Shown piece after piece: positions 1 through 64,000 of a stretch of 64,000 nucleotides of DNA. The number at the start of each line of letters is the position of its first letter. Position 1 is the first letter of the stretch. The position numbers and the translations under genes are program-made. The stretch is from assembly GCA_013112685.1 (NCBI GenBank), contig JABFGC010000002.1, forward strand, positions 568,902-632,901, read 5' to 3'. Origin of the DNA: Chloroflexota bacterium (GTDB lineage: Bacteria > Chloroflexota > Anaerolineae > Anaerolineales > Villigracilaceae). The notes under the pieces are model-generated. The model saw nothing but the letters and a program-made list of their open reading frames with translations, ran no database searches and was not told where the DNA came from.

Positions 1-362
1 TCCGCCAGGGAAAATTCAAGGCGGTCCTGCATCCCCAGTTCCACCCCGCGCTTCTTTGCGAATTCCACCGCTTCGCTGGAAATATCCGTGCCGTAAACTT
101 TTTGCGCGCCAGCCTGGATCATTTGAAAAGCGAAACGTCCCGAAGCGCAGCCGACATCCAACACGGTCTTTCCGTTGATATGCGGTGCAATCAATTCCAG
201 CGCGGTCTTCATGCGCACGTACATAGCGTCGCCGCGAAAAACGGATGAGAGACGGTCCCACCAGGTGGCGTTTTGCGTTCCTTCTTTGTAATACGCCCCG
301 GCTTCCCAGCTGAGCAGATGTTCTTCCCAATATTTGGCTGATTCGGATTTTTGTCGGTTCAT
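1..362 (-). CDS. Class I SAM-dependent methyltransferase (N-terminal part)
   Basis: The gene runs off the left edge, so only about 120 N-terminal residues are visible. They begin MNRQKSESAKYWEEHL and contain the SAM-binding motif I VLDVGCASGRF near residue 72, followed by an acidic motif II region (VYGTDIS). This pattern is typical of class I methyltransferases. The substrate cannot be told because the C-terminal half is missing. Start chosen at the ATG on 360-362, the first Met of the frame that keeps the SAM-binding fold intact. It lies upstream of the ddaH operon in the same orientation, separated by about 60 bases. Confidence 0.75.
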   Translation of the reverse strand, partial: MNRQKSESAKYWEEHLLSWEAGAYYKEGTQNATWWDRLSSVFRGDAMYVRMKTALELIAPHINGKTVLDVGCASGRFAFQMIQAGAQKVYGTDISSEAVEFAKKRGVELGMQDRLEFSLA

Positions 363-425
363 GGTGCGCGATTATACCCGCTTCAAGAACGGACTTTGAG
401 GTTTTCCTGCCATTTGAGTTTTCCC

Positions 426-1187
426 TCACTCGACGATCAAACTGCAACAAGTGACCGCGCCCTCGGCTTTGGCAAGTTCGCTCAGGTTGACGTTCGCCAC
501 GTCATACCCTCTTTGCGTGAGTCTCTTTTGCGTTTTGGGAAACGCCGTCGGGTAGATGACCTTCCCTTGGATGGGCAGGCAGTTTGCGGCGAAGGGTTCC
601 GAGGCGTCCACTTCGATCAGGTCATAGCCCTGGAAGTGGGACGAATCCACCCAGCTCGGGTTGATGAGCAGGGTCGAATCGTCCACGCGGGTGACGGCGG
701 TTTTGAGGTGCAGGCAGTCGGTCAATAGCGCGCCGACGACAGTGTATCCGTATTGTTCGAGGGTGCAGTTGAGTTGTTCCACCGCTTCCATGTTGCTGCG
801 GGTGGATAAGCCGATATATATCTTTTTTCCAAGCACGAGCACATCGCCGCCGTCGAGAGCGGCGGGCGCGGAGACGTGCACCAGCAGGCGGTAGGGAGCC
901 AGCGCCGGAATGATGGTTTCGATTTCGGGCTTGCGTGAATCGGCTCCGGGTCTGGTGATGACCGCGACTTCCGGCAGGATGAAGGCGGTATCTTCCACGA
1001 AAACCGAATCAGGCAGGTCCGGCTCTTCCGGCAGTTCGATTACTTCACAGCCGAGTTGCTCGAGCGTTTTTAGGTATTCCGCGTGCTGGGCGCGGGCAAT
1101 TTCCAGGTCAATGGGGATGCGCTCAATGTGGGTCAGCTCGCACTCGGTGAATCGCGGGCTGACCCTGCGGGTGATGGCGACGGTCAT
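426..1187 (-). CDS. ddaH: N(G),N(G)-dimethylarginine dimethylaminohydrolase
   Basis: A 253-residue enzyme of the amidinotransferase/DDAH fold, predicted to hydrolyse methylated arginine to citrulline and methylamine. The family's catalytic features are visible: the acidic pair in DSVFVEDTAF (about residues 60-68), the histidine in DCLHLKTAV (about 160) and the nucleophilic cysteine near the C-terminus in AVTCCSLIVE. The length matches bacterial DDAHs. Its start abuts the stop of the upstream ABC ATPase gene (1188), so the two are almost certainly co-transcribed and translationally coupled. The operon context suggests the importer brings in the substrate. A related arginine deiminase-like activity is possible but less likely given the short length and VEDTAF motif. 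Confidence 0.9.
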   Translation of the reverse strand: MTVAITRRVSPRFTECELTHIERIPIDLEIARAQHAEYLKTLEQLGCEVIELPEEPDLPDSVFVEDTAFILPEVAVITRPGADSRKPEIETIIPALAPYRLLVHVSAPAALDGGDVLVLGKKIYIGLSTRSNMEAVEQLNCTLEQYGYTVVGALLTDCLHLKTAVTRVDDSTLLINPSWVDSSHFQGYDLIEVDASEPFAANCLPIQGKVIYPTAFPKTQKRLTQRGYDVANVNLSELAKAEGAVTCCSLIVE

Positions 1188-1952
1188 TTACCCTTCTCCG
1201 GTGCGGTAGCGGTCAATCAATGCCTGGGTGCGCGGGTCTTTGGGGCTCTTGAAAAGGTCTTCGGGAACTGCGTCTTCGATCAATTCGCCGTCTGCTATGA
1301 CAAGGACGCGATCGGCGACCTCGCGGGCGAATCCCATCTCGTGCGTGACGACGATCATGGTCATGCCTTCGAGCGCGACCTTCTTCATCACGTTCAGTAC
1401 CTCGCCGATGAGTTCCGGGTCGAGCGCGGACGTGGGTTCGTCGAAGAGCATCACGCGCGGTTCCATGGTCAGCGCGCGGGCGATGGCGACGCGCTGTTTC
1501 TGCCCGCCGGAAAGCCGCAGGGGATACTCGTCCTTTTTGAAGAGCATGCCCACGCTGTCGAGGTTCTGCTCGGCGAGCTCGGCGGCGCGTTTTCGATCCA
1601 TGCCTTTGACGGTGACGGGTCCCTCGATGACATTCTCCAGCACGGTCATGTGCGGGAAGAGATTGAACTCCTGAAAGACCATGCCGGTCTTGAGGCGCAC
1701 GTCATGGATCAACTGGCGCTGTTCCCTGCCTTTGCCCTCGGCGTTGACTTGAATGCCGTCCACTTCGATTTTGCCGTGAGAGGGGTCTTCGAGAAAATTG
1801 ATGCAGCGCAGGAGGGTGCTTTTTCCCGACCCGCTCCTGCCGATCAGACAGACCACCTGTCGTTCGGGGACTTCGAGGTTGACATTTTTCAGCACATGCA
1901 AACGCCCGAAGTATTTATCGAGGTTGGAGATTTTTACGATGGGAGCGGACAT
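1188..1952 (-). CDS. Polar amino-acid ABC transporter ATP-binding protein
   Basis: A 254-residue GlnQ/HisP-type ATPase. Walker A is [11 protein letters not shown] (about residues 38-48), the Q-loop lies in [13 protein letters not shown], the ABC signature is LSGGQKQR, Walker B is VMLFDEP and the H-switch lies in VVTHEMGF. It should energise uptake through the adjacent permease at the cytoplasmic membrane. It begins 1 base beyond the permease stop and ends where ddaH begins, so the cassette is tightly coupled. Substrate class (polar or basic amino acids) is inferred from family membership and from the adjacent ddaH. Confidence 0.93.
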
Positions 1953-1953
1953 A

Positions 1954-2803
1954 TCAACGGTCTCCCCTGGCGAGGCGCGCTTCCAGTTTTCCCTGGAAGT
2001 AGGTCAAAATCAAAGTGAGCGCCCAGTAGAAAATTGCGGCCATGATCAACGCTTCGAGGTTGTTGAACTGCGCGCGCCCGACCTTTGTGGCGCGCCACAT
2101 CAACTCATGCACGAAACCGGTGGCGGAGACAAGCGCGGAGTCTTTGGTCATGGCAATGAAATCGTTGCCCATCGGCGGGATGGCAAACCGTAGCGCCTGC
2201 GGCAGGACAATGCGCATCATGGTCTGACCCGGAGTCATTCCCAGCGCCATAGCGGCTTCACGCTGACCTTTGCTCACCGAACTCAACCCCGCGCGGAACG
2301 TCTCAGACATGTACGCGCCGTAGTTCAACCCAAGCGCCATCATGCCGGAGACAATACCGGAAAGCACAATGCCAAGCTGGGGCGGCGCCAGGGAAGAAGA
2401 AAAAGATTTGCAGGTAGAGCGGCGTTCCGCGGATTAACGAGACGTAGAACGTGCTGAGCGCATAGATCGGCGGGAAGCTGGAAAGCCTGCCAAGCGCCGC
2501 CAGCAGCGCCAGCACCATCGCGAACAGGATGGAAAGCACCGAGATCAACAGGGTTTGTCCCAGCCCGCCTGCGATAAACGCGATGTTCTTGAGGATGAAT
2601 TCGCTGTTCAGGCTGATGGTCTTGAACGAAAAACTGCCAAGTTGAATGTCTTGACCGCTAAAAAGAAATACAAGGATGAGGAAGAGGATCCCCCAGGAAA
2701 TGCCCACATGGGTGCGAAATACCCGTTCCTTGCGCAGCTGCGCCTGATATAGAAGTTCAGCCTGCGACGTGGTCATCTGCCCTTGGTTGGTGATGGACGC
2801 CAT
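1954..2803 (-). CDS. Amino-acid ABC transporter permease (one-base frameshift)
   Basis: A permease of the HisM/GlnP family. The N-terminal part starts [10 protein letters not shown] and has a hydrophobic segment around [12 protein letters not shown] followed by the inner-membrane core. The C-terminal part carries the EAA-type loop around [17 protein letters not shown]. The two parts lie in different frames. Removing one G from the GGG at 2391-2393 restores a continuous reading through [14 protein letters not shown], which fits the family. I therefore read one gene of about 282 codons with a single extra base, probably a sequence error. The ATG at 2803 is preceded by GGAGG at a good distance. 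An in-frame upstream Met at 2872 lacks such a site. Confidence 0.85.
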
Positions 2804-2834
2804 TTGGACCTCCGTCAAATCGAAGTTGTAAACA

Positions 2835-2869
2835 AAAAGGGAAGCGGCGCGTTGGACCGCTTCCCTTTT
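2835..2869 (-). terminator. Intercistronic hairpin between binding-protein and permease genes
   Basis: A perfect 13-bp inverted repeat (AAAAGGGAAGCGG at 2835-2847 and its complement at 2857-2869) lies between the substrate-binding gene and the permease gene. Read on the - strand the stem is followed by a T-rich stretch, as in intrinsic terminators. Partial termination or 3'-end protection here would keep the binding protein in excess over the membrane components. That arrangement is common in ABC operons, but the effect here is inferred. Confidence 0.7.
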
Positions 2870-2883
2870 CATCAGTTCAGGGT

Positions 2884-3795
2884 TTACTGGTTCTTCGTGT
2901 AATCCACGCCGTTGCCCTTATCGTCCTTGAACCATTTCTGGGAGAGTCCGGTCAACGTTCCATCTGCGTGCATCTGGGTGAAGAGCTTGTCCACTTCCTC
3001 GACCAGGGTTGCAGTGGGCAGTGTAGAGGCTTTGTCGAAGGCGGCGGCAAGAGGTTCATTGTAGACCGGCGTGCCGAGCAGTTTCACCGGGAAGCCTTCG
3101 GCAAGGTTGGCGTACACAACCGTCGCAGAGGTGACGTAGCCGATGAAGTCTTCACGGCCGGCTGCAATGGCTTGCGCGCATTCCTGGTCGGTTTCGAGCG
3201 TTACAACCGTGACGGTTGGCGGGGGGATGAGGATTTCGATGTCAGCGCCAAGACTGCCGCCGTTCAGCCAGGTCTCGTAGGTGGTAGCTGTACCGGCGCA
3301 AAGCGCCTGCCCTGCCAGTTCCTCAATGGAGGCAAATTCCGCATCGGCTTTCACGGCGACCACAGCAGGCGTGTAGTAGTACGGCACGCTGAAGTCGAGA
3401 ATCTGGCGGCGGTCGTCGGTGATGGTCATGGAACCGACGCTGACGTCCCATTTATCCGCCCAGTTACCGGCGGTGATGACATCCCACGACGGGGTGGCGA
3501 AGCAGGTCTCCACACCGAGCGCGTCGCCGATTGCCGCGGCGACATCCACGTCAAAACCCTGCATTTCGGCGGTGGTCAGGGCGTCGCTGGGGCACTTGGT
3601 GTCCGCAGGGCGCGAGCCTTCGGTGTTCAGGAAGGACTGGGGCGCGTAGTTCGGATCGGTGGAAACGAGGATGTAGCCGCGTTCCTTGATCGCCCCAAGC
3701 AGGTCGGTGGCAGTCGAACCGCCCCCGCCCCCGCAGGCAGTGAGCACAAGCGTGGCCGCAACGAACAGGCTGGCCAATGTCAGAAGTTTTTTCAT
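2884..3795 (-). CDS. Amino-acid ABC transporter substrate-binding lipoprotein
   Basis: A 303-residue family 3 solute-binding protein. The N-terminus is a lipoprotein signal: MKKLLTL, a hydrophobic stretch, then LVLTACGGGG with the lipidated cysteine near residue 21. The body has the family pattern ILVSTDPNYAPQSF, FDVDVAAAIGDALG and the DDRRQILDFSVPYY motif. It would capture substrate outside the cell and deliver it to the permease. It is the first gene of the four-gene cassette with permease, ATPase and ddaH. A good promoter and two leader hairpins lie upstream. Two extra cysteines (TKCPSD and ETCFATP) are unusual and may form a disulfide. Confidence 0.92.
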   Translation of the reverse strand: MKKLLTLASLFVAATLVLTACGGGGGSTATDLLGAIKERGYILVSTDPNYAPQSFLNTEGSRPADTKCPSDALTTAEMQGFDVDVAAAIGDALGVETCFATPSWDVITAGNWADKWDVSVGSMTITDDRRQILDFSVPYYYTPAVVAVKADAEFASIEELAGQALCAGTATTYETWLNGGSLGADIEILIPPPTVTVVTLETDQECAQAIAAGREDFIGYVTSATVVYANLAEGFPVKLLGTPVYNEPLAAAFDKASTLPTATLVEEVDKLFTQMHADGTLTGLSQKWFKDDKGNGVDYTKNQ

Positions 3796-3822
3796 ATTTC
3801 TCCTCCGAGAAAATGTAGGTTT

Positions 3823-3860
3823 CGGCAGTGCAAAACTGCCGCGGGATGGGCGGCATCCCG
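3823..3860 (-). promoter_or_regulatory. Two tandem hairpins in the 5' leader of the ABC operon
   Basis: CGGCAGT/ACTGCCG (3823-3841) and CGGGATG/CATCCCG (3842-3860) form two adjacent 7-bp stems on the leader of the binding-protein gene. With the predicted -10 at 3868-3873, the transcript would begin almost at the base of the outer hairpin. They may stabilise the 5' end or act as a protein or ligand site. They match no riboswitch class I recognise. Confidence 0.5.
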
Positions 3861-3867
3861 TACGTTA

Positions 3868-3896
3868 AGCATAGACCATTTTTATCAATTGTGCAA
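3868..3896 (-). promoter_or_regulatory. Sigma-70-type promoter of the ABC/ddaH operon
   Basis: On the - strand there is a -35 box TTGCAC (3891-3896), a 17-base spacer and a -10 box TATGCT (3868-3873). It faces the substrate-binding gene starting at 3795. The spacing is optimal and the match is good; it was assigned from sequence alone. Confidence 0.65.
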
Positions 3897-3901
3897 GGAT
3901 T

Positions 3902-3930
3902 TTGAATGGAAATTTTCGTGATGGTAAAAT
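3902..3930 (+). promoter_or_regulatory. Divergent sigma-70-type promoter for the SCP2-like gene
   Basis: TTGAAT (3902-3907), a 17-base spacer and TAAAAT (3925-3930), about 29 bases before the ATG at 3959. It lies back to back with the ABC operon promoter, so both divergent units could share regulation. Confidence 0.6.
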
Positions 3931-3958
3931 TACAGCATCATGGATCGGAGGCAATCGA

Positions 3959-4369
3959 ATGACCGCAGTGTTTCCCAGCGAAGAATGGTTGAAGGGGCTG
4001 GAAGTCAAATTGAATTCGGATGACAAATACAGGGAGATTGCAAAGAATTGGGAGGGAGATTTGTTCTTCTTCATCGAACCGGAGGGGAACTTGAAGGAAC
4101 GCCTCACGTTCTACCTGGACCTCTGGCACGGCGCCTGCCGAAAAGTGGATTACAACCCGGAGCCTTCCACTTATCCAAAGCCGACTTTCACGCTGACCGC
4201 TACCTACGATAACATCGCCGCCATCCTTTCGGGCAGGTTGAATCCCATGACTGCCATGATGACGATGAAGTTGAAGGTCAACGGGAGCATGGGGTACATG
4301 ATGCGCAACGTCCCAACCGTGCTGGACTTCGTCCGCTGCGCGCAGGAAGTTACGAAAGAAATCATGTAA
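3959..4369 (+). CDS. SCP2 sterol-transfer-like domain protein
   Basis: A 136-residue soluble protein resembling the SCP2 (sterol carrier protein 2) fold. It has the typical C-terminal half, in which a small-residue loop (AAILSGRLNPMTAMMTMKLKVNGS) precedes a final helix. Members bind hydrophobic ligands in a tunnel; no catalytic residues are expected. The ATG at 3959 has GGAGG 8 bases upstream and is preferred over an upstream in-frame Met at 3902, which overlaps the predicted promoter. It is followed 80 bases later by the aldehyde oxidoreductase gene in the same direction, so the two may be co-transcribed. Ligand unknown. Confidence 0.75.
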   Translation: MTAVFPSEEWLKGLEVKLNSDDKYREIAKNWEGDLFFFIEPEGNLKERLTFYLDLWHGACRKVDYNPEPSTYPKPTFTLTATYDNIAAILSGRLNPMTAMMTMKLKVNGSMGYMMRNVPTVLDFVRCAQEVTKEIM

Positions 4370-4448
4370 CTCCCGGGCAACCCTGCTGTGCAAGGCGTGT
4401 GTGATGTAATTCAAAACGTAAATCGCAAATCGCAGATCATCAATCGTC

Positions 4449-6260
4449 ATGCTTCCCATACTCAAAATCAACCTCACCGACGGCACAACGGAAGAATTCA
4501 TCATTCCCAAAGAATGGGAATGTGATTTTTTTGGAGGCGCGTCGCTTGGCGCGCGGATTTTGTATCCCCACCTCACGAAGGAACTCGACCCGCTTTCTCC
4601 CGAAGCGCCCCTGCTCTTCATCAACGGACCGCTGACCGGCACGAATGGACCGACGACCGGTCGTTTTGTCATCTGCGGGAAAAGCCCCGCAACCGGTTTA
4701 TGGGCGGAATCCAACATCGGCGGTTTTTGGGGACCGGAACTCCGCAAAGCAGGATACGACGGTTTGTGGATTACAGGAAAAGCCTCCAGCCCGGCATATC
4801 TCTGGGTCGAAGAGGGCAGGCTTGAGGTCCGCGATGCGGCGGGCTTGATGGGCAGGGATGTCTACGAGACGCAGGAACTTGTCAAAGCGGAGGTCGGAGT
4901 CAAAAGCGCGCGGGTTGCAGTCATCGGGGGAGGCAGGCGAACGCGGCGTTTTATTTGCGTCCATCTGCTGCGACCACGGGCGCGTGGCGGGGCGCACGGG
5001 CATGGGCGCGGTGATGGGCGCGAAAAACCTCAAGGCGGTTGCCGTGCATGGTACGAAAAAAATCGAAGCGACCGAACGCTATGCCGCATTGCGCTCCGAA
5101 GTGAACCGCGCCTTGAAACAGGATAACCAATCGAAGGTACTTGGCGAGTTGGGTACTGCGAGCGCGGCAAATTACTCTGAATATCTCGGCGCGATGCCCG
5201 CAAAGTATTACCATCAGGGCGCGTTCCCGGCGGTGGATAACATCTCCGGCTCGAAGGTTGCTGAAACGATTTTGGTTGGGCAAAGCGCCTGCCGTGGTTG
5301 TGTCATCGCCTGCGGGCGCGTCGTTGACCGGGCGACGGCAAACGCCGCAAAGGTCCAGAATATGAAACGACGATTGGGTTTGGTCCCAACTTGTTGATCG
5401 AGAATCTCGACGAGGTCGTGTGCCTCGGCGAATTGTGCGACAAATACGGATTGGACACCATCAGCGCATCGAACACGATCGGGCTTGCCTTTCATCTGTT
5501 TGAAATGGGAAGAATCACGCCTCAGGATACGGGCGGGCTGATCCTGCGTTGGGGAGATTTTTCCGCCGCTGAAAGTTTGATCCGCATGATCGCGCGCCGC
5601 GAGGGGATCGGCGATGTGATGGCGAACGGCTCGCGGGCATTGGGGTCAGCCTTCGGCGCGGAAGACGAAGCCGTGCAAGTCAACGGACTCGAAATTGCCT
5701 ATCACGACCCGCGCGGGGTTTCGGGTATGGCGCTTTCGTACGCCACCAGCCCGCGCGGGGCGTGCCACAACCAATCCGATTATTTCTTTGTGGATTGGGG
5801 GCACACGCACGAAGAGATCGGCATCGAATTCTTCAACCGTCATGCGCACGCGGAAAAAGCCGCCAACGTGGCGAAGCACCAGAACTGGCGCACGCATTTC
5901 AATTCGGTTTTGATCTGCCTCTTTGCCAACGTCCCGCCGCAGACCCAGGCGGACTTGCTCAACGCGCAGCTTGGCTTGAACCTGACCGCGGCGGATTTGA
6001 TGAAATCCGGCGAGCGCGCCTGGAATCTCAAACGCGCCATCAACAATCGCATGGGGTTGACCCGCGCGAACGACAAACTGCCCAAAGCGTTCCTTGAACC
6101 CTATCGGGAGGGCGGGTCGGCGGGTTACGTGCCGGATTTTCCCGTCATGCTGGCGGCATATTATGAAGCCCGCGGCTGGGACTGGGAAACGGGCAAGCCC
6201 ACCTGCGAAAAATTGCTCGAATTGGGGCTCGATGATGTCGCCAGGGAGTTATGGGGTTAG
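4449..6260 (+). CDS. Aldehyde:ferredoxin oxidoreductase (two compensating one-base shifts)
   Basis: A tungsten-pterin enzyme of the AOR family, about 603 residues as the family requires, oxidising aldehydes to acids with ferredoxin as acceptor. The N-terminal domain has the pterin-binding pattern (GGASLGARILYP, NGPLTGTNGPTTGRFVICGKSP). The middle contains GRVAGRTGMGAVMGAKNLKA and cysteines ACRGCVIACG. The C-terminal part continues from ETTIGFGPNLLIENLDE, with a CDKYGLDTIS motif. The reading is broken twice. One G too many in the GGGGG at 4926-4930 and one G too few at GGG 5330-5332 together restore the frame. Compensating indels in G runs point to sequencing error. No strong ribosome site precedes the start. 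Confidence 0.88.
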
Positions 6261-6266
6261 GAAGGA

Positions 6267-6457
6267 TTATTTTTCGTCCATCGCACAGCGAAAGCCGACG
6301 ATGTCATCCCGGTAGGGATATGCCCAATGCCGGTTTGCGGTACGGATGGCGCGTGAGACCGTGTTCCATGCGCCGCCGCGGATGGCGCGGGGCTTGCGCA
6401 GGCGGTGACTGAAATGGCAATAAGGAGGATGGAAATTACTTTTTGGAGCAACTTCAT
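6267..6457 (-). pseudogene. Decayed SUMF1-fold lipoprotein gene
   Basis: The sequence begins with a clear lipoprotein signal (MKLLQKVISILLIAISVTAC). It then passes, after a large internal deletion and a frame change, to the typical C-terminal end of a SUMF1/FGE domain: AIRGGAWNTVSRAIRTANR and VGFRCAMDEK. About 200 residues of the domain are missing. Two complete relatives of this protein type occur at 34.5 and 36.5 kb. I infer a remnant of a third family member. A hairpin repeat element lies immediately upstream of its start. Confidence 0.7.
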
Positions 6458-6459
6458 AA

Positions 6460-6543
6460 GTGATGTTACGCACCCTCACCCCCGTCCCCTCTCCCAGCAG
6501 GAGAGGGGACGGGGGTGAGGGAGAAAGAACTGCGGAAGGTGAG
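6460..6543. repeat. Hairpin element 1 with conserved terminal motifs
   Basis: An 84-base element. Its ends (GTGATGTTACGCA at left, TGCGGAAGGTGAG at right) match the imperfect terminal inverted repeats of similar elements at 16452 and 34327. The interior is a near-perfect palindrome of about 21-bp arms (CCTCACCCCCGTCCCCTCTCC and complement) around CAGCA. The interior differs from that of the other two copies while the ends are shared. Confidence 0.65.
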
Positions 6544-6648
6544 TTCATAAGTTGATGGTTGTGAAGAGGTCTTTTTTTTATTTATCCGATTTTGAGTTCC
6601 GCTTTCCTGTTGAATCCGTTCCAAGCCGGGGAGTGGAAGAGCGCCCTT

Positions 6649-7905
6649 TCACCGGCGCGGCTTCGACGCGCTCGGCCACCCGGCTTCGGCGGCGCGGCTT
6701 TCGCGCAGACATTCGGCGGTATATTCCGCTCGCTCTTTGGCGGAGGCGTTCTGTAATTTCAGCGCGCCTTCGGTGAAGCGTTTTTCCAGCGCGTCGCGGT
6801 CGGCGGCGTAGGTCTTGATGCGCTCCGGGTAATTGAGCAGGGTGGCGCGGTGCAGTTTTTCGTGCTCCCAAAACAGGGAGTTGGAATCCGCTTGATGGGT
6901 GGGGACAGGTCCGAGGTCCAGCAGGGAGGCGGAATCGAGCCAGAACGGTTTGAAAATGCTCGTGCAGGGGGCGGAAGTCCCGGTGGCGAAAATGATCGGG
7001 TTGTTTTTGTCCAAATAAACGACCATGGAGGCGGTGCTTTGACTCCCGCGGATGGGACCGAACCCGGCGTGCATGCACACATCCAGGTGGGTGATGGTGT
7101 CGGCGGGGTCGAAGTTTTTGTCCTCGTGGTGGCGCAGGGTGGACATCATGTCTGCAATGTCGAAGGCGCCCTTTTGTTTTTCGAGCACGGAGCGGGTGAT
7201 GGCGCGGCGGATGCGCCCCCTGCCGAAGTTGGTGTAAACGAAGTCGGAGTAATCGCGGGCGAGGTCGAATCCCGCCTGGGATTTGGTAAAGCCTTTTTGC
7301 ACGGCGAAGTTGATGAGGTTGGGCGATGCGATGTCGTATTGATTGCCGAGCGTGAGGCAGTTGGAGATGGAGTACACGTCCCGGACCTGGCGCGCCGCCC
7401 ATTCCTTTTCCACGGTTTCGAGCACCCAGGCATCCTCGGCGTTGGCGATGAGGAAACTGTTGTGATAGTACATGCTGTTGCCGTGCGAAGCGGAGTTGCC
7501 GCCCTGCCCGAACTGCTCCAGCAAATCAACGATGACCTGCACCGCTTCGCGCGGCGTGACGGCGCGTTCGAGCGCGGCGCGAAGCATGTCCATGCCGAGC
7601 AGGGCTGGCTCCTTGCTGACCGGGACTTTTGTGTACACCGCCTCATTGCCGATGACCAGCCCGTGTTCGTTGACGCCCATTTCCGCACCCCACATCCAGA
7701 AAGGCTTGGAGAGCAGGACGGCGTGCGTCTTTTCCGCCTGCGGGATTTCGATGTAAGTGCATTTGACCTTGCCGCCCTTGGCGTGGGTCGCCGCCGGGAA
7801 GTACACCATGGACTGCCCTTCGTTGGGCGGGCGGTCCGAGTTCTTGCCGAAGATGGCAACGCCTTTTGCCGTGGCGAATCTGGTGACGATCAGGGTGTCA
7901 CACAT
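6649..7905 (-). CDS. C69-family dipeptidase / secernin-like hydrolase
   Basis: A 418-residue Ntn hydrolase. It starts MCDTLIVTRFAT, so removal of Met exposes Cys2, the expected N-terminal nucleophile of peptidase family C69. FGKNSDRPPNEGQ and the following strands fit the secernin branch. Members cleave dipeptides or peptide amide bonds in the cytoplasm. The last 15-20 residues are Arg/Ala-rich and another frame remains open just beyond, so the exact C-terminus is uncertain and could be affected by an indel near 6700. Neighbours are unrelated (pseudogenes on both sides), so substrate cannot be inferred from context. Confidence 0.82.
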   Translation of the reverse strand: MCDTLIVTRFATAKGVAIFGKNSDRPPNEGQSMVYFPAATHAKGGKVKCTYIEIPQAEKTHAVLLSKPFWMWGAEMGVNEHGLVIGNEAVYTKVPVSKEPALLGMDMLRAALERAVTPREAVQVIVDLLEQFGQGGNSASHGNSMYYHNSFLIANAEDAWVLETVEKEWAARQVRDVYSISNCLTLGNQYDIASPNLINFAVQKGFTKSQAGFDLARDYSDFVYTNFGRGRIRRAITRSVLEKQKGAFDIADMMSTLRHHEDKNFDPADTITHLDVCMHAGFGPIRGSQSTASMVVYLDKNNPIIFATGTSAPCTSIFKPFWLDSASLLDLGPVPTHQADSNSLFWEHEKLHRATLLNYPERIKTYAADRDALEKRFTEGALKLQNASAKERAEYTAECLRESRAAEAGWPSASKPRR

Positions 7906-7942
7906 GGCACGCTCGCTTTTCCTTTGGGGTTAATGGAGACGA

Positions 7943-8669
7943 TTATAACTTCTTCCAGACAGCAATGAGCATTTTGACGCGCACCCTCACCCGCGCATCC
8001 GCGCCCGCCGAAACCCACAGCGCGCTCGTCTTGCGGTACACGTCCTCCTCCAGCTTTTCGAAATCCTCCCATTCGCTTTGCATGTACTCCCGCATTTCGG
8101 AAGGGGTATCCCAATAGTAGAAGAAGTCGAATTCCCCTTCCTTTTCTTTGACATACCACCCGTTGGATTCGGCTTCCCTCATGGCTTTGAACGCCGCCTC
8201 GTCGTCTGCCACCCCTATGGGCTGATCGGTCAGACTCCCCGATACCTGCCAGCCCGCCGACGAAACCACCTCCACCCGCCAGCGATCCTCGACCGGGCGC
8301 AGGTCAATGAGCATGCCGTTTGGTTTGAGCGTTCTGCGAATTTCACCCAGAGCATGAACCATGCTCTCGTGCTGAATTCATCAGAGCGACCAGGCGAGGA
8401 CGGCGATGTCGAACGTCTCTTTCGAGAAGGGGATGTGGTTTGCGCTCGCGCACGCGAAATGGACGTGGTCGTGAAGGCAGTCGGCGCGGGCGACGCGCAG
8501 GGAATCGCGGTCGAGGTCGAAACCCGCAACCCGCTTCGCGTCTGCGGCGTACCGCCACGTCAGCCGCCCTTCGCCGCTGACCGACTTCAAGGACGGTCTT
8601 GTCCGCGAAGTCAACGAATTTGTGCAGGGTTTTTCGTTCAAATCCTTCGGGGTCTTTTTGGAGAGTCAT
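7943..8669 (-). pseudogene. Disrupted class I methyltransferase
   Basis: The pieces of a SAM-dependent methyltransferase are all present but broken. The N-terminus MTLQKDPEGFERKTLHKF leads to motif I (TVLEVG), where an extra base near 8580 shifts the frame to SGEGRLTWRYA. That part continues to FDIAVLAWSL, ends in two consecutive TGA codons (about 8381-8386), and the same frame then resumes with HESMVHALGEIRRTLKPNG and runs to the end at 7943. Related enzymes have a WSLHHI-like stretch at the position of the double stop. A real pseudogene is more likely than elsewhere in this window, because the lesions are not in homopolymer runs. Confidence 0.7.
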
Positions 8670-8678
8670 CTTTTCCTC

Positions 8679-9098
8679 TTATGCCTTCGACGACTTCTTC
8701 ATCGCCTTCACCGATTCAACGATCATTTCCCTCAAAACTTTTTTGTCCACGTCCGCCAGTTTCCTGATGTAAAGGCAGGATTTACCGGTGGAGAATTTGC
8801 CCAGTTTGGCGAGCAGTTTTTCATGGCGGTCGAAGCCTCCCATGATGTAGAGCGTGATGTTCTGCTTGCGCGGGGAAAAGCCGACCAACATCCAGTCGTT
8901 TTCGAGCCCGGTGGCGTATTTGTAACGATATTCACCAAAGCCGACGATGCTCGAACCCCACATCTTCGGCTCGGCTTTGGCGGCTTGTCTCATCATTTTG
9001 GCGATCTCGAAACAATCGGCGCGGGTCTGTTCGTCCTCGATGGCGTTCAGAAAATCTTCCACGCTTGCGTCGGTCTTTTTGGTTTTCAGCTCAGCCAT
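8679..9098 (-). CDS. DUF1801 domain protein
   Basis: A 139-residue protein of the DUF1801 (YdhG-like) family. It is recognisable from the central block MWGSSIVGFGEYRYKYATG, the following DWMLVGFSPRKQNITLYIM and the C-terminal GKSCLYIRKLADVD. The family has a small alpha/beta fold and no established biochemical function. It is transcribed in the same direction as the flanking genes and ends only about 10 bases from the start of the disrupted methyltransferase. A short untranslated stretch rich in A/T follows upstream. Confidence 0.85.
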   Translation of the reverse strand: MAELKTKKTDASVEDFLNAIEDEQTRADCFEIAKMMRQAAKAEPKMWGSSIVGFGEYRYKYATGLENDWMLVGFSPRKQNITLYIMGGFDRHEKLLAKLGKFSTGKSCLYIRKLADVDKKVLREMIVESVKAMKKSSKA

Positions 9099-9197
9099 GG
9101 CTCTCTCCTACTCGGATAATCTAAAGGAATTTCCTGGCAATCTTGGCGGTCCAAAGTTTCTTGCAGTTAGAGACATTTTAGTATATTTGTTCTACTT

Positions 9198-10881
9198 TTA
9201 CCCAAGAATCTTGTAATGCACCTGCGGCGCCCTGCGTTCCACGACCTGCTCGGCGGCGAGAGCCATACAAAGGAGGGTTTTCTCATCCCAGGCTTTGCCG
9301 ATGACTTGCATGCCGATGGGCAAGCCTTTCTGCGTATAGCCAACAGGGAATGAAATCGCTGGCAGGCCGGTCAGGTTTGCGGCAGTGACGAAGCGCATGA
9401 TTTCAATCGTCGTGCTCAAATCAGACTCGCCATCCGGCAGGGCGCCTTTTTTGATTTCCGGCGCGGGGATGCCGGTGGCAGGTGTGAGGATTACGTCCGC
9501 TTTTTGGAAAGCGTCATTGAAATGATTCATCATCCGCGTACGGATGCGGCTGCGCCGCCAGGAAGTCAGTGGCGGAGAATTGACGCGCCAGCGCGAGGTT
9601 GATGCGTACATCAAGCGCATGTTCCTTGTGATGCCCGGCGTAGGTTTCGCTCATGCCCAGCGCCATCTCGCTCAAAATGCTGACGCTGTGCGCCACGCGG
9701 TTGGCTTCGAGGTTGGGGATGACGATTTCGACGATCTGGCAGCCCATCTTTTCGTATTCCCTGAGCATGGCTTCACAGGCGGCGACAGTTTCCGCATCGG
9801 CGTGACGGAACCACTGCCAGTAGATGCCGAGCCTGAGTTTTTTGAGGTTGAGGTCATCCCAACCTTTGAGCGAAGGCAGGGGCTGGTGCAAAGACATTGG
9901 GTCTTTGGGGTCGGGTCCGGCGATGAGCGCGTAGGTCAACGCCGCGTCGCTGGCGGAACCGGCTAACGGTCCGATGTGGGCGACGCTCCAATCCAGCGGA
10001 AACGCGCCGTACTCGCTGACGCGCCCAAAGGTGGCTTTCAAGCCGACCAGTCCGCAAAACGAGGCGGGAATGCGGATCGAACCGCCGCCGTCCGCGCCGA
10101 TGGCTGTGGGGACGAGTCCCGCCGCGACGGCGGTCGCTGAGCCGCTGGAACTCCCGCCGGTGTAATGCGCCGGGTTGTAGGGGTTGCGCGTCGTGCCGTG
10201 ATGCGGGTTGAGTCCCGTAACGTTGATGCCGATCTCGTGCATGTTGGTCTTGCCGACGAGCAATGCGCCCGCGCTTCTCAGCCGCGCCACGACGGTTGCA
10301 TCCTCTTTGGCGGGAGCCTTGCCAAGAAAAGCGGTTCCAACGGTGGTGGGATAGGGAAGCATATCCATCTCGTCCTTGACCGCCACCGGCACGCCGTCGA
10401 AGATGCCCAGGGGTCTCCTGGCTTTGTACCGCTGCGTGGATTCGCGCGCCTGTTTCAATACGTCTTCCCGGTTGACGGCGATGAACGCTCTCAGCGCGGG
10501 GTTGTGCGCGTCGCTGGCGGCGATGGCATCCAGCACTTTTTGGGCGACTTCCTCAGGTGTGGTTTTGCCCTCACGATAGGCTTTGGCAAAATCGTGGATG
10601 CCGGTGAATTGGAACCCTTTTGTGACCGACGGCTTTTTGGGATATTCCCGTTCGGGAATGGACGCCGCTTCGGTCTGTAACTCGCCAGTATGATGGATTG
10701 GGTGAAACGTTGGGGGGTCGTCGAAACGCTGTTTGCGGAGCCAGTTGATACCCGCGCTCTCGAAGAGACTCGGCGTGAGCAGCCCGCCCAGCGGACCCTC
10801 GACGAGTGACGCGAAGAGTTTCAACATCCCGCCTGCCAGGTAGGGGAGTTTGACGGATTTCATGTCGTATTGGTTTTCCAT
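9198..10881 (-). CDS. Amidase signature family hydrolase (one-base frameshift)
   Basis: An amidase of about 560 residues with the Ser-Ser-Lys triad visible: VKDEMD (Lys), [15 protein letters not shown] (cis-Ser) and [14 protein letters not shown] (nucleophile). An N-terminal extension of roughly 100 residues ([18 protein letters not shown]) precedes the core and may bind membrane or substrate, as in fatty-acid-amide-hydrolase-like members. Near 9548-9549 one extra G shifts the frame. Removing it joins DFLAAQ to [19 protein letters not shown] and completes the domain. The ATG at 10881 has AGAGG just upstream and is preferred to an in-frame Met 16 codons earlier. It follows the PLP lyase gene by 72 bases, suggesting one operon. 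Confidence 0.87.
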
Positions 10882-10953
10882 GATACGCCTCTTTTTTTGA
10901 TATGGAGGCGACCCGCTTTTGGCGGACACGAGAGGGTCGCCCGTACGATGACA

Positions 10954-12467
10954 TCAGACTTTGAAGATCAAATCCAGATATTTCTTGAGCATGTCGCTGA
11001 CCAGTCCGCGCATGGGCATGGTCGCCGCCATGCCGTAGACGGGAGCCATGCTGCCCTTCTCTTCGGGATGACTCTTTACATGGTCAATCGCAGCCCTGAG
11101 GTCCGCAATGAAGCGCTCTTTGACGCCGGGCTGGGCATGACGCAGAGTCAGTGCAATGTGCATGCAGGGCGGCTTGTGCAGCCCGTTCAGACTCCATTTT
11201 TTGTGTCCCATCGCTTCGAGGATTTTGTAAATATCGAGCGAGTCGGAGGCGAAGGCGATCACGAACAACGGATCGCCGATGATGCGCAGTTCGGGAATCT
11301 TTTTGATTTCCCGTTTGATGAAATCCGCCGTTTCGAGAATCTTCCTGGTCGCATCGAGGTAGCCCTGCTCGCCGATGGACGTGAGCGCCGCCCAACATGC
11401 CGCGCTCAACGCGCCGGGGCGGCTGCCCGCAAACGTGGGGGAGAAGTACAAGCCGCCGGGGGCCACTCGCTGGTGATGTAGTACTGATAGTGTCGCAACT
11501 CTTTGCTGCGATACAAAATGACGGATGTGCCTTTGGCGGCATAACCGTATTTGTGCGTATCCACCGAAATGGACGTGACGCCGGGCAGCCGAAAATCGAA
11601 TGGCGGGACGTTGTAGCCGAGCCGCTCCGCCCATGGCAGGACAAAGCCGCCCAGACAGGCATCAGTGTGGAAACCGATGTTGCGCGTGCGCGCGAGTTCG
11701 GACATTCCCTGAATTGGGTCAATCGCGCCGTGCGGAAACGATGGAGCCGAGCCGACGATGACGACTGTATTGCGGTTGACGGCTCGGCGGACGGCGTTCA
11801 CATCTGCGCGCGAGTCCGCATCCACCGGGACCTTGACCATCTTGATCCTGAAATATTGGCTGGCTTTGTCGAACGCGGCGTGAGCGGTGACGGGCGCGAT
11901 CATTTCGGGTCTGGTAATGCCTTTGGTATCGCGCGCCCAGTCGCGGTAGGTCTTCATCGCCAGCATGATGCTTTCCGTGCCGCCGGAGGAAACGGTTCCG
12001 CAAGCGCCTTCGCCGTTCAGCATGTTTGCCGTCATGGAGACGATTTCCGCCTCGAACTTGGTCGTGCTGGGCCACACATCCGCGTGCAGGGGATTGCTCT
12101 GTGAGTTGAGCGCGTAGATCTGGTTCAAAAATTCAATGTGACTCTCGTCCCCGTGATAGACCGCGCCGGAGACAAAGCCGTCTTTCCATTGGGATTCTTC
12201 ATGCGCGCGCAGGGATTCCATCTCATGCAGGATCTCCTCACGGTCGCGCCCCCGGGCGGGGAGTTTGGCGAAGACGGGATACCTGTCCTTGTACGGCTTG
12301 AGCGACGGCTCCAATCCCGCCATCAGCCCGTCATATTCCCTGTCCATCTTCTCGCGGATGGACGGGATTTTTTTCATCCGTTTTTCCACCCATGCCACCA
12401 CCGGCGCGGGCAATTTGCCGATATTTTTCATCAAGAAATCTTCAAGGTTCATCATTCCACTTTCCAC
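10954..12467 (-). CDS. Sphingosine-1-phosphate lyase-like PLP enzyme (frameshift)
   Basis: A PLP-dependent group II decarboxylase-fold enzyme resembling eukaryotic sphingosine-1-phosphate lyase. Evidence includes the PLP lysine motif [29 protein letters not shown], the [20 protein letters not shown] block and the C-terminal VYGMAATMP. About 500 residues. The frame breaks in the GGGGG run at 11458-11462, where one missing (or two extra) bases restore [16 protein letters not shown]. The enzyme would split a phosphorylated amino alcohol, such as a long-chain base phosphate, into an aldehyde and phosphoethanolamine. Glutamate or aromatic decarboxylation is less likely. Start may be at 12467 or at Met codons 5-6 of that frame. 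It is flanked by a kinase and an amidase gene in the same direction. Confidence 0.83.
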
Positions 12468-12526
12468 TGCTCACTGTTCACTTTCCGCTTTCCACCACGC
12501 AACCATGCAACTACCCAACTATTCAA

Positions 12527-14104
12527 CTACTCTCTCCCATTCAACCTTGCATACATCTTCTTATTGTTCTCGTACACCGCCAGAAACTCGTTGAACAGTT
12601 CGTCATAAATCTTTCGATGACTTGAATCAGGCGTGTACGTCTTCGCCACCGGCACGCGCGCGCCGATCTCCTCATAGCGGATGTAGCCCAGCGAAGCCGC
12701 CGCCAGCATCGCCGCGCCGCGTACATTGACCTCGATGGGGTCCTTCATCTGGCGGATGGGACGGTTCAAGATATCCGCGTGGATCTGGCACCAGATATTC
12801 GACTTCGCGCCGCCGCCCACCATGTTGATGGCTTCGACCTGTTTTCCGATGAATTGCTCGACGTGCTTCAACAACCAGCGCACGTTGTACGCCACGCCCT
12901 CGAACACGGCGCGCACCAGATGCTCTCGGTTGGTATGCAGGGACATGTTGAAGAATCCGCCGCGCACGAAGCGGTCTTCGATGGGAGTCCGCTCGCCGTA
13001 CAGCCAGGGCGTGAAAATCAGATAACCGCTGCCTGCGGGAGTCCGTTCGGCGATCTGGTCGAACACCTTATAGGCGTTCTCCGGTTTGCCGGGCGTCAAT
13101 TCGTCCGGGTGGAAAAAGATGTTGTCGCGCAGGTATTGCAGGTTGACGCCCGCGCATTCCTGTTCGTTCGTGAGCAGGTACCTGCCCGGGATGGACGAGG
13201 GAAGCGACGCCAGGCTGTGAAACACGTCCGTTTTCTTGAACGGCATGTGGCAGGTCATCCAGCCGGACGTGCCGATGTAAAGATGGGTCTCGAAATCCGC
13301 CACGGCTCCCGAGCCCACCGCCGCCGAGTGGACGTCCGGCGAACCCATGATGACCTGCACGTCTTCGCGCAAGCCCCAGTCCGCCGCAATCTTCGGCAGG
13401 AGGGGTCCCAGCAGGGAGTTGGCGGGATGCAGGTCCGGCAGTTTGCCGCGGTCCATGCCGGAGAGACGAATCAGGCTTTCATCGTAGGTGATGTTCGAGA
13501 TATTGCGGTTGTCCGTGATCCAATGCAGGACAATCGAATTGACCGAGGCGGCGAACTTCCCGGTCAGCAACAGACCGATGTAATCAATCGGCTCGAGGAA
13601 CTTGTAGGTGTTTTGATAGATTTCCGGGTGGAGGTGCTTGAGATATAAAATGTGCGCGATGGGGTCCTTGCCTGCCGCGCTGGGAATCCCGCCGGTACGT
13701 TGAATCCACTTGACGAGCTTGCCGATTGAAAAATCGGCAACTTTGATCAACCCGCCCGCCATTTTTTTGATGTACGGCTCGCCGCGCGAATCCATCCAGA
13801 TGACGGCATTTCCGAGCGTGTTCCCATCCCGGTCAACGGCTACCGTCCCAGACCACTGCCCCGTAGTGCCGATGGCGATGATATCCTCATTGGGCACAAG
13901 CCCCTTCCCAAGCAGGCGTTTGACCGCCGCTTGGATCGCATCCCACCACTCGGCTGGCGATTGTTCCGCGCCGCCGTCCGGCAAAAGCAGGACGCGGTTT
14001 TCCTGGAACTCGCTCCCGATCAAGTCTCCCTGCAAAGAAAACAAAGCCACCTTCGGTCCCGATGTCCCCAGGTCAATGGCGAGAATGTATTTCTCCGATG
14101 TCAT
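12527..14104 (-). CDS. FGGY-family carbohydrate kinase (xylulokinase-like)
   Basis: A 525-residue ATP-dependent sugar kinase. It has the N-terminal phosphate loop LAIDLGTSGPKVALF, GTTGQWSGTVAVD and WMDSRGE in the first domain. The C-terminal ATP-binding domain carries LYIGTSGWMTCH and NMVGGGAKSNIWCQIHAD. The closest named group is XylB-like, but FGGY members act on many sugars and polyols and the substrate cannot be fixed. The ATG at 14104 has a strong GAGGAGGAG ribosome site, so it is chosen over a Met five codons upstream. It heads a possible three-gene unit with the PLP lyase and amidase (gaps of 59 and 72 bases). Confidence 0.88.
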   Translation of the reverse strand: MTSEKYILAIDLGTSGPKVALFSLQGDLIGSEFQENRVLLLPDGGAEQSPAEWWDAIQAAVKRLLGKGLVPNEDIIAIGTTGQWSGTVAVDRDGNTLGNAVIWMDSRGEPYIKKMAGGLIKVADFSIGKLVKWIQRTGGIPSAAGKDPIAHILYLKHLHPEIYQNTYKFLEPIDYIGLLLTGKFAASVNSIVLHWITDNRNISNITYDESLIRLSGMDRGKLPDLHPANSLLGPLLPKIAADWGLREDVQVIMGSPDVHSAAVGSGAVADFETHLYIGTSGWMTCHMPFKKTDVFHSLASLPSSIPGRYLLTNEQECAGVNLQYLRDNIFFHPDELTPGKPENAYKVFDQIAERTPAGSGYLIFTPWLYGERTPIEDRFVRGGFFNMSLHTNREHLVRAVFEGVAYNVRWLLKHVEQFIGKQVEAINMVGGGAKSNIWCQIHADILNRPIRQMKDPIEVNVRGAAMLAAASLGYIRYEEIGARVPVAKTYTPDSSHRKIYDELFNEFLAVYENNKKMYARLNGRE

Positions 14105-14165
14105 GCCGCTCCTCCTCAAGAAATGGTCGAACCCTTGCGCTTTGGTCCAAAGACAAAATTCCGGG

Positions 14166-14423
14166 TTACGGTTCGAGTTGCAGGTTGAATTTTTGCGCCA
14201 GTTCCGCGTCCGAAGGTTCGCTCAAAAACGAGCCGTCTTCAAACAGGATGGTGGGAATGATGCGCATTCCATTGTTCAGCCCCCGCACAAAATCCTCTGC
14301 CGCCTTGTCTGCGTCGGTATCCACCCATTGGTAGGGAATGCCTTGTTCGTCCAGAAATTTTTTCGCGCGGCGGCAGTCCTTGCACCAGTCCGCGCCGTAC
14401 ACGGTGATTTTGGGGTCGGTCAT
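14166..14423 (-). CDS. Glutaredoxin-like (mycoredoxin/NrdH-type) protein
   Basis: An 85-residue thioredoxin-fold protein with the redox motif WCKDC at residues 13-17 and the cis-proline region IIPTILFEDGSFL. Size and motif match small glutaredoxin-like proteins such as mycoredoxins. It would reduce disulfides or mixed disulfides in the cytoplasm using low-molecular-weight thiols or a reductase. It sits about 60 bases upstream of the FGGY kinase gene in the same direction. Partner proteins are not apparent. Confidence 0.85.
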   Translation of the reverse strand: MTDPKITVYGADWCKDCRRAKKFLDEQGIPYQWVDTDADKAAEDFVRGLNNGMRIIPTILFEDGSFLSEPSDAELAQKFNLQLEP

Positions 14424-14497
14424 GAGTCCTCCAGAGAGTGATGAAGCGGTGTCGTCCGGGCGTCCGGGCTCGTTACCGTGTCTTGTTTCTAAAGCGT

Positions 14498-15541
14498 TTA
14501 TGCGATGCGCAACACCTTTGCACCGCGAATTTTACCCCGTTTCATTTCAACCAGAGCATGGTTGGCATCCCTCAGTTCGTATTCCTGAAATTCCGGGCGG
14601 ATACCCGCCTCCGCCGCCAGCGACAAAAACTCGCGCACGTCGGCGCGCGTCACGTTTGCCACGCTTTTGATTTCCTTTTCCATCCACAAATGCGCCGGGT
14701 AATCCAAACGAAGAAGCGCGTCCTTATCCTTTTCCTCTTTGCGGATGGCGTTGATGACCAGCCGTCCGCCCGGTTTCAGGCATTTCAGCGCCTCAACATC
14801 TGGACGCCAGACCGGCGTGGTGTCTATGAGCGAATCCAACGCCTGGGGCGGATTCTCCTCTATGCCCCCCGCCCAAGCCGCTCCCAGCGAAAGGGCGAAT
14901 TCCCGTTCTTCGGGGTTGCGGCTGAACACGAGGATTGGAGAATTGGGGAATTTGTGTTTTGCCAATTTCAAGACCAGATGATTCGACCCGCCGAAGCCCA
15001 TCAAGCCGAGCGACTGCCCGTCCTGCAAGTTGCTCAACCGCAGCGAACGATACCCAATCGCCCCGGCGCACAACAATGGAGCGGCTTCCGAATCCGAAAA
15101 CGAATCGGGGATGGGATGGACGAAATCTGCGCGGGCTTTCATATACTCGGCATAGCCGCCGTCCACATCCCGTCCCATCGCCTTGAACTGTGGGCAGAGA
15201 TTTTCGCGTCCCGATTTGCAAAATTCGCACGCGCCGCACGCCGAGGCGATCCACGCCACGCCGATCCGCTGACCGGGTTGGAGTGCAGGGAGCTGCTCCT
15301 GCGGCGGCAAGCCGCCCGACTCCACAATGACACCAATTACCTGATGCCCCAAAATGACCGGCAGGCGCGGCGGCGGAGTCCGCCCTTCGATTTCGTCCAA
15401 TTCCGTGTGGCAGACTCCGCGGCGGGTGACTTTGAGCAACACCTCGCCCGGAGCGGGAGTCGGCTCGGGGCGTTGAACCAGCCGCAGGGGAGTCTGAAGC
15501 GGGTTTACATCCCCAAGCGATTCCAGAATCATCGCATTCAT
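14498..15541 (-). CDS. Zinc-dependent alcohol dehydrogenase family protein
   Basis: A 347-residue medium-chain dehydrogenase/reductase. The catalytic zinc site is represented by GVCHTELD (Cys near 43) and GHQVIGVIVESGG. The structural zinc cysteines are in CGACEFCKSGRENLCP. The Rossmann part has LGLMGFGGSNHLVLKLA, which deviates slightly from the usual GxGxxG. It resembles AdhP-like enzymes oxidising primary alcohols with NAD(H). Its start lies 1 base beyond the stop of the ICMT-like gene, so the two and the TfoX-like gene form one tight operon. Confidence 0.88.
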   Translation of the reverse strand: MNAMILESLGDVNPLQTPLRLVQRPEPTPAPGEVLLKVTRRGVCHTELDEIEGRTPPPRLPVILGHQVIGVIVESGGLPPQEQLPALQPGQRIGVAWIASACGACEFCKSGRENLCPQFKAMGRDVDGGYAEYMKARADFVHPIPDSFSDSEAAPLLCAGAIGYRSLRLSNLQDGQSLGLMGFGGSNHLVLKLAKHKFPNSPILVFSRNPEEREFALSLGAAWAGGIEENPPQALDSLIDTTPVWRPDVEALKCLKPGGRLVINAIRKEEKDKDALLRLDYPAHLWMEKEIKSVANVTRADVREFLSLAAEAGIRPEFQEYELRDANHALVEMKRGKIRGAKVLRIA

Positions 15542-15542
15542 G

Positions 15543-16109
15543 TCAAAGAATATACGGGATGAACATCTGTGTCTTTTTCATGTATTCAGCGTATGGAGCG
15601 CCGAAGAATTGCAGGCATTCGCGTTCATCCGCCCTGGCGGTGGCGATCAAAAAAGCGGTGGCGGTAAATACAAGGATCGTCCCAGGCAGGGAAATGGATT
15701 TAAAGAAAATTCCCCACGCCAGCAGCAGCAGGGAACAATAGAGCGGATGCCGAATATAGCGAAAAATGCCGCTGGTCACGAGCGCGGTCGTTTTTTCAAA
15801 TGCCAACAGGGTCGGGTCGCCTTCTCGCTGCTTTGTGGTGTTTCCGTGTACGCGCAGGGAATGAACCCCGAAAGCAAGCGGGACGAGGGAAAGGAACAGC
15901 AAAGTCCATGCGATGATTTGATTCCACGCAAACGGCTTGTAGAACCAGACCTCCATATTGACCAGAAAGAGGATGAGTATGGTTTCCCATGCGAAGAAGC
16001 GGTAAAACCCATGCGAGCGCGGGTCGCGCAGGGGTTTCCATGAAACGGTCAGAATGAGCAGCGACCCCGCTCCGAAGATGATCCATCGAGCAAGCGACAA
16101 CCCGTTCAT
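15543..16109 (-). CDS. ICMT/PEMT-type membrane methyltransferase
   Basis: A 188-residue membrane protein with about five hydrophobic segments. It carries the C-terminal motif of isoprenylcysteine carboxyl methyltransferase and phospholipid methyltransferases: SGIFRYIRHPLYCSLLLL followed by a conserved DERECLQFFGAPYAEYM. Such enzymes use SAM at the membrane interface to methylate lipids or prenylated substrates. The bacterial substrate is unknown. It overlaps the upstream TfoX-like gene by 4 bases and is followed directly by the dehydrogenase gene. Confidence 0.8.
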   Translation of the reverse strand: MNGLSLARWIIFGAGSLLILTVSWKPLRDPRSHGFYRFFAWETILILFLVNMEVWFYKPFAWNQIIAWTLLFLSLVPLAFGVHSLRVHGNTTKQREGDPTLLAFEKTTALVTSGIFRYIRHPLYCSLLLLAWGIFFKSISLPGTILVFTATAFLIATARADERECLQFFGAPYAEYMKKTQMFIPYIL

Positions 16110-16432
16110 TTCGGCGGGAGCGTCAGCGCGAACTCAACGCCCTCCCTGACCCATGCGCTTAATTGTTGGGCGGTTTTGCATCCTTCAGGTTCCACCATCA
16201 GCCAGCCTTTCATGGGCTTGCCGGTGATGTCGAAGACGCGCGCGTGTTTCTTCTGGAGAAGTTTCTCGTACCTGCCGGGGTCCACGCGCACGATCATATT
16301 TTCCTTGTGGACGCCGCAAGCCAGGTTCCCGTGAATCAAGAATCCCACCCCGCCGAACATCTTCTTTTCGACGAAGGGGATTTTTCCAAACCGGGCGCGG
16401 ATTCGCTCTGCGAGTTTCACATCAAAAGCCAT
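16106..16432 (-). CDS. TfoX/Sxy N-terminal domain protein
   Basis: A 108-residue stand-alone TfoX N-terminal domain. It has KKMFGGVGFLIHGNLACGV near residue 24 and the following VRVDPGRYEKLL and GWLMVEPEG blocks. In gammaproteobacteria TfoX/Sxy regulates competence, but single-domain proteins elsewhere have no established role. First gene of an operon with the ICMT-like methyltransferase (overlap of 4 bases, stop within start) and the alcohol dehydrogenase. Confidence 0.85.
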   Translation of the reverse strand: MAFDVKLAERIRARFGKIPFVEKKMFGGVGFLIHGNLACGVHKENMIVRVDPGRYEKLLQKKHARVFDITGKPMKGWLMVEPEGCKTAQQLSAWVREGVEFALTLPPK

Positions 16433-16451
16433 TCAACCTCCAATTCTCTAA

Positions 16452-16572
16452 CTGACGTTACGCAGTTAAGCCCTTTTCTTACCGCCAAGGCGCCAAGAAC
16501 GCCAAGAGAAGAGTAAAAGGCGTAAAAAAATTTAGCGACATGGCGTCTTGGCGGTTTACTGCGTAAGGTGAG
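16452..16572. repeat. Hairpin element 2 with conserved terminal motifs
   Basis: A 121-base element with imperfect terminal inverted repeats: CTGACGTTACGCAGT at left and ACTGCGTAAGGTGAG at right. Inside is an inverted pair ACCGCCAAGGCGCCA / TGGCGTCTTGGCGGT. Same ends as elements at 6460 and 34327 but a different interior. It lies in the spacer between the TfoX-like operon and upp; no gene is seen from 16433 to 16645. Confidence 0.65.
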
Positions 16573-16645
16573 TCTCTAATTCTCCGATTCTTACTCCTCA
16601 ATTGCGCCACACCCAATTACCAACTTACCAATTACCGCTGCTCTC

Positions 16646-17272
16646 TCACCCCGTCCCGAACTGCCGGTCGCCCGCGTCGCCCAACCCCGGCACGATATAG
16701 CCGCGTTCGTTGAGATGGTCGTCAATCGCGGCGACGTAAATGTCAATGTCGGGGTGCGCCGTCTGCATGGCTTGGATGCCTTCGGGCGAGGCGATCAGCC
16801 CGACATATTTGATTTTCTTCACACCCCATTTTTTGAGCACCTCGGCAGTGGCGGTCGCCGACCCGCCCGTGGCGAGCATCGGGTCGAGAATGAGGCAGAC
16901 CGAAACGCGCGGCTCGATGGGCAGTTTGTTGTAATACTCCACCGGCTTGAGCGTGTGTTCGTCCCTGTATAGCCCAATGTGCCAGACTTCCGCGCCCGGC
17001 ATCAATTCCCAAAATCCCTCCACCATGCCGAGTCCCGCGCGCAGAATGGGCACGAGCCCGATCTTCTCCTTGAGTTGTTGGGCGGTCATCTTCTTGAGCG
17101 GCGTCTCGATTTCGACAGGCACTGTGGCGAGGTCGGCGGTGGCTTCGTACGCAAGAAGTCCCGCAATCTCTCGCACGAGTTCGCGGAACTTCTTAGGTTC
17201 GGTATTCCTGTCGCGCAGTTTCGACAGTTTGTGGGCGATCAGCGGGTGCTTGGATTCGTATACGTTGGACAT
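16646..17272 (-). CDS. upp: Uracil phosphoribosyltransferase
   Basis: A 208-residue enzyme of pyrimidine salvage converting uracil and PRPP to UMP. The N-terminus [21 protein letters not shown] and motifs [25 protein letters not shown] (PRPP loop) and [13 protein letters not shown] at the C-terminus are diagnostic. The ATG at 17272 has GGAGG upstream and gives the standard length; an upstream Met would add 18 residues not found in the family. It appears monocistronic, facing away from the CPBP protease gene. Confidence 0.97.
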
Positions 17273-17434
17273 GATTCCTCCGGTGTGGGATGGTGCGATT
17301 ATAGTATGCAATGTGATTTTTGACACATGATTTATGTCGAATAACTTCTTATACTGAGTTATGGAGCGGCGGCTGGCAGGGCGATGTCATCGTATGTCCT
17401 GTCTGCGCCATCCTGTTCGTGCCGCGAGGTGCCC

Positions 17435-18295
17435 ATGAAGCCCAAAATCCTTGCCTTCGTTGAAATCCTTATGGTCTATGCTGTGATGCAGGCGATCAGC
17501 ATCGCACTGCGTCCAACAGGCATTGACCAATGGCAACACGAGACTCTCGGCTGGTCGTACACAGGGATGCTCATCTTCGTTGGCATCCCTGCTCTCGTCA
17601 TTTGGTTGACGCGCCGCAACTGGGCGGAGTATGGCTTCTCGCTCGCGGACTGGCAGACCAATCTCGACATCGGCATCAAAGCCTATCTCGTCCGTCTTAT
17701 CCCATATGGGATCGGCGTGGGCGGCGCGGCTTGGCTGGCGCTCGATGCAAATAAAATCAGCGGCGGCGCGTTCGTCGCGTTGACGGAGGTCGTCGGCGTG
17801 GCAGTGATGCTTTGGGTGTTGAATCGCCAGAAGCCCGTCAAGTCTGGGCGCGGGAATGTGATCGTCACCGTCGCTTTATTGTTATTCCCGATCGGTGTTG
17901 CGCTGGCGATGAACAAGTTGAGCGCGATCGTCGTTTCGACGGTCGTGTGGCAATTCGTCTTTTCTGGGTTCGGGGAGGAATTCGTCTGGCGCGGCTACGT
18001 TCAATCGAGGCTGAATCAGGCATTCGGACGTCCGATGCGGATGTTTGGAATCCAGTTCGGCGCGGGACTCATCGTCGCCTCCCTGCTTTTCGGACTCCTG
18101 CACGCGTTCAATACGTACGATCCCGTCATCGGGTTTGCGTCGCTGTCGTGGGGATGGGCGCTTTCTTCGTCGGCGGCTGGCTTGTTCTTTGGGTTGATCC
18201 GCGAAAAGACAGGCACGCTGGTTGCGCCCAGCATCGCGCACGGACTTCCCGATGCGGTCGGCGAAGCGTTGAACGAGATATTTGGTTGGTTCTGA
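17435..18295 (+). CDS. CPBP-family intramembrane metalloprotease
   Basis: A 286-residue membrane protein with about eight hydrophobic segments and the motifs of the CPBP (Abi/CAAX protease) family: GEEFVWRGYVQSRL (EExxxR), FGLLHAFN (FxxxH) and PSIAHGLPDAVG. Members cleave prenylated proteins or peptides, and some process or confer immunity to bacteriocins. The ATG at 17435 follows GAGGTG and removes an implausible Cys-rich upstream extension. The radical SAM gene starts 12 bases after its stop, so the pair is co-transcribed. No precursor peptide gene was recognised nearby. Confidence 0.88.
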   Translation: MKPKILAFVEILMVYAVMQAISIALRPTGIDQWQHETLGWSYTGMLIFVGIPALVIWLTRRNWAEYGFSLADWQTNLDIGIKAYLVRLIPYGIGVGGAAWLALDANKISGGAFVALTEVVGVAVMLWVLNRQKPVKSGRGNVIVTVALLLFPIGVALAMNKLSAIVVSTVVWQFVFSGFGEEFVWRGYVQSRLNQAFGRPMRMFGIQFGAGLIVASLLFGLLHAFNTYDPVIGFASLSWGWALSSSAAGLFFGLIREKTGTLVAPSIAHGLPDAVGEALNEIFGWF

Positions 18296-18307
18296 AAAGG
18301 AGCAATC

Positions 18308-19204
18308 ATGAAACTGACAGGCTTGCATATCCTCCTGACCTATCAATGCACCTACGAATGCGACCATTGCTTCGTGTGGGGCAGTCCCTGGCAGACGGGG
18401 ACGCTCACCTACGGGCAGATCGAGCAGGTTCTCGGTCAGGCAAAAGAGGCGGGCGTCGCTTCGATTTACTTCGAGGGCGGCGAGCCGTTCCTGTATTACG
18501 CGGTTCTGGTGAAGGCTGTCCACAAAGCCGCGGAGATGGGCTTCTCGGTCGGCATCGTCACCAATGCGTATTGGGCGAACACGGCGGACGACGCGGAGGA
18601 ATGGCTGAAGCCTTTTGCCGGGCGGCTTGCCGATCTCACCATCAGCAGCGACCTGTTCCACAACGACGAACTGATGAGCAGGAACGCGCGGAACGTGGAC
18701 GAAGCCGCGCGGCGGTTGAATATCCCGCTGGGAATCATCAGCGTTTGCCAGCCGGAAGAGACCGACGCCGCGCTCAGTCATGGCACAATCGAATCGGGCG
18801 GCTCGGCGGTGATGTATCGCGGGCGGGCGGTGGAAAAACTCGTCAGCCGGGCTGCCAGCCATCCCTGGGAAGAATTCGATTCCTGTCCGCATGAAGATTT
18901 GCGCGAGCCGGGGCGCGTCCACCTCGACCCGTTGGGCAATCTCCATATCTGTCAGGGACTGGTGATCGGGAATTTGTTCGAGAAGCCTTTGAAGCAGATT
19001 TGCGATGAATACGATGCGGATGTCCACCCGATCTGCGGACTCCTGCTTGTGGGCGGACCCGCTGCGCTGGTGACCGAATACAACCTCGAGCACGCTTCGC
19101 ACTACGCCGACGCCTGTCACCTGTGCTACGAAGCGCGGACTACGCTGAGAGCGCGCTTCCCCGCTATCCTCGCGCCCGACCAGATGTATGGGACGATGGA
19201 ATAA
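18308..19204 (+). CDS. Radical SAM enzyme
   Basis: A 298-residue radical SAM protein. The [4Fe-4S] motif is CTYECDHC (about residues 14-21), followed by YFEGGEPFLYY, the SAM-binding GGEP motif. A later cysteine group (DSCPHEDL, HICQGL, ADACHLCYEAR) suggests auxiliary iron-sulfur coordination like that of SPASM or twitch domains. Family members with such C-terminal cysteines often modify peptides. It follows the CPBP protease gene by 12 bases with a ribosome site AAAAGGAG. A maturase plus protease pair is suggestive of peptide maturation, but this is inference. Confidence 0.87.
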   Translation: MKLTGLHILLTYQCTYECDHCFVWGSPWQTGTLTYGQIEQVLGQAKEAGVASIYFEGGEPFLYYAVLVKAVHKAAEMGFSVGIVTNAYWANTADDAEEWLKPFAGRLADLTISSDLFHNDELMSRNARNVDEAARRLNIPLGIISVCQPEETDAALSHGTIESGGSAVMYRGRAVEKLVSRAASHPWEEFDSCPHEDLREPGRVHLDPLGNLHICQGLVIGNLFEKPLKQICDEYDADVHPICGLLLVGGPAALVTEYNLEHASHYADACHLCYEARTTLRARFPAILAPDQMYGTME

Positions 19205-19243
19205 CTCGCTTTATGCAGCGCGCCGCATCCTCTGCCCGCGTTT

Positions 19244-20530
19244 TTAAATCAATACTTTGATCAATTCCATTGCGCCTGCCGCGGCGAACTCAAAAGAAAG
19301 TTCCTTGGCGATATTCGCCATGAGGGGCCAGTATTTCCTTTTGAACTTCGGCAGGACCCCCCTGGTTTCCTTCAATTCCTCGCCTTTGCCCGATCTCAGC
19401 CACTCGTCCGCGGTCGTTTGCGATTCTTCTTCGCCGGGCGCGGCGACGATCTCCTGGCGGATCCAACGTTCGAGGGAAGGGGAGAACAGGGCGTAGGCGC
19501 CGTCCTTTTCGTCAACGAGTCCGCGCTTGCTTAGTGCGGTCAAATCCTGCGGCGCGCGCGCTCGCAGGCGCGAGAGATTTTCGAGATTCGGGATCGTCTT
19601 CTTCGACGGTTTCTGCCTGCCGAGAGCCATGAGAACGAGCAGGGTGATTTTTTCGCTCTCCGAGCAATGCGACCATAGATACGTGAAGTGCGACTCAGCC
19701 TGTTGATCGAAACTGCTGACAGCGAATTTGGTCAGCGCTTCTCCCGTCAGGCCTTGCGCGCGTCCCTCGAGCAGATAATGTCCCGCGATCTGGACGAAGA
19801 TCGGGTACCCGCCTCCCAGCCCCCCGATGAAATCCTTTTCCTGCGGCGTAAGCGCCAACTCGTTCCCCTTTGTATACCCCTCGAGCAGTTCGTCCACTTC
19901 CCCGCGATTGAACGGACGCAAAACCACGTTGGCAAAGATGTTGAAGAACGGCGAGCCTTTGATCTCGTCCGAGTGGCACAGGTCCACGAGTTCGCGGCGC
20001 GTGGCAGGCACGAGCGCCACGCCGTGATGGATGGCAAGCGCGCGCAATCCGCCGAAGAAATCGCTTTTGAAATGGGGGTTCTCCGTAACGTATTCGAACT
20101 CGTCCATCAACAGCACCATTGTCAAGCCTTTATTCATCGAAGCCTCGAACAGGTCTTCGAGATCGAACAGGTCGAAGTTGCTTTGATTGCCGAGTTTCTC
20201 GATGGACGGTTTCAGACTCTCGTCGCAGATTGACTGTTCCATCTTCTTGAGGACGCGCTGCCAGAAGCGTTGGGGCGTGATGTCCGTAAGCCCCTGGAAA
20301 TCCACGTAGACGAGACAGAATTTATCCGGCGTCAATCCGAGCCCCGCGCTGACCTCGGGGTGGGCAAGGTGGTTGAGCAGCGACGTTTTGCCGATGCGCC
20401 GCTCGCCGATAATGGACGTGGACTCGTGCGCGCTCGATAACAGGCGATTCACAATCTGGCGGATTTCCGCTTTGCGTCCATAAAAGCGGGAGGGGTCCTT
20501 GATGGGGTTTCCGAAGGTGAAGGGATTCAT
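19244..20530 (-). CDS. STAND/AAA-type ATPase, last gene of the propeller cluster
   Basis: A 428-residue ATP-binding protein. It starts MNPFTFGNPIKDPSRFYGR and has Walker A GERRIGKTSLL (about residues 43-53) and Walker B MVLLMDEFEYV. A sensor-like stretch and a winged-helix-like C-terminal region (ALSKRGLVDEKDGAYALFS) follow. Such nucleotide switches of the AAA/STAND group usually sense and signal. It begins about 46 bases after the last propeller gene, with the same strand and order, so it likely belongs to that operon. A related ATPase domain begins the cluster at 31771. The ATG at 20530 starts exactly at the conserved domain and has GGAGA upstream. Confidence 0.8.
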   Translation of the reverse strand: MNPFTFGNPIKDPSRFYGRKAEIRQIVNRLLSSAHESTSIIGERRIGKTSLLNHLAHPEVSAGLGLTPDKFCLVYVDFQGLTDITPQRFWQRVLKKMEQSICDESLKPSIEKLGNQSNFDLFDLEDLFEASMNKGLTMVLLMDEFEYVTENPHFKSDFFGGLRALAIHHGVALVPATRRELVDLCHSDEIKGSPFFNIFANVVLRPFNRGEVDELLEGYTKGNELALTPQEKDFIGGLGGGYPIFVQIAGHYLLEGRAQGLTGEALTKFAVSSFDQQAESHFTYLWSHCSESEKITLLVLMALGRQKPSKKTIPNLENLSRLRARAPQDLTALSKRGLVDEKDGAYALFSPSLERWIRQEIVAAPGEEESQTTADEWLRSGKGEELKETRGVLPKFKRKYWPLMANIAKELSFEFAAAGAMELIKVLI

Positions 20531-20543
20531 GAGGTCTCCGTTG

Positions 20544-20578
20544 AAGGCCGGACAGGTTTTCGGGAACCTGTCTGGTCT
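20544..20578. repeat. Dispersed palindrome, AGACC-type, copy 1
   Basis: An inverted repeat (GGACAGGTTTTC / GGGAACCTGTCTGG and flanks) fills the spacer between the last propeller gene and the ATPase gene. It resembles a hairpin at 54766-54798. It may serve as an intercistronic processing or attenuation site; this is inferred from position only. Confidence 0.5.
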
Positions 20579-22811
20579 ACTTGCCTTCCAGTTTGAAAAT
20601 TCCATATGGCGTCGCTGCATAGACGTTGCTGTCCTTATCCACCACAAGCGAGTACACCACGGTCGCGCCGAGCAAACCTTCGTTGATCTCATTCCAGGTT
20701 TTGCCACCGTCGAAGGAGACGTACGCACCGCTGTCCGTGCCCGCGTAGACTGTGGTGGCATTATTTGGGTCGAAGGCAATGGAATTCATGCTTCTATTTG
20801 GAGCCGCTGCAAACGGCTCTGTGGTTTCGCAGCTATCGTGCGATTCGAGCAATATTCCATTGTCAATGACGAAAACGTGGTTTCCATCGCTGGGATCGAT
20901 TGTCATGGGGCGGTACGCATCAATGAATTGCAGCGTTGAGCCATAACAGAGTTTTGGTTCTTTTGGCGGTTTCAATGTTCGCCATTCCCGTCCGTAATCT
21001 GCTGAAACGTATTCCCAGTGATAGGGAGGCGCCGTCCCGTCCCCTAAAAAAATTCCAAGGTAAAGATACAACAACCTGCCTTGGGCGGTAAGGGTAGCGC
21101 CACCTTCTGGTAAAAATACCTTCGTCCAGGATTTTCCCGAATCTTGTGAACGCCATAGCCAGCGATAACTGTTTCCTTCACGGTCATGTTGCAGAACCAA
21201 TCCAATCCGATATAGAGTTGGTTCTCTGGCATCCTTGATCAAATAGCATCCTACATCTGTTGACAACTCCCAAGTCTGCCCGCCATCCTTGGAAGTATAC
21301 AGCGACTGACCTGGCTCATTTGATTCTGCTGGATTCCAGGGAGAGATGCGAATGATCTCGCATTTTTCCTCCTGCAGCATATAAAGGATCGGCGGAGTCT
21401 CTTCGCCGGTTTCCAGTGTCACTAACATGCCCCCCAATCCATTACTCCGTTTTGACCAGGTCTGCCCGCCATCCTTGCTGACCGCGATGCCTTCACCGGC
21501 GAAAAAGATGGTGTTCGGATCGTGAGGCGAGATGGCAATGACGGCAGCAACGCCAACCTCCGGCTTTCCCAATCTCAACCTCTGCTTCTCATCCAGGTCG
21601 AATTTGCATAAAAAGGTGTCACAACCAAAATAGACCGAACCGGCGGAGTCGAATGCGGCGGGTGGATCGAAAGTGAGTATAGTTCTCCATACCCCAGAGT
21701 CGATGTGGAACAAAGCAGAAAAATTAGAACGAGAATGCAAGCCCCAATAAAAATAAGTATTGCCTTGCCCGTCCAACCCAACGGATAGAGCAGCGGACTC
21801 GATCAGATAGTTTTGCGTCCGGTCCAGCAGCCTGACCGGCGCCCAGGTTTGACCGCCGTCAGTGGATGTGTATATACCTGCCTCACAATCCATTCCCGCG
21901 CCAATGAAAAGCGTCTTGCCATCTATGGGATGGATCATCCATGAATATATCTTGCCGGGGCAACCTTCTTGCGAGGAATAGACGGTCTTCCAGCTTTCTC
22001 CTTGATCCATCGATTCGTAGATATTATCGTGGTCGCGCGCATACAAATGCGAGCTGTCCTGTGGATCCATCAACAAGTAAATTCCAGAGTAATGATCCTG
22101 TGAGAGGTTCCAGTAGCTTGCCATTGCTTCAACTCCACTAACATCAATTTCTGCGCCAATCTCTGCCCAGTTCTCGCCGCTATCTTCGCTTTTGAAAATC
22201 CCTCCCATTGTGCCTGCATATAAGATGTTCGGGTTTTGGGGATCGACCAGCAGTGACCCAATATGTGCGTTCCCCAAGCCATGGTGGGCAGGACTCCAGG
22301 AAAGACCGCCATCAATGGATTTATATATGCCCGCATATTTCATACCGGCGTACAACACCTCCGGGTCTTTGGGGTTGATGGCGAGGGCGCTGACTGAATC
22401 GCGCGGAAATTCCTGTCCCAGCCAGACGCGCTTCCAGGCGAGGGGGATCGGCGTAAGAGTGGGTATGGGCGTTTCGGTTGGGATTTCTGTTTTCGTGGGT
22501 GTGAGCGTTATCGTCGGGATGCTTGTGCTTGTCGGCGGGATATCTTGCGTGACATACAATCCCCTCAAGCGTGGTGCGATGAAGACTCCCAGTGCAACGA
22601 TGATCAGGAAACCGACACCGCCCCACAGACGCGGATCGTTGTACCATTTTCTTCTTTTGAGTTTCACGGACTGAGCCAGCAGACGCGAAGTATCCTTGTA
22701 GTTCTCGTCAATGAGCAGAATCTGTTTGAGCAGTCCACTGGCGCGGTCGTACTCTTTTGCTTTGAGAGCAGATCGGGCTGCTTCATAAAGAGATTCGAGG
22801 TCTCTGTCCAT
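20577..22811 (-). CDS. Membrane-anchored Vps10/BNR-type beta-propeller protein (paralogue 4)
   Basis: A 744-residue protein. Residues 1-60 form a TPR-like cytoplasmic stub (AARSALKAKEYDRASGLLK) ending in basic KLKRRKW. One membrane segment follows (WGGVGFLIIVALGVFIAP, about 63-82), then a Thr/Pro-rich linker. The large exported part has about nine Asp-box motifs (for example YKSIDGGLSW, YTSTDGGQTW, YVSADYGREW), as in sortilin/Vps10 or YCF48-type propellers. Positive-inside topology places the propeller outside. Vps10 domains bind ligands in the propeller; the ligand here is unknown. It is the fourth of four tandem paralogues whose last 50 residues are nearly identical (LLGATVVYS, ATPYGIFKLE). 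Confidence 0.85.
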   Translation of the reverse strand: MDRDLESLYEAARSALKAKEYDRASGLLKQILLIDENYKDTSRLLAQSVKLKRRKWYNDPRLWGGVGFLIIVALGVFIAPRLRGLYVTQDIPPTSTSIPTITLTPTKTEIPTETPIPTLTPIPLAWKRVWLGQEFPRDSVSALAINPKDPEVLYAGMKYAGIYKSIDGGLSWSPAHHGLGNAHIGSLLVDPQNPNILYAGTMGGIFKSEDSGENWAEIGAEIDVSGVEAMASYWNLSQDHYSGIYLLMDPQDSSHLYARDHDNIYESMDQGESWKTVYSSQEGCPGKIYSWMIHPIDGKTLFIGAGMDCEAGIYTSTDGGQTWAPVRLLDRTQNYLIESAALSVGLDGQGNTYFYWGLHSRSNFSALFHIDSGVWRTILTFDPPAAFDSAGSVYFGCDTFLCKFDLDEKQRLRLGKPEVGVAAVIAISPHDPNTIFFAGEGIAVSKDGGQTWSKRSNGLGGMLVTLETGEETPPILYMLQEEKCEIIRISPWNPAESNEPGQSLYTSKDGGQTWELSTDVGCYLIKDAREPTLYRIGLVLQHDREGNSYRWLWRSQDSGKSWTKVFLPEGGATLTAQGRLLYLYLGIFLGDGTAPPYHWEYVSADYGREWRTLKPPKEPKLCYGSTLQFIDAYRPMTIDPSDGNHVFVIDNGILLESHDSCETTEPFAAAPNRSMNSIAFDPNNATTVYAGTDSGAYVSFDGGKTWNEINEGLLGATVVYSLVVDKDSNVYAATPYGIFKLEGK

Positions 22812-22867
22812 GGGTCACCTTCTCACCGCGAAGCACGCGAAGGCTTTTGATTTCCTTCGCGGTTAAA

Positions 22868-25042
22868 TCATCTCTCTTCCAATTTGAAAATCCCATAGGG
22901 CGTCGCGGCGTAGACATTGCTGTCCTTGTCCGCGACAATCGAATACACCACCGTCGCGCCGAGCAAGCCGTCATTGATTTGGTTCCAGGTTTCGCCGCTG
23001 TCGAAGGAAACGTACGCGCCGCTGTCCGTGCCTGCATAAACTGTGGATGCATTATTCGGGTCGAAGGCAATCGAGTTCATGCTGGTGTTTGGAGCCGTTG
23101 CAAAGGCTTCGGTTGTGTCGCAACTATCGTGCGATTCGAGCAATGTGCCATTGTCAATCACGAAGACGTGATTTCCATCGCTGGGGTCAATCGCCATGGG
23201 GCGGTATTTGTCAATGAATTGCAGCGTTGAGCCATAGCAAAGCTTGGTGCCGGGGGGTGGTTCCTGTTCCTTCCACGTCTGCCCATAATCACTGGAATAG
23301 AAATACCATTTTTGCTGGAAATCGGGGTTGATACTGGTTTTATAATAAGGGTCTTGGGCAAAACCATACAAATGACCTGTTTGGCTTGTGTGTGTGACAA
23401 TGGTGTTGATGTAATGCGAGATTGATATTCTCCGCCATGACCTTCCCCCATCTTGTGAACGCCATAGCCATCCTGCCTGCCCTCCATACCAATAACCCGT
23501 ACTAAGGCGATACATTGTTGATCCGTCCACATCCATGATTAAACGGCAGCCCATTTCGGTCACAAAATCCCAGGTACGTCCGCCCTTCGTTGAGAGATAG
23601 AGCGATTGCGTAAGGGAACCGGCATCTTTGGAGTTTGTAAATTCCCCTTTGCATTTCCCTGGCAGCAGAAATAAAGTGCTCTCATTTCCGAGCCCGGCCG
23701 CCAACTCAAGAACAGTATTTCCCAGACCGTTATTCAATTTTGTCCATGTCAGCCCGCCATCTTTGGTGACAGCTATGCCTTCACTGACGACATAGATCGT
23801 GTTTGGGTCGTGAGGTGAAATAGTGATCACGGCATCCTCCACAGCATAGCTCTCAAAATCGACATCCGCCCAAACATCTGGTTTTCCTAGTCTTAACTCT
23901 TGTTCGCCATTTGGTTTGGATCTGCACAAGAATGGCAAAAATGGTTCCCAGCAACGATAATAGACGAAATCTTCCGAGTCGTGGGTCTCCGACGCGGGAC
24001 CATAATCTACTCTCAAATTTCCATCCTCCAGCCGGACAGAAAGCCAATCCATGATGGGGGGGAGGGGACCCAGTTGGGGAGCGATTTCGAACCAGGTAGG
24101 GTTTTCCACTTTTTGGATCAACGTCCAGGTGCGCCCGCCATCGTCGGACTGGTAGATGCCACGTTCGCACTCATCTCCTCCACCCAGGTAAAGCGTGTTC
24201 CCATCCTCTGGATGGATCGTCCACGCATCGATCGTCCACGAAAGGATTTTGCCAGAGCAGCCGGCTGGTGTTGAATAAACCAGGTTCCAGCTTTCCCCTT
24301 GATCGGTCGATTCGTAAATATTATCAGCATTACGCGCGTAAAGATGCGCGTTGTTCTCTGGATCTATCAATACATGGGTTCCTTCGCCGATCCTTGCCCA
24401 GTTCTCCCCGCCATCTTCGGTCTTGAAGGTCCCACTCGGCGTACCGGCATATACATTTTGTGTATCCTGCCCATCAACCAGCAGCGACTCAACGTGTATA
24501 TCTGTCAACCCATGGAGCACGGGACGCCAGGAGAGTCCCCCGTCAATGGATTTGTATACGCCCGCGTTCTCCGTACTGGCGTACAGCACGTCCTTGTCTT
24601 TCGGGTCGATGGCAAACGCGGTGACAGTATCGCGTGGAAATTCCTGTCCGAGCGAGACGCGCTTCCATGCCAGCGGGATCGGGGTGGGGGATGGCGCGGG
24701 GGCTTCGGTTGGGATTTCCGTTATCGTCGGCAGGATCGTCAATGTTGGACTGGCTGTCGGGGATATTTCCTCAGCGGCATACAATCCTTGCAATCGGGGG
24801 GCGACGAAGAATCCAAGCGCAACCACGGCTGCCAATCCAATCGCGCTCCACACGAGTGGATGGTTATACCACCTGCGCCTGCGCAGTTTGACGGTTTCTG
24901 CCAGCAGGCGGGACACATCCCTATACTCGTGGTCTTCGCGAAGAATTTGTTTGAGGAGTTCGGCGGCGTGGTCGAAGTCTCTGGCTTTGAGCGCGGATTT
25001 CGCCGCGTTGTAAAGCGATTCAAGTTCACTTTGTTCAGCCAT
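22868..25042 (-). CDS. Membrane-anchored Vps10/BNR-type beta-propeller protein (paralogue 3)
   Basis: A 724-residue paralogue with the same order: TPR-like stub (NAAKSALKARDFDHAAELLK), basic KLRRRRW, membrane segment (SAIGLAAVVALGFFVAP, about 62-80), linker rich in Thr/Pro, then the exported propeller with Asp-boxes such as YKSIDGGLSW, YQSDDGGRTW, WRSQDGGRSW and YVSFDSGETW. Cysteines in the exported part (for example AGCSGK, DECERG) may form disulfides. Start placed at the ATG of 25042, five bases after GGAG; a GTG two codons earlier is the alternative. The spacer to the next gene (22812-22867) holds an inverted repeat of about 10-bp arms around AAAGCC. Confidence 0.85.
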   Translation of the reverse strand: MAEQSELESLYNAAKSALKARDFDHAAELLKQILREDHEYRDVSRLLAETVKLRRRRWYNHPLVWSAIGLAAVVALGFFVAPRLQGLYAAEEISPTASPTLTILPTITEIPTEAPAPSPTPIPLAWKRVSLGQEFPRDTVTAFAIDPKDKDVLYASTENAGVYKSIDGGLSWRPVLHGLTDIHVESLLVDGQDTQNVYAGTPSGTFKTEDGGENWARIGEGTHVLIDPENNAHLYARNADNIYESTDQGESWNLVYSTPAGCSGKILSWTIDAWTIHPEDGNTLYLGGGDECERGIYQSDDGGRTWTLIQKVENPTWFEIAPQLGPLPPIMDWLSVRLEDGNLRVDYGPASETHDSEDFVYYRCWEPFLPFLCRSKPNGEQELRLGKPDVWADVDFESYAVEDAVITISPHDPNTIYVVSEGIAVTKDGGLTWTKLNNGLGNTVLELAAGLGNESTLFLLPGKCKGEFTNSKDAGSLTQSLYLSTKGGRTWDFVTEMGCRLIMDVDGSTMYRLSTGYWYGGQAGWLWRSQDGGRSWRRISISHYINTIVTHTSQTGHLYGFAQDPYYKTSINPDFQQKWYFYSSDYGQTWKEQEPPPGTKLCYGSTLQFIDKYRPMAIDPSDGNHVFVIDNGTLLESHDSCDTTEAFATAPNTSMNSIAFDPNNASTVYAGTDSGAYVSFDSGETWNQINDGLLGATVVYSIVADKDSNVYAATPYGIFKLEER

Positions 25043-25056
25043 TTTCACTCCATATT

Positions 25057-25138
25057 ATGTCATTGCGACCTTTGGGAAGCAATCTCCTCACACAGGCGGG
25101 GATTGCTTCGTGGCGCGAGGCGCCACTCGCAATGACAT
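25057..25138. repeat. REP-like inverted repeat (ATGTCATTGCGA type), copy 1
   Basis: Perfect 12-bp terminal arms ATGTCATTGCGA / TCGCAATGACAT bound an 82-base element that also has inner arms GAAGCAATC / GATTGCTTC. It fills the spacer between two propeller genes and its right arm reaches the stop codon of the downstream-lying gene. The same repeat type occurs at 27383 and, interrupted by an IS, at 62052. Confidence 0.75.
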
Positions 25139-27366
25139 TACTTGCTCTCCAACTTGAAAATCCCATAGGGCGTCGCGGCATAGACGTTGCTGTCTTTATC
25201 CACGACAATCGAATACACCACCGTCGCGCCGAGCAGACCGCCATTGATTTGGTTCCAAGTCGCACTAGAATCGAAGGAGATATATGCGCCGCCGTCTGTG
25301 CCTGCGTAAATAATGTCGGGATTATTTGCGTCAACCGCAAGCGTATTGACAAACAGATTGCCCAGGCCCTGGTTGCTTGCCTGCCATGACTGACAACTAT
25401 CTGTACTGATTAACACGCCATTTCCCGGAGTAGCAAGATAGAGACGCGAACCCTGTAAATCGAGAGCCAGCCGCGAATCTGAACGGGACGCAGTTACATC
25501 CTCTCCACAACTTCGCCATGCCCTGCCGCCATCGGCGGAGTGGGCTTGATGATATCTGCCGATGGCAAACACGGTTTGACCTTGATCCTTGTAGAATAAT
25601 CTGGCATCCCATAACCCTTCGCTGCCGCTGGCTGGCTGCCAGAGTTTGCCCGCGTGTTCGGAGTAATAGATTTCCCTTCCCACCGCATAGATAAGCCCAT
25701 CAATTTCAGGATTTGCCGATATGCTTTGGGATGTAATTGGTAAACTGTATGGACCTAAATAACCTGGACCATCCCACAACCAATGATCGCCATCATCCCA
25801 TGTCATTTGCAAGGCGTTGTTATCCGCTAAGTAGAAGCTGCCAGTTGGATCGAAGGATGGACCACACCAACCTTTTGTGCTGTAAATTTCCGACCAGTTC
25901 TTTCCGGTATCCTGGGAACGATACAGAACGCAACTGGCTTGCTCATAACTGTAATAAAAGTAAGTTGCCAGATACATTTTAGCGGCATCATACGGGTCTA
26001 TCTTGAGTTCCGCTTGCGCGGAGGCCAGCCCGTTGCTTTGCCTGGTCCAGGTTGCGCCTCCATCGATCGAAATAAACAGCCCTTCATCCTTGTCGTCACC
26101 ACCCCGGGTTCCGCCCGCGAGGATGCGCACATTATCCTGAATGTGATCAACATGGACCGCCGAGAGAGGCATGGTATTCAAACCGAGCCTGCGTAACGCG
26201 CCTTCGTCCACATATATGGCATACAGCCCGAACCTGGGGCAGTAGATAATCGATGAATCCTCAGGATCCGGGAAAAATTGACTGCACCCAGTAACAAAAT
26301 GCCTGCGCCAATTTTTACCCATGTCAAAGGATACAAACAACCCGCGATGCTCCGGAAGTATGCTGCCTGTATTGGCAAAGATGAAGGTCTCCCCCTGTTC
26401 GTCCAGTAAGATGGTGAATGCGGTGACAGAGGTCTTGCCCTTCATTTCGATCAGATTCCATGTGCGCCCCCCGTCGTCAGATCGAAAAATACCCGCGCCG
26501 CATTCCTCCACGTTGCCCGCAAATAGAGAATTGCCATCCAAAGGATGAACAGCCCACCCGCCGATTGCGCGTGGGCATTCCGCCTTTACGGAATGAACCA
26601 TTTCCCAATTGCTCCCCCGATCCGTCGATTCGTATATTCCGTTTTCATCGCGGGCATACAAATGGGCGCTGTCTTGATGATCCATCAGCAATAAAGTTCC
26701 ATCACCAACCCTTGACCAGTTCCCGCCGCCGTCTTCGGTCTTATAAATTCCGTCCATCGTGCCTGCGTATAAGATGCTTGGGTTTTGGAAATCGATGACC
26801 AATGACATGACCTGCGTGTTCGATAAGCCGCGATGGGAAGGCTGCCAGGACAGACCGCCGTCAATGGATTTGTAAATCCCGGCATTGTCCATGCTGGCGT
26901 AGATCACATCTGGATCGTTCCTATCCACAGCAAAAGCAGTGATTGTGTCACGGGGGAACTCCTGTCCGAGAGAGATGCGCTTCCAGGTAAAAGGAACAGG
27001 CGTCGGCGTGGGCAGAAGCGTTTCAGTTGCAGTGGAGATGGCAGTCGGCGGAAGCGTCACCGTTGGGCTGAGGGGAACAACCGCTAAGGAGGGCTGGACG
27101 GGAATGAATCCCTTCATGCGTGGGGCGATGATGAATCCAAGCGCAAAGAGTACGGTCAACCCAATCATGCCCCACAATAGCGGATGGTTGAACCACCTTC
27201 TCCTCCTCAATTTCACAATCTGCGCCAGCAGGCGCGAGGCGTCCTTGTAATTCTCGTCAATGACGAGTATCCGCTTGAGCAATCCGCTGGCGCGGTCGTA
27301 GTCTTTCGCCTTGAGCGCGGACTGTGCTTCGCGGTAAAGTGATTCAATCTCAGATTGATCAGCCAC
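25138..27366 (-). CDS. Membrane-anchored Vps10/BNR-type beta-propeller protein (paralogue 2)
   Basis: A 742-residue paralogue. A TPR-like N-terminal stub (EAQSALKAKDYDRASGLLKR) and basic KLRRRRW precede a membrane segment (GMIGLTVLFALGFIIAP, about 64-82). After a Thr/Pro-rich linker comes the exported propeller with Asp-boxes (YKSIDGGLSW, YESTDRGSNW, FRSDDGGRTW, FISIDGGATW). The N-terminal 60 and C-terminal 60 residues match the other paralogues closely, while the middle of the propeller has diverged. It starts with GTG at 27366, six bases after GGAG. REP-like elements lie in both flanking spacers. Confidence 0.85.
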   Translation of the reverse strand: MADQSEIESLYREAQSALKAKDYDRASGLLKRILVIDENYKDASRLLAQIVKLRRRRWFNHPLLWGMIGLTVLFALGFIIAPRMKGFIPVQPSLAVVPLSPTVTLPPTAISTATETLLPTPTPVPFTWKRISLGQEFPRDTITAFAVDRNDPDVIYASMDNAGIYKSIDGGLSWQPSHRGLSNTQVMSLVIDFQNPSILYAGTMDGIYKTEDGGGNWSRVGDGTLLLMDHQDSAHLYARDENGIYESTDRGSNWEMVHSVKAECPRAIGGWAVHPLDGNSLFAGNVEECGAGIFRSDDGGRTWNLIEMKGKTSVTAFTILLDEQGETFIFANTGSILPEHRGLFVSFDMGKNWRRHFVTGCSQFFPDPEDSSIIYCPRFGLYAIYVDEGALRRLGLNTMPLSAVHVDHIQDNVRILAGGTRGGDDKDEGLFISIDGGATWTRQSNGLASAQAELKIDPYDAAKMYLATYFYYSYEQASCVLYRSQDTGKNWSEIYSTKGWCGPSFDPTGSFYLADNNALQMTWDDGDHWLWDGPGYLGPYSLPITSQSISANPEIDGLIYAVGREIYYSEHAGKLWQPASGSEGLWDARLFYKDQGQTVFAIGRYHQAHSADGGRAWRSCGEDVTASRSDSRLALDLQGSRLYLATPGNGVLISTDSCQSWQASNQGLGNLFVNTLAVDANNPDIIYAGTDGGAYISFDSSATWNQINGGLLGATVVYSIVVDKDSNVYAATPYGIFKLESK

Positions 27367-27382
27367 TGTTCACTCCGTGTTC

Positions 27383-27453
27383 ATGTCATTGCGACCTTTG
27401 GGAAGCAATCCCAATGTTGCAAGAGGGGACTGCTTCGTTCCTCGCAGTGACAT
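27383..27453. repeat. REP-like inverted repeat (ATGTCATTGCGA type), copy 2
   Basis: Left arm ATGTCATTGCGA (27383-27394) and right arm TCGCAGTGACAT (27442-27453) with one mismatch; inner GAAGCAATC and CTGCTTCG arms. It occupies the spacer between the fusion gene and propeller paralogue 2 and touches the stop codon of the fusion gene. Confidence 0.72.
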
Positions 27454-30400
27454 TACCTATTCTCCAACTTGAAAATTCCATACGGCGTGGCAGCATAGAC
27501 GTTGCTTTCTTTATCCACGACAATCGAATACACCACCGTCGCGCCGAGCAGACCGTCGTTGATCTGTCCCCAGGTTTGTCCGCCGTCGCTCGAGAGATAT
27601 GCGCCGCCGTCTGTGCCGGCATAGATCGAATCGGGCTTGTTGGAATCGATTGCAATGGAATTTACGAAGAGACTGCCCAGTCCATTATTGTTGAGCGTCC
27701 AGGATTGACAACCATCGGCGCTGATCAGCAAACCATTGCCCGGGGAGGAAATGATGATTCGATGGCTGTCGCGCGGGTCAATTGCGAGCAGGTTGATCTT
27801 GGTCAAATTCTTCGGCAGGGAACAAGCGTCCCAGGCGCCCGTGTTTCCATTCAAGCGCAGGAGATTGCCTGTCGTTTCGCCGTTTATCAAAATATAGAAA
27901 AGGTCGCCGGTCTGATCGGGAAAAACCTGTGTGAGGATCAGACCGAAGATTTTCCTGGTTTCATCCGCCCAGACCACGTTGCTCCTTTGATCCCAGGTTT
28001 CACCGCTGTCTTCGGAAAGGGAAAAGCCCGATTCGTGCACGGCGATCAGCATGTTGGGTTGCTGCGGGTGCGCTACGAAACTGGAAATCCTTTGATGGGT
28101 GGCAGCCGCCGCCTGCCAGGATTCGCCGTTATCTTTGGAGACCATGATGGTCTCTGCAAGGGTGTACATGGTCCTTCCGTCTTTGTCGAAGGCTAACCCG
28201 CTTCCCCTGCCCATCAGGAGCTCCCAGGTTTGTCCCAGGTTCGTGGAGCGGTAGAGGCTGTTTCCTCCCGCGGAATAAAGCGTTGTTTTCTCGAGCGGGT
28301 TGAAGATCAACGATGCAAACGCGCCTCCCAATCCGCTGTTGCGTTCCGACCATGTGTTGCCCGCGTCGGCGGTAACGAGCAATCCGCTGCCCTCGCCGCC
28401 TGCAAACAGGATTTCTGCGGAATGGGGAGAACCGGACACCTCCCGAATCAAATTGCCTTTCAGGATGGTCTGCCAGGTGATGCCCGCATCTGAACTGCTG
28501 AACAGTTGGTCTGGTCCTCCGCAGTATAGTTTTCCGCTCCCGCCGAAAGCGATGTGGATCGCGTAACATCTGTGATCGAGAATTGCCTCCCAGGTCTGGC
28601 CCTCATCCATGGTGCGGTATAACTTTTCCCCGCCTTCGATACTCCCGGAGGTATAAATGATTTCCCTCGGCTCGGACGCGACAGCCATGGACCCATAGCG
28701 CAGTTGCAGGGAATTATCGAGATCCATGGGGATGATATCCCAGGTTTTGCCTCCATCGCTGGAACGGTAGATTCCCAGATCGCATTCATCGCTTCTTTCA
28801 CGGTCGGCAATGTAAATTGTGCTCGAAGCGCCGGGCGGGATCGCCATGCTGGTGATTAGTTTAGGACAGGAAGGCATCTGAACTTTCGTCCAACTCTCGC
28901 CTTTGTTTTTCGTCTCATATAAGGCAAGCGAGTCGGTGAAATACAAATGATCTCGATCGGCGGGATCCAATACCACGTCCGCCAAAAAGGCGCCGCCTGG
29001 GATTTCGATGCCCTGATTGATCGCCTGCCAGGTCTGGCCGCTGTCGGTTGTCTTATACACCCCTCCCAGGATCAATCCTGCATAAAGAGTTTTCGGCTCC
29101 TCCGGGTCGATGATCAAAGAACCGATATCCGCGCGGGATAACCCATTCTGGGCTGGCTGCCAGGACAGCCCTCCGTCAATGGATTTATAGATTCCGGCGC
29201 CTTCTGTGCCTACATAGACGATGCCGGGATCGGTGGGATCGAACACAATCGCCGAGATCGTGGCGCGCGGCAAAAACTGACCCGAATTCAGGCGCGCCCA
29301 GGAAAGCGGGATGGCTGTTGCCGTCGGTGCGGGAGTCGAAGTCAATGTTGCAGTTTCAGCCGGCATCAATGGCGCGACTGTGCTTGTCTGTGTGGCTGTG
29401 CGCGGCGCGAAGAGCGCGCTCATCATTGGCGGACCGCCGCCAAGCAGGAACCACCCCAGAATCAGCAATGCCGCGCCGCCCACGCCTCCCCATAAAAACT
29501 TATTCTGCCACCACTTGCGCGTCGTGCGCCGAAATTCAATCGCCTCCGCCAGCAGGCGCGAGGCGTCTTTATAGTTCTCGTCCTCGTTGATGATTCCCTT
29601 GAGCAGGCTGACCGCCTGATCGTAATTCCTCTTTGTAATTGCCTTTTGCGCGTCAGCATAAGACTGCCACAACGACTGCGCCTTCTTCAGCGCCGCGATT
29701 TCCACCGCCGTCTTTTCATCCGGGGATTCCAGCGCGGCGTATTCATTCCACGCGGTTAGTGCCTCATCGAACTTCTCAGCCTTTGCAAAACTGCGCGCCT
29801 GGGCTCGCAGGGCGTTCAACTGGCTCTCGCGTTGCTTCTTGCGCGCCTCTCCCAATTTTCGCTGTACCGCCTCGTCGTCCGGCCGCGCGGCGGATAGTTC
29901 CTTCAAGATGTCAATCGCTTCGTTCCAGCGCGCCAACCTGGCGGCTGCCTCTGCGCGCATCAACGCTCCGTCCAACCTGGATTTTTCCTGCGCGGCTTTG
30001 GTCTCGCTCAACCTTTTCTGGATGTGGGCATCTTCCGGCGATAAGCGGGATGCCTCCTCCAGGGAGTTGATTGCAGCCTCCCAGTTTTTCGCGCCCGCTT
30101 CCTTCTCGGACCTCGAGACGAGCGCGGCAGTTACCCTGGCTTTTTTCTCCACCCGAACCTGGTCCACGCGCGCGATCAGGGCTGGGTCTTCAGGGGTGTG
30201 CTTCAACGCCTCGGCAAACGCGAACAGAGCCTCTTCATCCTTGCCTTCGGTCAACGCCTTCTCCGCGCGCTGACGACTCAACTCCGCCATGCGCTGGCGC
30301 GCTTCGGTGTGCTCGGCGTTGATCGCCAGCACGCGCTGATAGGATTGCACGGCTTCCTTCGCGCGTCCCTTTTGCATTGCCGAATCGCCCAAAGCCGGTG

Positions 30401-31771
30401 CGCTTCGCATAATCCCGCCCGCGCCGCGACATCTTCATCGTCAATGATCAGAGCCTTCTCGAACTCGATAATCGCCTTGTCGTACGCCTTTTGATCCATG
30501 TAGACCAGCGCGATATTAACCTGCGCCTGGATGTTGTCTTTCGCCACCGCCAGAGCCTGCTGGAAACTCTCGACGGCTTTGTCGTAAAGGCGGCTGTCTT
30601 TGAATTCCAGCCCTATCTCGATGTAGCGGTTGGCAATCGGGTTGACTTCGGTCAGTTCCTCGCGCACTTGTTCGATGGAACGGTTCTTTTCCAGCCACAG
30701 CCTCAACAGGTGGATGACGAAACGGTTCTCCGGGGTGAGGATATCTTTCTCTCGCAAGTGGAGCAGGCACGAGGTCAGGTCTGATTCGCTGAATCGGACG
30801 TGCTGCTTTTTCAGCGTGTCGGCAAGCGCGCGGTTGTCCGCTTTCCCCTCCATCTGCGCCAGCGCCGCGAGACTCCACTTCTCGATATCCGAGGCTTCGT
30901 CCCAGACGAATTTCAAGTTGACGGTGCCGCGCTCCACCACGTCGTCCAGCACCGCCTCGATGTCGGATTCGCGGATGTGCCGCTGGTCCGTGCGCTGGCA
31001 GCGTGCAAAAAGTTCGTGGCAGGTGAGCTGCGTGAAATACGGATGCCCGCCCGCGATCTTGTGGATGCGCTTGACCGCGGGCTTGTCGTATTCAAGGATG
31101 CCCTCGACGGGGCGCGTGATCAGGGAGCGCGTTTGTTCCTCGTTCAAAAAGCTGATTTTCTTGTACAGCGCGGTCTTGAAAAATTCCGTGTAAGCCGCCT
31201 GCATATTTTCGAGTTTGCGGCCCGAGGAACCGATGGAGAAGATGAAGTTAAGTCCCCCGCTTCCCATCAGCCGCCGCAGGTGATCAATCAGCGGGCGCGC
31301 CAGCGATTCCTTGACCTCACTCTCCTCGAGGTTGTCGAACTCGTCGAAGGTGAGGAGAAGCGTCCCGCCGCCGAGGACAGGTTTCAGGTCCGGCAGGAAG
31401 CGGTTCTCGAAGTATTCGAGGTCGGCGGAGAATGATTCCTTATCGGGCAGTGGAACTTCGATATCGCGATCCTGTTTGAGCACGCGGACGATTTCGCGCG
31501 CCAGCCACCACAGGAAGCGGTCGAGGGTGGTGTGCGTGCGCCCCTGGAGATCGAAGAAAACGGGAATATAACGCCTGGGTAAACGATTGCCCAACTGCTT
31601 GAGTACGGACGTTTTCCCCACCCGCCTCTGTCCGTGGATGACCAGAATGTGATCGGCATATTGACCCGTGATGCTGCTTTGAATCCACTCGAACACATCT
31701 TCGCGGCCGAAGAACATCCTGGCTTCGGTGACCGGCGCCCCCGCAATATACGGATTGACTAATTCGCCCAT
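27453..31771 (-). CDS. STAND-type ATPase / TPR / TM / beta-propeller fusion (one-base frameshift)
   Basis: Read as one protein of about 1,440 residues. An ATPase domain comes first (FFGREDVFEW, Walker A GQRRVGKTSVL, Walker B LLLTFDEFDNLEE), with a winged-helix-like region near 320-370. Tandem TPRs follow (AVESFQQALAVAKDN, AIIEFEKALIIDDED, AVQSYQRVLAINAEH and more). Then come a basic stretch and membrane segment (FLWGGVGGAALLILGWFLL), a Thr/Pro linker and an exported BNR propeller. The ATPase-TPR and TPR-propeller parts lie in different frames. Adding one C at 30395-30396 joins EAHR to ALGDSAMQKG inside a TPR array, so a single gene is likely. Alternatively there are two genes overlapping at this point. 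It is the first gene of the cluster. Confidence 0.75.
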
Positions 31772-32059
31772 GAGATACCCTCCGGTCTAAAAGGGCTTTT
31801 CGACTCTCGATTCCGTGACTATTGTAAATGGCGGATATGGGAATTTCAAGTGAGTAAACTCATGTTGTAATTCCCTGCGGGAGCGCTTAAAAGAGTGTGC
31901 GAAACGCTTTCTGAGCCACGGAGGACGCCGAGGGCATTGAGGAAAACCCCTAACTTTCTGTGGCTCACACACTAAATTGCCGCTCCCTTCCTGTCCCGCC
32001 ATCTATGAGACGGCAAGTTGCGATAGAATCAGGGCAACCCAACCCGGAGGAAACTGCCC

Positions 32060-34060
32060 ATGACCGAGCAATTTACATTCGGCGGCGAGATCGTTTGGAA
32101 GCCGACCCCCGAACATATCGAACATGCCAACCTGACCAGGTTCATGCGCCTGCATGGAATCGGGGATTTCGACGAACTGATGCGAAAATCCACCGGCGAC
32201 GCGGCGTGGTTTACGGATGCCGTCCTGAAGTTTCTCGATATTCAATTTTACGAACCGTATTCGAACGTGGCTGACCTTTCGAAAGGGATTCAATTCCCGA
32301 AATGGTGTGTGGGCGGGAGAATGAATATTGTCCATAATTGCGTGGATAAATACCAGTTGTCAGTCATCAGTGATCAGTCATCAGTGATCACTGATCAGTT
32401 GGCGGTGGTTTTTGAAGGGGAGGAGGGGATAACTCGAAAGTTGACGTACCGGGAATTGTATAAAGAGGTAAACAAGGCGGCAAACGCCCTGCGCTCGCTT
32501 GGACTGGGCAAGGGCGATGCCATTGGCTTGTTCATGCCGATGACGCCGGAGATCGTGATTGCCTTGCTGGCGATTGCAAAAATCGGTGGGATCATCCTGC
32601 CGCTGTTTTCGGGCTACGGGGCGGGGGCAATCGTCTCGCGCATGGTGGATGCGGATGCGAAGGCGCTCTTCGCGGCAGACGGAGCCTTCCGGCGCGGCAA
32701 GGCGGTGGAGATGAAATCCGTTGCCGATGAAGCCGCCGAGCAAATTCCAACGCTAAAACACATGATCGTTTTGAAACGGACGGGGCAAAATATAAAGATG
32801 AAAGAGGAAAGAGATTTTTGGTGGCATGAACTGGTCGATTCTCAATCTGATGAAGCCGGGACAGAAAAGACCTCCGCTGAAGACCCGTTGATGATCATCT
32901 ACACCTCCGGCACAACGGGTAAGCCGAAGGGCGCGCTTCACACGCACTGCGGATTCCCGGTCAAAGCCGCGCAGGATATGGCGTTTGGGACGGACGTGCA
33001 CGGAGCGCAAATTGGCAATTTGCGCCACGCAGACGTGATTTACTGGATGACCGACATGGGCTGGATGATGGGTCCGTGGCTGGTGTTTGGGAGTTTGATC
33101 CTCGGCGCGACGATGTTCCTTTACGATGGCGCGCCGGATTTCCCCGCGCCGGACCGCTTGTGGGAACTGGTGGAGAAACACAAGATCAACCAGATGGGCG
33201 TCTCGCCCACATTGATTCGTTCGTTGATTCCGCAGGGCGAAGAGCATTTCCGAAAGCATGATTTATCCTCATTGAAGTGCTTCGCCTCCACTGGAGAGCC
33301 GTGGAATCCCGACCCGTGGATGTGGCTGTTCGAGAAGGTCGGCGGCGGGAGGATTCCCATCATCAACTACTCCGGCGGGACGGAAATCTCCGGCGGCATC
33401 GTGATGGGCAATCCCATTTTGCCGCTCAAGCCGTGCGCCTTTTCCGCGCCGTGCCCGGGCATCGCGGCGGATGTGCTGGACGAAAATGGAAAGTCCGTTC
33501 GGAACGCGGTGGGCGAACTGGTCATCAAAGCGCCGTGGATCGGCATGACGCGCGGCTTCTGGAAGGACAGACAGCGTTACCTGGATACGTATTGGTCCCG
33601 CTGGGAAAACATCTGGGTGCACGGAGATTTCGCCGCAGTGGATAACGACGGCTTGTGGTACATTCTCGGACGCTCCGACGATACGATCAAGATTGCGGGA
33701 AAAAGGCTCGGACCGGCTGAGGTGGAGTCCATTCTCGTCCGGCATCCTTCGATTGTGGAGGCGGCGGCAATCGGTGTGCCGCATGAGGTCAAGGGGAGCG
33801 AACTCGTCCTCTTTGCAGTAACCAGGCCCGGGGTCGAACGAAGCGAGGCTCTTCGTCGTGAACTGCATGAGATGGTCGTCGCGGAGATGGGCAAGCCGCT
33901 CGCGCCGAAAGCCATCCTCTTTGTCTCCGACCTGCCGAAGACGCGCAACGCCAAAGTGATGCGACGCATGATCCGCGCGGCGTACCTGGGACAGGAACCG
34001 GGCGATACGTCGTCGCTGGTCAACCCGGCGGCGGTGGAGGAAATCCGCCAGGCGGTATAG
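32060..34060 (+). CDS. AMP-forming acyl-CoA (acetyl-CoA-type) synthetase
   Basis: A 666-residue ANL-superfamily ligase. It has the AMP-binding motif [22 protein letters not shown] (A5), the [20 protein letters not shown] hinge (A8) and the C-terminal catalytic lysine region [12 protein letters not shown]. Overall it resembles acetyl-CoA synthetase and short-chain relatives, forming acyl-CoA from acid, ATP and CoA. It starts at an ATG preceded by GGAGGAAA. Between the N-terminal domain ([11 protein letters not shown]) and the core ([10 protein letters not shown]), about 16 residues are encoded by a simple GATCAGT/ATCAGTG repeat, an in-frame insertion at a surface position. Substrate is not certain. 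Confidence 0.9.
32354..32402. repeat. Short in-frame CAGTGATCAGTCAT-type repeat inside the ligase gene
   Basis: About 49 bases made of alternating CAGTCATCAGTGATCAGT-like units, partly self-complementary, within the acyl-CoA synthetase gene. It keeps the frame and encodes a Ser/Asp/Gln-rich stretch. Such units are normally intergenic in this window. Confidence 0.6.
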
Positions 34061-34326
34061 GACATTGGTAACGGGCCGGTTTGAATAAGACCTTTGCCGC
34101 ATGGTATGCAACGACTGCGCCAACCACAATTACGGGAAAGAGCCTGACCACAAAGGGCACCAAGTACACAAAGGAGGGAAAAGGCGTCAGTTTTATAGGC
34201 GTTTTTCCTTTGTGATCTCCCCGGCACTTGCACCCGGGGTAAGTGCCGTGTCCTAAGCCCTCAGCATGAGGGTTGTGGTAAAAATGGTTTTCCCGTTAAA
34301 AACGGTAGAACCGATAAAATAAATAA
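34061..34326. other. Intergenic spacer with imperfect inverted repeats, no gene seen
   Basis: From 34061 to 34513 no coding region is supported. The left part has an inverted pair around 34165-34217 (CACAAAGGAGGGAAAA / TTTTTCCTTTGTG) and a second pair CGGCACTT / AAGTGCCG at 34222-34249. The rest contains hairpin element 3 and a terminator, listed separately. Confidence 0.5.
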
Positions 34327-34410
34327 CTGACGTTACGCACCGTCCCGAAGGTTCGGTGGAAAAATCTACCTCATTTACGAGAACCTTCGGGACGATTCAC
34401 GTAAGGTAAG
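34327..34410. repeat. Hairpin element 3 with conserved terminal motifs
   Basis: An 84-base element, the same length as the copy at 6460. The left end is CTGACGTTACGCA and the right end CACGTAAGGTAAG. The interior has perfect 14-bp arms CGTCCCGAAGGTTC / GAACCTTCGGGACG. Confidence 0.65.
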
Positions 34411-34427
34411 CAAATAAGATACAAAAT

Positions 34428-34460
34428 AAGGCTGGCATAAGAGCGCCAGCCTTGTTTTTT
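34428..34460 (+). terminator. Intrinsic terminator
   Basis: AAGGCTGGC / GCCAGCCTT stem (9 bp) with an 8-base loop, followed by GTTTTTT on the + strand. It lies 368 bases past the acyl-CoA synthetase and just before the first SUMF1 lipoprotein gene, so it isolates that gene from readthrough. Confidence 0.75.
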
Positions 34461-34513
34461 CTCTGCATTATAATAAATCCCGTCTCGCGCAGCCCGCGAG
34501 AGAAGGAGACTGA

Positions 34514-36287
34514 ATGAAAAACGTTCGAAACGGTATCTTTGCGCTGCTGTTGTCTCTGGTCTTCATCTTGTCTTCGTGCGCATCGCCGACGCCGGAGGTT
34601 GTGACCGTGGTGGTGACCGCCACCGACCAGCCCGTCGTGGAAACGCCCTCCGCGCCGACCCAGCCGCTTGCGCCGGTGAATCTCGGAGGGCCCGCAAAGC
34701 GGCGAGACGATGAAGTGGATTGACGGCAGTACGCTGATCTACATCCCTGCGGGCGATTTTTCGATGGGCGATAACGGCTTCGACGCCCCCACCCATACCG
34801 TCTCGCTGGATGCTTATTGGCTCCAGCAGACCAAGGTTACCAATCGCATGTATGACCAGTGCGTCAAGGCTGGCGTTTGTACTCCCCCCAGCCAGGAATT
34901 GGGCGGACCCGTGTTCACGAATCCCAGTTTCGCAAGCCACCCGGTCGTCGGTGTGACCTGGGACCAGGCGCAGGCGTATTGCGGCTGGATTCAGGGAAGC
35001 CTGCCGACCGAGGCGCAGTGGGAAAAAGCGGCGCGCGGTTTGAACGGGAACGCCTACCCCTGGGGAAACAGCGCGCCTTCCTGCAACCTGCTCAATTTCG
35101 CCAACTGTTATGGGCGCACCACGAACGTCAATGCCTACAAGGATGGCGCCAGCGCGTTTGGTCTGTTGGACATGGCGGGCAATGTCTTTGAGTGGGTGGG
35201 CGACTGGTACGATGCCAATTACTACCGCCAGTCACCGGCGGAGAATCCTGCCGGTCCGCAAACCGGACAATACAAGGGCATCCGCGGCAGTTCTTTTGAA
35301 ACCGCCGACGAACAGATCCCCTCCGCCATCCGCCGCTACAACGAGCCGACGGACAGCGGGCGCGATATCGGCTTCCGTTGTGTGGTGAACAATCCCCAGC
35401 CCTTCGCGCCGTACTGCCAGTTGAGCGCACAGGTCCCAGCCGCGCAGACGGTCACATCCAATTCGTGCGCCCTGCCCGAAGCCGTGGTCGTGGATCGGTA
35501 TTGCACCCAGGGCGATGGCTACGGCGTGGTGCAGATTTCCTTCGACGCCACCTGGGAGGAACGCGGGACGCGCATTCAGTGTGAGGAAAGAGTCGAAGGC
35601 GGAATCCGCCAATTGGTCTGCAAGGGACCGCGCGGCATCGAATCGACCAATGAGGTGGTGGTTTGCAACCCGGCTTGTACCAATCAACCGGATGTGAGCG
35701 ATGTGAACCCCGCCTGTGATTCGGGCTACGCGCTCGACCCTGACACGGGCGTTTGCTCCTATTCCCCGATTTTGGCGGAACCCGGCGTGGGCGGATGTCC
35801 TGCCGGATACGTCACATTGAATCGCGGCGGTCAGCAGGTCTGTGCGGTCGGTCCCGGCGCGGATAACGCCTGCCCGATCGGTTTGTATTTTGACGATCTG
35901 GCTGGCATGTGTGTGCCGCCGAACGGTGAGGTCAACGCGCCGTTCGGGATTGACAACCCGACTCTCGCCAGCCAGACCTATGCTGGTTGCGCGGCGGGTT
36001 ACAACTACAACGAATCCTTCCAGTGCTGTCAGCCGGCAACGGGCGCGGTCAACCCAGGCTGCGCTCCCGGCTATACGTTCGACCTGAACGCGCAGGCATG
36101 TGTGCCCGTCCTGGAAGAGGCGTTGGATGGCACCGGCTGCGTCGTCGCACGAGTCAACACGGTCAAATGCGCTGAATTGGTGGATAGACTCTGCGCGCCG
36201 CAATTGACAGAAGCGCACTGCGTGGCGAGGTTGGAATGCCGCTGGGTCGAGAAGGAAGATCGCTGCGAACTTAGAAATCCCCCATAG
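34514..36287 (+). CDS. SUMF1-fold lipoprotein with Cys-rich tail (one-base frameshift)
   Basis: About 590 residues. A lipoprotein signal (LSLVFILSSCASP) and Thr/Pro-rich linker lead to a complete SUMF1/FGE-like domain (IYIPAGDFSMGD, TKVTNRMYDQCVKAG, GSLPTEAQWEKAARG, YPWGN, FGLLDMAGNVFEWVGDWY, IRGSSFE, DIGFRCV). The final 280 residues are Cys-rich with repeated CPAGY/CxxGYxxD-type EGF-like units. The FGE catalytic cysteines are absent, so it is likely a binding or structural version of the fold. One extra G in GGG 34688-34690 separates the signal from the domain; removing it reads LGGPQSGETMKWIDG. It is exported and anchored at the membrane. Next gene is a paralogue. Confidence 0.82.
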
Positions 36288-36307
36288 CCCATTTTCACAC
36301 TTAACTC

Positions 36308-36340
36308 ACAAGCCGGATGAAACCATCCGGCTTGTTTGTT
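36308..36340 (+). terminator. Intrinsic terminator after SUMF1 lipoprotein 1
   Basis: ACAAGCCGGATG / CATCCGGCTTGT perfect 12-bp stem with a 4-base loop, followed by TTGTTG. Located 21 bases past the stop codon at 36287. Confidence 0.75.
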
Positions 36341-36476
36341 GCAGTCGTGTTACAGCCTTACCAAAGGGGGATGAAATCAATCCAAAAAATCCTTATAATT
36401 TCGTTATTCTTTAATGCCTCATGGGTGGATCGCAGGGAAACGTGTGATTGTTTGAAGATAAGATTAGGAGTCGAGA

Positions 36477-38114
36477 ATGAGAAGAATACAATCCCTGGCA
36501 TGGGCGGCGATGATTGTGATTTTGCTCTTGTCCGGTTGCAACCTCGGAGCGACGCCCCCAGCTCCGGCAACCGACGAACCTCCGCCGTCGCCGACTGCCG
36601 AGCCGCCCACCGCCACGGAAGAGACAATCCCCACCGAAACCGCCACAACTGCCCCGATCGCCATTGACATCGCCGGTCCGCCCATGCAGGTGGGTTCGCG
36701 CTACACCTATGTGGACGGCACGATTCTGGTCGCCGTCCCGGGCGGTCCGTTTACGATGGGCTATAACTTCGCCGATAATCCCGTGCGCGAAGTGTCCGTC
36801 GGCGATTTTTGGATCTACTCCACCAAAGTCACCAACAGCCAGTATGCCTTGTGCGTGCAGTTGGGGGAATGCGCCCCGCCCGACAAAGAAAAAAATCCCA
36901 GTTATGGCGACGCGCGTTACATCAAATACCCGGTCACTGGCGTCACGCACGCGCAGGCGGCGGATTACTGTACCTTCGTGCATGGACGCCTGCCCACCGA
37001 AGCCGAGTGGGAGAAAACCGCGCGCGGACCGGACGGCAACATCTTCCCCTGGGGCGACGAAGCGCCGAACTGCAACCTGTTGAATTACAAGTTTTGCGTC
37101 GGCAGGACCACCTGGGTAAACGAGTACAAGGACGGCGTCAGTTATTACGGCGCGTTCGACATGTCTGGCAATGCGCGCGAATGGGCGGCGGATTGGTACA
37201 GCCCGACCTACAACATCGAGAATCCGATTCCCGACCCGCTCGGACCGGATTTTGGCGAGAAGCGTTCCGTGCGCGGAAGCAGTTACCAGGACAGCGCCAA
37301 TCCCACCATTGCAGCGCACCGCTTCTCTCTGGACCCGTTGGAGTCTCTGCCCGATTTGGGCTTTCGCTGTGTGGTAGAGGATCCCACCTACTTCGCCCCG
37401 TGGTGCGAGCAGTCGGTGTACGTCGGTGCGGGAGCGGACGGGTCGCAGCCCAATTGTCAGCCCACCGTCAAATGCAACGACGTGACCATCAAACAGTCCC
37501 CGAACTGCACGCCGAATTACACGCCGTACACCATCGTGACCTTCGGCGTCTCCGACACGCCGCCCACCGATTACACCTACAGCCTCGATGGCTGTTCCCC
37601 CGACCCGGACGGCGACGGCAGCGTCAACAAATTCCTTTGTTACCCGGCGGACGCCGGAACCGCCACCACGACGGGTTCCTGCACCTATGAAACCCCGTCC
37701 GATTGCAAAACCTGTCCTGAACATTACACGCTCAGCGGCGACACCTGCGTGTGGGATGGAAGCAGTACATCCGGCAGAGCCTGCCTGCCCGGTTCGACCT
37801 TTAATCCGCTGACCAACTGCTGTACCGCCCTCCCTGGCTCCGGCACAGATGTGACCATCTGCCCGGCTGGGACGTATCCGCTGAACGGCGCGTGCATTGA
37901 CGATCCCGCAAGCGTGGTTGACAGCGACACCCAATCTGTGCTCTTCGATAAATGCGCCCCGCCTGTGACGGTGACTCCCAAACCCCCCGGCGGCGGCGAT
38001 GAAGACCCGGGCGGCGATTGCAGCGAACCGGCTGGGGGATGCCGTTTGGCAACGAACGGCAAAGCGCCATATTGGAATCCGGCAACCTGCTCCTGCGAGT
38101 CAAGCCCGCCGTAG
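36477..38114 (+). CDS. SUMF1-fold lipoprotein with Cys-rich tail, paralogue
   Basis: A 545-residue paralogue of the preceding gene. The signal ends VILLLSGCNLG (lipidated Cys near 21), followed by a Pro/Thr/Glu linker to residue 65. The SUMF1-like domain has VAVPGGPFTMGY, TKVTNSQYALC, GRLPTEAEWEKTARG, FPWGDEAPNCN, DMSGNAREWAADWY and DLGFRCVV. A Cys-rich C-terminal region with CPAGTYPLNGAC-like units ends in a Gly/Pro/Cys-rich tail. Catalytic cysteines of true FGE are missing. A start ATG after AGGAG and a separate terminator upstream suggest its own transcription. Paired Cys patterns imply an oxidised, extracytoplasmic location. Confidence 0.84.
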   Translation: MRRIQSLAWAAMIVILLLSGCNLGATPPAPATDEPPPSPTAEPPTATEETIPTETATTAPIAIDIAGPPMQVGSRYTYVDGTILVAVPGGPFTMGYNFADNPVREVSVGDFWIYSTKVTNSQYALCVQLGECAPPDKEKNPSYGDARYIKYPVTGVTHAQAADYCTFVHGRLPTEAEWEKTARGPDGNIFPWGDEAPNCNLLNYKFCVGRTTWVNEYKDGVSYYGAFDMSGNAREWAADWYSPTYNIENPIPDPLGPDFGEKRSVRGSSYQDSANPTIAAHRFSLDPLESLPDLGFRCVVEDPTYFAPWCEQSVYVGAGADGSQPNCQPTVKCNDVTIKQSPNCTPNYTPYTIVTFGVSDTPPTDYTYSLDGCSPDPDGDGSVNKFLCYPADAGTATTTGSCTYETPSDCKTCPEHYTLSGDTCVWDGSSTSGRACLPGSTFNPLTNCCTALPGSGTDVTICPAGTYPLNGACIDDPASVVDSDTQSVLFDKCAPPVTVTPKPPGGGDEDPGGDCSEPAGGCRLATNGKAPYWNPATCSCESSPP

Positions 38115-38156
38115 TTTGAAACCTGGCAGGCAATTCAAAGTAAACCTGTTGTCAAG

Positions 38157-38189
38157 AGCCCCCAAAGGTCTTCAAGACCTTTGGGGGCT
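38157..38189 (+). terminator. Long hairpin downstream of SUMF1 lipoprotein 2
   Basis: AGCCCCCAAAGGTCTT and its perfect complement separated by one base form a 16-bp inverted repeat, about 40 bases past the stop. The T-run after it is weak, so it may terminate or simply be a dispersed palindrome. Confidence 0.55.
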
Positions 38190-38360
38190 GGATTTGCAAT
38201 ACCCTGTCAGCGGCACATCCGCTTATGGGGCAGGACCAGCCGCGAGGTCCGGCGGGAGGCGGGGAATTTCATCGAAAAAATAGTTCCCGCCGGGGGTTGA
38301 AAAATTAGAAAAAATGTTCTAAAATAGGGCGTCGGTATCCGTTTTTAGCAAAAGGAGAAT

Positions 38361-38726
38361 ATGATGTCCAAGCGAAATGTTGTTCATATCGAAATCCCCG
38401 CGTCAAGCCCGGAGGCGGCGGGACGGTTCTATCAAGCCCTGTTCGGCTGGAAGATCGAGCCCATGCCCGAGATGAAGTACACCATGTGGGAGGCGGGCGA
38501 CGGCGACAATTATGGCGGCTTCCCGGAAGTTTCGGAGGAGAACCCCGCCGGGCGTGTGCTGGTCTACATTGCCAGCGACGACATCGAAGAGGATTTGGAA
38601 AAAGTCGTGGAACTCGGCGGCAAGGTTCTGCATGAAAAGGCGGAGATTCCCGGCACAGGCTGGTACGGTATCTTCGAAGACCCCACCGGGAATGTGCTTG
38701 GCTTGTACACCGGCATGAAAAGTTGA
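38361..38726 (+). CDS. VOC-superfamily (glyoxalase/bleomycin-resistance-like) protein
   Basis: A 121-residue single VOC domain. It begins with the beta-alpha-beta unit VVHIEIPASSPEAAGRFYQALFGWKIE and ends FEDPTGNVLGLYTGM. The His (VHIEI) and Glu/Asp near the end of each half could bind a metal, but a specific reaction cannot be assigned. Homologues annotated as glyoxalase-like or bleomycin resistance proteins usually have unknown substrates. Start may be the first or second of two adjacent ATGs; AAAAGGAG precedes both. It stands alone between terminator-like hairpins. Confidence 0.85.
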   Translation: MMSKRNVVHIEIPASSPEAAGRFYQALFGWKIEPMPEMKYTMWEAGDGDNYGGFPEVSEENPAGRVLVYIASDDIEEDLEKVVELGGKVLHEKAEIPGTGWYGIFEDPTGNVLGLYTGMKS

Positions 38727-38824
38727 CTGTATGCCTTATGAGCGGGTTGATACGAACTTCGCATCCTGACCCAGCGACAGGGTGTGCGCATCGAAAAGAA
38801 TACATCCCGCCCCGATAGTTTTGC

Positions 38825-38853
38825 TTGACGCTTCCATGCGCAGGTGGTATGCT
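38825..38853 (+). promoter_or_regulatory. Strong sigma-70-type promoter of a small transcription unit
   Basis: TTGACG (38825-38830), a 17-base spacer and TATGCT (38848-38853). The predicted start of transcription is about 38860, only a base or two before an ATG at 38862. Confidence 0.65.
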
Positions 38854-38861
38854 TGCGCGCA

Positions 38862-38966
38862 ATGTTCAGCCTTGATACCAACATCAACGATAAGAATACC
38901 GTCACTGATCCGGTGACGGGACGTTGGTGCTCCTCAGGTGAACAGAAACAGGTTCATACTCGCTAA
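38862..38966 (+). CDS. Possible leaderless small ORF (34 residues) between promoter and terminator
   Basis: An open frame of 34 codons starts at the first possible base after the promoter and ends 10 bases before a terminator stem. It has no ribosome site, consistent with leaderless translation if it is translated at all. The peptide is hydrophilic (MFSLDTNIND at the start, WCSSGEQKQ near the end) with no signal or membrane segment. It could instead be the body of a small RNA or leader peptide for the aminotransferase gene at 39092. No homology is recognised. Confidence 0.3.
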   Translation: MFSLDTNINDKNTVTDPVTGRWCSSGEQKQVHTR

Positions 38967-38976
38967 GTACACCAGA

Positions 38977-39006
38977 CGCCCCGAGAACATCGGGGCGTTA
39001 TTTTTA
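38977..39006 (+). terminator. Intrinsic terminator / possible attenuator
   Basis: CGCCCCGA / TCGGGGCG stem with a GAACA loop, followed by TTATTTTTA. Together with the promoter at 38825 it defines a transcript of about 145 bases upstream of the aminotransferase. Confidence 0.75.
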
Positions 39007-39028
39007 CTACCCCCACCCGCCTTCGGCA

Positions 39029-39065
39029 CCCTCCCCCATCCCGCGCTTCGCGGGATGGGGGAGGG
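39029..39065 (+). repeat. GC-rich hairpin in front of the aminotransferase gene
   Basis: CCCTCCCCCATCCCG / CGGGATGGGGGAGGG form a perfect 15-bp stem with a 7-base loop, ending about 8 bases before the AAGGAG ribosome site. It may influence translation or be a dispersed palindrome of the CCCTC type also found inside element 1 at 6473. Confidence 0.6.
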
Positions 39066-39091
39066 ACTGGGGAGGGGATCAAGGAGCCACC

Positions 39092-40392
39092 ATGATTTCC
39101 AACACCACCCCCGTTTTCGCCGTTGACGAAAAGAATCTCATCCCCGTCAGCGACCACCTGCGGCAGATGGCGGATATTCCGCCTTCGCGCATGTTCCTCA
39201 TCAACAAATCGTTGAAGGTGTATCAGGAGAAAAATCCCGGAGGGAAAATCTTCGACGCCTCCCAAGGCGATGGAGGCGCGTCATTACCCGGAGTTCCGCG
39301 TTCAATTCTCGAACACGCCGCGCAACTCCAAATCGAACATGGCACTGCCTACGATATGCCCTTTGGTACGGACGCCTATCGCAAGTCCGTGATCGAGCAA
39401 TATTGGAAATTGGACGCTTCCTCGGGTTGGGGCCTGCCAACGTCCTCGGCACCGCGGGCGGACGTGACGCCCTCGTCAAGGCGTACCAAGCGATGCTCGT
39501 CCTCGGTCACGGACGGCAAGGAGACCTCATCATGGTCTCTCGCGTCCCGTGGATTTCATACAACTGGGGACCGTACGGAGTCGGCGCGAATGTCCTTTGG
39601 GCGCCCGGTGACCCCGCGCAGGGATGGGCGTATTCCGAAGATGCGATTCGCGACAGCGTGAAGTTCGCCGGATCCAAGGGACGCAAAATCGCAGGTCTCG
39701 TCATTACCAACCCCGATAACCCCACTGGCTTGACTATAGCCGTCGAGAAACAAGTCTCACTCGCCAAAGCCGCATTGGAAGCAGGCGTGGCATTCGTCCT
39801 CTTCGATTGGATGTACCACTACGTCACCGACGAATCCCCCATGGACTTGAACTCCTTCCTCAAGTTCTTCACCCCCGAAGAGCGCAAGCGCATCATGTTC
39901 CTCGATGGGATTACCAAATCATTGGGCGGATCGAACGTCCGCAACTGCCACTTGATCGCGGATGAAGCCGTCATCAAGTTCATCACCGCCCGCGCCTCGC
40001 ACACGGTCATGCCTTCATTCTTCTCACTTGCGGTTGCAATGGCAGCCTATGAAATGGGATTTGCCGAAGCCGCCAAGACCATCATCGAACCGACCAACGC
40101 CAGCCGCGTGGTTTTGAAGAAACTCCTCGCCGAAAGCGGAATGCAGCACATCATCGGCAAGGGATATTACGCCTTTATCCACGTTGGCGATTTCATCCAA
40201 ACCAAAGGCTGGACTGATACCGAACCACTCGGTCAATATCTCGCCGAAAATCACGGAGTCGCCGTTGTCCCTGGCGCGTTCTTCTCTCCCTTCGGCGGCG
40301 AATGGATACGTTTTTCCTACGCCACGCCCGTCGAACGGACGGAAGGTGCGTTCAGGAGGTTGGTGGAGGGGTTGGGGAGTTTGAAGAAATAA
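39092..40392 (+). CDS. PLP-dependent aminotransferase, class I/II (one-base frameshift)
   Basis: An aminotransferase of about 433 residues. The N-terminal part (IFDASQGDGGASLPGVP, GTAYDMPFGTDAYRK) and the main part (NVLGTAGGRDALVKAYQ, TNPDNPTGL, FLDGITKSLGGSNVRNCHL with the PLP lysine) lie in different frames. Adding one G to GGG 39424-39426 joins them as KLDASSG-LGPANVLGT. The family transfers amino groups between amino acids and keto acids; substrate unknown. The extreme 3' end appears to have been replaced on insertion of the toxin-antitoxin cassette, since an alternative 3' end lies at 41162-41239. The ribosome site is AAGGAG. Confidence 0.85.
40316..40354. repeat. 39-bp direct repeat, copy within aminotransferase 3' end
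   Basis: These 39 bases recur identically at 41162-41200. The two copies bracket the AbrB-PIN toxin-antitoxin cassette, so they look like a target duplication or the two ends of a recombination event. Confidence 0.85.
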
Positions 40393-40453
40393 AAAGCACC
40401 TCCTGTGTTACAATTTCAGAAATTCCGAAATTCTGATTTTCTGGAGATACGCT

Positions 40454-40723
40454 ATGACTACCCTACAAATCCGTAGCAAAGGGACGATTACCCTGCCTGC
40501 CAGTTTTCGCAAGAAATACAAGCTGGAAGAAGGTGAGTCGTTCAAGATAATTGATGTTGGCGATGGTTCCTTTTTCCTTGTCCCCAGGGAAAGCAAAGTG
40601 ATGAAAACTGCGGACAAGGTGGCGAAGAAGGTAAAGGAAGCCAACGTCACTTTGGATGACCTGCTCAAGACGCTGGATGAAGAGCGCAAACGCTATTACA
40701 AAGAACACTATGTCGAAAATTAA
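40454..40723 (+). CDS. AbrB/MazE-type antitoxin
   Basis: An 89-residue protein with the swapped-hairpin AbrB DNA-binding domain at the N-terminus (LQIRSKGTITLPASFRKKYKLEEGE) and a charged C-terminal tail (LDDLLKTLDEERKRYYKEHY) suited to wrap the toxin. Its gene overlaps the PIN gene by 14 bases, the classic arrangement for an antitoxin-toxin operon. It likely represses its own promoter. The A/T content is higher than that of the neighbours, consistent with acquisition. Confidence 0.87.
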   Translation: MTTLQIRSKGTITLPASFRKKYKLEEGESFKIIDVGDGSFFLVPRESKVMKTADKVAKKVKEANVTLDDLLKTLDEERKRYYKEHYVEN

Positions 40724-41159
40724 GGTGTTTCTTGACAGCAGTGCCGTGATCGCAGGAATTATTTCATCAAGCGGCGCGGCGCGCGTATTGTTGGTGATGT
40801 CTGAAAACGGACAGATCGAGACCTTTATCAGTGAACAGGTCATCGCGGAGAGCGAGCGTACCATCGCGCGGAAAGTTCCCCATGCGTTGCCTGACCTTCG
40901 TCAAACTCTCAAAGATGCTAGTTTGAAAGTTGTCCGCAACCCGACGCAAGAAGAAATAAAGAAAAATTTATATTTAATTGCTGATCCCGATGATGTTCCG
41001 ATTCTGTTGGCGGCAATGAAAGCCCACGTAGATTATCTTGCCACGCATAATCGTAAACATTTTCTTGACGACCCGAAGGTCGCTGAAAAAGCAGGAATTA
41101 GGATTGGAACGCCTGGGGATGTTCTTGCTTGGATAAGGGAAAATTTGAATTCAGAATGA
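40710..41159 (+). CDS. PIN-domain ribonuclease toxin
   Basis: A 149-residue PIN protein. The first acidic residue is in VFLDSSAVIAG, with E in QVIAESERTI, then ADPDDVPILLAA and the last acidic site region LATHNRKHFLDD. These acidic residues coordinate Mg/Mn for RNA cleavage. The ATG at 40710 overlaps the antitoxin end and starts exactly at the first strand. An in-frame upstream Met at 40656 would add residues unlike the family. Target RNA unknown. Confidence 0.87.
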   Translation: MSKIKVFLDSSAVIAGIISSSGAARVLLVMSENGQIETFISEQVIAESERTIARKVPHALPDLRQTLKDASLKVVRNPTQEEIKKNLYLIADPDDVPILLAAMKAHVDYLATHNRKHFLDDPKVAEKAGIRIGTPGDVLAWIRENLNSE

Positions 41160-41161
41160 AA

Positions 41162-41239
41162 CCTACGCCACGCCCGTCGAACGGACGGAAGGTGCGTTCA
41201 AGAGATTGGTGGAAGGACTGAATTCACTCAAAGGCTGAA
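41162..41239 (+). pseudogene. Displaced 3' end of the aminotransferase gene
   Basis: Starts with the second copy of the 39-bp repeat and encodes YATPVERTEGAFKRLVEGL and a short end with its own stop codon. This closely matches the end of the aminotransferase at 40392. Most likely the original 3' terminus, separated from its gene by insertion of the AbrB-PIN cassette, which carries or creates a substitute terminus. Confidence 0.8.
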
Positions 41240-41240
41240 T

Positions 41241-41346
41241 GAGCGGGGCTAAAGCCGCCTGCTCAATAAATGGAAGCCCTTCGGGCTTGCACGACGAGTC
41301 CGCTTGAGCGGACTTTCATGAACTGAAGCTGGGCTTCAGCCCGACG
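41241..41346. repeat. Cloverleaf-like repeat, left copy (flanking Y1 transposase)
   Basis: About 106 bases. Outer arms GGGCTAAAGCC / GGCTTCAGCCC enclose two hairpins, AAGCCC-TTC-GGGCTT and GTCCGCT-TG-AGCGGAC. The right copy at 41812 has the same plan with changed bases that keep pairing. Confidence 0.75.
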
Positions 41347-41367
41347 AATCGATGAAAGGACACAACC

Positions 41368-41784
41368 ATGACCTACTGGCGACTCCACTACCACCTCATC
41401 TGGGCGACATACAATCGTGAACCGACTCTCACGCCTGAACGCGAAAAAATGTTTTATGGTGTACTTTACAAAAAAGCCGAAGAGCTGGGATTGAAAATTC
41501 ACGCGGGAGGTAACATCGAAGACCATGCGCACGTTGTTCTTTCCATTCCGCCCGTGATTGCTGTCGCTGAATGTGTTCGTCAAATAAAAGGAGCGAGTTC
41601 ATTTGCCATCAACCACATGGACGGAAGCGATGGACAATTCAAATGGCAAGGCGGATATGGCGCATTGAGTGTCGGTGAGCGTTCGTTGGAAACCGTAATG
41701 GAATATGCTGCAAAACAAAAGGAACATCATCGCAACAACAAATTGATTGCGGTCTATGAGAGAATTGATGAGGATGAAGATTGA
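41368..41784 (+). CDS. IS200-like Y1 transposase (REP-associated type)
   Basis: A 138-residue single-domain Y1 transposase. The HUH motif is HAHVVLS (about residues 52-58) and the catalytic tyrosine would be in METVMEYAAKQKEHHRNN. WRLHYHLIWATYNREP and KWQGGYGALSV are typical family blocks. It nicks and joins single-stranded DNA at hairpin ends. It is flanked by two copies of a roughly 107-base structured repeat. This is the arrangement of REP-associated (RAYT) or IS200-type elements. Ribosome site AAAGGA lies at the end of the left repeat. Confidence 0.85.
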   Translation: MTYWRLHYHLIWATYNREPTLTPEREKMFYGVLYKKAEELGLKIHAGGNIEDHAHVVLSIPPVIAVAECVRQIKGASSFAINHMDGSDGQFKWQGGYGALSVGERSLETVMEYAAKQKEHHRNNKLIAVYERIDEDED

Positions 41785-41811
41785 AATGGCGTGGCTTTGT
41801 GCAACTCTGTT

Positions 41812-41920
41812 GAGCGGGGCTAAAGCCACCTGCTCAACACATGGAAGCCACTTCGTGGCTGGCACGACAGAGTCCGCTTCAGCGGACTTCCATGAACTGA
41901 GGCAGGGCTTTAGCCCGCCG
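41812..41920. repeat. Cloverleaf-like repeat, right copy (flanking Y1 transposase)
   Basis: About 109 bases, direct copy of 41241-41346. Outer arms GGGCTAAAGCC / GGGCTTTAGCCC pair perfectly here; inner stems AGCCAC-TTC-GTGGCT and GTCCGCT-TC-AGCGGAC. Paired changes relative to the left copy support selection on the folded form. Confidence 0.75.
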
Positions 41921-42011
41921 ACCCCCGCCCGATGCAAGCCTTGCAGAGCTTGAAGAAATAGACGGATAAAAGAAGAAAGAGAAAAGAATTCTTATTCCTC
42001 TTTCATGAACC

Positions 42012-42914
42012 CTATTTGAAAAGGCTGAAAATTGCGATTGCGATAATTATGCCGATAATAATGAACACCGCTCTTTGAAGTGCCATACTGCGGTTGCGCT
42101 CTTTAATGGCTTTTTCAACATAATCCATTGTCTGTTTTTTAACGACTTCTCTTTCTTCGAGTTGTTTGAGAGCGGCTTCTTCCATCGCAGGCAGGAGTTT
42201 ATCTATAACAAACTGCCCTTGTTCTAAATCAGCCATCTCGTCAAATTTCTTATTAGAAGTGTTGTTAACTGAAATCTTCCCTTCGTTCTCAGCAGTGTCG
42301 GTCTGTTTGGCGTTTTCAAAGAAGGGTGTTTTGGAGAAGTTTGTACCAAAGACACCATCATAGTAATTGACCACACCATCTTTAAAGGCATGGAAAACTG
42401 TTGTTTGAACTTGCGATAAATGTAAATCCATACCGTGAAGCATTGTCGACTTATCAATGAAACGAGCAAAATGGCACATTTCATCGAGTCTCATTATCCA
42501 AAAAGCACCGTATTCGCTAATTCGTTTGAGTTCGTTCTGTGTTGATGTAGGAATGGCTAGGCTGTCTAATCTTTCGGCAATCAAAATTGCTTTCGGATTT
42601 TCTTTATAGTGTTCAGCGTACTCTCTTCCGAGAACAAAACCAATCACAATGGATTGCATGGTACAAGATAAAGACATTTCAAGATATTGCTTTGCGTCTT
42701 CCGAACCTTTAGGGAATATCAGTCTATTGCTATCTTGTTCTAATACAGTCTGAACGAAAGGTTTATGCACGATGTCTTTAATAACATTGAAGTTCTCAGA
42801 TATTTTTGCATCATTTTCTGCTATCAGAGTTTTGTGCTTTTGAGCCAGCAACAAAAGGTCTGATATATCTGGAATGCTTGGTCTCGACGGTTTGTTTTCA
42901 GCATTTTGAATCAT
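42012..42914 (-). CDS. Tail-anchored membrane protein of unknown function, AT-rich
   Basis: A 300-residue protein I do not recognise. It is soluble and largely helical, with one hydrophobic segment at the extreme C-terminus (AVFIIIGIIIAIAIFSLF) that would anchor it with the bulk in the cytoplasm. A region EEAALKQLEEREVVKKQTMD just before the anchor looks coiled-coil. Base and codon use are visibly AT-rich compared with all neighbours, indicating recent transfer. It lies between the Y1 transposase locus and the ligase/hydrolase fusion and has no operon partner. A defence or phage-derived role is possible but unsupported. Confidence 0.7.
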   Translation of the reverse strand: MIQNAENKPSRPSIPDISDLLLLAQKHKTLIAENDAKISENFNVIKDIVHKPFVQTVLEQDSNRLIFPKGSEDAKQYLEMSLSCTMQSIVIGFVLGREYAEHYKENPKAILIAERLDSLAIPTSTQNELKRISEYGAFWIMRLDEMCHFARFIDKSTMLHGMDLHLSQVQTTVFHAFKDGVVNYYDGVFGTNFSKTPFFENAKQTDTAENEGKISVNNTSNKKFDEMADLEQGQFVIDKLLPAMEEAALKQLEEREVVKKQTMDYVEKAIKERNRSMALQRAVFIIIGIIIAIAIFSLFK

Positions 42915-43034
42915 TTTACCTCAACTTATGTACTCAAGTTTGCCACTTGAAACTTGTACCTCGAAGAGATTTTACCTCGATTAGCGTAACCTGTAACTTG
43001 TAACCTGCAAACATTCTAACTTTAGGAACTCACC

Positions 43035-45888
43035 ATGCCTCAACAATTCGCCGACAAATATCTCCTCGCCCTCGAACAAGCCACAAAAGAAAAACCCGCC
43101 AGTGGACTCAACGGCTTCGAACAAGAATGGAATCTCCTCGATGAAGACCTGCGTCCACTGCTCACCGTGGGTGCGGGACCCAGCCAACATTCCTTCGTGG
43201 ATTATCTCCGCGCCGAATGTATCCCGCCGTGGCAAAAGCAGTTCAGCCAACTCGAAGTCTTTCACTGGATGATTGAATGGGCGACGCGCCCGTATTACAG
43301 TCCGCGCGGGGCAATTTACGAAGCGCGATTGCAAGAAGCCTCGCTCATCAACGCGTTGCATCGTGCGGGCATCAACTTCGGCGAACGCCTCCATTATTGG
43401 CACGGCAACCTGCTCTTCCTCACCGACATCGGTCATCATTCCATCCCTGGGGAGTGGGGCATCGCCAAACGTCGCTATCTCGAAAAATGTGTTGACCTCT
43501 ACGGCGATACGCTCGCGACCACGGGCATTCACACCAACATGTCCCTGCCCGACCCGCTCTTCGCCTGGGACTTTATGCATCTCACACCGACCGAGCGCGG
43601 CGACCAACATCTCGACGAATTCAAGTCCGAGTTCTACATCACTGCCGCACGCCTCCTGCGCGCCTTCGCGTCACTCTTTGTGGCGACCACTGCGTCCACG
43701 CCGATGCAGGCTGAAGTCCGCGGAGGACGCGCTGTCGTCGCCCTCACCGAGTTCGATTCGATTCGCAATCTCACGTTCCCGAATCCGCCCGCCATTGATC
43801 TCCCCGACCTCTATCGTTCGTACAGCGACTATCTGCAAATCTCCTACGACCTCGTGCGCCGCGGCGTCCGCTTTGGAAACAACAACTGGACTCCCGTCCG
43901 CGCCCGCAGTTTTGCCGAACCCGTCGAGCGGATCATCTCCACGACGAGCGACCAACTCGCTTCGCTCTACGCCCGAGGCTTGTTTGCCGCTGGTCAGCCG
44001 ACTCCACCCCGAGGAGATGGCTCTGCAAATCGAAAAGCAAAACCTGATGGCGCGCATCAACCTGCCGATGGGACGCGTCGAAGTCCGCACCGATGAGGGC
44101 GGTCACTCACTGGATTTGGATATTGCGAATCTGACTCTCAAACATCTGCTTCTCCTCCGCATCTACTCCGACCCGACATTTGCCCGCGGCTTCCGCTATG
44201 ACCGTGAGGACATCACCCGCGCCCGCCTCAACGAGACTCTCGCCGCCAAACACGGTCTACGCGCTGAGATAGAAAACCCGCTCACTGGCAAGCCGATAAC
44301 TGTCCGCGCCTTCCTCAAATGGACTCTGGACGAACTCAAACCTCTCGCCCAAGCCTTGAACTTGTGGAACGATTTGACTCCCCTCATCGAAATGTCCGAA
44401 GGCGGACGCAACACCGCCGAAAAGATTCGCGCCCGCCTGCAAATGGAACTCGGCGAAAATGACGAAGTGCCGATGACCGTATTGAAAGAATTGTTCTACG
44501 AGCACGAAGCCCAGGTCAAAGCGGACGTGGAACGCATCGCATCGGACTATGGCTCCCTCGGCTCTGACTCCTCCAAAATCGCCGAATACATCCAACGCTC
44601 GCGTGATGTTGTTCGCCAGATTCCTACCGCGCCAATTCGCTTCCGTCCAAAAACACAAGCGGTCATCGAAGTTTCGTATCCCGACAAAACATCAGAAATA
44701 TTGGATTTGGCACAACAACTGATTCGAATCCCATCTGTGACAGCAAGTCCCAACGAACGCCTCGACGAAGTCCACCGCGCCGCCTCCCTGATTGACGACT
44801 ACCTCCGCAACGCAGGTCTCCAAACAAAATTCTTCGACGGAAAATATCCTGCGGTTTATGCAACCTTCCCAGTCTCTAGTCTCCAATCTCAACGCGAAGC
44901 GTCTAATTCTCCAATCCTCTTAACTGGTCACTTCGACGTCGTCGAACCCGAACCCGACGACTCCCAATTCACCCCGCATATCGAAGGTGATTACCTGTGG
45001 GGGCGTGGTTCCGCTGACATGAAAACTGTTGTCGCCACTTATCTTGTTTGGATAAAGGATGCCTTGCGTGTAGCCAAATCAGGTTCCTTCACCTCTTTCG
45101 GTTCATCGGGTTCTTTTCCCAATATTGCCATATTACTCGTAGGCAATGAAGAAAACGGAGAAGCCGAAGCTTGGGGGACGCCACATGCTTTGAAAGAATT
45201 GAACCTCACTCCGTCGTTGTTCATCGCCGGTGAACGGACAGGCGAAAGAGGCAACGAACTCTTCGGTGAGATATGTGTCGAGAACCGCGGCGTGATGCGT
45301 TTTGACGTGATCGCACACGGAGTAAAAGGCCACTCAGGTGTAGCAGGCACAGGCGACTTGAGTGAAAAACTCATCGCCGCACGTTCTGCGTTGAATGAGA
45401 TCTTTGCCAAGCATCTCACCCTCAAAGCTGTGGATGGCTGGCAGTCGCAAGCGAAGTTTCCGTTCATCAATGTGGGAACGCCCGGTATTTATAACGTCAC
45501 AGCAGGGGAGGGGATTTTGGGTGTGGAGATTCGTCCCATCCCGCAGGACGATGTCGAAGGTCTAAGGTCAAAGGTCGAAGCGTATTGCGCTGAACACGGG
45601 CTTGAGGTCAACTTCTCGGTGATGGAAAACGGCGTGGCGTGCGACCCGAATAATCCAGCGTTGAAAGCGCTGATCGAAGCAGTCAAACAGGCTTCGGGTG
45701 GTAATGAGCCGAAAATTGGGAAGAAGTTACCCGGCACAAGCGCGCGCTTCGCCCCCGGTGGTCAAGCGGTCGTGTGGGGACAGTCCGGCGTTGGTCCACA
45801 TGCAAAGAACGAGGCGCACTTCATCCCCAGCATCGAGCCGTATTACAAATCGTTGGTGGAGTTGGCGAAGTTGTGGAAATTGTTGTAG
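43035..45888 (+). CDS. Glutamate-cysteine ligase-like / M20 hydrolase fusion (one-base frameshift)
   Basis: About 951 residues. The N-terminal half resembles the GCS2 carboxylate-amine ligase family: GFEQEWNLLDEDLRP, THMSL-like GIHTNMSLPDPLF, FGNNNWTPVRA. The C-terminal half is an M20 metallohydrolase (ArgE/DapE type): LTGHFDVVEPEPD, LWGRGSADMKTVVA, VGNEENGEAEAWG and GPHAKNEAHFIPS supply the zinc ligands. Between them is a linker of about 100 residues. A missing base near 44001-44004 shifts the frame; the continuation is HPEEMALQIEKQNLMARIN. A ligase joined to an amide hydrolase suggests turnover of one gamma-glutamyl or peptide substrate; the substrate is unknown. Confidence 0.75.
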
Positions 45889-45907
45889 CGCAAGATGTCA
45901 TCTTGCG

Positions 45908-46531
45908 CTACTTTTTCTTTGGCAAAAAATCAAACGGCGGACGTTGGTTCAACTTGATTAGATTTGCACCCATCTCGCTTACGTGCAAAGCGGTGAGCGA
46001 ACCGGTATCGCAACTCAACCGTTGAAAGTGATCAAGCGGCATCCCGAGGAAATGCGCCACAGCCAGCTTGATCGGGTCGGCGTGAAAGACGATGGCAATC
46101 ATATCCTTTGGCTTGTATCTTTGCACAATCCCTTCCAAAGCGTTCGCTATCCTAGTCTGGGTCTCTGGAAACGACTCGCCCTCCGGGAAGCGAAAGCGCG
46201 ACGGCGTATGTTGCACGACCTTCCAAGCGTTGGTGAGCCGCAGCGCCTTCCACGAACGCCCCTGCCATTTGCCGACATTCGTTTCCATCAAGCCCGGCTC
46301 CTGAACGATGTTCAAATGATGTGATTTTGCAATCGGTGCGGCGGTCTCCATTGCCCGCTCGAGCGGACTCGAATACACGGCTTTGAGCGGGACATCCTTC
46401 AACGCCTCTGCCAACGCCTGAGCCTGATACTTCCCCTTTTCGTTGAGGTGCACGCCGGGAATTCTTCCAGCCATTTTCCCGGTCTTGACATAATCGTTCT
46501 CGCCGTGACGAATGAGTAATAATAGCGGCAT
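45908..46531 (-). CDS. Histidine phosphatase family protein
   Basis: A 207-residue phosphatase of the phosphoglycerate mutase-like fold. It has the catalytic RHGE motif at LLLIRHGENDYV, SPLERAMETA (second arginine), and the distal IVFHADPIKLAVAHFLG histidine. The family dephosphorylates small metabolites or proteins; the substrate is not evident. The ATG at 46531 gives the conserved start; the frame is open further upstream only through a repeat. Its start is next to palindromes of the second Y1 transposase locus. Confidence 0.87.
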   Translation of the reverse strand: MPLLLLIRHGENDYVKTGKMAGRIPGVHLNEKGKYQAQALAEALKDVPLKAVYSSPLERAMETAAPIAKSHHLNIVQEPGLMETNVGKWQGRSWKALRLTNAWKVVQHTPSRFRFPEGESFPETQTRIANALEGIVQRYKPKDMIAIVFHADPIKLAVAHFLGMPLDHFQRLSCDTGSLTALHVSEMGANLIKLNQRPPFDFLPKKK

Positions 46532-46541
46532 TGTTATTCTT

Positions 46542-46567
46542 GTAAGTCGAAATTTATTTCGACTTAC
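46542..46567. repeat. Palindrome left of second Y1 transposase
   Basis: GTAAGTCGAAAT / ATTTCGACTTAC perfect 12-bp arms around TT. It overlaps the stop codon region of the transposase gene, and related palindromes occur at 47233-47309. Confidence 0.75.
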
Positions 46568-47217
46568 GCCTCCTGATTTACAAATGTAAATTTCCAGTCT
46601 TTCCATGTCTCAACCAACCCGGCTTTCACCGGGTTATTGATCACGTACCAAACGATTCGTTCATATTCCTTTTGATTTCGGATGACGTGGTCGTAACTTT
46701 CGTGGTGCCAGAACTTTCCGTTTTGACCCAGGGCTTGATTGCAAAGCCGGGCTGTGCGTCCCTTCAGATATTTGAGTATATCTGCCAATGGGTATGGCGC
46801 AGTGACGCCAATGTGACTCGGTTTGAAGCCGTGATTCCTCGTGTCAATGACCAGATGCACGTGATTGGACATGATACAGAATGCAATCAGGCGGTATCGT
46901 TTTCCGTCCAGCGAATGTATTTCGTCAACGACGATGCGTGCTATGGGCTCGTCCGCCAGCCAGCGCGGGCTTTCCTCCGCGCAACGGTCGAGCCAACTGT
47001 CGAAACGCCCAAAATACTTTTTGTCCAGTTTGTAGAGTTCCTCCCGTTGCATTGCGCCGCTGAACTTCACGCGGATTTTTTGCCGCTCCCGTTCGCGTTC
47101 TTCTTCCAACTCCTGAATAATCTGGGTGGGCAGAGAGTTTGCCAGCCGAAAGGTGATAAAGAACATGGCGCCTTCGGGATGCCAGTGCGGGAGTTTGCGG
47201 CGGTAAAAGTCGTTCAT
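46564..47217 (-). CDS. REP-associated tyrosine transposase (RAYT)
   Basis: A 217-residue Y1 transposase of the RAYT class. The HUH motif is MSNHVHLVID, and the C-terminal FWHHESYDHVIRNQKEYERIVWYVINNPVKAGLVE is the usual signature, with the catalytic tyrosine in the last block. Such proteins act on REP palindromes. Here four related palindromes (cores TCGAAAT/ATTTCGA and GCGAAATTAATTTCGC) bracket the gene at both ends. The ATG at 47217 has GAGG upstream and starts at NDFYRRKLPHW; an upstream Met exists at 47244. It is unrelated in length and motif detail to the Y1 gene at 41368. Confidence 0.9.
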   Translation of the reverse strand: MNDFYRRKLPHWHPEGAMFFITFRLANSLPTQIIQELEEERERERQKIRVKFSGAMQREELYKLDKKYFGRFDSWLDRCAEESPRWLADEPIARIVVDEIHSLDGKRYRLIAFCIMSNHVHLVIDTRNHGFKPSHIGVTAPYPLADILKYLKGRTARLCNQALGQNGKFWHHESYDHVIRNQKEYERIVWYVINNPVKAGLVETWKDWKFTFVNQEA

Positions 47218-47232
47218 AGCGCCTCTTTGTAG

Positions 47233-47309
47233 GACAAAATTCATTTTGTCTGTATGGCGAAATTAATTTCGCCATACATTACAAGACAAGTCGAAATGAA
47301 TTTCGACTT
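47233..47309. repeat. Three palindromes right of second Y1 transposase
   Basis: GACAAAAT-TC-ATTTTGTC (47233-47250), a 26-base perfect palindrome centred on AATT (47252-47277), and AAGTCGAAAT-GA-ATTTCGACTT (47288-47309). The last overlaps the stop codon of rarA. Together with 46542-46567 they form the likely substrate repeats of the RAYT. Confidence 0.75.
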
Positions 47310-48714
47310 ACTTGATCTTCCTCTTCATTTCCTGAATCTGTTCCTCACTCATGGCAGGGATGTTCTCTACCTTCGTGATTCCCAATGCCTTGCGCTGCGC
47401 CTCGCGCCACATGTCGAGCCGCGCGGTGACTTGTGCTTCGTATCCCTCTTGCGAAGGGGAATAGAAATAAGTGCCAAGCAACCTCTTCGGCAGGTATTGC
47501 TGCGGCGTGAAGTGCCCCTCGAACTCGTGCGGATAAACATAATCCCTGCCGTGACCCATCGCGGCGGCGTCGCGGTTTCCGTCCATGAGATGGCGCGGCA
47601 CGGAAATTTGCCCTTCCTCTTCGATCTTCTTCATCGCTTTGAAATATGCGCCAGCGCTGTTGGACTTGGGAGCGGTGGCGAGATACAACGTCGCTTCGAC
47701 GATGGGGTAGATGCCTTCGGGCAAGCCGATATAATCGAAGGCTTGCGCGGCTGAATTTGCGACGACCAATCCTATCGGATCGGCGAGACCGATATCTTCA
47801 CCTGCAAGGATGATCAACCGGCGGAGGATGAATTTCGGGTCTTCCCCGGCGTAGATCATTTTGGCAAGCCAGTAAAGCGCAGCGTCGGGGTCCGAGCCGC
47901 GCACGGACTTGATAAAAGCGGAGATGGTGTCGTAGTGCGCGTCGCCGTCCTTGTCGTACAGCACGGCGCGCCGTTGAATGGACTCCTGCGCCACATCCAG
48001 CGTGATACGGATGACGCCGTCCGCGCCCGGCGGTGTGGATTCGACCGCCAGTTCGAGGGCGTTGAGCGCGTTCCTTGCGTCGCCGGAGGCAACCTCAATT
48101 AAATGGGCACGGGCTTCCGGGTCCATTTTGATGCGTTTGGTTCCGTAGCCGCGTTCGCCATCGGATAAAGCCCGGTCGAGCAGGATTCCGGTCTCCTCCT
48201 GATTCAGATTCCGCAATTGAAAGACGCGCGAGCGCGAGATCAATGCTTTGATGACTTCAAAATATGGATTTTCCGTCGTTGCGCCGATGAGGGTAACGAC
48301 TCCCGCCTCGACGTGCGGCAGGAGCGCATCCTGCTGGGCTTTGTTCCAGCGGTGAACCTCGTCCACGAAGAGTGTGGTGCGTTCGTTGTGCAGGCGGCGG
48401 CGTTCGAGCGCGGCATTCACCACCTCGCGCAGTTCGGCTTTTCCCGCGAGAATGGCGGAGATGGTGGCGAAGCGGCTTTTGGTCCGGTTCGCAATAACTT
48501 GTGCAAGGGTGGTCTTGCCGGTGCCGGGCGGTCCCCACAGAATGATGGAAGAGAATAACCGATCCGCTTCGATGGCGCGGCGCAGAAGTTTGCCCTCGCC
48601 GATGATGTGCTCCTGCCCGACGAATTCCTCCAGCGTGCGTGGACGCATCCGCGCGGCGAGCGGCGCTTCGGTTTTCATCCGTTCCTGCAGGGCGTGATCG
48701 AAGAGATCGGACAT
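47308..48714 (-). CDS. rarA: Replication-associated recombination protein A (AAA+)
   Basis: A 468-residue RarA/MgsA ATPase acting at stalled replication forks. Walker A is [13 protein letters not shown] (about residues 60-70), Walker [19 protein letters not shown], sensor 1 [12 protein letters not shown], and the C-terminal tetramerisation and clamp-loader-like part has [16 protein letters not shown] and [13 protein letters not shown]. The usual DEIHRFNK reads DEVHRWNK here. It is complete. Its stop codon sits in a palindrome of the transposase locus, so the RAYT repeats inserted directly at its 3' end. Confidence 0.95.
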
Positions 48715-48746
48715 GGAGCGATTCTACCATGCAGGTATGAACCATT

Positions 48747-48769
48747 AACCCGGCGGGGAGCGCCGGGTT
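48747..48769 (-). terminator. Hairpin between STAS gene and rarA
   Basis: AACCCGGCG / CGCCGGGTT 9-bp stem with a 5-base loop in the 72-base spacer. No clear T-run on the - strand, so termination is uncertain. Confidence 0.4.
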
Positions 48770-48786
48770 TGTGGTTTTGAGCAAAG

Positions 48787-49185
48787 TTAGAAAGAAGAGA
48801 TCGCCGCCTGGCGGTCTATAAAGGTTTCGATGAACATATCGAAGCCAGCCATTTTGAACGCAGTCCCGGCTTGTTCCGACAGGTTGAGGATCTTCAAGTG
48901 CGGAGATTTATACGTGCCTGCGCTGATGCCCTTGTGCATTTCCTCTTCGCTAATGTCCTGGTTTTCCGTGCGAAGGCGGGTGAAGATGGATTGCAATGCC
49001 CGCAGACCGGCGCTGCTGAGGAAGGGCGCGTTCGTCAGGTCAACCAGAATGTGACGCGCTCCGCTGGCGATCAGGTCTTCGACGCCGGTTTGAAACGCCT
49101 GAAAACTGCTTGAATCGAGATTGCCGCTCACTTGCACAACGGTGACGGGGACGCGACCTTGTTCGAGTGCGGTGGTAATTTCCAT
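48787..49185 (-). CDS. STAS-domain protein (anti-sigma factor antagonist type) 1
   Basis: A 132-residue single STAS domain. The phosphorylatable serine lies in PFLSSAGLRALQ, preceded by the strand HILVDLTNA. Between the second helix and the last strand is an extra segment (ISEEEMHKGISAGTYKSP) that lengthens it beyond SpoIIAA. Such proteins bind anti-sigma kinases in partner-switching circuits, but no kinase or phosphatase gene is adjacent. The paralogue at 49252 lies 66 bases upstream. Confidence 0.85.
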   Translation of the reverse strand: MEITTALEQGRVPVTVVQVSGNLDSSSFQAFQTGVEDLIASGARHILVDLTNAPFLSSAGLRALQSIFTRLRTENQDISEEEMHKGISAGTYKSPHLKILNLSEQAGTAFKMAGFDMFIETFIDRQAAISSF

Positions 49186-49251
49186 ACGTGGCTCCTTTTC
49201 GATAACTCCGATAATATTATGCGTAATTATACAATTAATACCCTGTGCGAT

Positions 49252-49674
49252 TCAACCGGAAGGCGGCTGGAACGATTCCACCGCCCTCTGGGGGTCGGAA
49301 TAGGCTTCGATGTAGACATCAAACCCGCTCAACTCGAACACCTCTTTCGCCTGCTCTGCAAGATGGACGATTTTGAGGTAAGGCGATTTGTACGCCCCCG
49401 CGCTCGTCTCCTTGCGGAGTTCGTCGTCGGTCGCGTCTTTGTGAAGATCGCGCAGTTTGTTGAAAAGCGTGTGGATGACCCTCAAGCCTGCGCTGCTGAT
49501 GTACGAAACTTCCTTCATATCCAAAAGCAGGTACCGCGCGCCGCCTGCGATGGTCTCTTCCGCCCGCGCCTGGAATATCTTGTAGTTGGATGAGTCAATT
49601 TCACCTTTTGTGCGGATGATCGTCACGGAGACGCGCGCATTTTGAATTGAGGTGGTGATTTCCAGCATTGCCAA
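49252..49674 (-). CDS. STAS-domain protein (anti-sigma factor antagonist type) 2
   Basis: A 140-residue paralogue of the neighbouring gene with the same plan: YLLLDMKEVSYISSAGLRVIH containing the target serine, and the same inserted segment (KETSAGAYKSPYLKIV). Start could be Met1 or Met3. Shared insert and tandem order indicate duplication. The region upstream, 49675 to 49908, holds no gene that I can support. Confidence 0.85.
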   Translation of the reverse strand: MAMLEITTSIQNARVSVTIIRTKGEIDSSNYKIFQARAEETIAGGARYLLLDMKEVSYISSAGLRVIHTLFNKLRDLHKDATDDELRKETSAGAYKSPYLKIVHLAEQAKEVFELSGFDVYIEAYSDPQRAVESFQPPSG

Positions 49675-49908
49675 TTTCCTTTGATAAATTTGACATTATC
49701 GAAAATAAGAGGAGATTCCACGAAGGGCGCGAATTTTCAAGTAAGACATTCGTGTTTCTTCGTGAACTGCTATGAAAATAGGCGAACTCCCAAGTTTTCC
49801 TTGCGGAGTTCCAGAAGTAGAACTTCTCGACTCCATTTTCATCCTTCGGGGTGATTGAAGTTCATGGACACTTTGTGGAGAAAAAATAATTCCGATGAAG
49901 TCCACTGT

Positions 49909-50802
49909 TTAAGCGTTTGGAGTCTCCCTGCGGTTTTGCAGGTGCGCCTGGTTGACGATGTAAATTCCCGCCAGCGCTATGGCTCCGCCGATCCATTGGA
50001 TGGGTCTGGGGATTTCACCCAGCAGCGGAATGGCGAGGATGGTCGTCAGGACAGGTTGTCCGATCAGCGTGGGCGAGACGACCGAAGCAGGCAGGTGACC
50101 CAGCGCGTAGGAAATGGCAAGATAGCCGATCATCTGCGAGACGATGGCGGTTGCCAGAAACACAAGCCAGGTCTGCGCGCTGTAGCCTGTGAACGAATTG
50201 CCCAGCGCAAGGTTCATCGCCATCATGCCAATCGTCGCGCTGACGCCCACCAGCCAGGTGTAACGGAACGGGTCAATGTGCGCCCGTCCACGCTGGGTGA
50301 CAAGCTGGTACGAGGCGTAGAAAATCGCCGCGCCGCTCGCCATCAGGTCGCCGATGCCGAAGGTGGGATGATTCAAAAAGTCGGTGCCGACGATTAGCGC
50401 CGCGCCGGAGAGCGCCAGGGCGAGTCCCAGCCAGAAGAAGCCGCGCAGTCTTTCTTTGAAGAAAAACAACGCAAACAACGCAACCCACAACGGCGATGTG
50501 TTGCCGAGCAGGGTGGCGTTGGCGGCGGTGGTGTATTTGACCGATGTGTTCCAGAACGCGAAATCGAAGGCGGTAAAAATTCCCGCCAGAAGCGGGAACC
50601 CAATGAAGCGTTTGTCGAGCGGGGCGGATGTCCGCTGGCGGTAAAGGAAGAGGGGAAAGAACAGGATGGTGAAAAAAAGCAGGCGATAGAAACCGGTGAT
50701 GGGTCCGGGGGCATCTGCCCAGCGCACGAACATGGCGGAAAGGCTGAGCGCGACAATGCCCACCGCAAGCGCGATGTAGGGAAGCAGGCGGGTTTGGGTC
50801 AT
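49909..50802 (-). CDS. EamA/DMT-family transporter
   Basis: A 297-residue drug/metabolite transporter with about ten membrane segments in two EamA halves. The first covers SAMFVRWADAPGPITGFYR to FFFKERLRGFFWLGLALALSGA; the second GDLMASGAAIFYASYQLVTQRG to LLGEIPRPIQWIGGAIALAGIY. The internal repeat and loop prolines fit the family. Substrate unknown. The ATG at 50802 is chosen because an upstream in-frame Met would add 14 polar residues. The HAD gene ends 13 bases before, so the two may be co-transcribed. Confidence 0.87.
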   Translation of the reverse strand: MTQTRLLPYIALAVGIVALSLSAMFVRWADAPGPITGFYRLLFFTILFFPLFLYRQRTSAPLDKRFIGFPLLAGIFTAFDFAFWNTSVKYTTAANATLLGNTSPLWVALFALFFFKERLRGFFWLGLALALSGAALIVGTDFLNHPTFGIGDLMASGAAIFYASYQLVTQRGRAHIDPFRYTWLVGVSATIGMMAMNLALGNSFTGYSAQTWLVFLATAIVSQMIGYLAISYALGHLPASVVSPTLIGQPVLTTILAIPLLGEIPRPIQWIGGAIALAGIYIVNQAHLQNRRETPNA

Positions 50803-50815
50803 GCAGGGGATTCTA

Positions 50816-51559
50816 TCAGATGCGGCGGAGGGCGATCCGCTCAAGGGTGGGCAAAAGTTCTGTGAGTTTGCGGATGCTGAAGTCCGGTTTGATGTGGCGC
50901 ATTTCCTCGTCTGTAAACTGGGCGCGGCGCGTAATCCAGATCGTTTTTATCCCAAGTTGTTGTGCGCCGCGAATGTCCGCTTCGAGGCTGTCGCCGATCA
51001 TCACCGCTTCGCCCGGTTCGATGTTCCACTGCGCGAGCGCAATCTCGAACGCGCGCGGGTGCGGCTTGCGGTAAAAACACGCGGCGGAGGTCAGCACGAA
51101 ATCGAAATGCGGCCGAATGCCAAAGCCCTCGATGAGTTCCTGCACGTCCTTGTCGTCGCCTGCGTTTGAATAAATGCCGAGTTTGTATTGATTGGATTTC
51201 AACTCCCGCAGGATTTCGACCGCGTCGTTTTCAACCTGCCAGTTGCTTTGCGTGACGGAGTACAACGCATCCAAAGCGGACCTCAGGACTGGTTCGGCGC
51301 ATTCGGTTTGACCGAACTCTTTGAGCGTTTCCCGCAGGACGAAATGGTACGTTGTTTCCTGCAAGTCCTTGTCGCGTTGTTTGTAGTATTCGTGCAGGCG
51401 TTCGCGGAAACGTTTTGCCTCGATGTGAATGTCGTGCCGCTGCAAGGAATCGGCAAGCGCCTGGTCTGCGCGGGCGTGGATGGCTTCCCAGTCGCCGCAC
51501 GCGCGCATAAGCGTCCCGCCCAGATCGAAGAGGAGATGTCGGACATGAGATGCGGTCAT
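50816..51559 (-). CDS. HAD-superfamily hydrolase
   Basis: A 247-residue HAD hydrolase with motif I LLFDLGGTL (nucleophile Asp; the usual second Asp is Gly), motif II GIYSNAGDD, motif III Lys in FYRKPHPRAF and motif IV MIGDSLEADIRGAQ. A helical cap lies between motifs I and II (residues 20-100). The missing second aspartate is common in HAD phosphatases of the YjjG-like set but can reduce phosphatase activity. Substrate unknown. Confidence 0.88.
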   Translation of the reverse strand: MTASHVRHLLFDLGGTLMRACGDWEAIHARADQALADSLQRHDIHIEAKRFRERLHEYYKQRDKDLQETTYHFVLRETLKEFGQTECAEPVLRSALDALYSVTQSNWQVENDAVEILRELKSNQYKLGIYSNAGDDKDVQELIEGFGIRPHFDFVLTSAACFYRKPHPRAFEIALAQWNIEPGEAVMIGDSLEADIRGAQQLGIKTIWITRRAQFTDEEMRHIKPDFSIRKLTELLPTLERIALRRI

Positions 51560-51612
51560 CGAGGGTTGTATACCCCGATGACCGCATGGTGTAAAGGGGA
51601 ATTAAGTATGGT

Positions 51613-53304
51613 TTATTGCTGAAGAACGTAAAAGGTTCCGCGCTGGACGAGTTTGTTATCCGCGTAGAGCTCGACGGTGTATTCGCCTTCGGAGAGGATG
51701 AAGACGTTGGTATATTCGTAGCCGAACGTGCGATACCATGTGCTGCCGCTGCTGATGTCGTCGTTCGATACGATGCGGAGCGACTGGTCTTCGATGCCGT
51801 TCACGTACACCTTCCAGATCATCTGCTGGGGCGCCTGCCCGGCGTAGGTGAATTCGACTGTGAAGGATTTCTCGCCAAACGGAACGATGGAATTGGGCGC
51901 AGGTTCAAAGTCAGTGATGAAGCCCTGATCGTCCCTGCCGGTGATCTTGCCGAAGGTGAACGCCTGGACCAGCATTACTTCCTGTTGGGCGGGGAGTTGA
52001 CCGGTGTATTCGAGCGCGACAGTCGCTTCTTTGAGGCGTTTCATTTGCTCTTCGGCAAAATTGCGGATGGCGTTATGGTCGCCGAACACCAGATCGGCGG
52101 GCGGGGCTTGCGTCCACACCTTGAGGTTGTTTTCGAGCGTGTCAATCAGGTTTTGCAGGTCGAGCGCGCCGGCATCCATGTAATACCACAGCGAGGCGGG
52201 CGGCTCGGAACCGGCGGCGCGCGCTTCGTTGACCTGTCGTTCGGCTTCCTGGATGAGCAGGTCGTACTGCGCTCTTGAATTCTCGAAGTCGCCCAGAGCG
52301 AGGTAACTGATCGCCTGGTTCATCCTCATGCCGAGCACTTCCGGTTGGCTGTTCAGAATTCGCTCGTTGGTTTCGATTGCCTTGTCGTATTGACCGGCGA
52401 GGTAGTACGTCCAGCCGAGGTTCCAGTTGATGCTGACGTCGTCCAAGCCTTCGCTGCGGGCGGCTTCCATTTCCGAAATGGCGGTGTTGAGATCGCCCAG
52501 TTCGTAATAGGCGAGTCCGCGCTCGTAATAGGCTTTGGCATAGTAGGGGTTCTCGGTGACCGCCTCCGAGAATTTTTCGATGGCTTCCTCGTACCTGCCC
52601 TGGTACGACAACCCGGTGCCTTCGGCGTAGGCGGCAATCGCCTCTGCATCCACCTCGGGGCGGATGAGCAGTTCCAGCATGGACCAGCCGAGCCACAACA
52701 TGCAGAAGCCGACGATGCCCGAGCCGACGACGATGAACAGCCAGCGCACGCGTCCCTTCAACGCCATGGATAAACCGTACAGGGAGAGGGATACGGTCAG
52801 CAGGGTGATTTGGACGATGAGCGCATCCGCCGTGCCGTCGGTGAAATTTCCCAGTTCCGATTCGGCGAGATACGTCTCTGAGAGGCGGGTGGCTTCGACG
52901 AGATAGGCGTCGGCTTCATATTTGTACGACTCGGGCCAGCCAACAGCGGGGTCGAAATATTCCGGCGCGAGCAGTTTGCTGAGCGATTCGATGCGTTTCT
53001 GCATCTGCGTGTAGCGTTCGACGGCGGCGGTGTCGCCGTTCTGTTCGGCGGCGGTGATCTGCCAGCTCAACTCGCGCCAGGTCTGGAAGGCGCCCTGCCA
53101 ATCGTAACTGAACTGGATGGTCCCGTTCACTTCCTTCTTTGTGGCTTCGATGGCGTATTGCTGGGCGCGGCGGCGCGCGTTATCGGAAATGTTCGAGGCG
53201 TAATTCTGGAAATACGCAGTGATGGCGACCCAGATCGCAACCGACGCGATCAGGATGGTCACCATATTCTCAAAACGCTGTTCCTTCCTGGACTCGGTGT
53301 TCAT
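51613..53304 (-). CDS. TPR membrane protein with beta-rich C-terminal domain
   Basis: A 563-residue protein without a recognised family. One N-terminal membrane segment (MVTILIASVAIWVAITAYF) is followed by an extracytoplasmic stretch. Two central segments (IVQITLLTVSLSLYGLSMAL and WLFIVVGSGIVGFCMLWLGW) come next, then tandem TPRs (YQGRYEEAIEKFSEAVTENP, YYELGDLNTAISEMEAA, YLAGQYDKAIETNERIL). A beta-rich C-terminal part (FTVEFTYAGQAPQQMIWKV, EGEYTVELYADNKLV) ends the protein. It overlaps the preceding membrane gene by 4 bases (stop inside start), so both products probably form one complex. Confidence 0.75.
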   Translation of the reverse strand: MNTESRKEQRFENMVTILIASVAIWVAITAYFQNYASNISDNARRRAQQYAIEATKKEVNGTIQFSYDWQGAFQTWRELSWQITAAEQNGDTAAVERYTQMQKRIESLSKLLAPEYFDPAVGWPESYKYEADAYLVEATRLSETYLAESELGNFTDGTADALIVQITLLTVSLSLYGLSMALKGRVRWLFIVVGSGIVGFCMLWLGWSMLELLIRPEVDAEAIAAYAEGTGLSYQGRYEEAIEKFSEAVTENPYYAKAYYERGLAYYELGDLNTAISEMEAARSEGLDDVSINWNLGWTYYLAGQYDKAIETNERILNSQPEVLGMRMNQAISYLALGDFENSRAQYDLLIQEAERQVNEARAAGSEPPASLWYYMDAGALDLQNLIDTLENNLKVWTQAPPADLVFGDHNAIRNFAEEQMKRLKEATVALEYTGQLPAQQEVMLVQAFTFGKITGRDDQGFITDFEPAPNSIVPFGEKSFTVEFTYAGQAPQQMIWKVYVNGIEDQSLRIVSNDDISSGSTWYRTFGYEYTNVFILSEGEYTVELYADNKLVQRGTFYVLQQ

Positions 53305-53936
53305 ATCATAAACCTCCCAATCAGGATGCCGAGGATCCCGCCCAGCGCAAACAGAATGCCGATGCCCGCCCAGAGATATTTGATTTTCTTCTCCGCAGCT
53401 TGCGCCAGCGTGAAGAACCAGAACGAAACCGCGAAGACGATCATGTCCGCGGTCAGGAAGGAGGAGCGGGCGCGCAGCCGGTCGGACTCTTCAAAGTATG
53501 GCGGGGCGTTCAGGTCTTCGTTTTGCGAATCCTGCGCCCAGGCTTCCTGCAACTCACGCTCCAGGTCGTATTGACCGTCCGGGTTGATGTAGCGCGGACT
53601 GAAGAATACGGAACTGATGCCGCTTGCCACGCCCCACACCTCGCGCTGGAGCGCTCCGTTCCGCAGGTCGGTTTCCTCGTCGGCGTCGGGGTCGTATAAC
53701 AGCCTGCCCAGTTCGTCGTAGCGGATGTAGGCGGTATAGGCGCGGTAGTGTTCGTAGGCATAGACGTTGTTGATGATGTCGGCTTTCTGTGCGCGGATGG
53801 AGGCGTCCAGCCCGGCGAAGTCGGCGTCCCCCGCATTGGAGACCGCCACCGAGGCGAGACACGCCGCCGTGGCGCCCAATACCGTGACGATGGCAACCAT
53901 GACAGCAACATACGATTTAAAGTTATCTTGCTTCAT
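53301..53936 (-). CDS. Membrane protein, partner of the TPR protein
   Basis: A 211-residue protein with an N-terminal membrane segment (YVAVMVAIVTVLGATAACLASVA), a roughly 110-residue polar region with charged helices (YEHYRAYTAYIRYDELGR), and two C-terminal segments (ADMIVFAVSFWFFTLAQA, LWAGIGILFALGGILGILIG). Its layout mirrors the N-terminal half of the downstream TPR protein, and both share an extracytoplasmic acidic segment, suggesting common origin. Function unknown. Confidence 0.7.
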   Translation of the reverse strand: MKQDNFKSYVAVMVAIVTVLGATAACLASVAVSNAGDADFAGLDASIRAQKADIINNVYAYEHYRAYTAYIRYDELGRLLYDPDADEETDLRNGALQREVWGVASGISSVFFSPRYINPDGQYDLERELQEAWAQDSQNEDLNAPPYFEESDRLRARSSFLTADMIVFAVSFWFFTLAQAAEKKIKYLWAGIGILFALGGILGILIGRFMI

Positions 53937-53970
53937 AAAAATCTTCTCCTTTGGCTGGATGGATTTTCAG

Positions 53971-54748
53971 TTACCCGGCTCCCTTCAGGTAAATACCCGT
54001 CGGGTCCAGTTCCTTGCGCAGGATTTTCAATTCCTTTGTTGTAACAAGATCGGTGGTCTTGAGTTGCGGAGCGGTTTTCAGATCCCAGCCGGTGTTGGCT
54101 TTGGCTTCCTCCACCGTCTTGCCAGGATGCAGGGCGGTGAGGACCATCTCGCCGGTTTCGTCCGGCTCCATGATGCCGATGTCGGTCACAACGGCGAGCA
54201 TCCCTTCGCCGCGCAGACCTGCGCGTTCGCGGTCGCCTTTGCCGTTGATGAATCCGGCGGAGGTCATGAACTCGACCTTTTCAGGGAAGCGCCGCTTCTG
54301 GTGGGGGGGTCATGATATAGCGGCGCTTTGCCCACGCGGCAATTTCCTGTGAGCCGCCGGAGCCGGGAAGTCTTACTTTGGGGTGTGCATAGTCGCCGAT
54401 GACGGTGGCGTTGATGTTGCCGTATTTGTCAATCTGCGCGCCGCCCATGAAGCCCACGTCCACGTTGCCGCGTTGGAGGTAGTTGGAAAAAATGTCGTAC
54501 ATGCTGACCACCGACAGCGAGCCGCTGACAAGGGTCGGGTCGCCGATGGAAAGCGGCAGGCGGGCGGGTTCTGCGCCGATCACGCCCGCTTCGTAGATCA
54601 TGACGAGGTTGGGGGCGTGCGTGCGTTTGGCGAGGTTGCAGGCGAGGTTGGGTTGACCGACGCCGACGAAGACCACGTCGCCGTCGCGCAGCAGACGCGC
54701 GGCGTTGATGATCATCAGTTCGGCGGAGGAGTAGGTGAGTTCGGGCAT
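53971..54748 (-). CDS. Family I CoA-transferase, subunit B (one-base frameshift)
   Basis: About 259 residues, resembling the beta subunit of glutaconate/3-oxoacid CoA-transferases. VFVGVGQPNLACNLAKR and MIYEAGVIGAEP (with the likely catalytic Glu) are in the first part; LAVVTDIGIMEPDETGEM and ALHPGKTVEEAKANTGW in the second. One extra G in the 7-G run at 54303-54309 shifts the frame; removing it reads IMTPHQKRRFPEKVEFMTSAGF. It transfers CoA between short acyl groups. Subunit A lies upstream at 56535 on the same strand, separated by a hydrolase gene. Confidence 0.85.
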
Positions 54749-54765
54749 GTATTTTTATCTCCTGG

Positions 54766-54798
54766 AGACCTGACAGGTTTTCAAAACCTATCAGGTCT
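54766..54798. repeat. Dispersed palindrome, AGACC-type, copy 2
   Basis: AGACCTGACAGGTTTT / AAAACCTATCAGGTCT with a single central base and one mismatch. It overlaps the stop codon of the hydrolase gene and sits in the spacer to subunit B. Similar to 20544-20578. Confidence 0.6.
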
Positions 54799-55618
54799 GA
54801 CAAAATCTTCTATGATGCTTGCCACCTCCCGCGGATGTTCGAGCGGCAGGATGTGGGTGGCTTTTTCCAGCGTAACGATTTTTATCTTCGGGTTTTTCTT
54901 CCTTACGAGCCGTTCGGCTTTCTCCAAAAACGTATCCGTCTCTGCGCCGCGGATGATGAGCGTGGGCGCTTCGAGGCTGGGCAGTCCGTGCCAGAGATCG
55001 AAATCGCGCAGACCCGTCAGGTAGATGTGCGATTCCCATTCGGGTGTGTAGATCAGCTCGTAACCGCCGTCCGCTTTGGGCTTGGTGATGCCCTCGATGT
55101 ATTCCCGCAGTCTTTCGTCGCTCATGTATCGAAAGATGGGACGATCCCGATAGCGGTTGAAGACGGTTTCCAAATCGTCGAAGGTGCGCCGGCGTTTCTT
55201 TGCCGCGGGGATGAGTGGGTGGAGTCTTTCTCCCAGCCCGACGGCGCGCAGGAGATTCCATCCAACCAAAAACGGCGGGACGAAGAATACCGGGTCGAGC
55301 AGGACGATGGCGCGGAAGCGCCGCGGGTCGCGCATGGCGGCGCGCAGGGTGACGATCCCTCCGATGGAATGACCCACTCCGATCACGGGACCAACTCCCC
55401 GGTCCGAAAGGAAGCGCAAAGAGGTCGTCGGAAAGCGGATGCCAGTCCTGTAGATCGCACATGTCCGCATCATCCCACAGCGGGCGGAGTTTCATCCCAA
55501 ACACGTGATGATTTTTTTGTAAATGTTCCAGCAGGGATTTGTAACACTCGGGCGGATACCCGTTGGCATGGAGGAAATGGAGCGGCTCGCCCTTGCCGCC
55601 GAGATCAAAATGATTCAT
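54781..55618 (-). CDS. Alpha/beta hydrolase (one-base frameshift)
   Basis: About 279 residues. The first part (MNHFDLGGKGEPLHFLHANG) has the HxNG oxyanion-hole region. After a frame change come GVGHSIGGIVTLRAA (nucleophile Ser in GHSIGG), TLIIRGAETDTFLEKA (acid) and KATHILPLEHPREV (His). One extra A/T in the AAA at about 55418-55420 causes the shift; removing it reads DDLLRFLSDRGVGPV. The lid region between the elbow and acid residue is charged. It lies between the two CoA-transferase subunits and may hydrolyse an ester or acyl-CoA made by the same pathway. Confidence 0.8.
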
Positions 55619-55631
55619 CCGCTAATCCGCG

Positions 55632-56535
55632 CTAATATTTTCCATAATTCACTCTTTCACTTTGCCTCGCCTTCACTTTCAACCGCTTGTGCGTTTTCTC
55701 GCCGAGTTTTTTCCAATAGGCGTTGCGGTCTTTGACGCCGAACACCCACTCGTCGAGGTACTTTTGCACGCTCTCCTTCGACTCGCTGATCTTGTCCCAC
55801 GCGAGATAAAACTCATTATCGCGGTCGTAATATCCCTGCGAATAGGACGGGTGACTCGCAAACGGGACGTGACACACGGCGCTGACGACGATGCCGGGAA
55901 TCATGGTGCGGTTCGGGTCGGACCGGATGACTGCTTCGTCCACGATTTCTTCGGCGGTGAGGATGACTTTTTTCGCGGCAAAGGCGGCTTCCTTTTGCTC
56001 GCCGATGATGCCCCACAAATGCGCATTGCCATTTTTGTCAGCGCGCTGCACGTGGACGATGGCGACATCGGGGTTGAGCGCCGGAACCACGATGACATCC
56101 TTTCCGCCGTACGGGTCGGGGATGCGTTTGATGAGCGGATTGGCTTTTTTCGAGGTCGGCGGCGCCGGTTTGGTTCATCGGCAGGAATGGCAGACCGGAC
56201 GCGCCCGCCTGCAAACGGGTAATCATGCCGAAGTGGGAATATTCCTCCCATTCAAGTTCGCCCTTCTCGATGGCAGACCGGACGATGCGGAGCGACCCCA
56301 CGCCGGGATTCCCCATGTAGGAGAAGATGACTTTCCTGGCGCACCCCGCTGCGACCATCTGGTCGTAGATCAGGTCCGGCGTGGCGCGCGCGAGGGTCAG
56401 GTTTTTCTTCCCCTGGCGGATGATTTCATGTCCCGCCGCGAACGGGATGAGATGGGTGAATCCGGCGGCATAGACCACGTCGCCGTCGTTCACAAAGTTG
56501 GAGATTGCTTTTTTGAGGGAAATGAGTTTGGACAT
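55632..56535 (-). CDS. Family I CoA-transferase, subunit A (one-base frameshift)
   Basis: About 301 residues, resembling the alpha subunit of glutaconate CoA-transferase. The N-terminal half has LKKAISNFVNDGDVVYAAGF and KVIFSYMGNPGVGSL; the C-terminal half has VQRADKNGNAHLWGIIG and YYDRDNEFYLAWDKIS. One extra T in the TTTTTT at 56145-56150 shifts the frame; correcting it gives LEKANPLIKRIPDPYGGKDVIV. It heads the three-gene unit subunit A, hydrolase, subunit B. Confidence 0.85.
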
Positions 56536-56555
56536 AAACGCTTCTTCTTCGATCC

Positions 56556-56822
56556 TTATTTTGATTCCTTTTTGTCCAATCCCCCTTTTTTACGTTTGCT
56601 CAATAGATTCTTCAACCCGGAGAATCTGCCCGAAGCGGGCGGCGGCGCTTTCCTTCTCCGAAAATACCAGCCGACGGTGAGCAGCAGCATGGCGATGAAC
56701 AGATAATCGAAGTCCACCTGGTCGGCGAGGTCGGAGGTCACGAAGAGCAGGAACGACCCCGCCCCCAGCACCATGAAAAAGGTTCCCACGCGGACGATAA
56801 GAGGGTCGCCGTTTTCTTCCAT
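56556..56822 (-). CDS. Small two-span membrane protein
   Basis: An 88-residue protein with two hydrophobic stretches (VGTFFMVLGAGSFLLFVTSDL and DYLFIAMLLLTVGWYF) and a basic, proline-rich cytoplasmic tail (RRRKAPPPASGR ... KRKKGG). No family is recognised. It lies just upstream of CoA-transferase subunit A in the same direction, separated by about 20 bases, so co-transcription is likely. Function unknown. Confidence 0.6.
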   Translation of the reverse strand: MEENGDPLIVRVGTFFMVLGAGSFLLFVTSDLADQVDFDYLFIAMLLLTVGWYFRRRKAPPPASGRFSGLKNLLSKRKKGGLDKKESK

Positions 56823-56867
56823 GCCGTTATTTTACCTGTGGGAGGCAGGCAAGTAAACATGGAAAAG

Positions 56868-57025
56868 TAAGGGGATGCAGACAGGTACACAATGTACACA
56901 GGTACACAAGTTGGCAAGTAGGCAAGTACACAGAGTACACAGGTAAACAATCCGTTCTTGTTTACCTGTGTACGTGTTTACCTGTCTACCTGTTTACTTT
57001 ACCTGTGTACCTGTCTACTTGTTCT
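56868..57025. repeat. Low-complexity GTACACAGG / TTTACCTGT repeat tract
   Basis: About 160 bases composed of short units such as ACAGGTACACA and their complement TTTACCTGTGTAC. The left part is purine-ACAGGT and the right part is its reverse complement, so the tract could fold back on itself. It fills most of the spacer between the small membrane protein and the dehydrogenase gene; no coding potential seen. Confidence 0.7.
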
Positions 57026-57031
57026 ACCTGT

Positions 57032-58607
57032 CTACTTGATCAGCGTGCGGATCTGCTCGTGCATGTACAGCGGCAGGTAGTAATGACCGCCGGCGTTCTT
57101 GCCGCTGGAGCCGGAGCCTTTCCAACCGCCGAACGGCTGGAAGCCGGGCCACGCGCCGGTCGTTGCGCCCTGCGGGCGGTTGGCGTACGTCACACCGGCT
57201 TCGATCTTGTCGAAGAACCATTCGGTCTCTTCTGCCGAGCCATAGAAACCGGCGGTGAGACCGTAGTTCACATCGTTGGCGATCTGCATGGCTTCGTCGA
57301 GGTTCTTGACCTTGCCGATGGTGGTGATGGGCAGGAACATTTCGTATTTCCACAGGCGGTGCGAGTACGGCAAGTCGGTCACAAAGGTGTTTTCGCAGTA
57401 ATAGCCTTTGTCGTACATGCCGCCGTTGCGAACCTTGCCGCCCGTCAGGAACCTGCCACCGCCCTGGTGAATCTCTTCGCAGAAGTTCTTGAAGTCGTTG
57501 TAGGACGACTTATTGACGACGGGTCCATTGTAGGTGGTGCGCTCGGTCGGGTCGCCGAGGACGAGTTTCTCGGTGGCTTCCTTCAAGCGTCCAACCAGTT
57601 CATCGTAGACAGGTTCCTCCACCAGCACGCGCGAAGCGGCGGAGCATTTCTGTCCCTGCAAGCCAAACGCCGAGCGGACAATGCCGATGGTGGCGCGTTC
57701 CAAATCCGCGTGCCTTGAGACGATGGCGGGATTCTTGCCGCCGAGTTCCAAAATCACCGGACGGACGTACCTGCCCTTGGCAAAGTCCTCGTACATTTTC
57801 ATGCCCACATCGAAGGAACCGGTAAAGGTCACGCCGTCCACTTCGGGACTGTCCACCAGCGCCTGCCCAAGCGTCGAGCCGGGGACCGGACACGAAATTG
57901 ACCACGCCGTCGGGGATGCCCGCATCGCGGAAGCAATCCACCAGCAGGCGGACGATCCAAGCCGTATCGGTGGCGGGCTTGATGACGATGGTATTGCCGG
58001 TGGCGAGCGCCGCGCCCGCCGGGTCCGCCGGTGAGCGCGAACGGGAAGTTGAACGGCGAAACCACCAGCCACACGCCGTAGGGTCTCAACACCGAAACAT
58101 TGCGGGCATCATAACCCACCAGTGGGTCTTTGCCCATCTCCACGACGTAACCGTCGTTCTTTTCCATTTGATAGCACGAATAATAAATAAGGTCGGCGGT
58201 CTCCTGCACGTCGCCCAGAGACTCCATGCGGTTCTTGCCGACCTCCAATGCCATTGCAGCGCCCAGGTCGAAGATGCGTTCCTCGATCAACGATGCCGCC
58301 TTGCGCAGCAATTCCACGCGCTTCTGCCGGGGGGTGCGGCTCCACATGGGGGAGGCTTTGCGCGCACCGCCAGCGCGTCCTGGGCGTGTTTGGCATTGCC
58401 TTTTTGCATCATTGCCAGCACCCAGTCCACGTTGACGGGGGAGCGGTCTTCGAATTTCTCGTCCGCCAGCACTTCCTTGCCGCCAATGAGCATGGTCTGC
58501 TCCCTGCCCATGTTGTTTTTGAGTTTTTCCACCGCCTTGTCGAAACCGGTATGAAGTTCCTCCGGCGGATTGAACATGGTCGCGTACGTGAGCTTGAAAT
58601 CAGCCAT
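57032..58607 (-). CDS. 1-pyrroline-5-carboxylate dehydrogenase-like aldehyde dehydrogenase (three indels)
   Basis: About 525 residues of an ALDH-family enzyme most like L-glutamate-gamma-semialdehyde dehydrogenases. N-terminal FKLTYATMFNPPEELHTGF, VVSPFNFPFALTGG, the glutamate motif ILELGGKNPAIVS, the cysteine motif GLQGQKCSAASRVLVEE and C-terminal PFGGWKGSGSSG are present. The frame shifts three times: near 58345-58370 (one base missing or two extra), near 58021 (one extra) and in GGGG 57879-57882 (one extra). Correcting these gives a continuous domain. It would oxidise glutamate semialdehyde to glutamate with NAD. The ATG at 58607 has AGGAG upstream. Confidence 0.83.
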
Positions 58608-58764
58608 AGTGTTCTCCTTTTGGAAATTGTGAAACAAACTGCAAATCAAGTATAGCGTAGGATTTCAAGCCCGTCAAAGTTAACGCCGTTTAGGGGCGCA
58701 GACGATGTCCGTAAGATGGCGGGGATGAAAGGTATCAATATTCCATACAAAGAGGAGAATTTCG

Positions 58765-59305
58765 ATGAAACCCCGCTTCATTTTCTGGACCTTCAGCCTG
58801 GTCGCTGTTATTCTGACGGCTTCCTGCGCCCCCCGCCCGCGCGACGGAGCCGCCCGCCGCCGCGACCACCATTCCTGTGGAGCAATCCACTGCGACGGCG
58901 GCGCCAACTCTCCTGGCAGAATCAACTCCCGCCGTCGTCACCGATGCGCCCACAATCCAGGCAATCGCCACCTCCCGTGGACCAAGCCTCGAAGCCACCG
59001 ATCCCACCACCGTTTCGCTGGCATCCGGTCAACTGCAACTGGTGGAGTTCTTCCGCTTCACCTGAGGCACCTGCCGTTCCATGGCGTCCATGGTTCATGG
59101 GCTCGAAGCGGAGTATTTTGGCAGAGTCAGGTTTACCTATCTCGATGCCGACGATCCCCAAACGCAAGTTTTTCAGCGCGAACTGGGCTTTAACTACCAG
59201 CCGGAATTCTATCTGCTCGATGCAAACGGAAACGTCCTCAAGAAACTGATTGGCTTTGTTTCCGAGGAAGAGTTCCGAAGTCTGTTTGACCAATACCTTC
59301 AATAA
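58765..59305 (+). CDS. Thioredoxin-like lipoprotein with in-frame TGA at the redox motif (candidate selenoprotein)
   Basis: About 180 residues. A lipoprotein signal (FSLVAVILTASCAP) is followed, after removal of one extra C in the six-C run 58829-58834, by a Thr/Ala-rich linker. The thioredoxin domain follows (LQLVEFFRFT, HGLEAEYFGRVRF, YLDADDPQTQVF, cis-Pro region YQPEFYLLDANG). The codon where the first cysteine of CxxC is expected is TGA (59063-59065), followed by GGC ACC TGC, giving xGTC. The same frame continues to a normal stop at 59305. Either the TGA encodes selenocysteine (U-G-T-C) or it is a nonsense change or base error. A stem CCATGG-CGT-CCATGG (59079-59093) lies just downstream. 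Exported, membrane-anchored thiol/selenol oxidoreductase. Confidence 0.65.
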
Positions 59306-59322
59306 CGAAACGCTTCAATATC

Positions 59323-59354
59323 GAAAACGACCCGCCGAAAGGCGGGTCGTTTTC
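59323..59354 (+). terminator. Intrinsic terminator after the thioredoxin-like gene
   Basis: GAAAACGACCCGCC / GGCGGGTCGTTTTC perfect 14-bp stem with a GAAA tetraloop, 18 bases past the stop codon. The A/T flanks would let it act on either strand. Confidence 0.85.
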
Positions 59355-59443
59355 ATTAGGACTCTTGTATCAGTACTCCTGCCGCAGTCTCCGGCGGCGG
59401 GGAAAGCGCCCGGATATTTAATGGACTTTTGCAGGAAGTCTAT

Positions 59444-60514
59444 TCAAAAAGTGAAAAGATTGCTGACGAGGTTGATGAATACTTCGAAGATGATCAGCAG
59501 GAACGGTGAGATGACCGTCGCAGCCAGGCGGTAGAACGTCGTTCCCTGAAAGGGCCAATCGGTGGTTTTTGCAACCGTCTCGATCGCCTTCTCCAGCTGG
59601 TGAAGCGTCTCCACTTCCTTTAGGTAGGTTATGGATTTTGCATCGTCATCGAATTTTCGATACAACCTCTGCGATTCCTCTTGAAAGTCGTAGTTCAGCC
59701 GGTCCAGCATACTGTTTTTGATGCGGGACATCCTCTGATGCGCCTCCCAAATCGGCAGGAAGAAACTTACCGGCGCAACGATAAAGTACAACGTGACGTA
59801 CATCGTGAATTCGAGGACAGGCGGCTCGATCAAGAACGGCTGCAACCCGAGGTTCAACGCAATGATGGCGGCGACGCCCACGAATTCCAGCGCAAAGTTT
59901 TTCACGCTTCGGAATACTTCGAGGCGGTCCGCGTCCACCGTCAGCGGGAAATCGGCGTGCTCGAAGAGATTGTTTAGTTCAATCGAAGTTGCAATGTGGC
60001 GGCAGGCGGAAACGCCGATGCAGTAAAAGGCAAGAAACCGGACGCTTTGAATAAAAGCGATCTCAAACCAGTTTGCGCTGTACCAAAATTCCCGGAAATG
60101 TTGAAGGCTGTACGAGATCCCAAAACCTGCGCCCAGCAATCCGAAAAATAAGCCCACGATCCACCAGAGTTTGCGGGCGTGGGTTTGGGCGATCTTTTCA
60201 AAGTGGGGGTTGTGGGTCTTATCTTCCTCACGCAGGTAGCGCGTGACGCTGTCGTAGGTTCGGAGAATGCTGATGGGCTGGTAAGCGTAGAAATATCCCG
60301 CCACAGGGTAGACCAGCACGATGTTGATCAGGTTGATGCCGTCCACTTGGGGCGGGTATCCCCACAGGCGCGGCAGGACGAACGCATAAAGGACGCCCGA
60401 AGCGATGAAGAAAATCGCCATGCGCCAGGGTTCGACCCTCCATTTGCCGAGCGCCTGCAGGGCAATCGGGTCCGAACCGTAAATATCCGCCAGCGACAGA
60501 TGTTTTGACGGCAT
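59444..60514 (-). CDS. Multipass membrane protein of unknown function
   Basis: A 356-residue protein with about seven to eight hydrophobic segments, for example MAIFFIASGVLYAFVLPRLW, LWWIVGLFFGLLGAGFGISY, FVGVAAIIALNLGLQPFLI and the C-terminal SPFLLIIFEVFINLVSNL. A cytoplasmic stretch between (MSRIKNSMLDRLNYDFQEESQRLYRKF) is charged and helical. No family is recognised. It starts with ATG after GGAG and lies 18 bases downstream of the MFS gene's stop, in the same direction, so they may be co-transcribed. Confidence 0.7.
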   Translation of the reverse strand: MPSKHLSLADIYGSDPIALQALGKWRVEPWRMAIFFIASGVLYAFVLPRLWGYPPQVDGINLINIVLVYPVAGYFYAYQPISILRTYDSVTRYLREEDKTHNPHFEKIAQTHARKLWWIVGLFFGLLGAGFGISYSLQHFREFWYSANWFEIAFIQSVRFLAFYCIGVSACRHIATSIELNNLFEHADFPLTVDADRLEVFRSVKNFALEFVGVAAIIALNLGLQPFLIEPPVLEFTMYVTLYFIVAPVSFFLPIWEAHQRMSRIKNSMLDRLNYDFQEESQRLYRKFDDDAKSITYLKEVETLHQLEKAIETVAKTTDWPFQGTTFYRLAATVISPFLLIIFEVFINLVSNLFTF

Positions 60515-60532
60515 GATGTCTCCAGCGGTGGA

Positions 60533-61891
60533 TCAACCGCCGTTGAATTTTCTAGCGTCCGCGATCGCCTTGTTGACGTTTACAAACGGAAGGATGATCA
60601 GCCCCATGATGAAGAAGAAAATCAGCGAGAGAATGCCCACGCGCAGGTTGTTGAAGATCTGGTTGGCGAGCCCGAACACCAGCGGGCCGATCCAGGATGT
60701 GCCGCGCTCGGACACTTCGTAGAACGCAAAGAATTCCGCCTCCTTGCCGTTCGGAATCATCTGTGCAAACAGGCTGCGGCTGATGGCTTGCGACCCGCCC
60801 ATCACCAGGGCGATGAATGCGCCCAGAACGAAAAACTCCAAGGTTACATTCCCGCCTTTCAGACCGCCATAAGCGTAAATGACCACGCCCGCCCAGATCA
60901 CCAAACTGACGACGATGGACTGCTTGGCGCCGATCCATTTTGCCAGCCTGCCCCAGAACAGCGCGCCAAAGAACGCCATGAACTGGATCATCAGAATGAC
61001 GGAAGTGAGCGTCGTTTGGTCCTGCTCCAACCCGCCCTGGATGACGGGCGCGGCGGCGAAGGTCGCGGCTATCGCAATCACCGTCTGGATGCCGTCGTTG
61101 TAGAGGAAATAAGCCAGCAGGAATTTCAGGGTTTCCGGGAAGTGTTTCACTTCACTGAAAGTCTTCTTCAACTGCTTGAAGCCGATGCTGGCGTACGTTT
61201 CACCGGCGGGCAGAGTCCGTGCCGCGTGGCGCGGACGCAGCCGCCCCCAGGTGATGAGGGAAAATCCCAGCCACCAAACCCCGGCGGAAGCGAGGTTGAT
61301 CCGCACGGCAAGCTCGGTGGGGATGCCGAACGATTCGCGCAATTGAAAAAATGCGAGGTTGAGCGCCAGCAAAATCCCGCCGCCCATGTAACCCATCGCC
61401 CAGCCATAGGAGGACACCCGGTCGCGTTCCTCTTCGCTGGCGATATCCGGCAGGTAGGCGTTGTAAAACACCATCGCTGCCCCAAAGGAGAGATTGGCGG
61501 CGATGAACAGCAGACCGCCCAGCCACCACAATCCGCCGGTGACGAGGAAAAGCAAAATGGTCGCCAGTGCGCCGATGGTTGCAAAGATTTGCATCATGCG
61601 TTTTCGCAGGTGCGAGTAATCGGCTACCGCTCCGAGGATGGGCAGGAACAAAACCTGCATCCCGACGGAAAAGGAAATGCAGTAGGGCAAAAACGAATCA
61701 GGGGCAACGGGGATTCCAAAAAACGAAACGGTTGTCGTCCCTGCCGCCTCCGCCGCCGTGCGCGCCAGGCTTGCCACGTACGGTCCCAAAAACACGGTCC
61801 CCACCGTGGTGCTGAAAGCGGAATTTGCCCAGTCGTACATCGCCCAGCCAAAGATTTCTTTCCTGTCGTTCACCATCGCTTCGGTTGCCAT
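60533..61891 (-). CDS. MFS transporter, Atg22/UMF1-like
   Basis: A 452-residue permease of the Atg22-like (UMF1) branch of the major facilitator superfamily with 11-12 membrane segments. The N-terminal EIFGWAMYDWANSAFSTTV is diagnostic; VADYSHLRKRMMQIF follows the second segment and ISRSLFAQMIPNGKEAEFFAFYEVSERGTSW is the typical second-half block. Members efflux amino acids from fungal vacuoles; the bacterial substrate is unknown. The ATG at 61891 has GGAGGAG and starts at the conserved region; the frame is open 79 codons further upstream without homology. Confidence 0.88.
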   Translation of the reverse strand: MATEAMVNDRKEIFGWAMYDWANSAFSTTVGTVFLGPYVASLARTAAEAAGTTTVSFFGIPVAPDSFLPYCISFSVGMQVLFLPILGAVADYSHLRKRMMQIFATIGALATILLFLVTGGLWWLGGLLFIAANLSFGAAMVFYNAYLPDIASEEERDRVSSYGWAMGYMGGGILLALNLAFFQLRESFGIPTELAVRINLASAGVWWLGFSLITWGRLRPRHAARTLPAGETYASIGFKQLKKTFSEVKHFPETLKFLLAYFLYNDGIQTVIAIAATFAAAPVIQGGLEQDQTTLTSVILMIQFMAFFGALFWGRLAKWIGAKQSIVVSLVIWAGVVIYAYGGLKGGNVTLEFFVLGAFIALVMGGSQAISRSLFAQMIPNGKEAEFFAFYEVSERGTSWIGPLVFGLANQIFNNLRVGILSLIFFFIMGLIILPFVNVNKAIADARKFNGG

Positions 61892-62051
61892 GGCTCCTCC
61901 AATGAATCTCAGAATGTCGTAAGCAGGAACACGTGCCAGTATAAGGAGTTTCGACTCCGCTGTAAAGAAATTACGGATGGAATTCCCCGCCTCTTTCTTG
62001 ACCCGAAACCTGCTCCGCGCTACAATGCCTTTTCCTACCCTTAGCCTTTCC

Positions 62052-62150
62052 GTCGTTGCGAGGAGCCCAAAGGGCGACGAGGCAACCTCCCTGTTGCACG
62101 GGAATTGTGTCGCCACGGCGCCACGCAACGCTTCGGGCTAACGCCCTCCA
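62052..62150. repeat. REP-like repeat interrupted by the IS, left part
   Basis: GTCGTTGCGAGGAGC with inner inverted arms through the CGCCCTCC end. The matching right arm TCGCAATGACA is at 63396-63406 beyond the IS. Same repeat type as 25057 and 27383. The stretch 61892-62362 otherwise contains only this repeat and the IS left end. Confidence 0.65.
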
Positions 62151-62159
62151 TTAGACTTG

Positions 62160-62362
62160 GAGTAGTATTGAGATTGCCAAACCAGGGCTGAACAAGTCTA
62201 GGCACCCTCCTGGGTAGCACGCTGAGCCAAACTCAAATTGCGAAGCAGACCCAGTCCTGGTTGTGAACTAAGCTCAATCAGTATTAAAGCCTGGCAGGCT
62301 AGTAATGGAGACCGCACGTTCACAAGTTGGCAAACCCAATACTCAAGTCAAAGAGGTTCACA
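62160..62362 (+). ncRNA. Putative IS110 bridge RNA region
   Basis: The non-coding left end of IS110 elements encodes a bridge RNA with target- and donor-binding loops. Here about 200 bases without coding potential precede the transposase and contain several short complementary stretches, for example CAGGCT- and CCTGG-containing segments. The assignment rests on position and family knowledge; the folded structure and loop pairings were not computed. Confidence 0.4.
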
Positions 62363-63392
62363 ATGACAACATTTGTATCCTTTGTAGGTGTAGATATTGC
62401 TTCCGCTTCCTTCATGGCGTGTATCGGCACCACGCCCTGGAAGGTCAGGGTCAAGCCGGTGCAGTTTGAAAATGCCGAAGACGGTTTCGTCTCCTTTCTC
62501 GGCTGGTTGCAGGAACACCATCTCAAAGCCGCAAGCACCGTGGTGTGCATGGAAGCCACCGGCGTATACAGTGAAGGTCTGGCGTACTTCCTCCATGCCA
62601 GCGGCTACACGGTAGCGGTCGAACCGCCGCTGAACATCCAGCGCAAGTTTCCGGTGAACGCTTCCAAAACCGACGAACTGGATTGTCAGTACATTGCCGA
62701 GTATGCCTGCCGCTACCAGGACAAACTCTCGTTGTGGAAGCCGAGAGCGGATATTTTAGAGCAAGTGAAGGTCCTGTTGACCACGCGCCAGTACTTTTCC
62801 GTCCAGTTGACGGGACACAAGAATGCCTTGCATGCCATCCTGCGCAAGAAAGTCTCTTCCGAACTTGCCAAACAGGCTCACCAGACCATGATTGAGCAGA
62901 TTGCCAAAGCCATCAAGGACATTGACCGGGAAATCCGCCGTCTGATTGACAGCGACCCCACTTTCAAACAGACCTTGCTCTTGCTTCTGTCGGTGCCGGG
63001 TATCGGACTGCAACTCGCAGCTCACCTGCTCCTCCTTATGCAGGAAACGCTCGACCCAAGAGTCCGGGCGGCGTTCATCGGCATTTGTCCAATCAGGCAT
63101 GAAAGTGGTTCTTCGGTCTTTTCCGCTCCGACTTCACGACATTATGGACCCGCCAACCTTGCGAAAATTGCTCTACCTGGCGGCTTGTTCGGTGCGTACT
63201 CATAAAAAACCATTTCAGCACTATTTCTTTCGTAAACTGGCGGAAGGCAAGCACAAGAAACTGGTCTTGAACAACATCCAAAACAAACTCCTCAAGATTG
63301 CCTGTGCCGTCGTCCGCTCGCAACAACCCTACATTCCAAACTATGGGCCTGTCAACCCCCTGGTTTTTCAAAAAACCTTGACAGCATCATAG
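62363..63392 (+). CDS. IS110-family transposase (one-base frameshift)
   Basis: About 343 residues. The N-terminal RuvC-like DEDD nuclease has Asp in FVGVDIASASFMA, Glu in VCMEATGVYSE and Asp pair in SKTDELDCQYIAEYA. The C-terminal Transposase_20 domain has LLSVPGIGLQLAAHLL, IRHESGSSVF (with the serine region) and LRKLLYLAACSVRTHKKPF. One extra C in CCC 63149-63151 shifts the frame; removing it reads SRHYGPPTLRKLLY. ATG at 62363 follows AGAGG. The gene ends a few bases from the right end of the element. Confidence 0.87.
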
Positions 63393-63417
63393 TATTCGCA
63401 ATGACAGGATGAATTCA

Positions 63418-64000
63418 ATGTTTGAAACACTCACCGGACGACTCAACCAGATTTTCGATCAACTCCGCCGGCGCGGAAAACTTTCCGAAGCGGACGTGGA
63501 CGCCGCCATGCGCGAAGTGCGCCTTGCCCTGCTCGAAGCCGACGTGCACTTCAGCGTGGTCAAATCCTTCATTGCCCGCGTGCGCGAGCGAGCCGTCGGT
63601 GCGGAGGTATCCAAAGCGCTCAATCCCGGTCAACAGGTCATCAAGATCGTCAACGAAGAACTGATTGGCACACTGGGCGAACCCGCCCCGTTGAATCTTA
63701 CCGGACCCAAACCGCGCGTGGTCATGGTGGTTGGCTTGCAAGGCTCCGGGAAAACCACTGCGGCAGGCAAACTGGCGCGGCTGATGAAATCCAAAGGCGA
63801 GCGGGTTTTACTGGTGGCGGGCGACCCATACCGTCCCGCCGCGGTCAAGCAGTTGCAGCAACTCGGCGAACGGCTGGATGTGGAAGTGGAAGCGGATACC
63901 TCGATCACGCCGCCGCAACTCGCCAGGCGCGCCCTGAACAAAGCTGAAAAGGGTGGATTCAGCCTCGTCATCGTGGACACAGCCGGACGGTCCCAGATGG
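63418..64000 (+). CDS. ffh: Signal recognition particle GTPase (N-terminal part)
   Basis: The gene runs off the right edge after about 194 residues. The N domain (MFETLTGRLNQIFDQLRRRGKLSEADVDAAMREVRLALLEADV) and the G domain start (G1 VGLQGSGKTTAAGKLA, DPYRPAAVKQL, DTAGRSQM as G3) are those of SRP54/Ffh, which targets signal-peptide proteins to the membrane. The ATG at 63418 is preceded by AGGA. The upstream IS110 copy ends only about 20-25 bases before it, so the native promoter has been displaced or lies within the element. Confidence 0.95.
   Translation, partial: MFETLTGRLNQIFDQLRRRGKLSEADVDAAMREVRLALLEADVHFSVVKSFIARVRERAVGAEVSKALNPGQQVIKIVNEELIGTLGEPAPLNLTGPKPRVVMVVGLQGSGKTTAAGKLARLMKSKGERVLLVAGDPYRPAAVKQLQQLGERLDVEVEADTSITPPQLARRALNKAEKGGFSLVIVDTAGRSQM

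Follow-up and report, generated by a model that had tools for sequence, protein, structure and literature searches.

A conserved in-frame UGA predicts a lipid-anchored UxxC thioredoxin selenoprotein in uncultured Anaerolineales

A gene in a 64,000-nt stretch of DNA of a Chloroflexota bacterium (contig JABFGC010000002.1, positions 568,902 to 632,901; hereafter "the window") very probably encodes an oxidoreductase with a thioredoxin fold and a UxxC motif, predicted to be exported and lipid-anchored, in which an in-frame UGA would be decoded as selenocysteine (Sec) via SelA, SelD, SelB and a SECIS hairpin at 59086-59102. That the UGA is read as Sec is almost certain: some 95 related genomes have retained this stop codon at the same site, along with a folded RNA signal and the genes for making Sec. 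The gene has the following parts (positions of the window):

58765-59305, + strand: predicted selenoprotein gene, with a putative lipoprotein signal, a low-complexity linker and a UxxC thioredoxin domain
58765-58827, + strand: putative signal peptide MKPRFIFWTFSLVAVILTAS-C, with the predicted lipobox Cys at 58825-58827
59063-59065, + strand: in-frame TGA (UGA), the predicted Sec codon, in place of the N-terminal redox Cys of CxxC
59072-59074, + strand: TGC, the invariant resolving Cys of the UxxC motif
59303-59305, + strand: TAA, the true stop codon, in the same frame as EFFRFT-*-GTC

As claimed in the preliminary description of the window, the TGA stands in frame between EFFRFT and GTC, and the frame is open to the TAA. 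The window's list of open reading frames splits the gene into 62 aa before the UGA and 74 aa after it. Standard gene calling yields proteins that end at the UGA or begin after it, so that the thioredoxin domain is easily lost. The putative lipoprotein N-terminus, MKPRFIFWTFSLVAVILTASC, begins at 58765 and is out of frame with the thioredoxin domain. A comparison of the window with the nearest homologue places the cause in a run rich in C at about 58833-58843, where the frame is shifted by a net +1. The shift is probably a sequencing or assembly indel error, and the earlier remark that the window contains such errors thus holds within the selenoprotein gene itself. With a loose pattern, a lipobox-like motif was found within the first 60 aa in 119 of 131 homologues.

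These errors are relevant to one alternative explanation, namely an ordinary CxxC thioredoxin whose TGC was turned into TGA by faulty base calling or assembly: the window has indel errors, one of them in this very gene, and selB is split in the same genome. The preliminary description had named such a TGC-to-TGA change as the alternative, and had proposed an alignment of homologues to see whether they carry Cys at this position. The Cys version of the thioredoxin lipoprotein served as query against 152 genomes from the taxonomic family to which the window's bacterium belongs. Each of the 95 strong homologues (>100 bits over the domain) has a single in-frame TGA, and when 131 homologous places were read base by base, the TGA stood in place of the first CxxC cysteine in all 131. 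These places include contigs titled as Anaerolineales, Villigracilaceae and Chloroflexi MAGs, some MAGs entering twice, from two collections; they comprise 83 distinct 54-base versions. The amino-acid identity to the window protein drops to about 47% among the homologues, while two residues never vary, namely the resolving Cys and the QP-loop Pro (by analogy the cis-Pro). Cys was found at the first position of UxxC in none of the 131 places, and Cys orthologues would not have escaped the search, because the query carried Cys. With the same TGA in many independent assemblies and no Cys orthologue found, the error explanation is refuted at this codon and can be considered extremely improbable; as judged from the aligned genomes, the TGA at 59063-59065 is real. 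Within the family searched, the lipoprotein is by the same comparison a predicted Sec-only protein, and it is apparently Sec-fixed in Anaerolineales.

The UGA could also be read without selenium, either because the code is reassigned (UGA = Cys or Trp) or by leaky readthrough with a near-cognate tRNA. Readthrough alone would also conserve the downstream frame, and coding constraint does continue past the TGA, because more than half of the differences fall on third codon positions, both downstream (52%) and upstream (58%). However, of the 42 open stretches in the window that span at least 300 codons, TGA terminates 18, and it is the final stop codon in 29 of the 131 homologous thioredoxin genes, showing that the genetic code is unchanged. 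In addition, the UGA sits at the position of the catalytic Cys, and sel genes are present. Together with the hairpin described below, this makes decoding without selenium very unlikely. A further alternative is a programmed stop, with a truncated main product and full-length protein only when selenium allows. Sec UGA codons are generally known to compete with termination in bacterial selenoproteins, but the truncated product would here consist of signal and linker, devoid of the thioredoxin domain, and nothing suggests a separate function for it, so that we regard this alternative as hardly credible. Decoding of the UGA as Sec is therefore preferred to all three.

Two hairpins that overlap and exclude each other are located downstream of the UGA:

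59079-59093, + strand: hairpin CCATGG-CGT-CCATGG named in the preliminary description (arms 59079-59084 and 59088-59093), not conserved or covarying
59086-59102, + strand: predicted SECIS hairpin of bacterial type, in which 59086-59091 pairs with 59097-59102 around the apical loop GGUUC (59092-59096)

The former is present as described, its loop lying some 20 nt downstream of the TGA, but is probably not the SECIS. The fraction of paired cells does not differ from that in shuffles (88.0% versus 88.2%), there is no excess of double changes, and its energy of −6.5 kcal/mol falls short of the limit of −7.5 kcal/mol for bacterial SECIS elements (bSECIS). The comparative data instead point to the next hairpin, at 59086-59102, as the predicted SECIS. 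Among the 83 sequences, 99.0% of its cells are paired, compared with 95.1% in shuffles, and the covariation score is 0.188 versus 0.111. Compensatory changes, on both sides of a pair, occur in four of six pairs. Double-change cells number 22 versus 2.7 in shuffles, counts that are not all independent: when the changes are placed on a tree, each base pair has no more than four independent pairs with good support. None of these is discordant, and they are too few for a sign test. The pairing signal is lost when the partner arm is slid. The pairs link changes at first codon positions to changes at third codon positions, i.e. Ser/Pro with Gly GGA/GGG, CCC/CCT with Gly/Arg, and Met/Val with His CAT/CAC, and the family thus represents a clean, alignable case of SECIS pairs that constrain amino-acid and codon choice together.

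The published bSECIS constraints (PMC13188914, Fig. 2) comprise a loop of 3-9 nt with an early G, an upper stem of 4-16 bp, a distance of 16-37 nt from the UGA to the apical loop, and a free energy of −7.5 kcal/mol or lower. The candidate lies within all of these ranges. Its loop is G-G-U-U-C, with N1 = G paired with N2 = C, and C-GUG-C variants of the loop also carry G as the second base. The stem has 6-7 bp, since in the window the candidate folds as 7 bp with a GUU loop, and the distance from the UGA is 26 nt to GGUUC and 27 nt to GUU. The energy of the hairpin alone is −8.6 kcal/mol in the window and ranges from −9.2 to −11.3 kcal/mol in five relatives. The single-sequence fold of 59058-59115 was uninformative (z 0.26), and an Rfam scan of 2 kb around the TGA site yielded nothing credible.

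Thioredoxin-like relatives from further afield in the phylum served as a control beyond the family, and the same five pairs were scored in them at an unchanged offset. All five pairs are formed in 28 of 37 TGA-bearing sequences versus 3 of 48 that carry TGC or TGT instead (Fisher p 1.5e-11, without correction for phylogeny). A covarying SECIS-like hairpin hence accompanies the TGA and mostly not Cys, which further argues against decoding without selenium.

Several groups of more distant sequences deserve mention in their own right. Three Cys (TGC) homologues from the same class and family f5 (L211, L212 and L217, in genomes G292, G398 and G438) carry, at an unchanged offset, a hairpin that resembles a SECIS (CCGGC-TGTGA-GCCGG, CCGCT-CGTGC-AGCGG). 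These may be fossil SECIS elements or chance products of codon usage, and recoding of a sense codon is less likely. TGA-bearing thioredoxin paralogues of the FIDFYADWUSACRSMQP type (L155, L156, L267 and L268) are devoid of the hairpin at the usual offset; in L155 and L156, inspection by eye revealed GCAGCC-GGT-GGTTGC a few bases upstream of that offset, which may be a SECIS in a shifted register. Further UxxC thioredoxin-like groups with TGA (L157-L160 and L258-L281), with about 26-35% identity, are found in genomes of the same family, suggesting that some of these bacteria carry several Sec proteins with a thioredoxin fold.

The preliminary description had suggested a search of the same genome for the Sec-decoding genes. 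The assembly consists of two contigs with a total of 4.6 Mb and is 78% complete. It contains an intact selA (544 bits), selB in two abutting pieces of 171 and 154 bits (L003 and L004; G000:C2:1971690-1973574, where G000 is the window's genome), and selD (364 bits; L010, G000:C2:2480921-2481850). The split of selB is probably a frameshift caused by an indel error of the assembly. The selD gene has its own in-frame TGA near the N-terminus (LSACAG*ASKL), so that SelD itself is a likely selenoprotein. In the family, selA scores above the cutoff in 141 of 152 genomes, and its co-occurrence with the thioredoxin lipoprotein gene is therefore not discriminating. It follows that selA, and hence probably the Sec trait, is near-universal in a family of uncultured Chloroflexota.

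The tRNA-Sec(UCA) was present in all 10 well-assembled relatives tried first and in three of four further relatives, including the nearest relative, G137, i.e. in 13 of 14 in total; it was not found in G103, which is 85% complete. In the window's assembly, tRNA-Sec was found neither with the Rfam model (150 candidates scored, best matches tRNA-Ser and tRNA-Leu) nor with a purpose-built covariance model (150 candidates scored), a pattern search for anticodon and T-arm, or a search with the DNA of a relative. ARAGORN did not find it within 80 kb around selA, selB and selD. A collection of plasmids yielded no match. The preliminary description would have given up the Sec reading for a complete genome lacking selA/selB/selC. 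Formally, half of this applies: the assembly lacks the tRNA-Sec, but with it the entire chromosomal neighbourhood of that gene. The 3 kb around the tRNA-Sec gene of G137, including a tRNA-Pro(GGG), have no unique counterpart in the window's assembly, the only matches being a dispersed repeat and, at 74%, a cross-match between the tRNA-Pro of this segment and a different site. Because the surrounding 3 kb and the neighbouring tRNA-Pro are also missing, an assembly gap is likelier than a loss of tRNA-Sec, and a missing segment would be the simplest reading of its absence, albeit short of proof. The Sec reading put forward at the outset is thus strongly supported by the conservation of the TGA, by selA, selB and selD in the same genome, and by tRNA-Sec(UCA) in the relatives. 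The dispersed repeat, which adjoins tRNA-Sec in G137 (L181:1690-1856), is about 166 bp long and occurs in at least 12 places in the window's genome (about 70-78% alike).

With the TGA read as Cys, the protein matches the Pfam thioredoxin family PF00085 with an E-value of 8.7e-9 and 35.8 bits, versus a gathering cutoff of 23.5. The AlphaFold prediction, for which 29 relatives were used, has a mean pLDDT of 94.2, and the best Foldseek matches of this predicted structure in the PDB are thioredoxins (TM about 0.8). On the window protein, all NCBIfam models stay below their cutoffs; the canonical thioredoxin TrxA (TIGR01068), for example, scores 33.5 bits versus a cutoff of 96.8.

Thioredoxin selenoproteins with UxxC (PF00085) are established; they are listed in a review (PMC13188914) and were found in the GOS metagenomes (PMC2398784). 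The window protein shares with them the thioredoxin fold, the predicted Sec at the N-terminal redox Cys and the SECIS candidate just downstream within the coding region. In contrast, it has a predicted lipoprotein signal and a long linker, lacks the WCGPC motif, is far under the NCBIfam thioredoxin cutoff, and no Cys orthologue was found. A thioredoxin fold, here in a putatively exported protein, is also shared with the TlpA-/DsbE-type thiol:disulfide interchange thioredoxins, and weak DsbE matches occur in 29 of 29 members, whereas the window protein scores far below the family cutoffs and Sec would replace Cys. Three families combine a thioredoxin-like fold with Sec, namely SaoT (NF040730), TsoB (NF045694) and the HUIPC-motif family (NF047660). 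For SaoT and TsoB, only two to three of the 29 members match, with best E-values of 3e-4 to 3e-3, and NF047660 is absent from the NCBIfam matches; the window protein does not belong to any of these families.

In the open-access literature we found no description of this thioredoxin lipoprotein family and no paper clearly on selenoproteins of Anaerolineae, and the family possibly deserves a name of its own. It seems reasonable, with moderate confidence, to regard it as a distinct selenoprotein family, a lipid-anchored UxxC thioredoxin that is Sec-fixed (no Cys orthologue found) across much of an Anaerolineales family, which would suggest an exported redox step that Cys cannot readily serve. According to the proposed mechanism, SelD would supply selenophosphate and SelA would make Sec-tRNA-Sec, which SelB, bound to the hairpin at 59086-59102, would deliver to the UGA at 59063-59065. 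Sec would be the attacking N-terminal active-site residue of the lipoprotein. Fold and motif suggest that its function is disulfide or related reduction, the substrates being disulfides or oxidised partners outside the cytoplasm. This raises the question of which exported reaction needs selenium in these Chloroflexota.

No redox operon partner is evident near the gene. It is flanked by an aldehyde-dehydrogenase-like gene and, on the other side, by a membrane-protein gene followed by an MFS-like gene (all named by eye). Among 47 related contigs, 35 also have the aldehyde-dehydrogenase-like neighbour and 30 the MFS-like one. Inspection by eye further revealed one structure just past the stop codon:

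59323-59354, + strand: 14-bp perfect hairpin GAAAACGACCCGCC-GAAA-GGCGGGTCGTTTTC

It is absent from the output of a terminator scan, probably owing to the position of the T run within the stem. The hairpin probably is a terminator that serves both directions.
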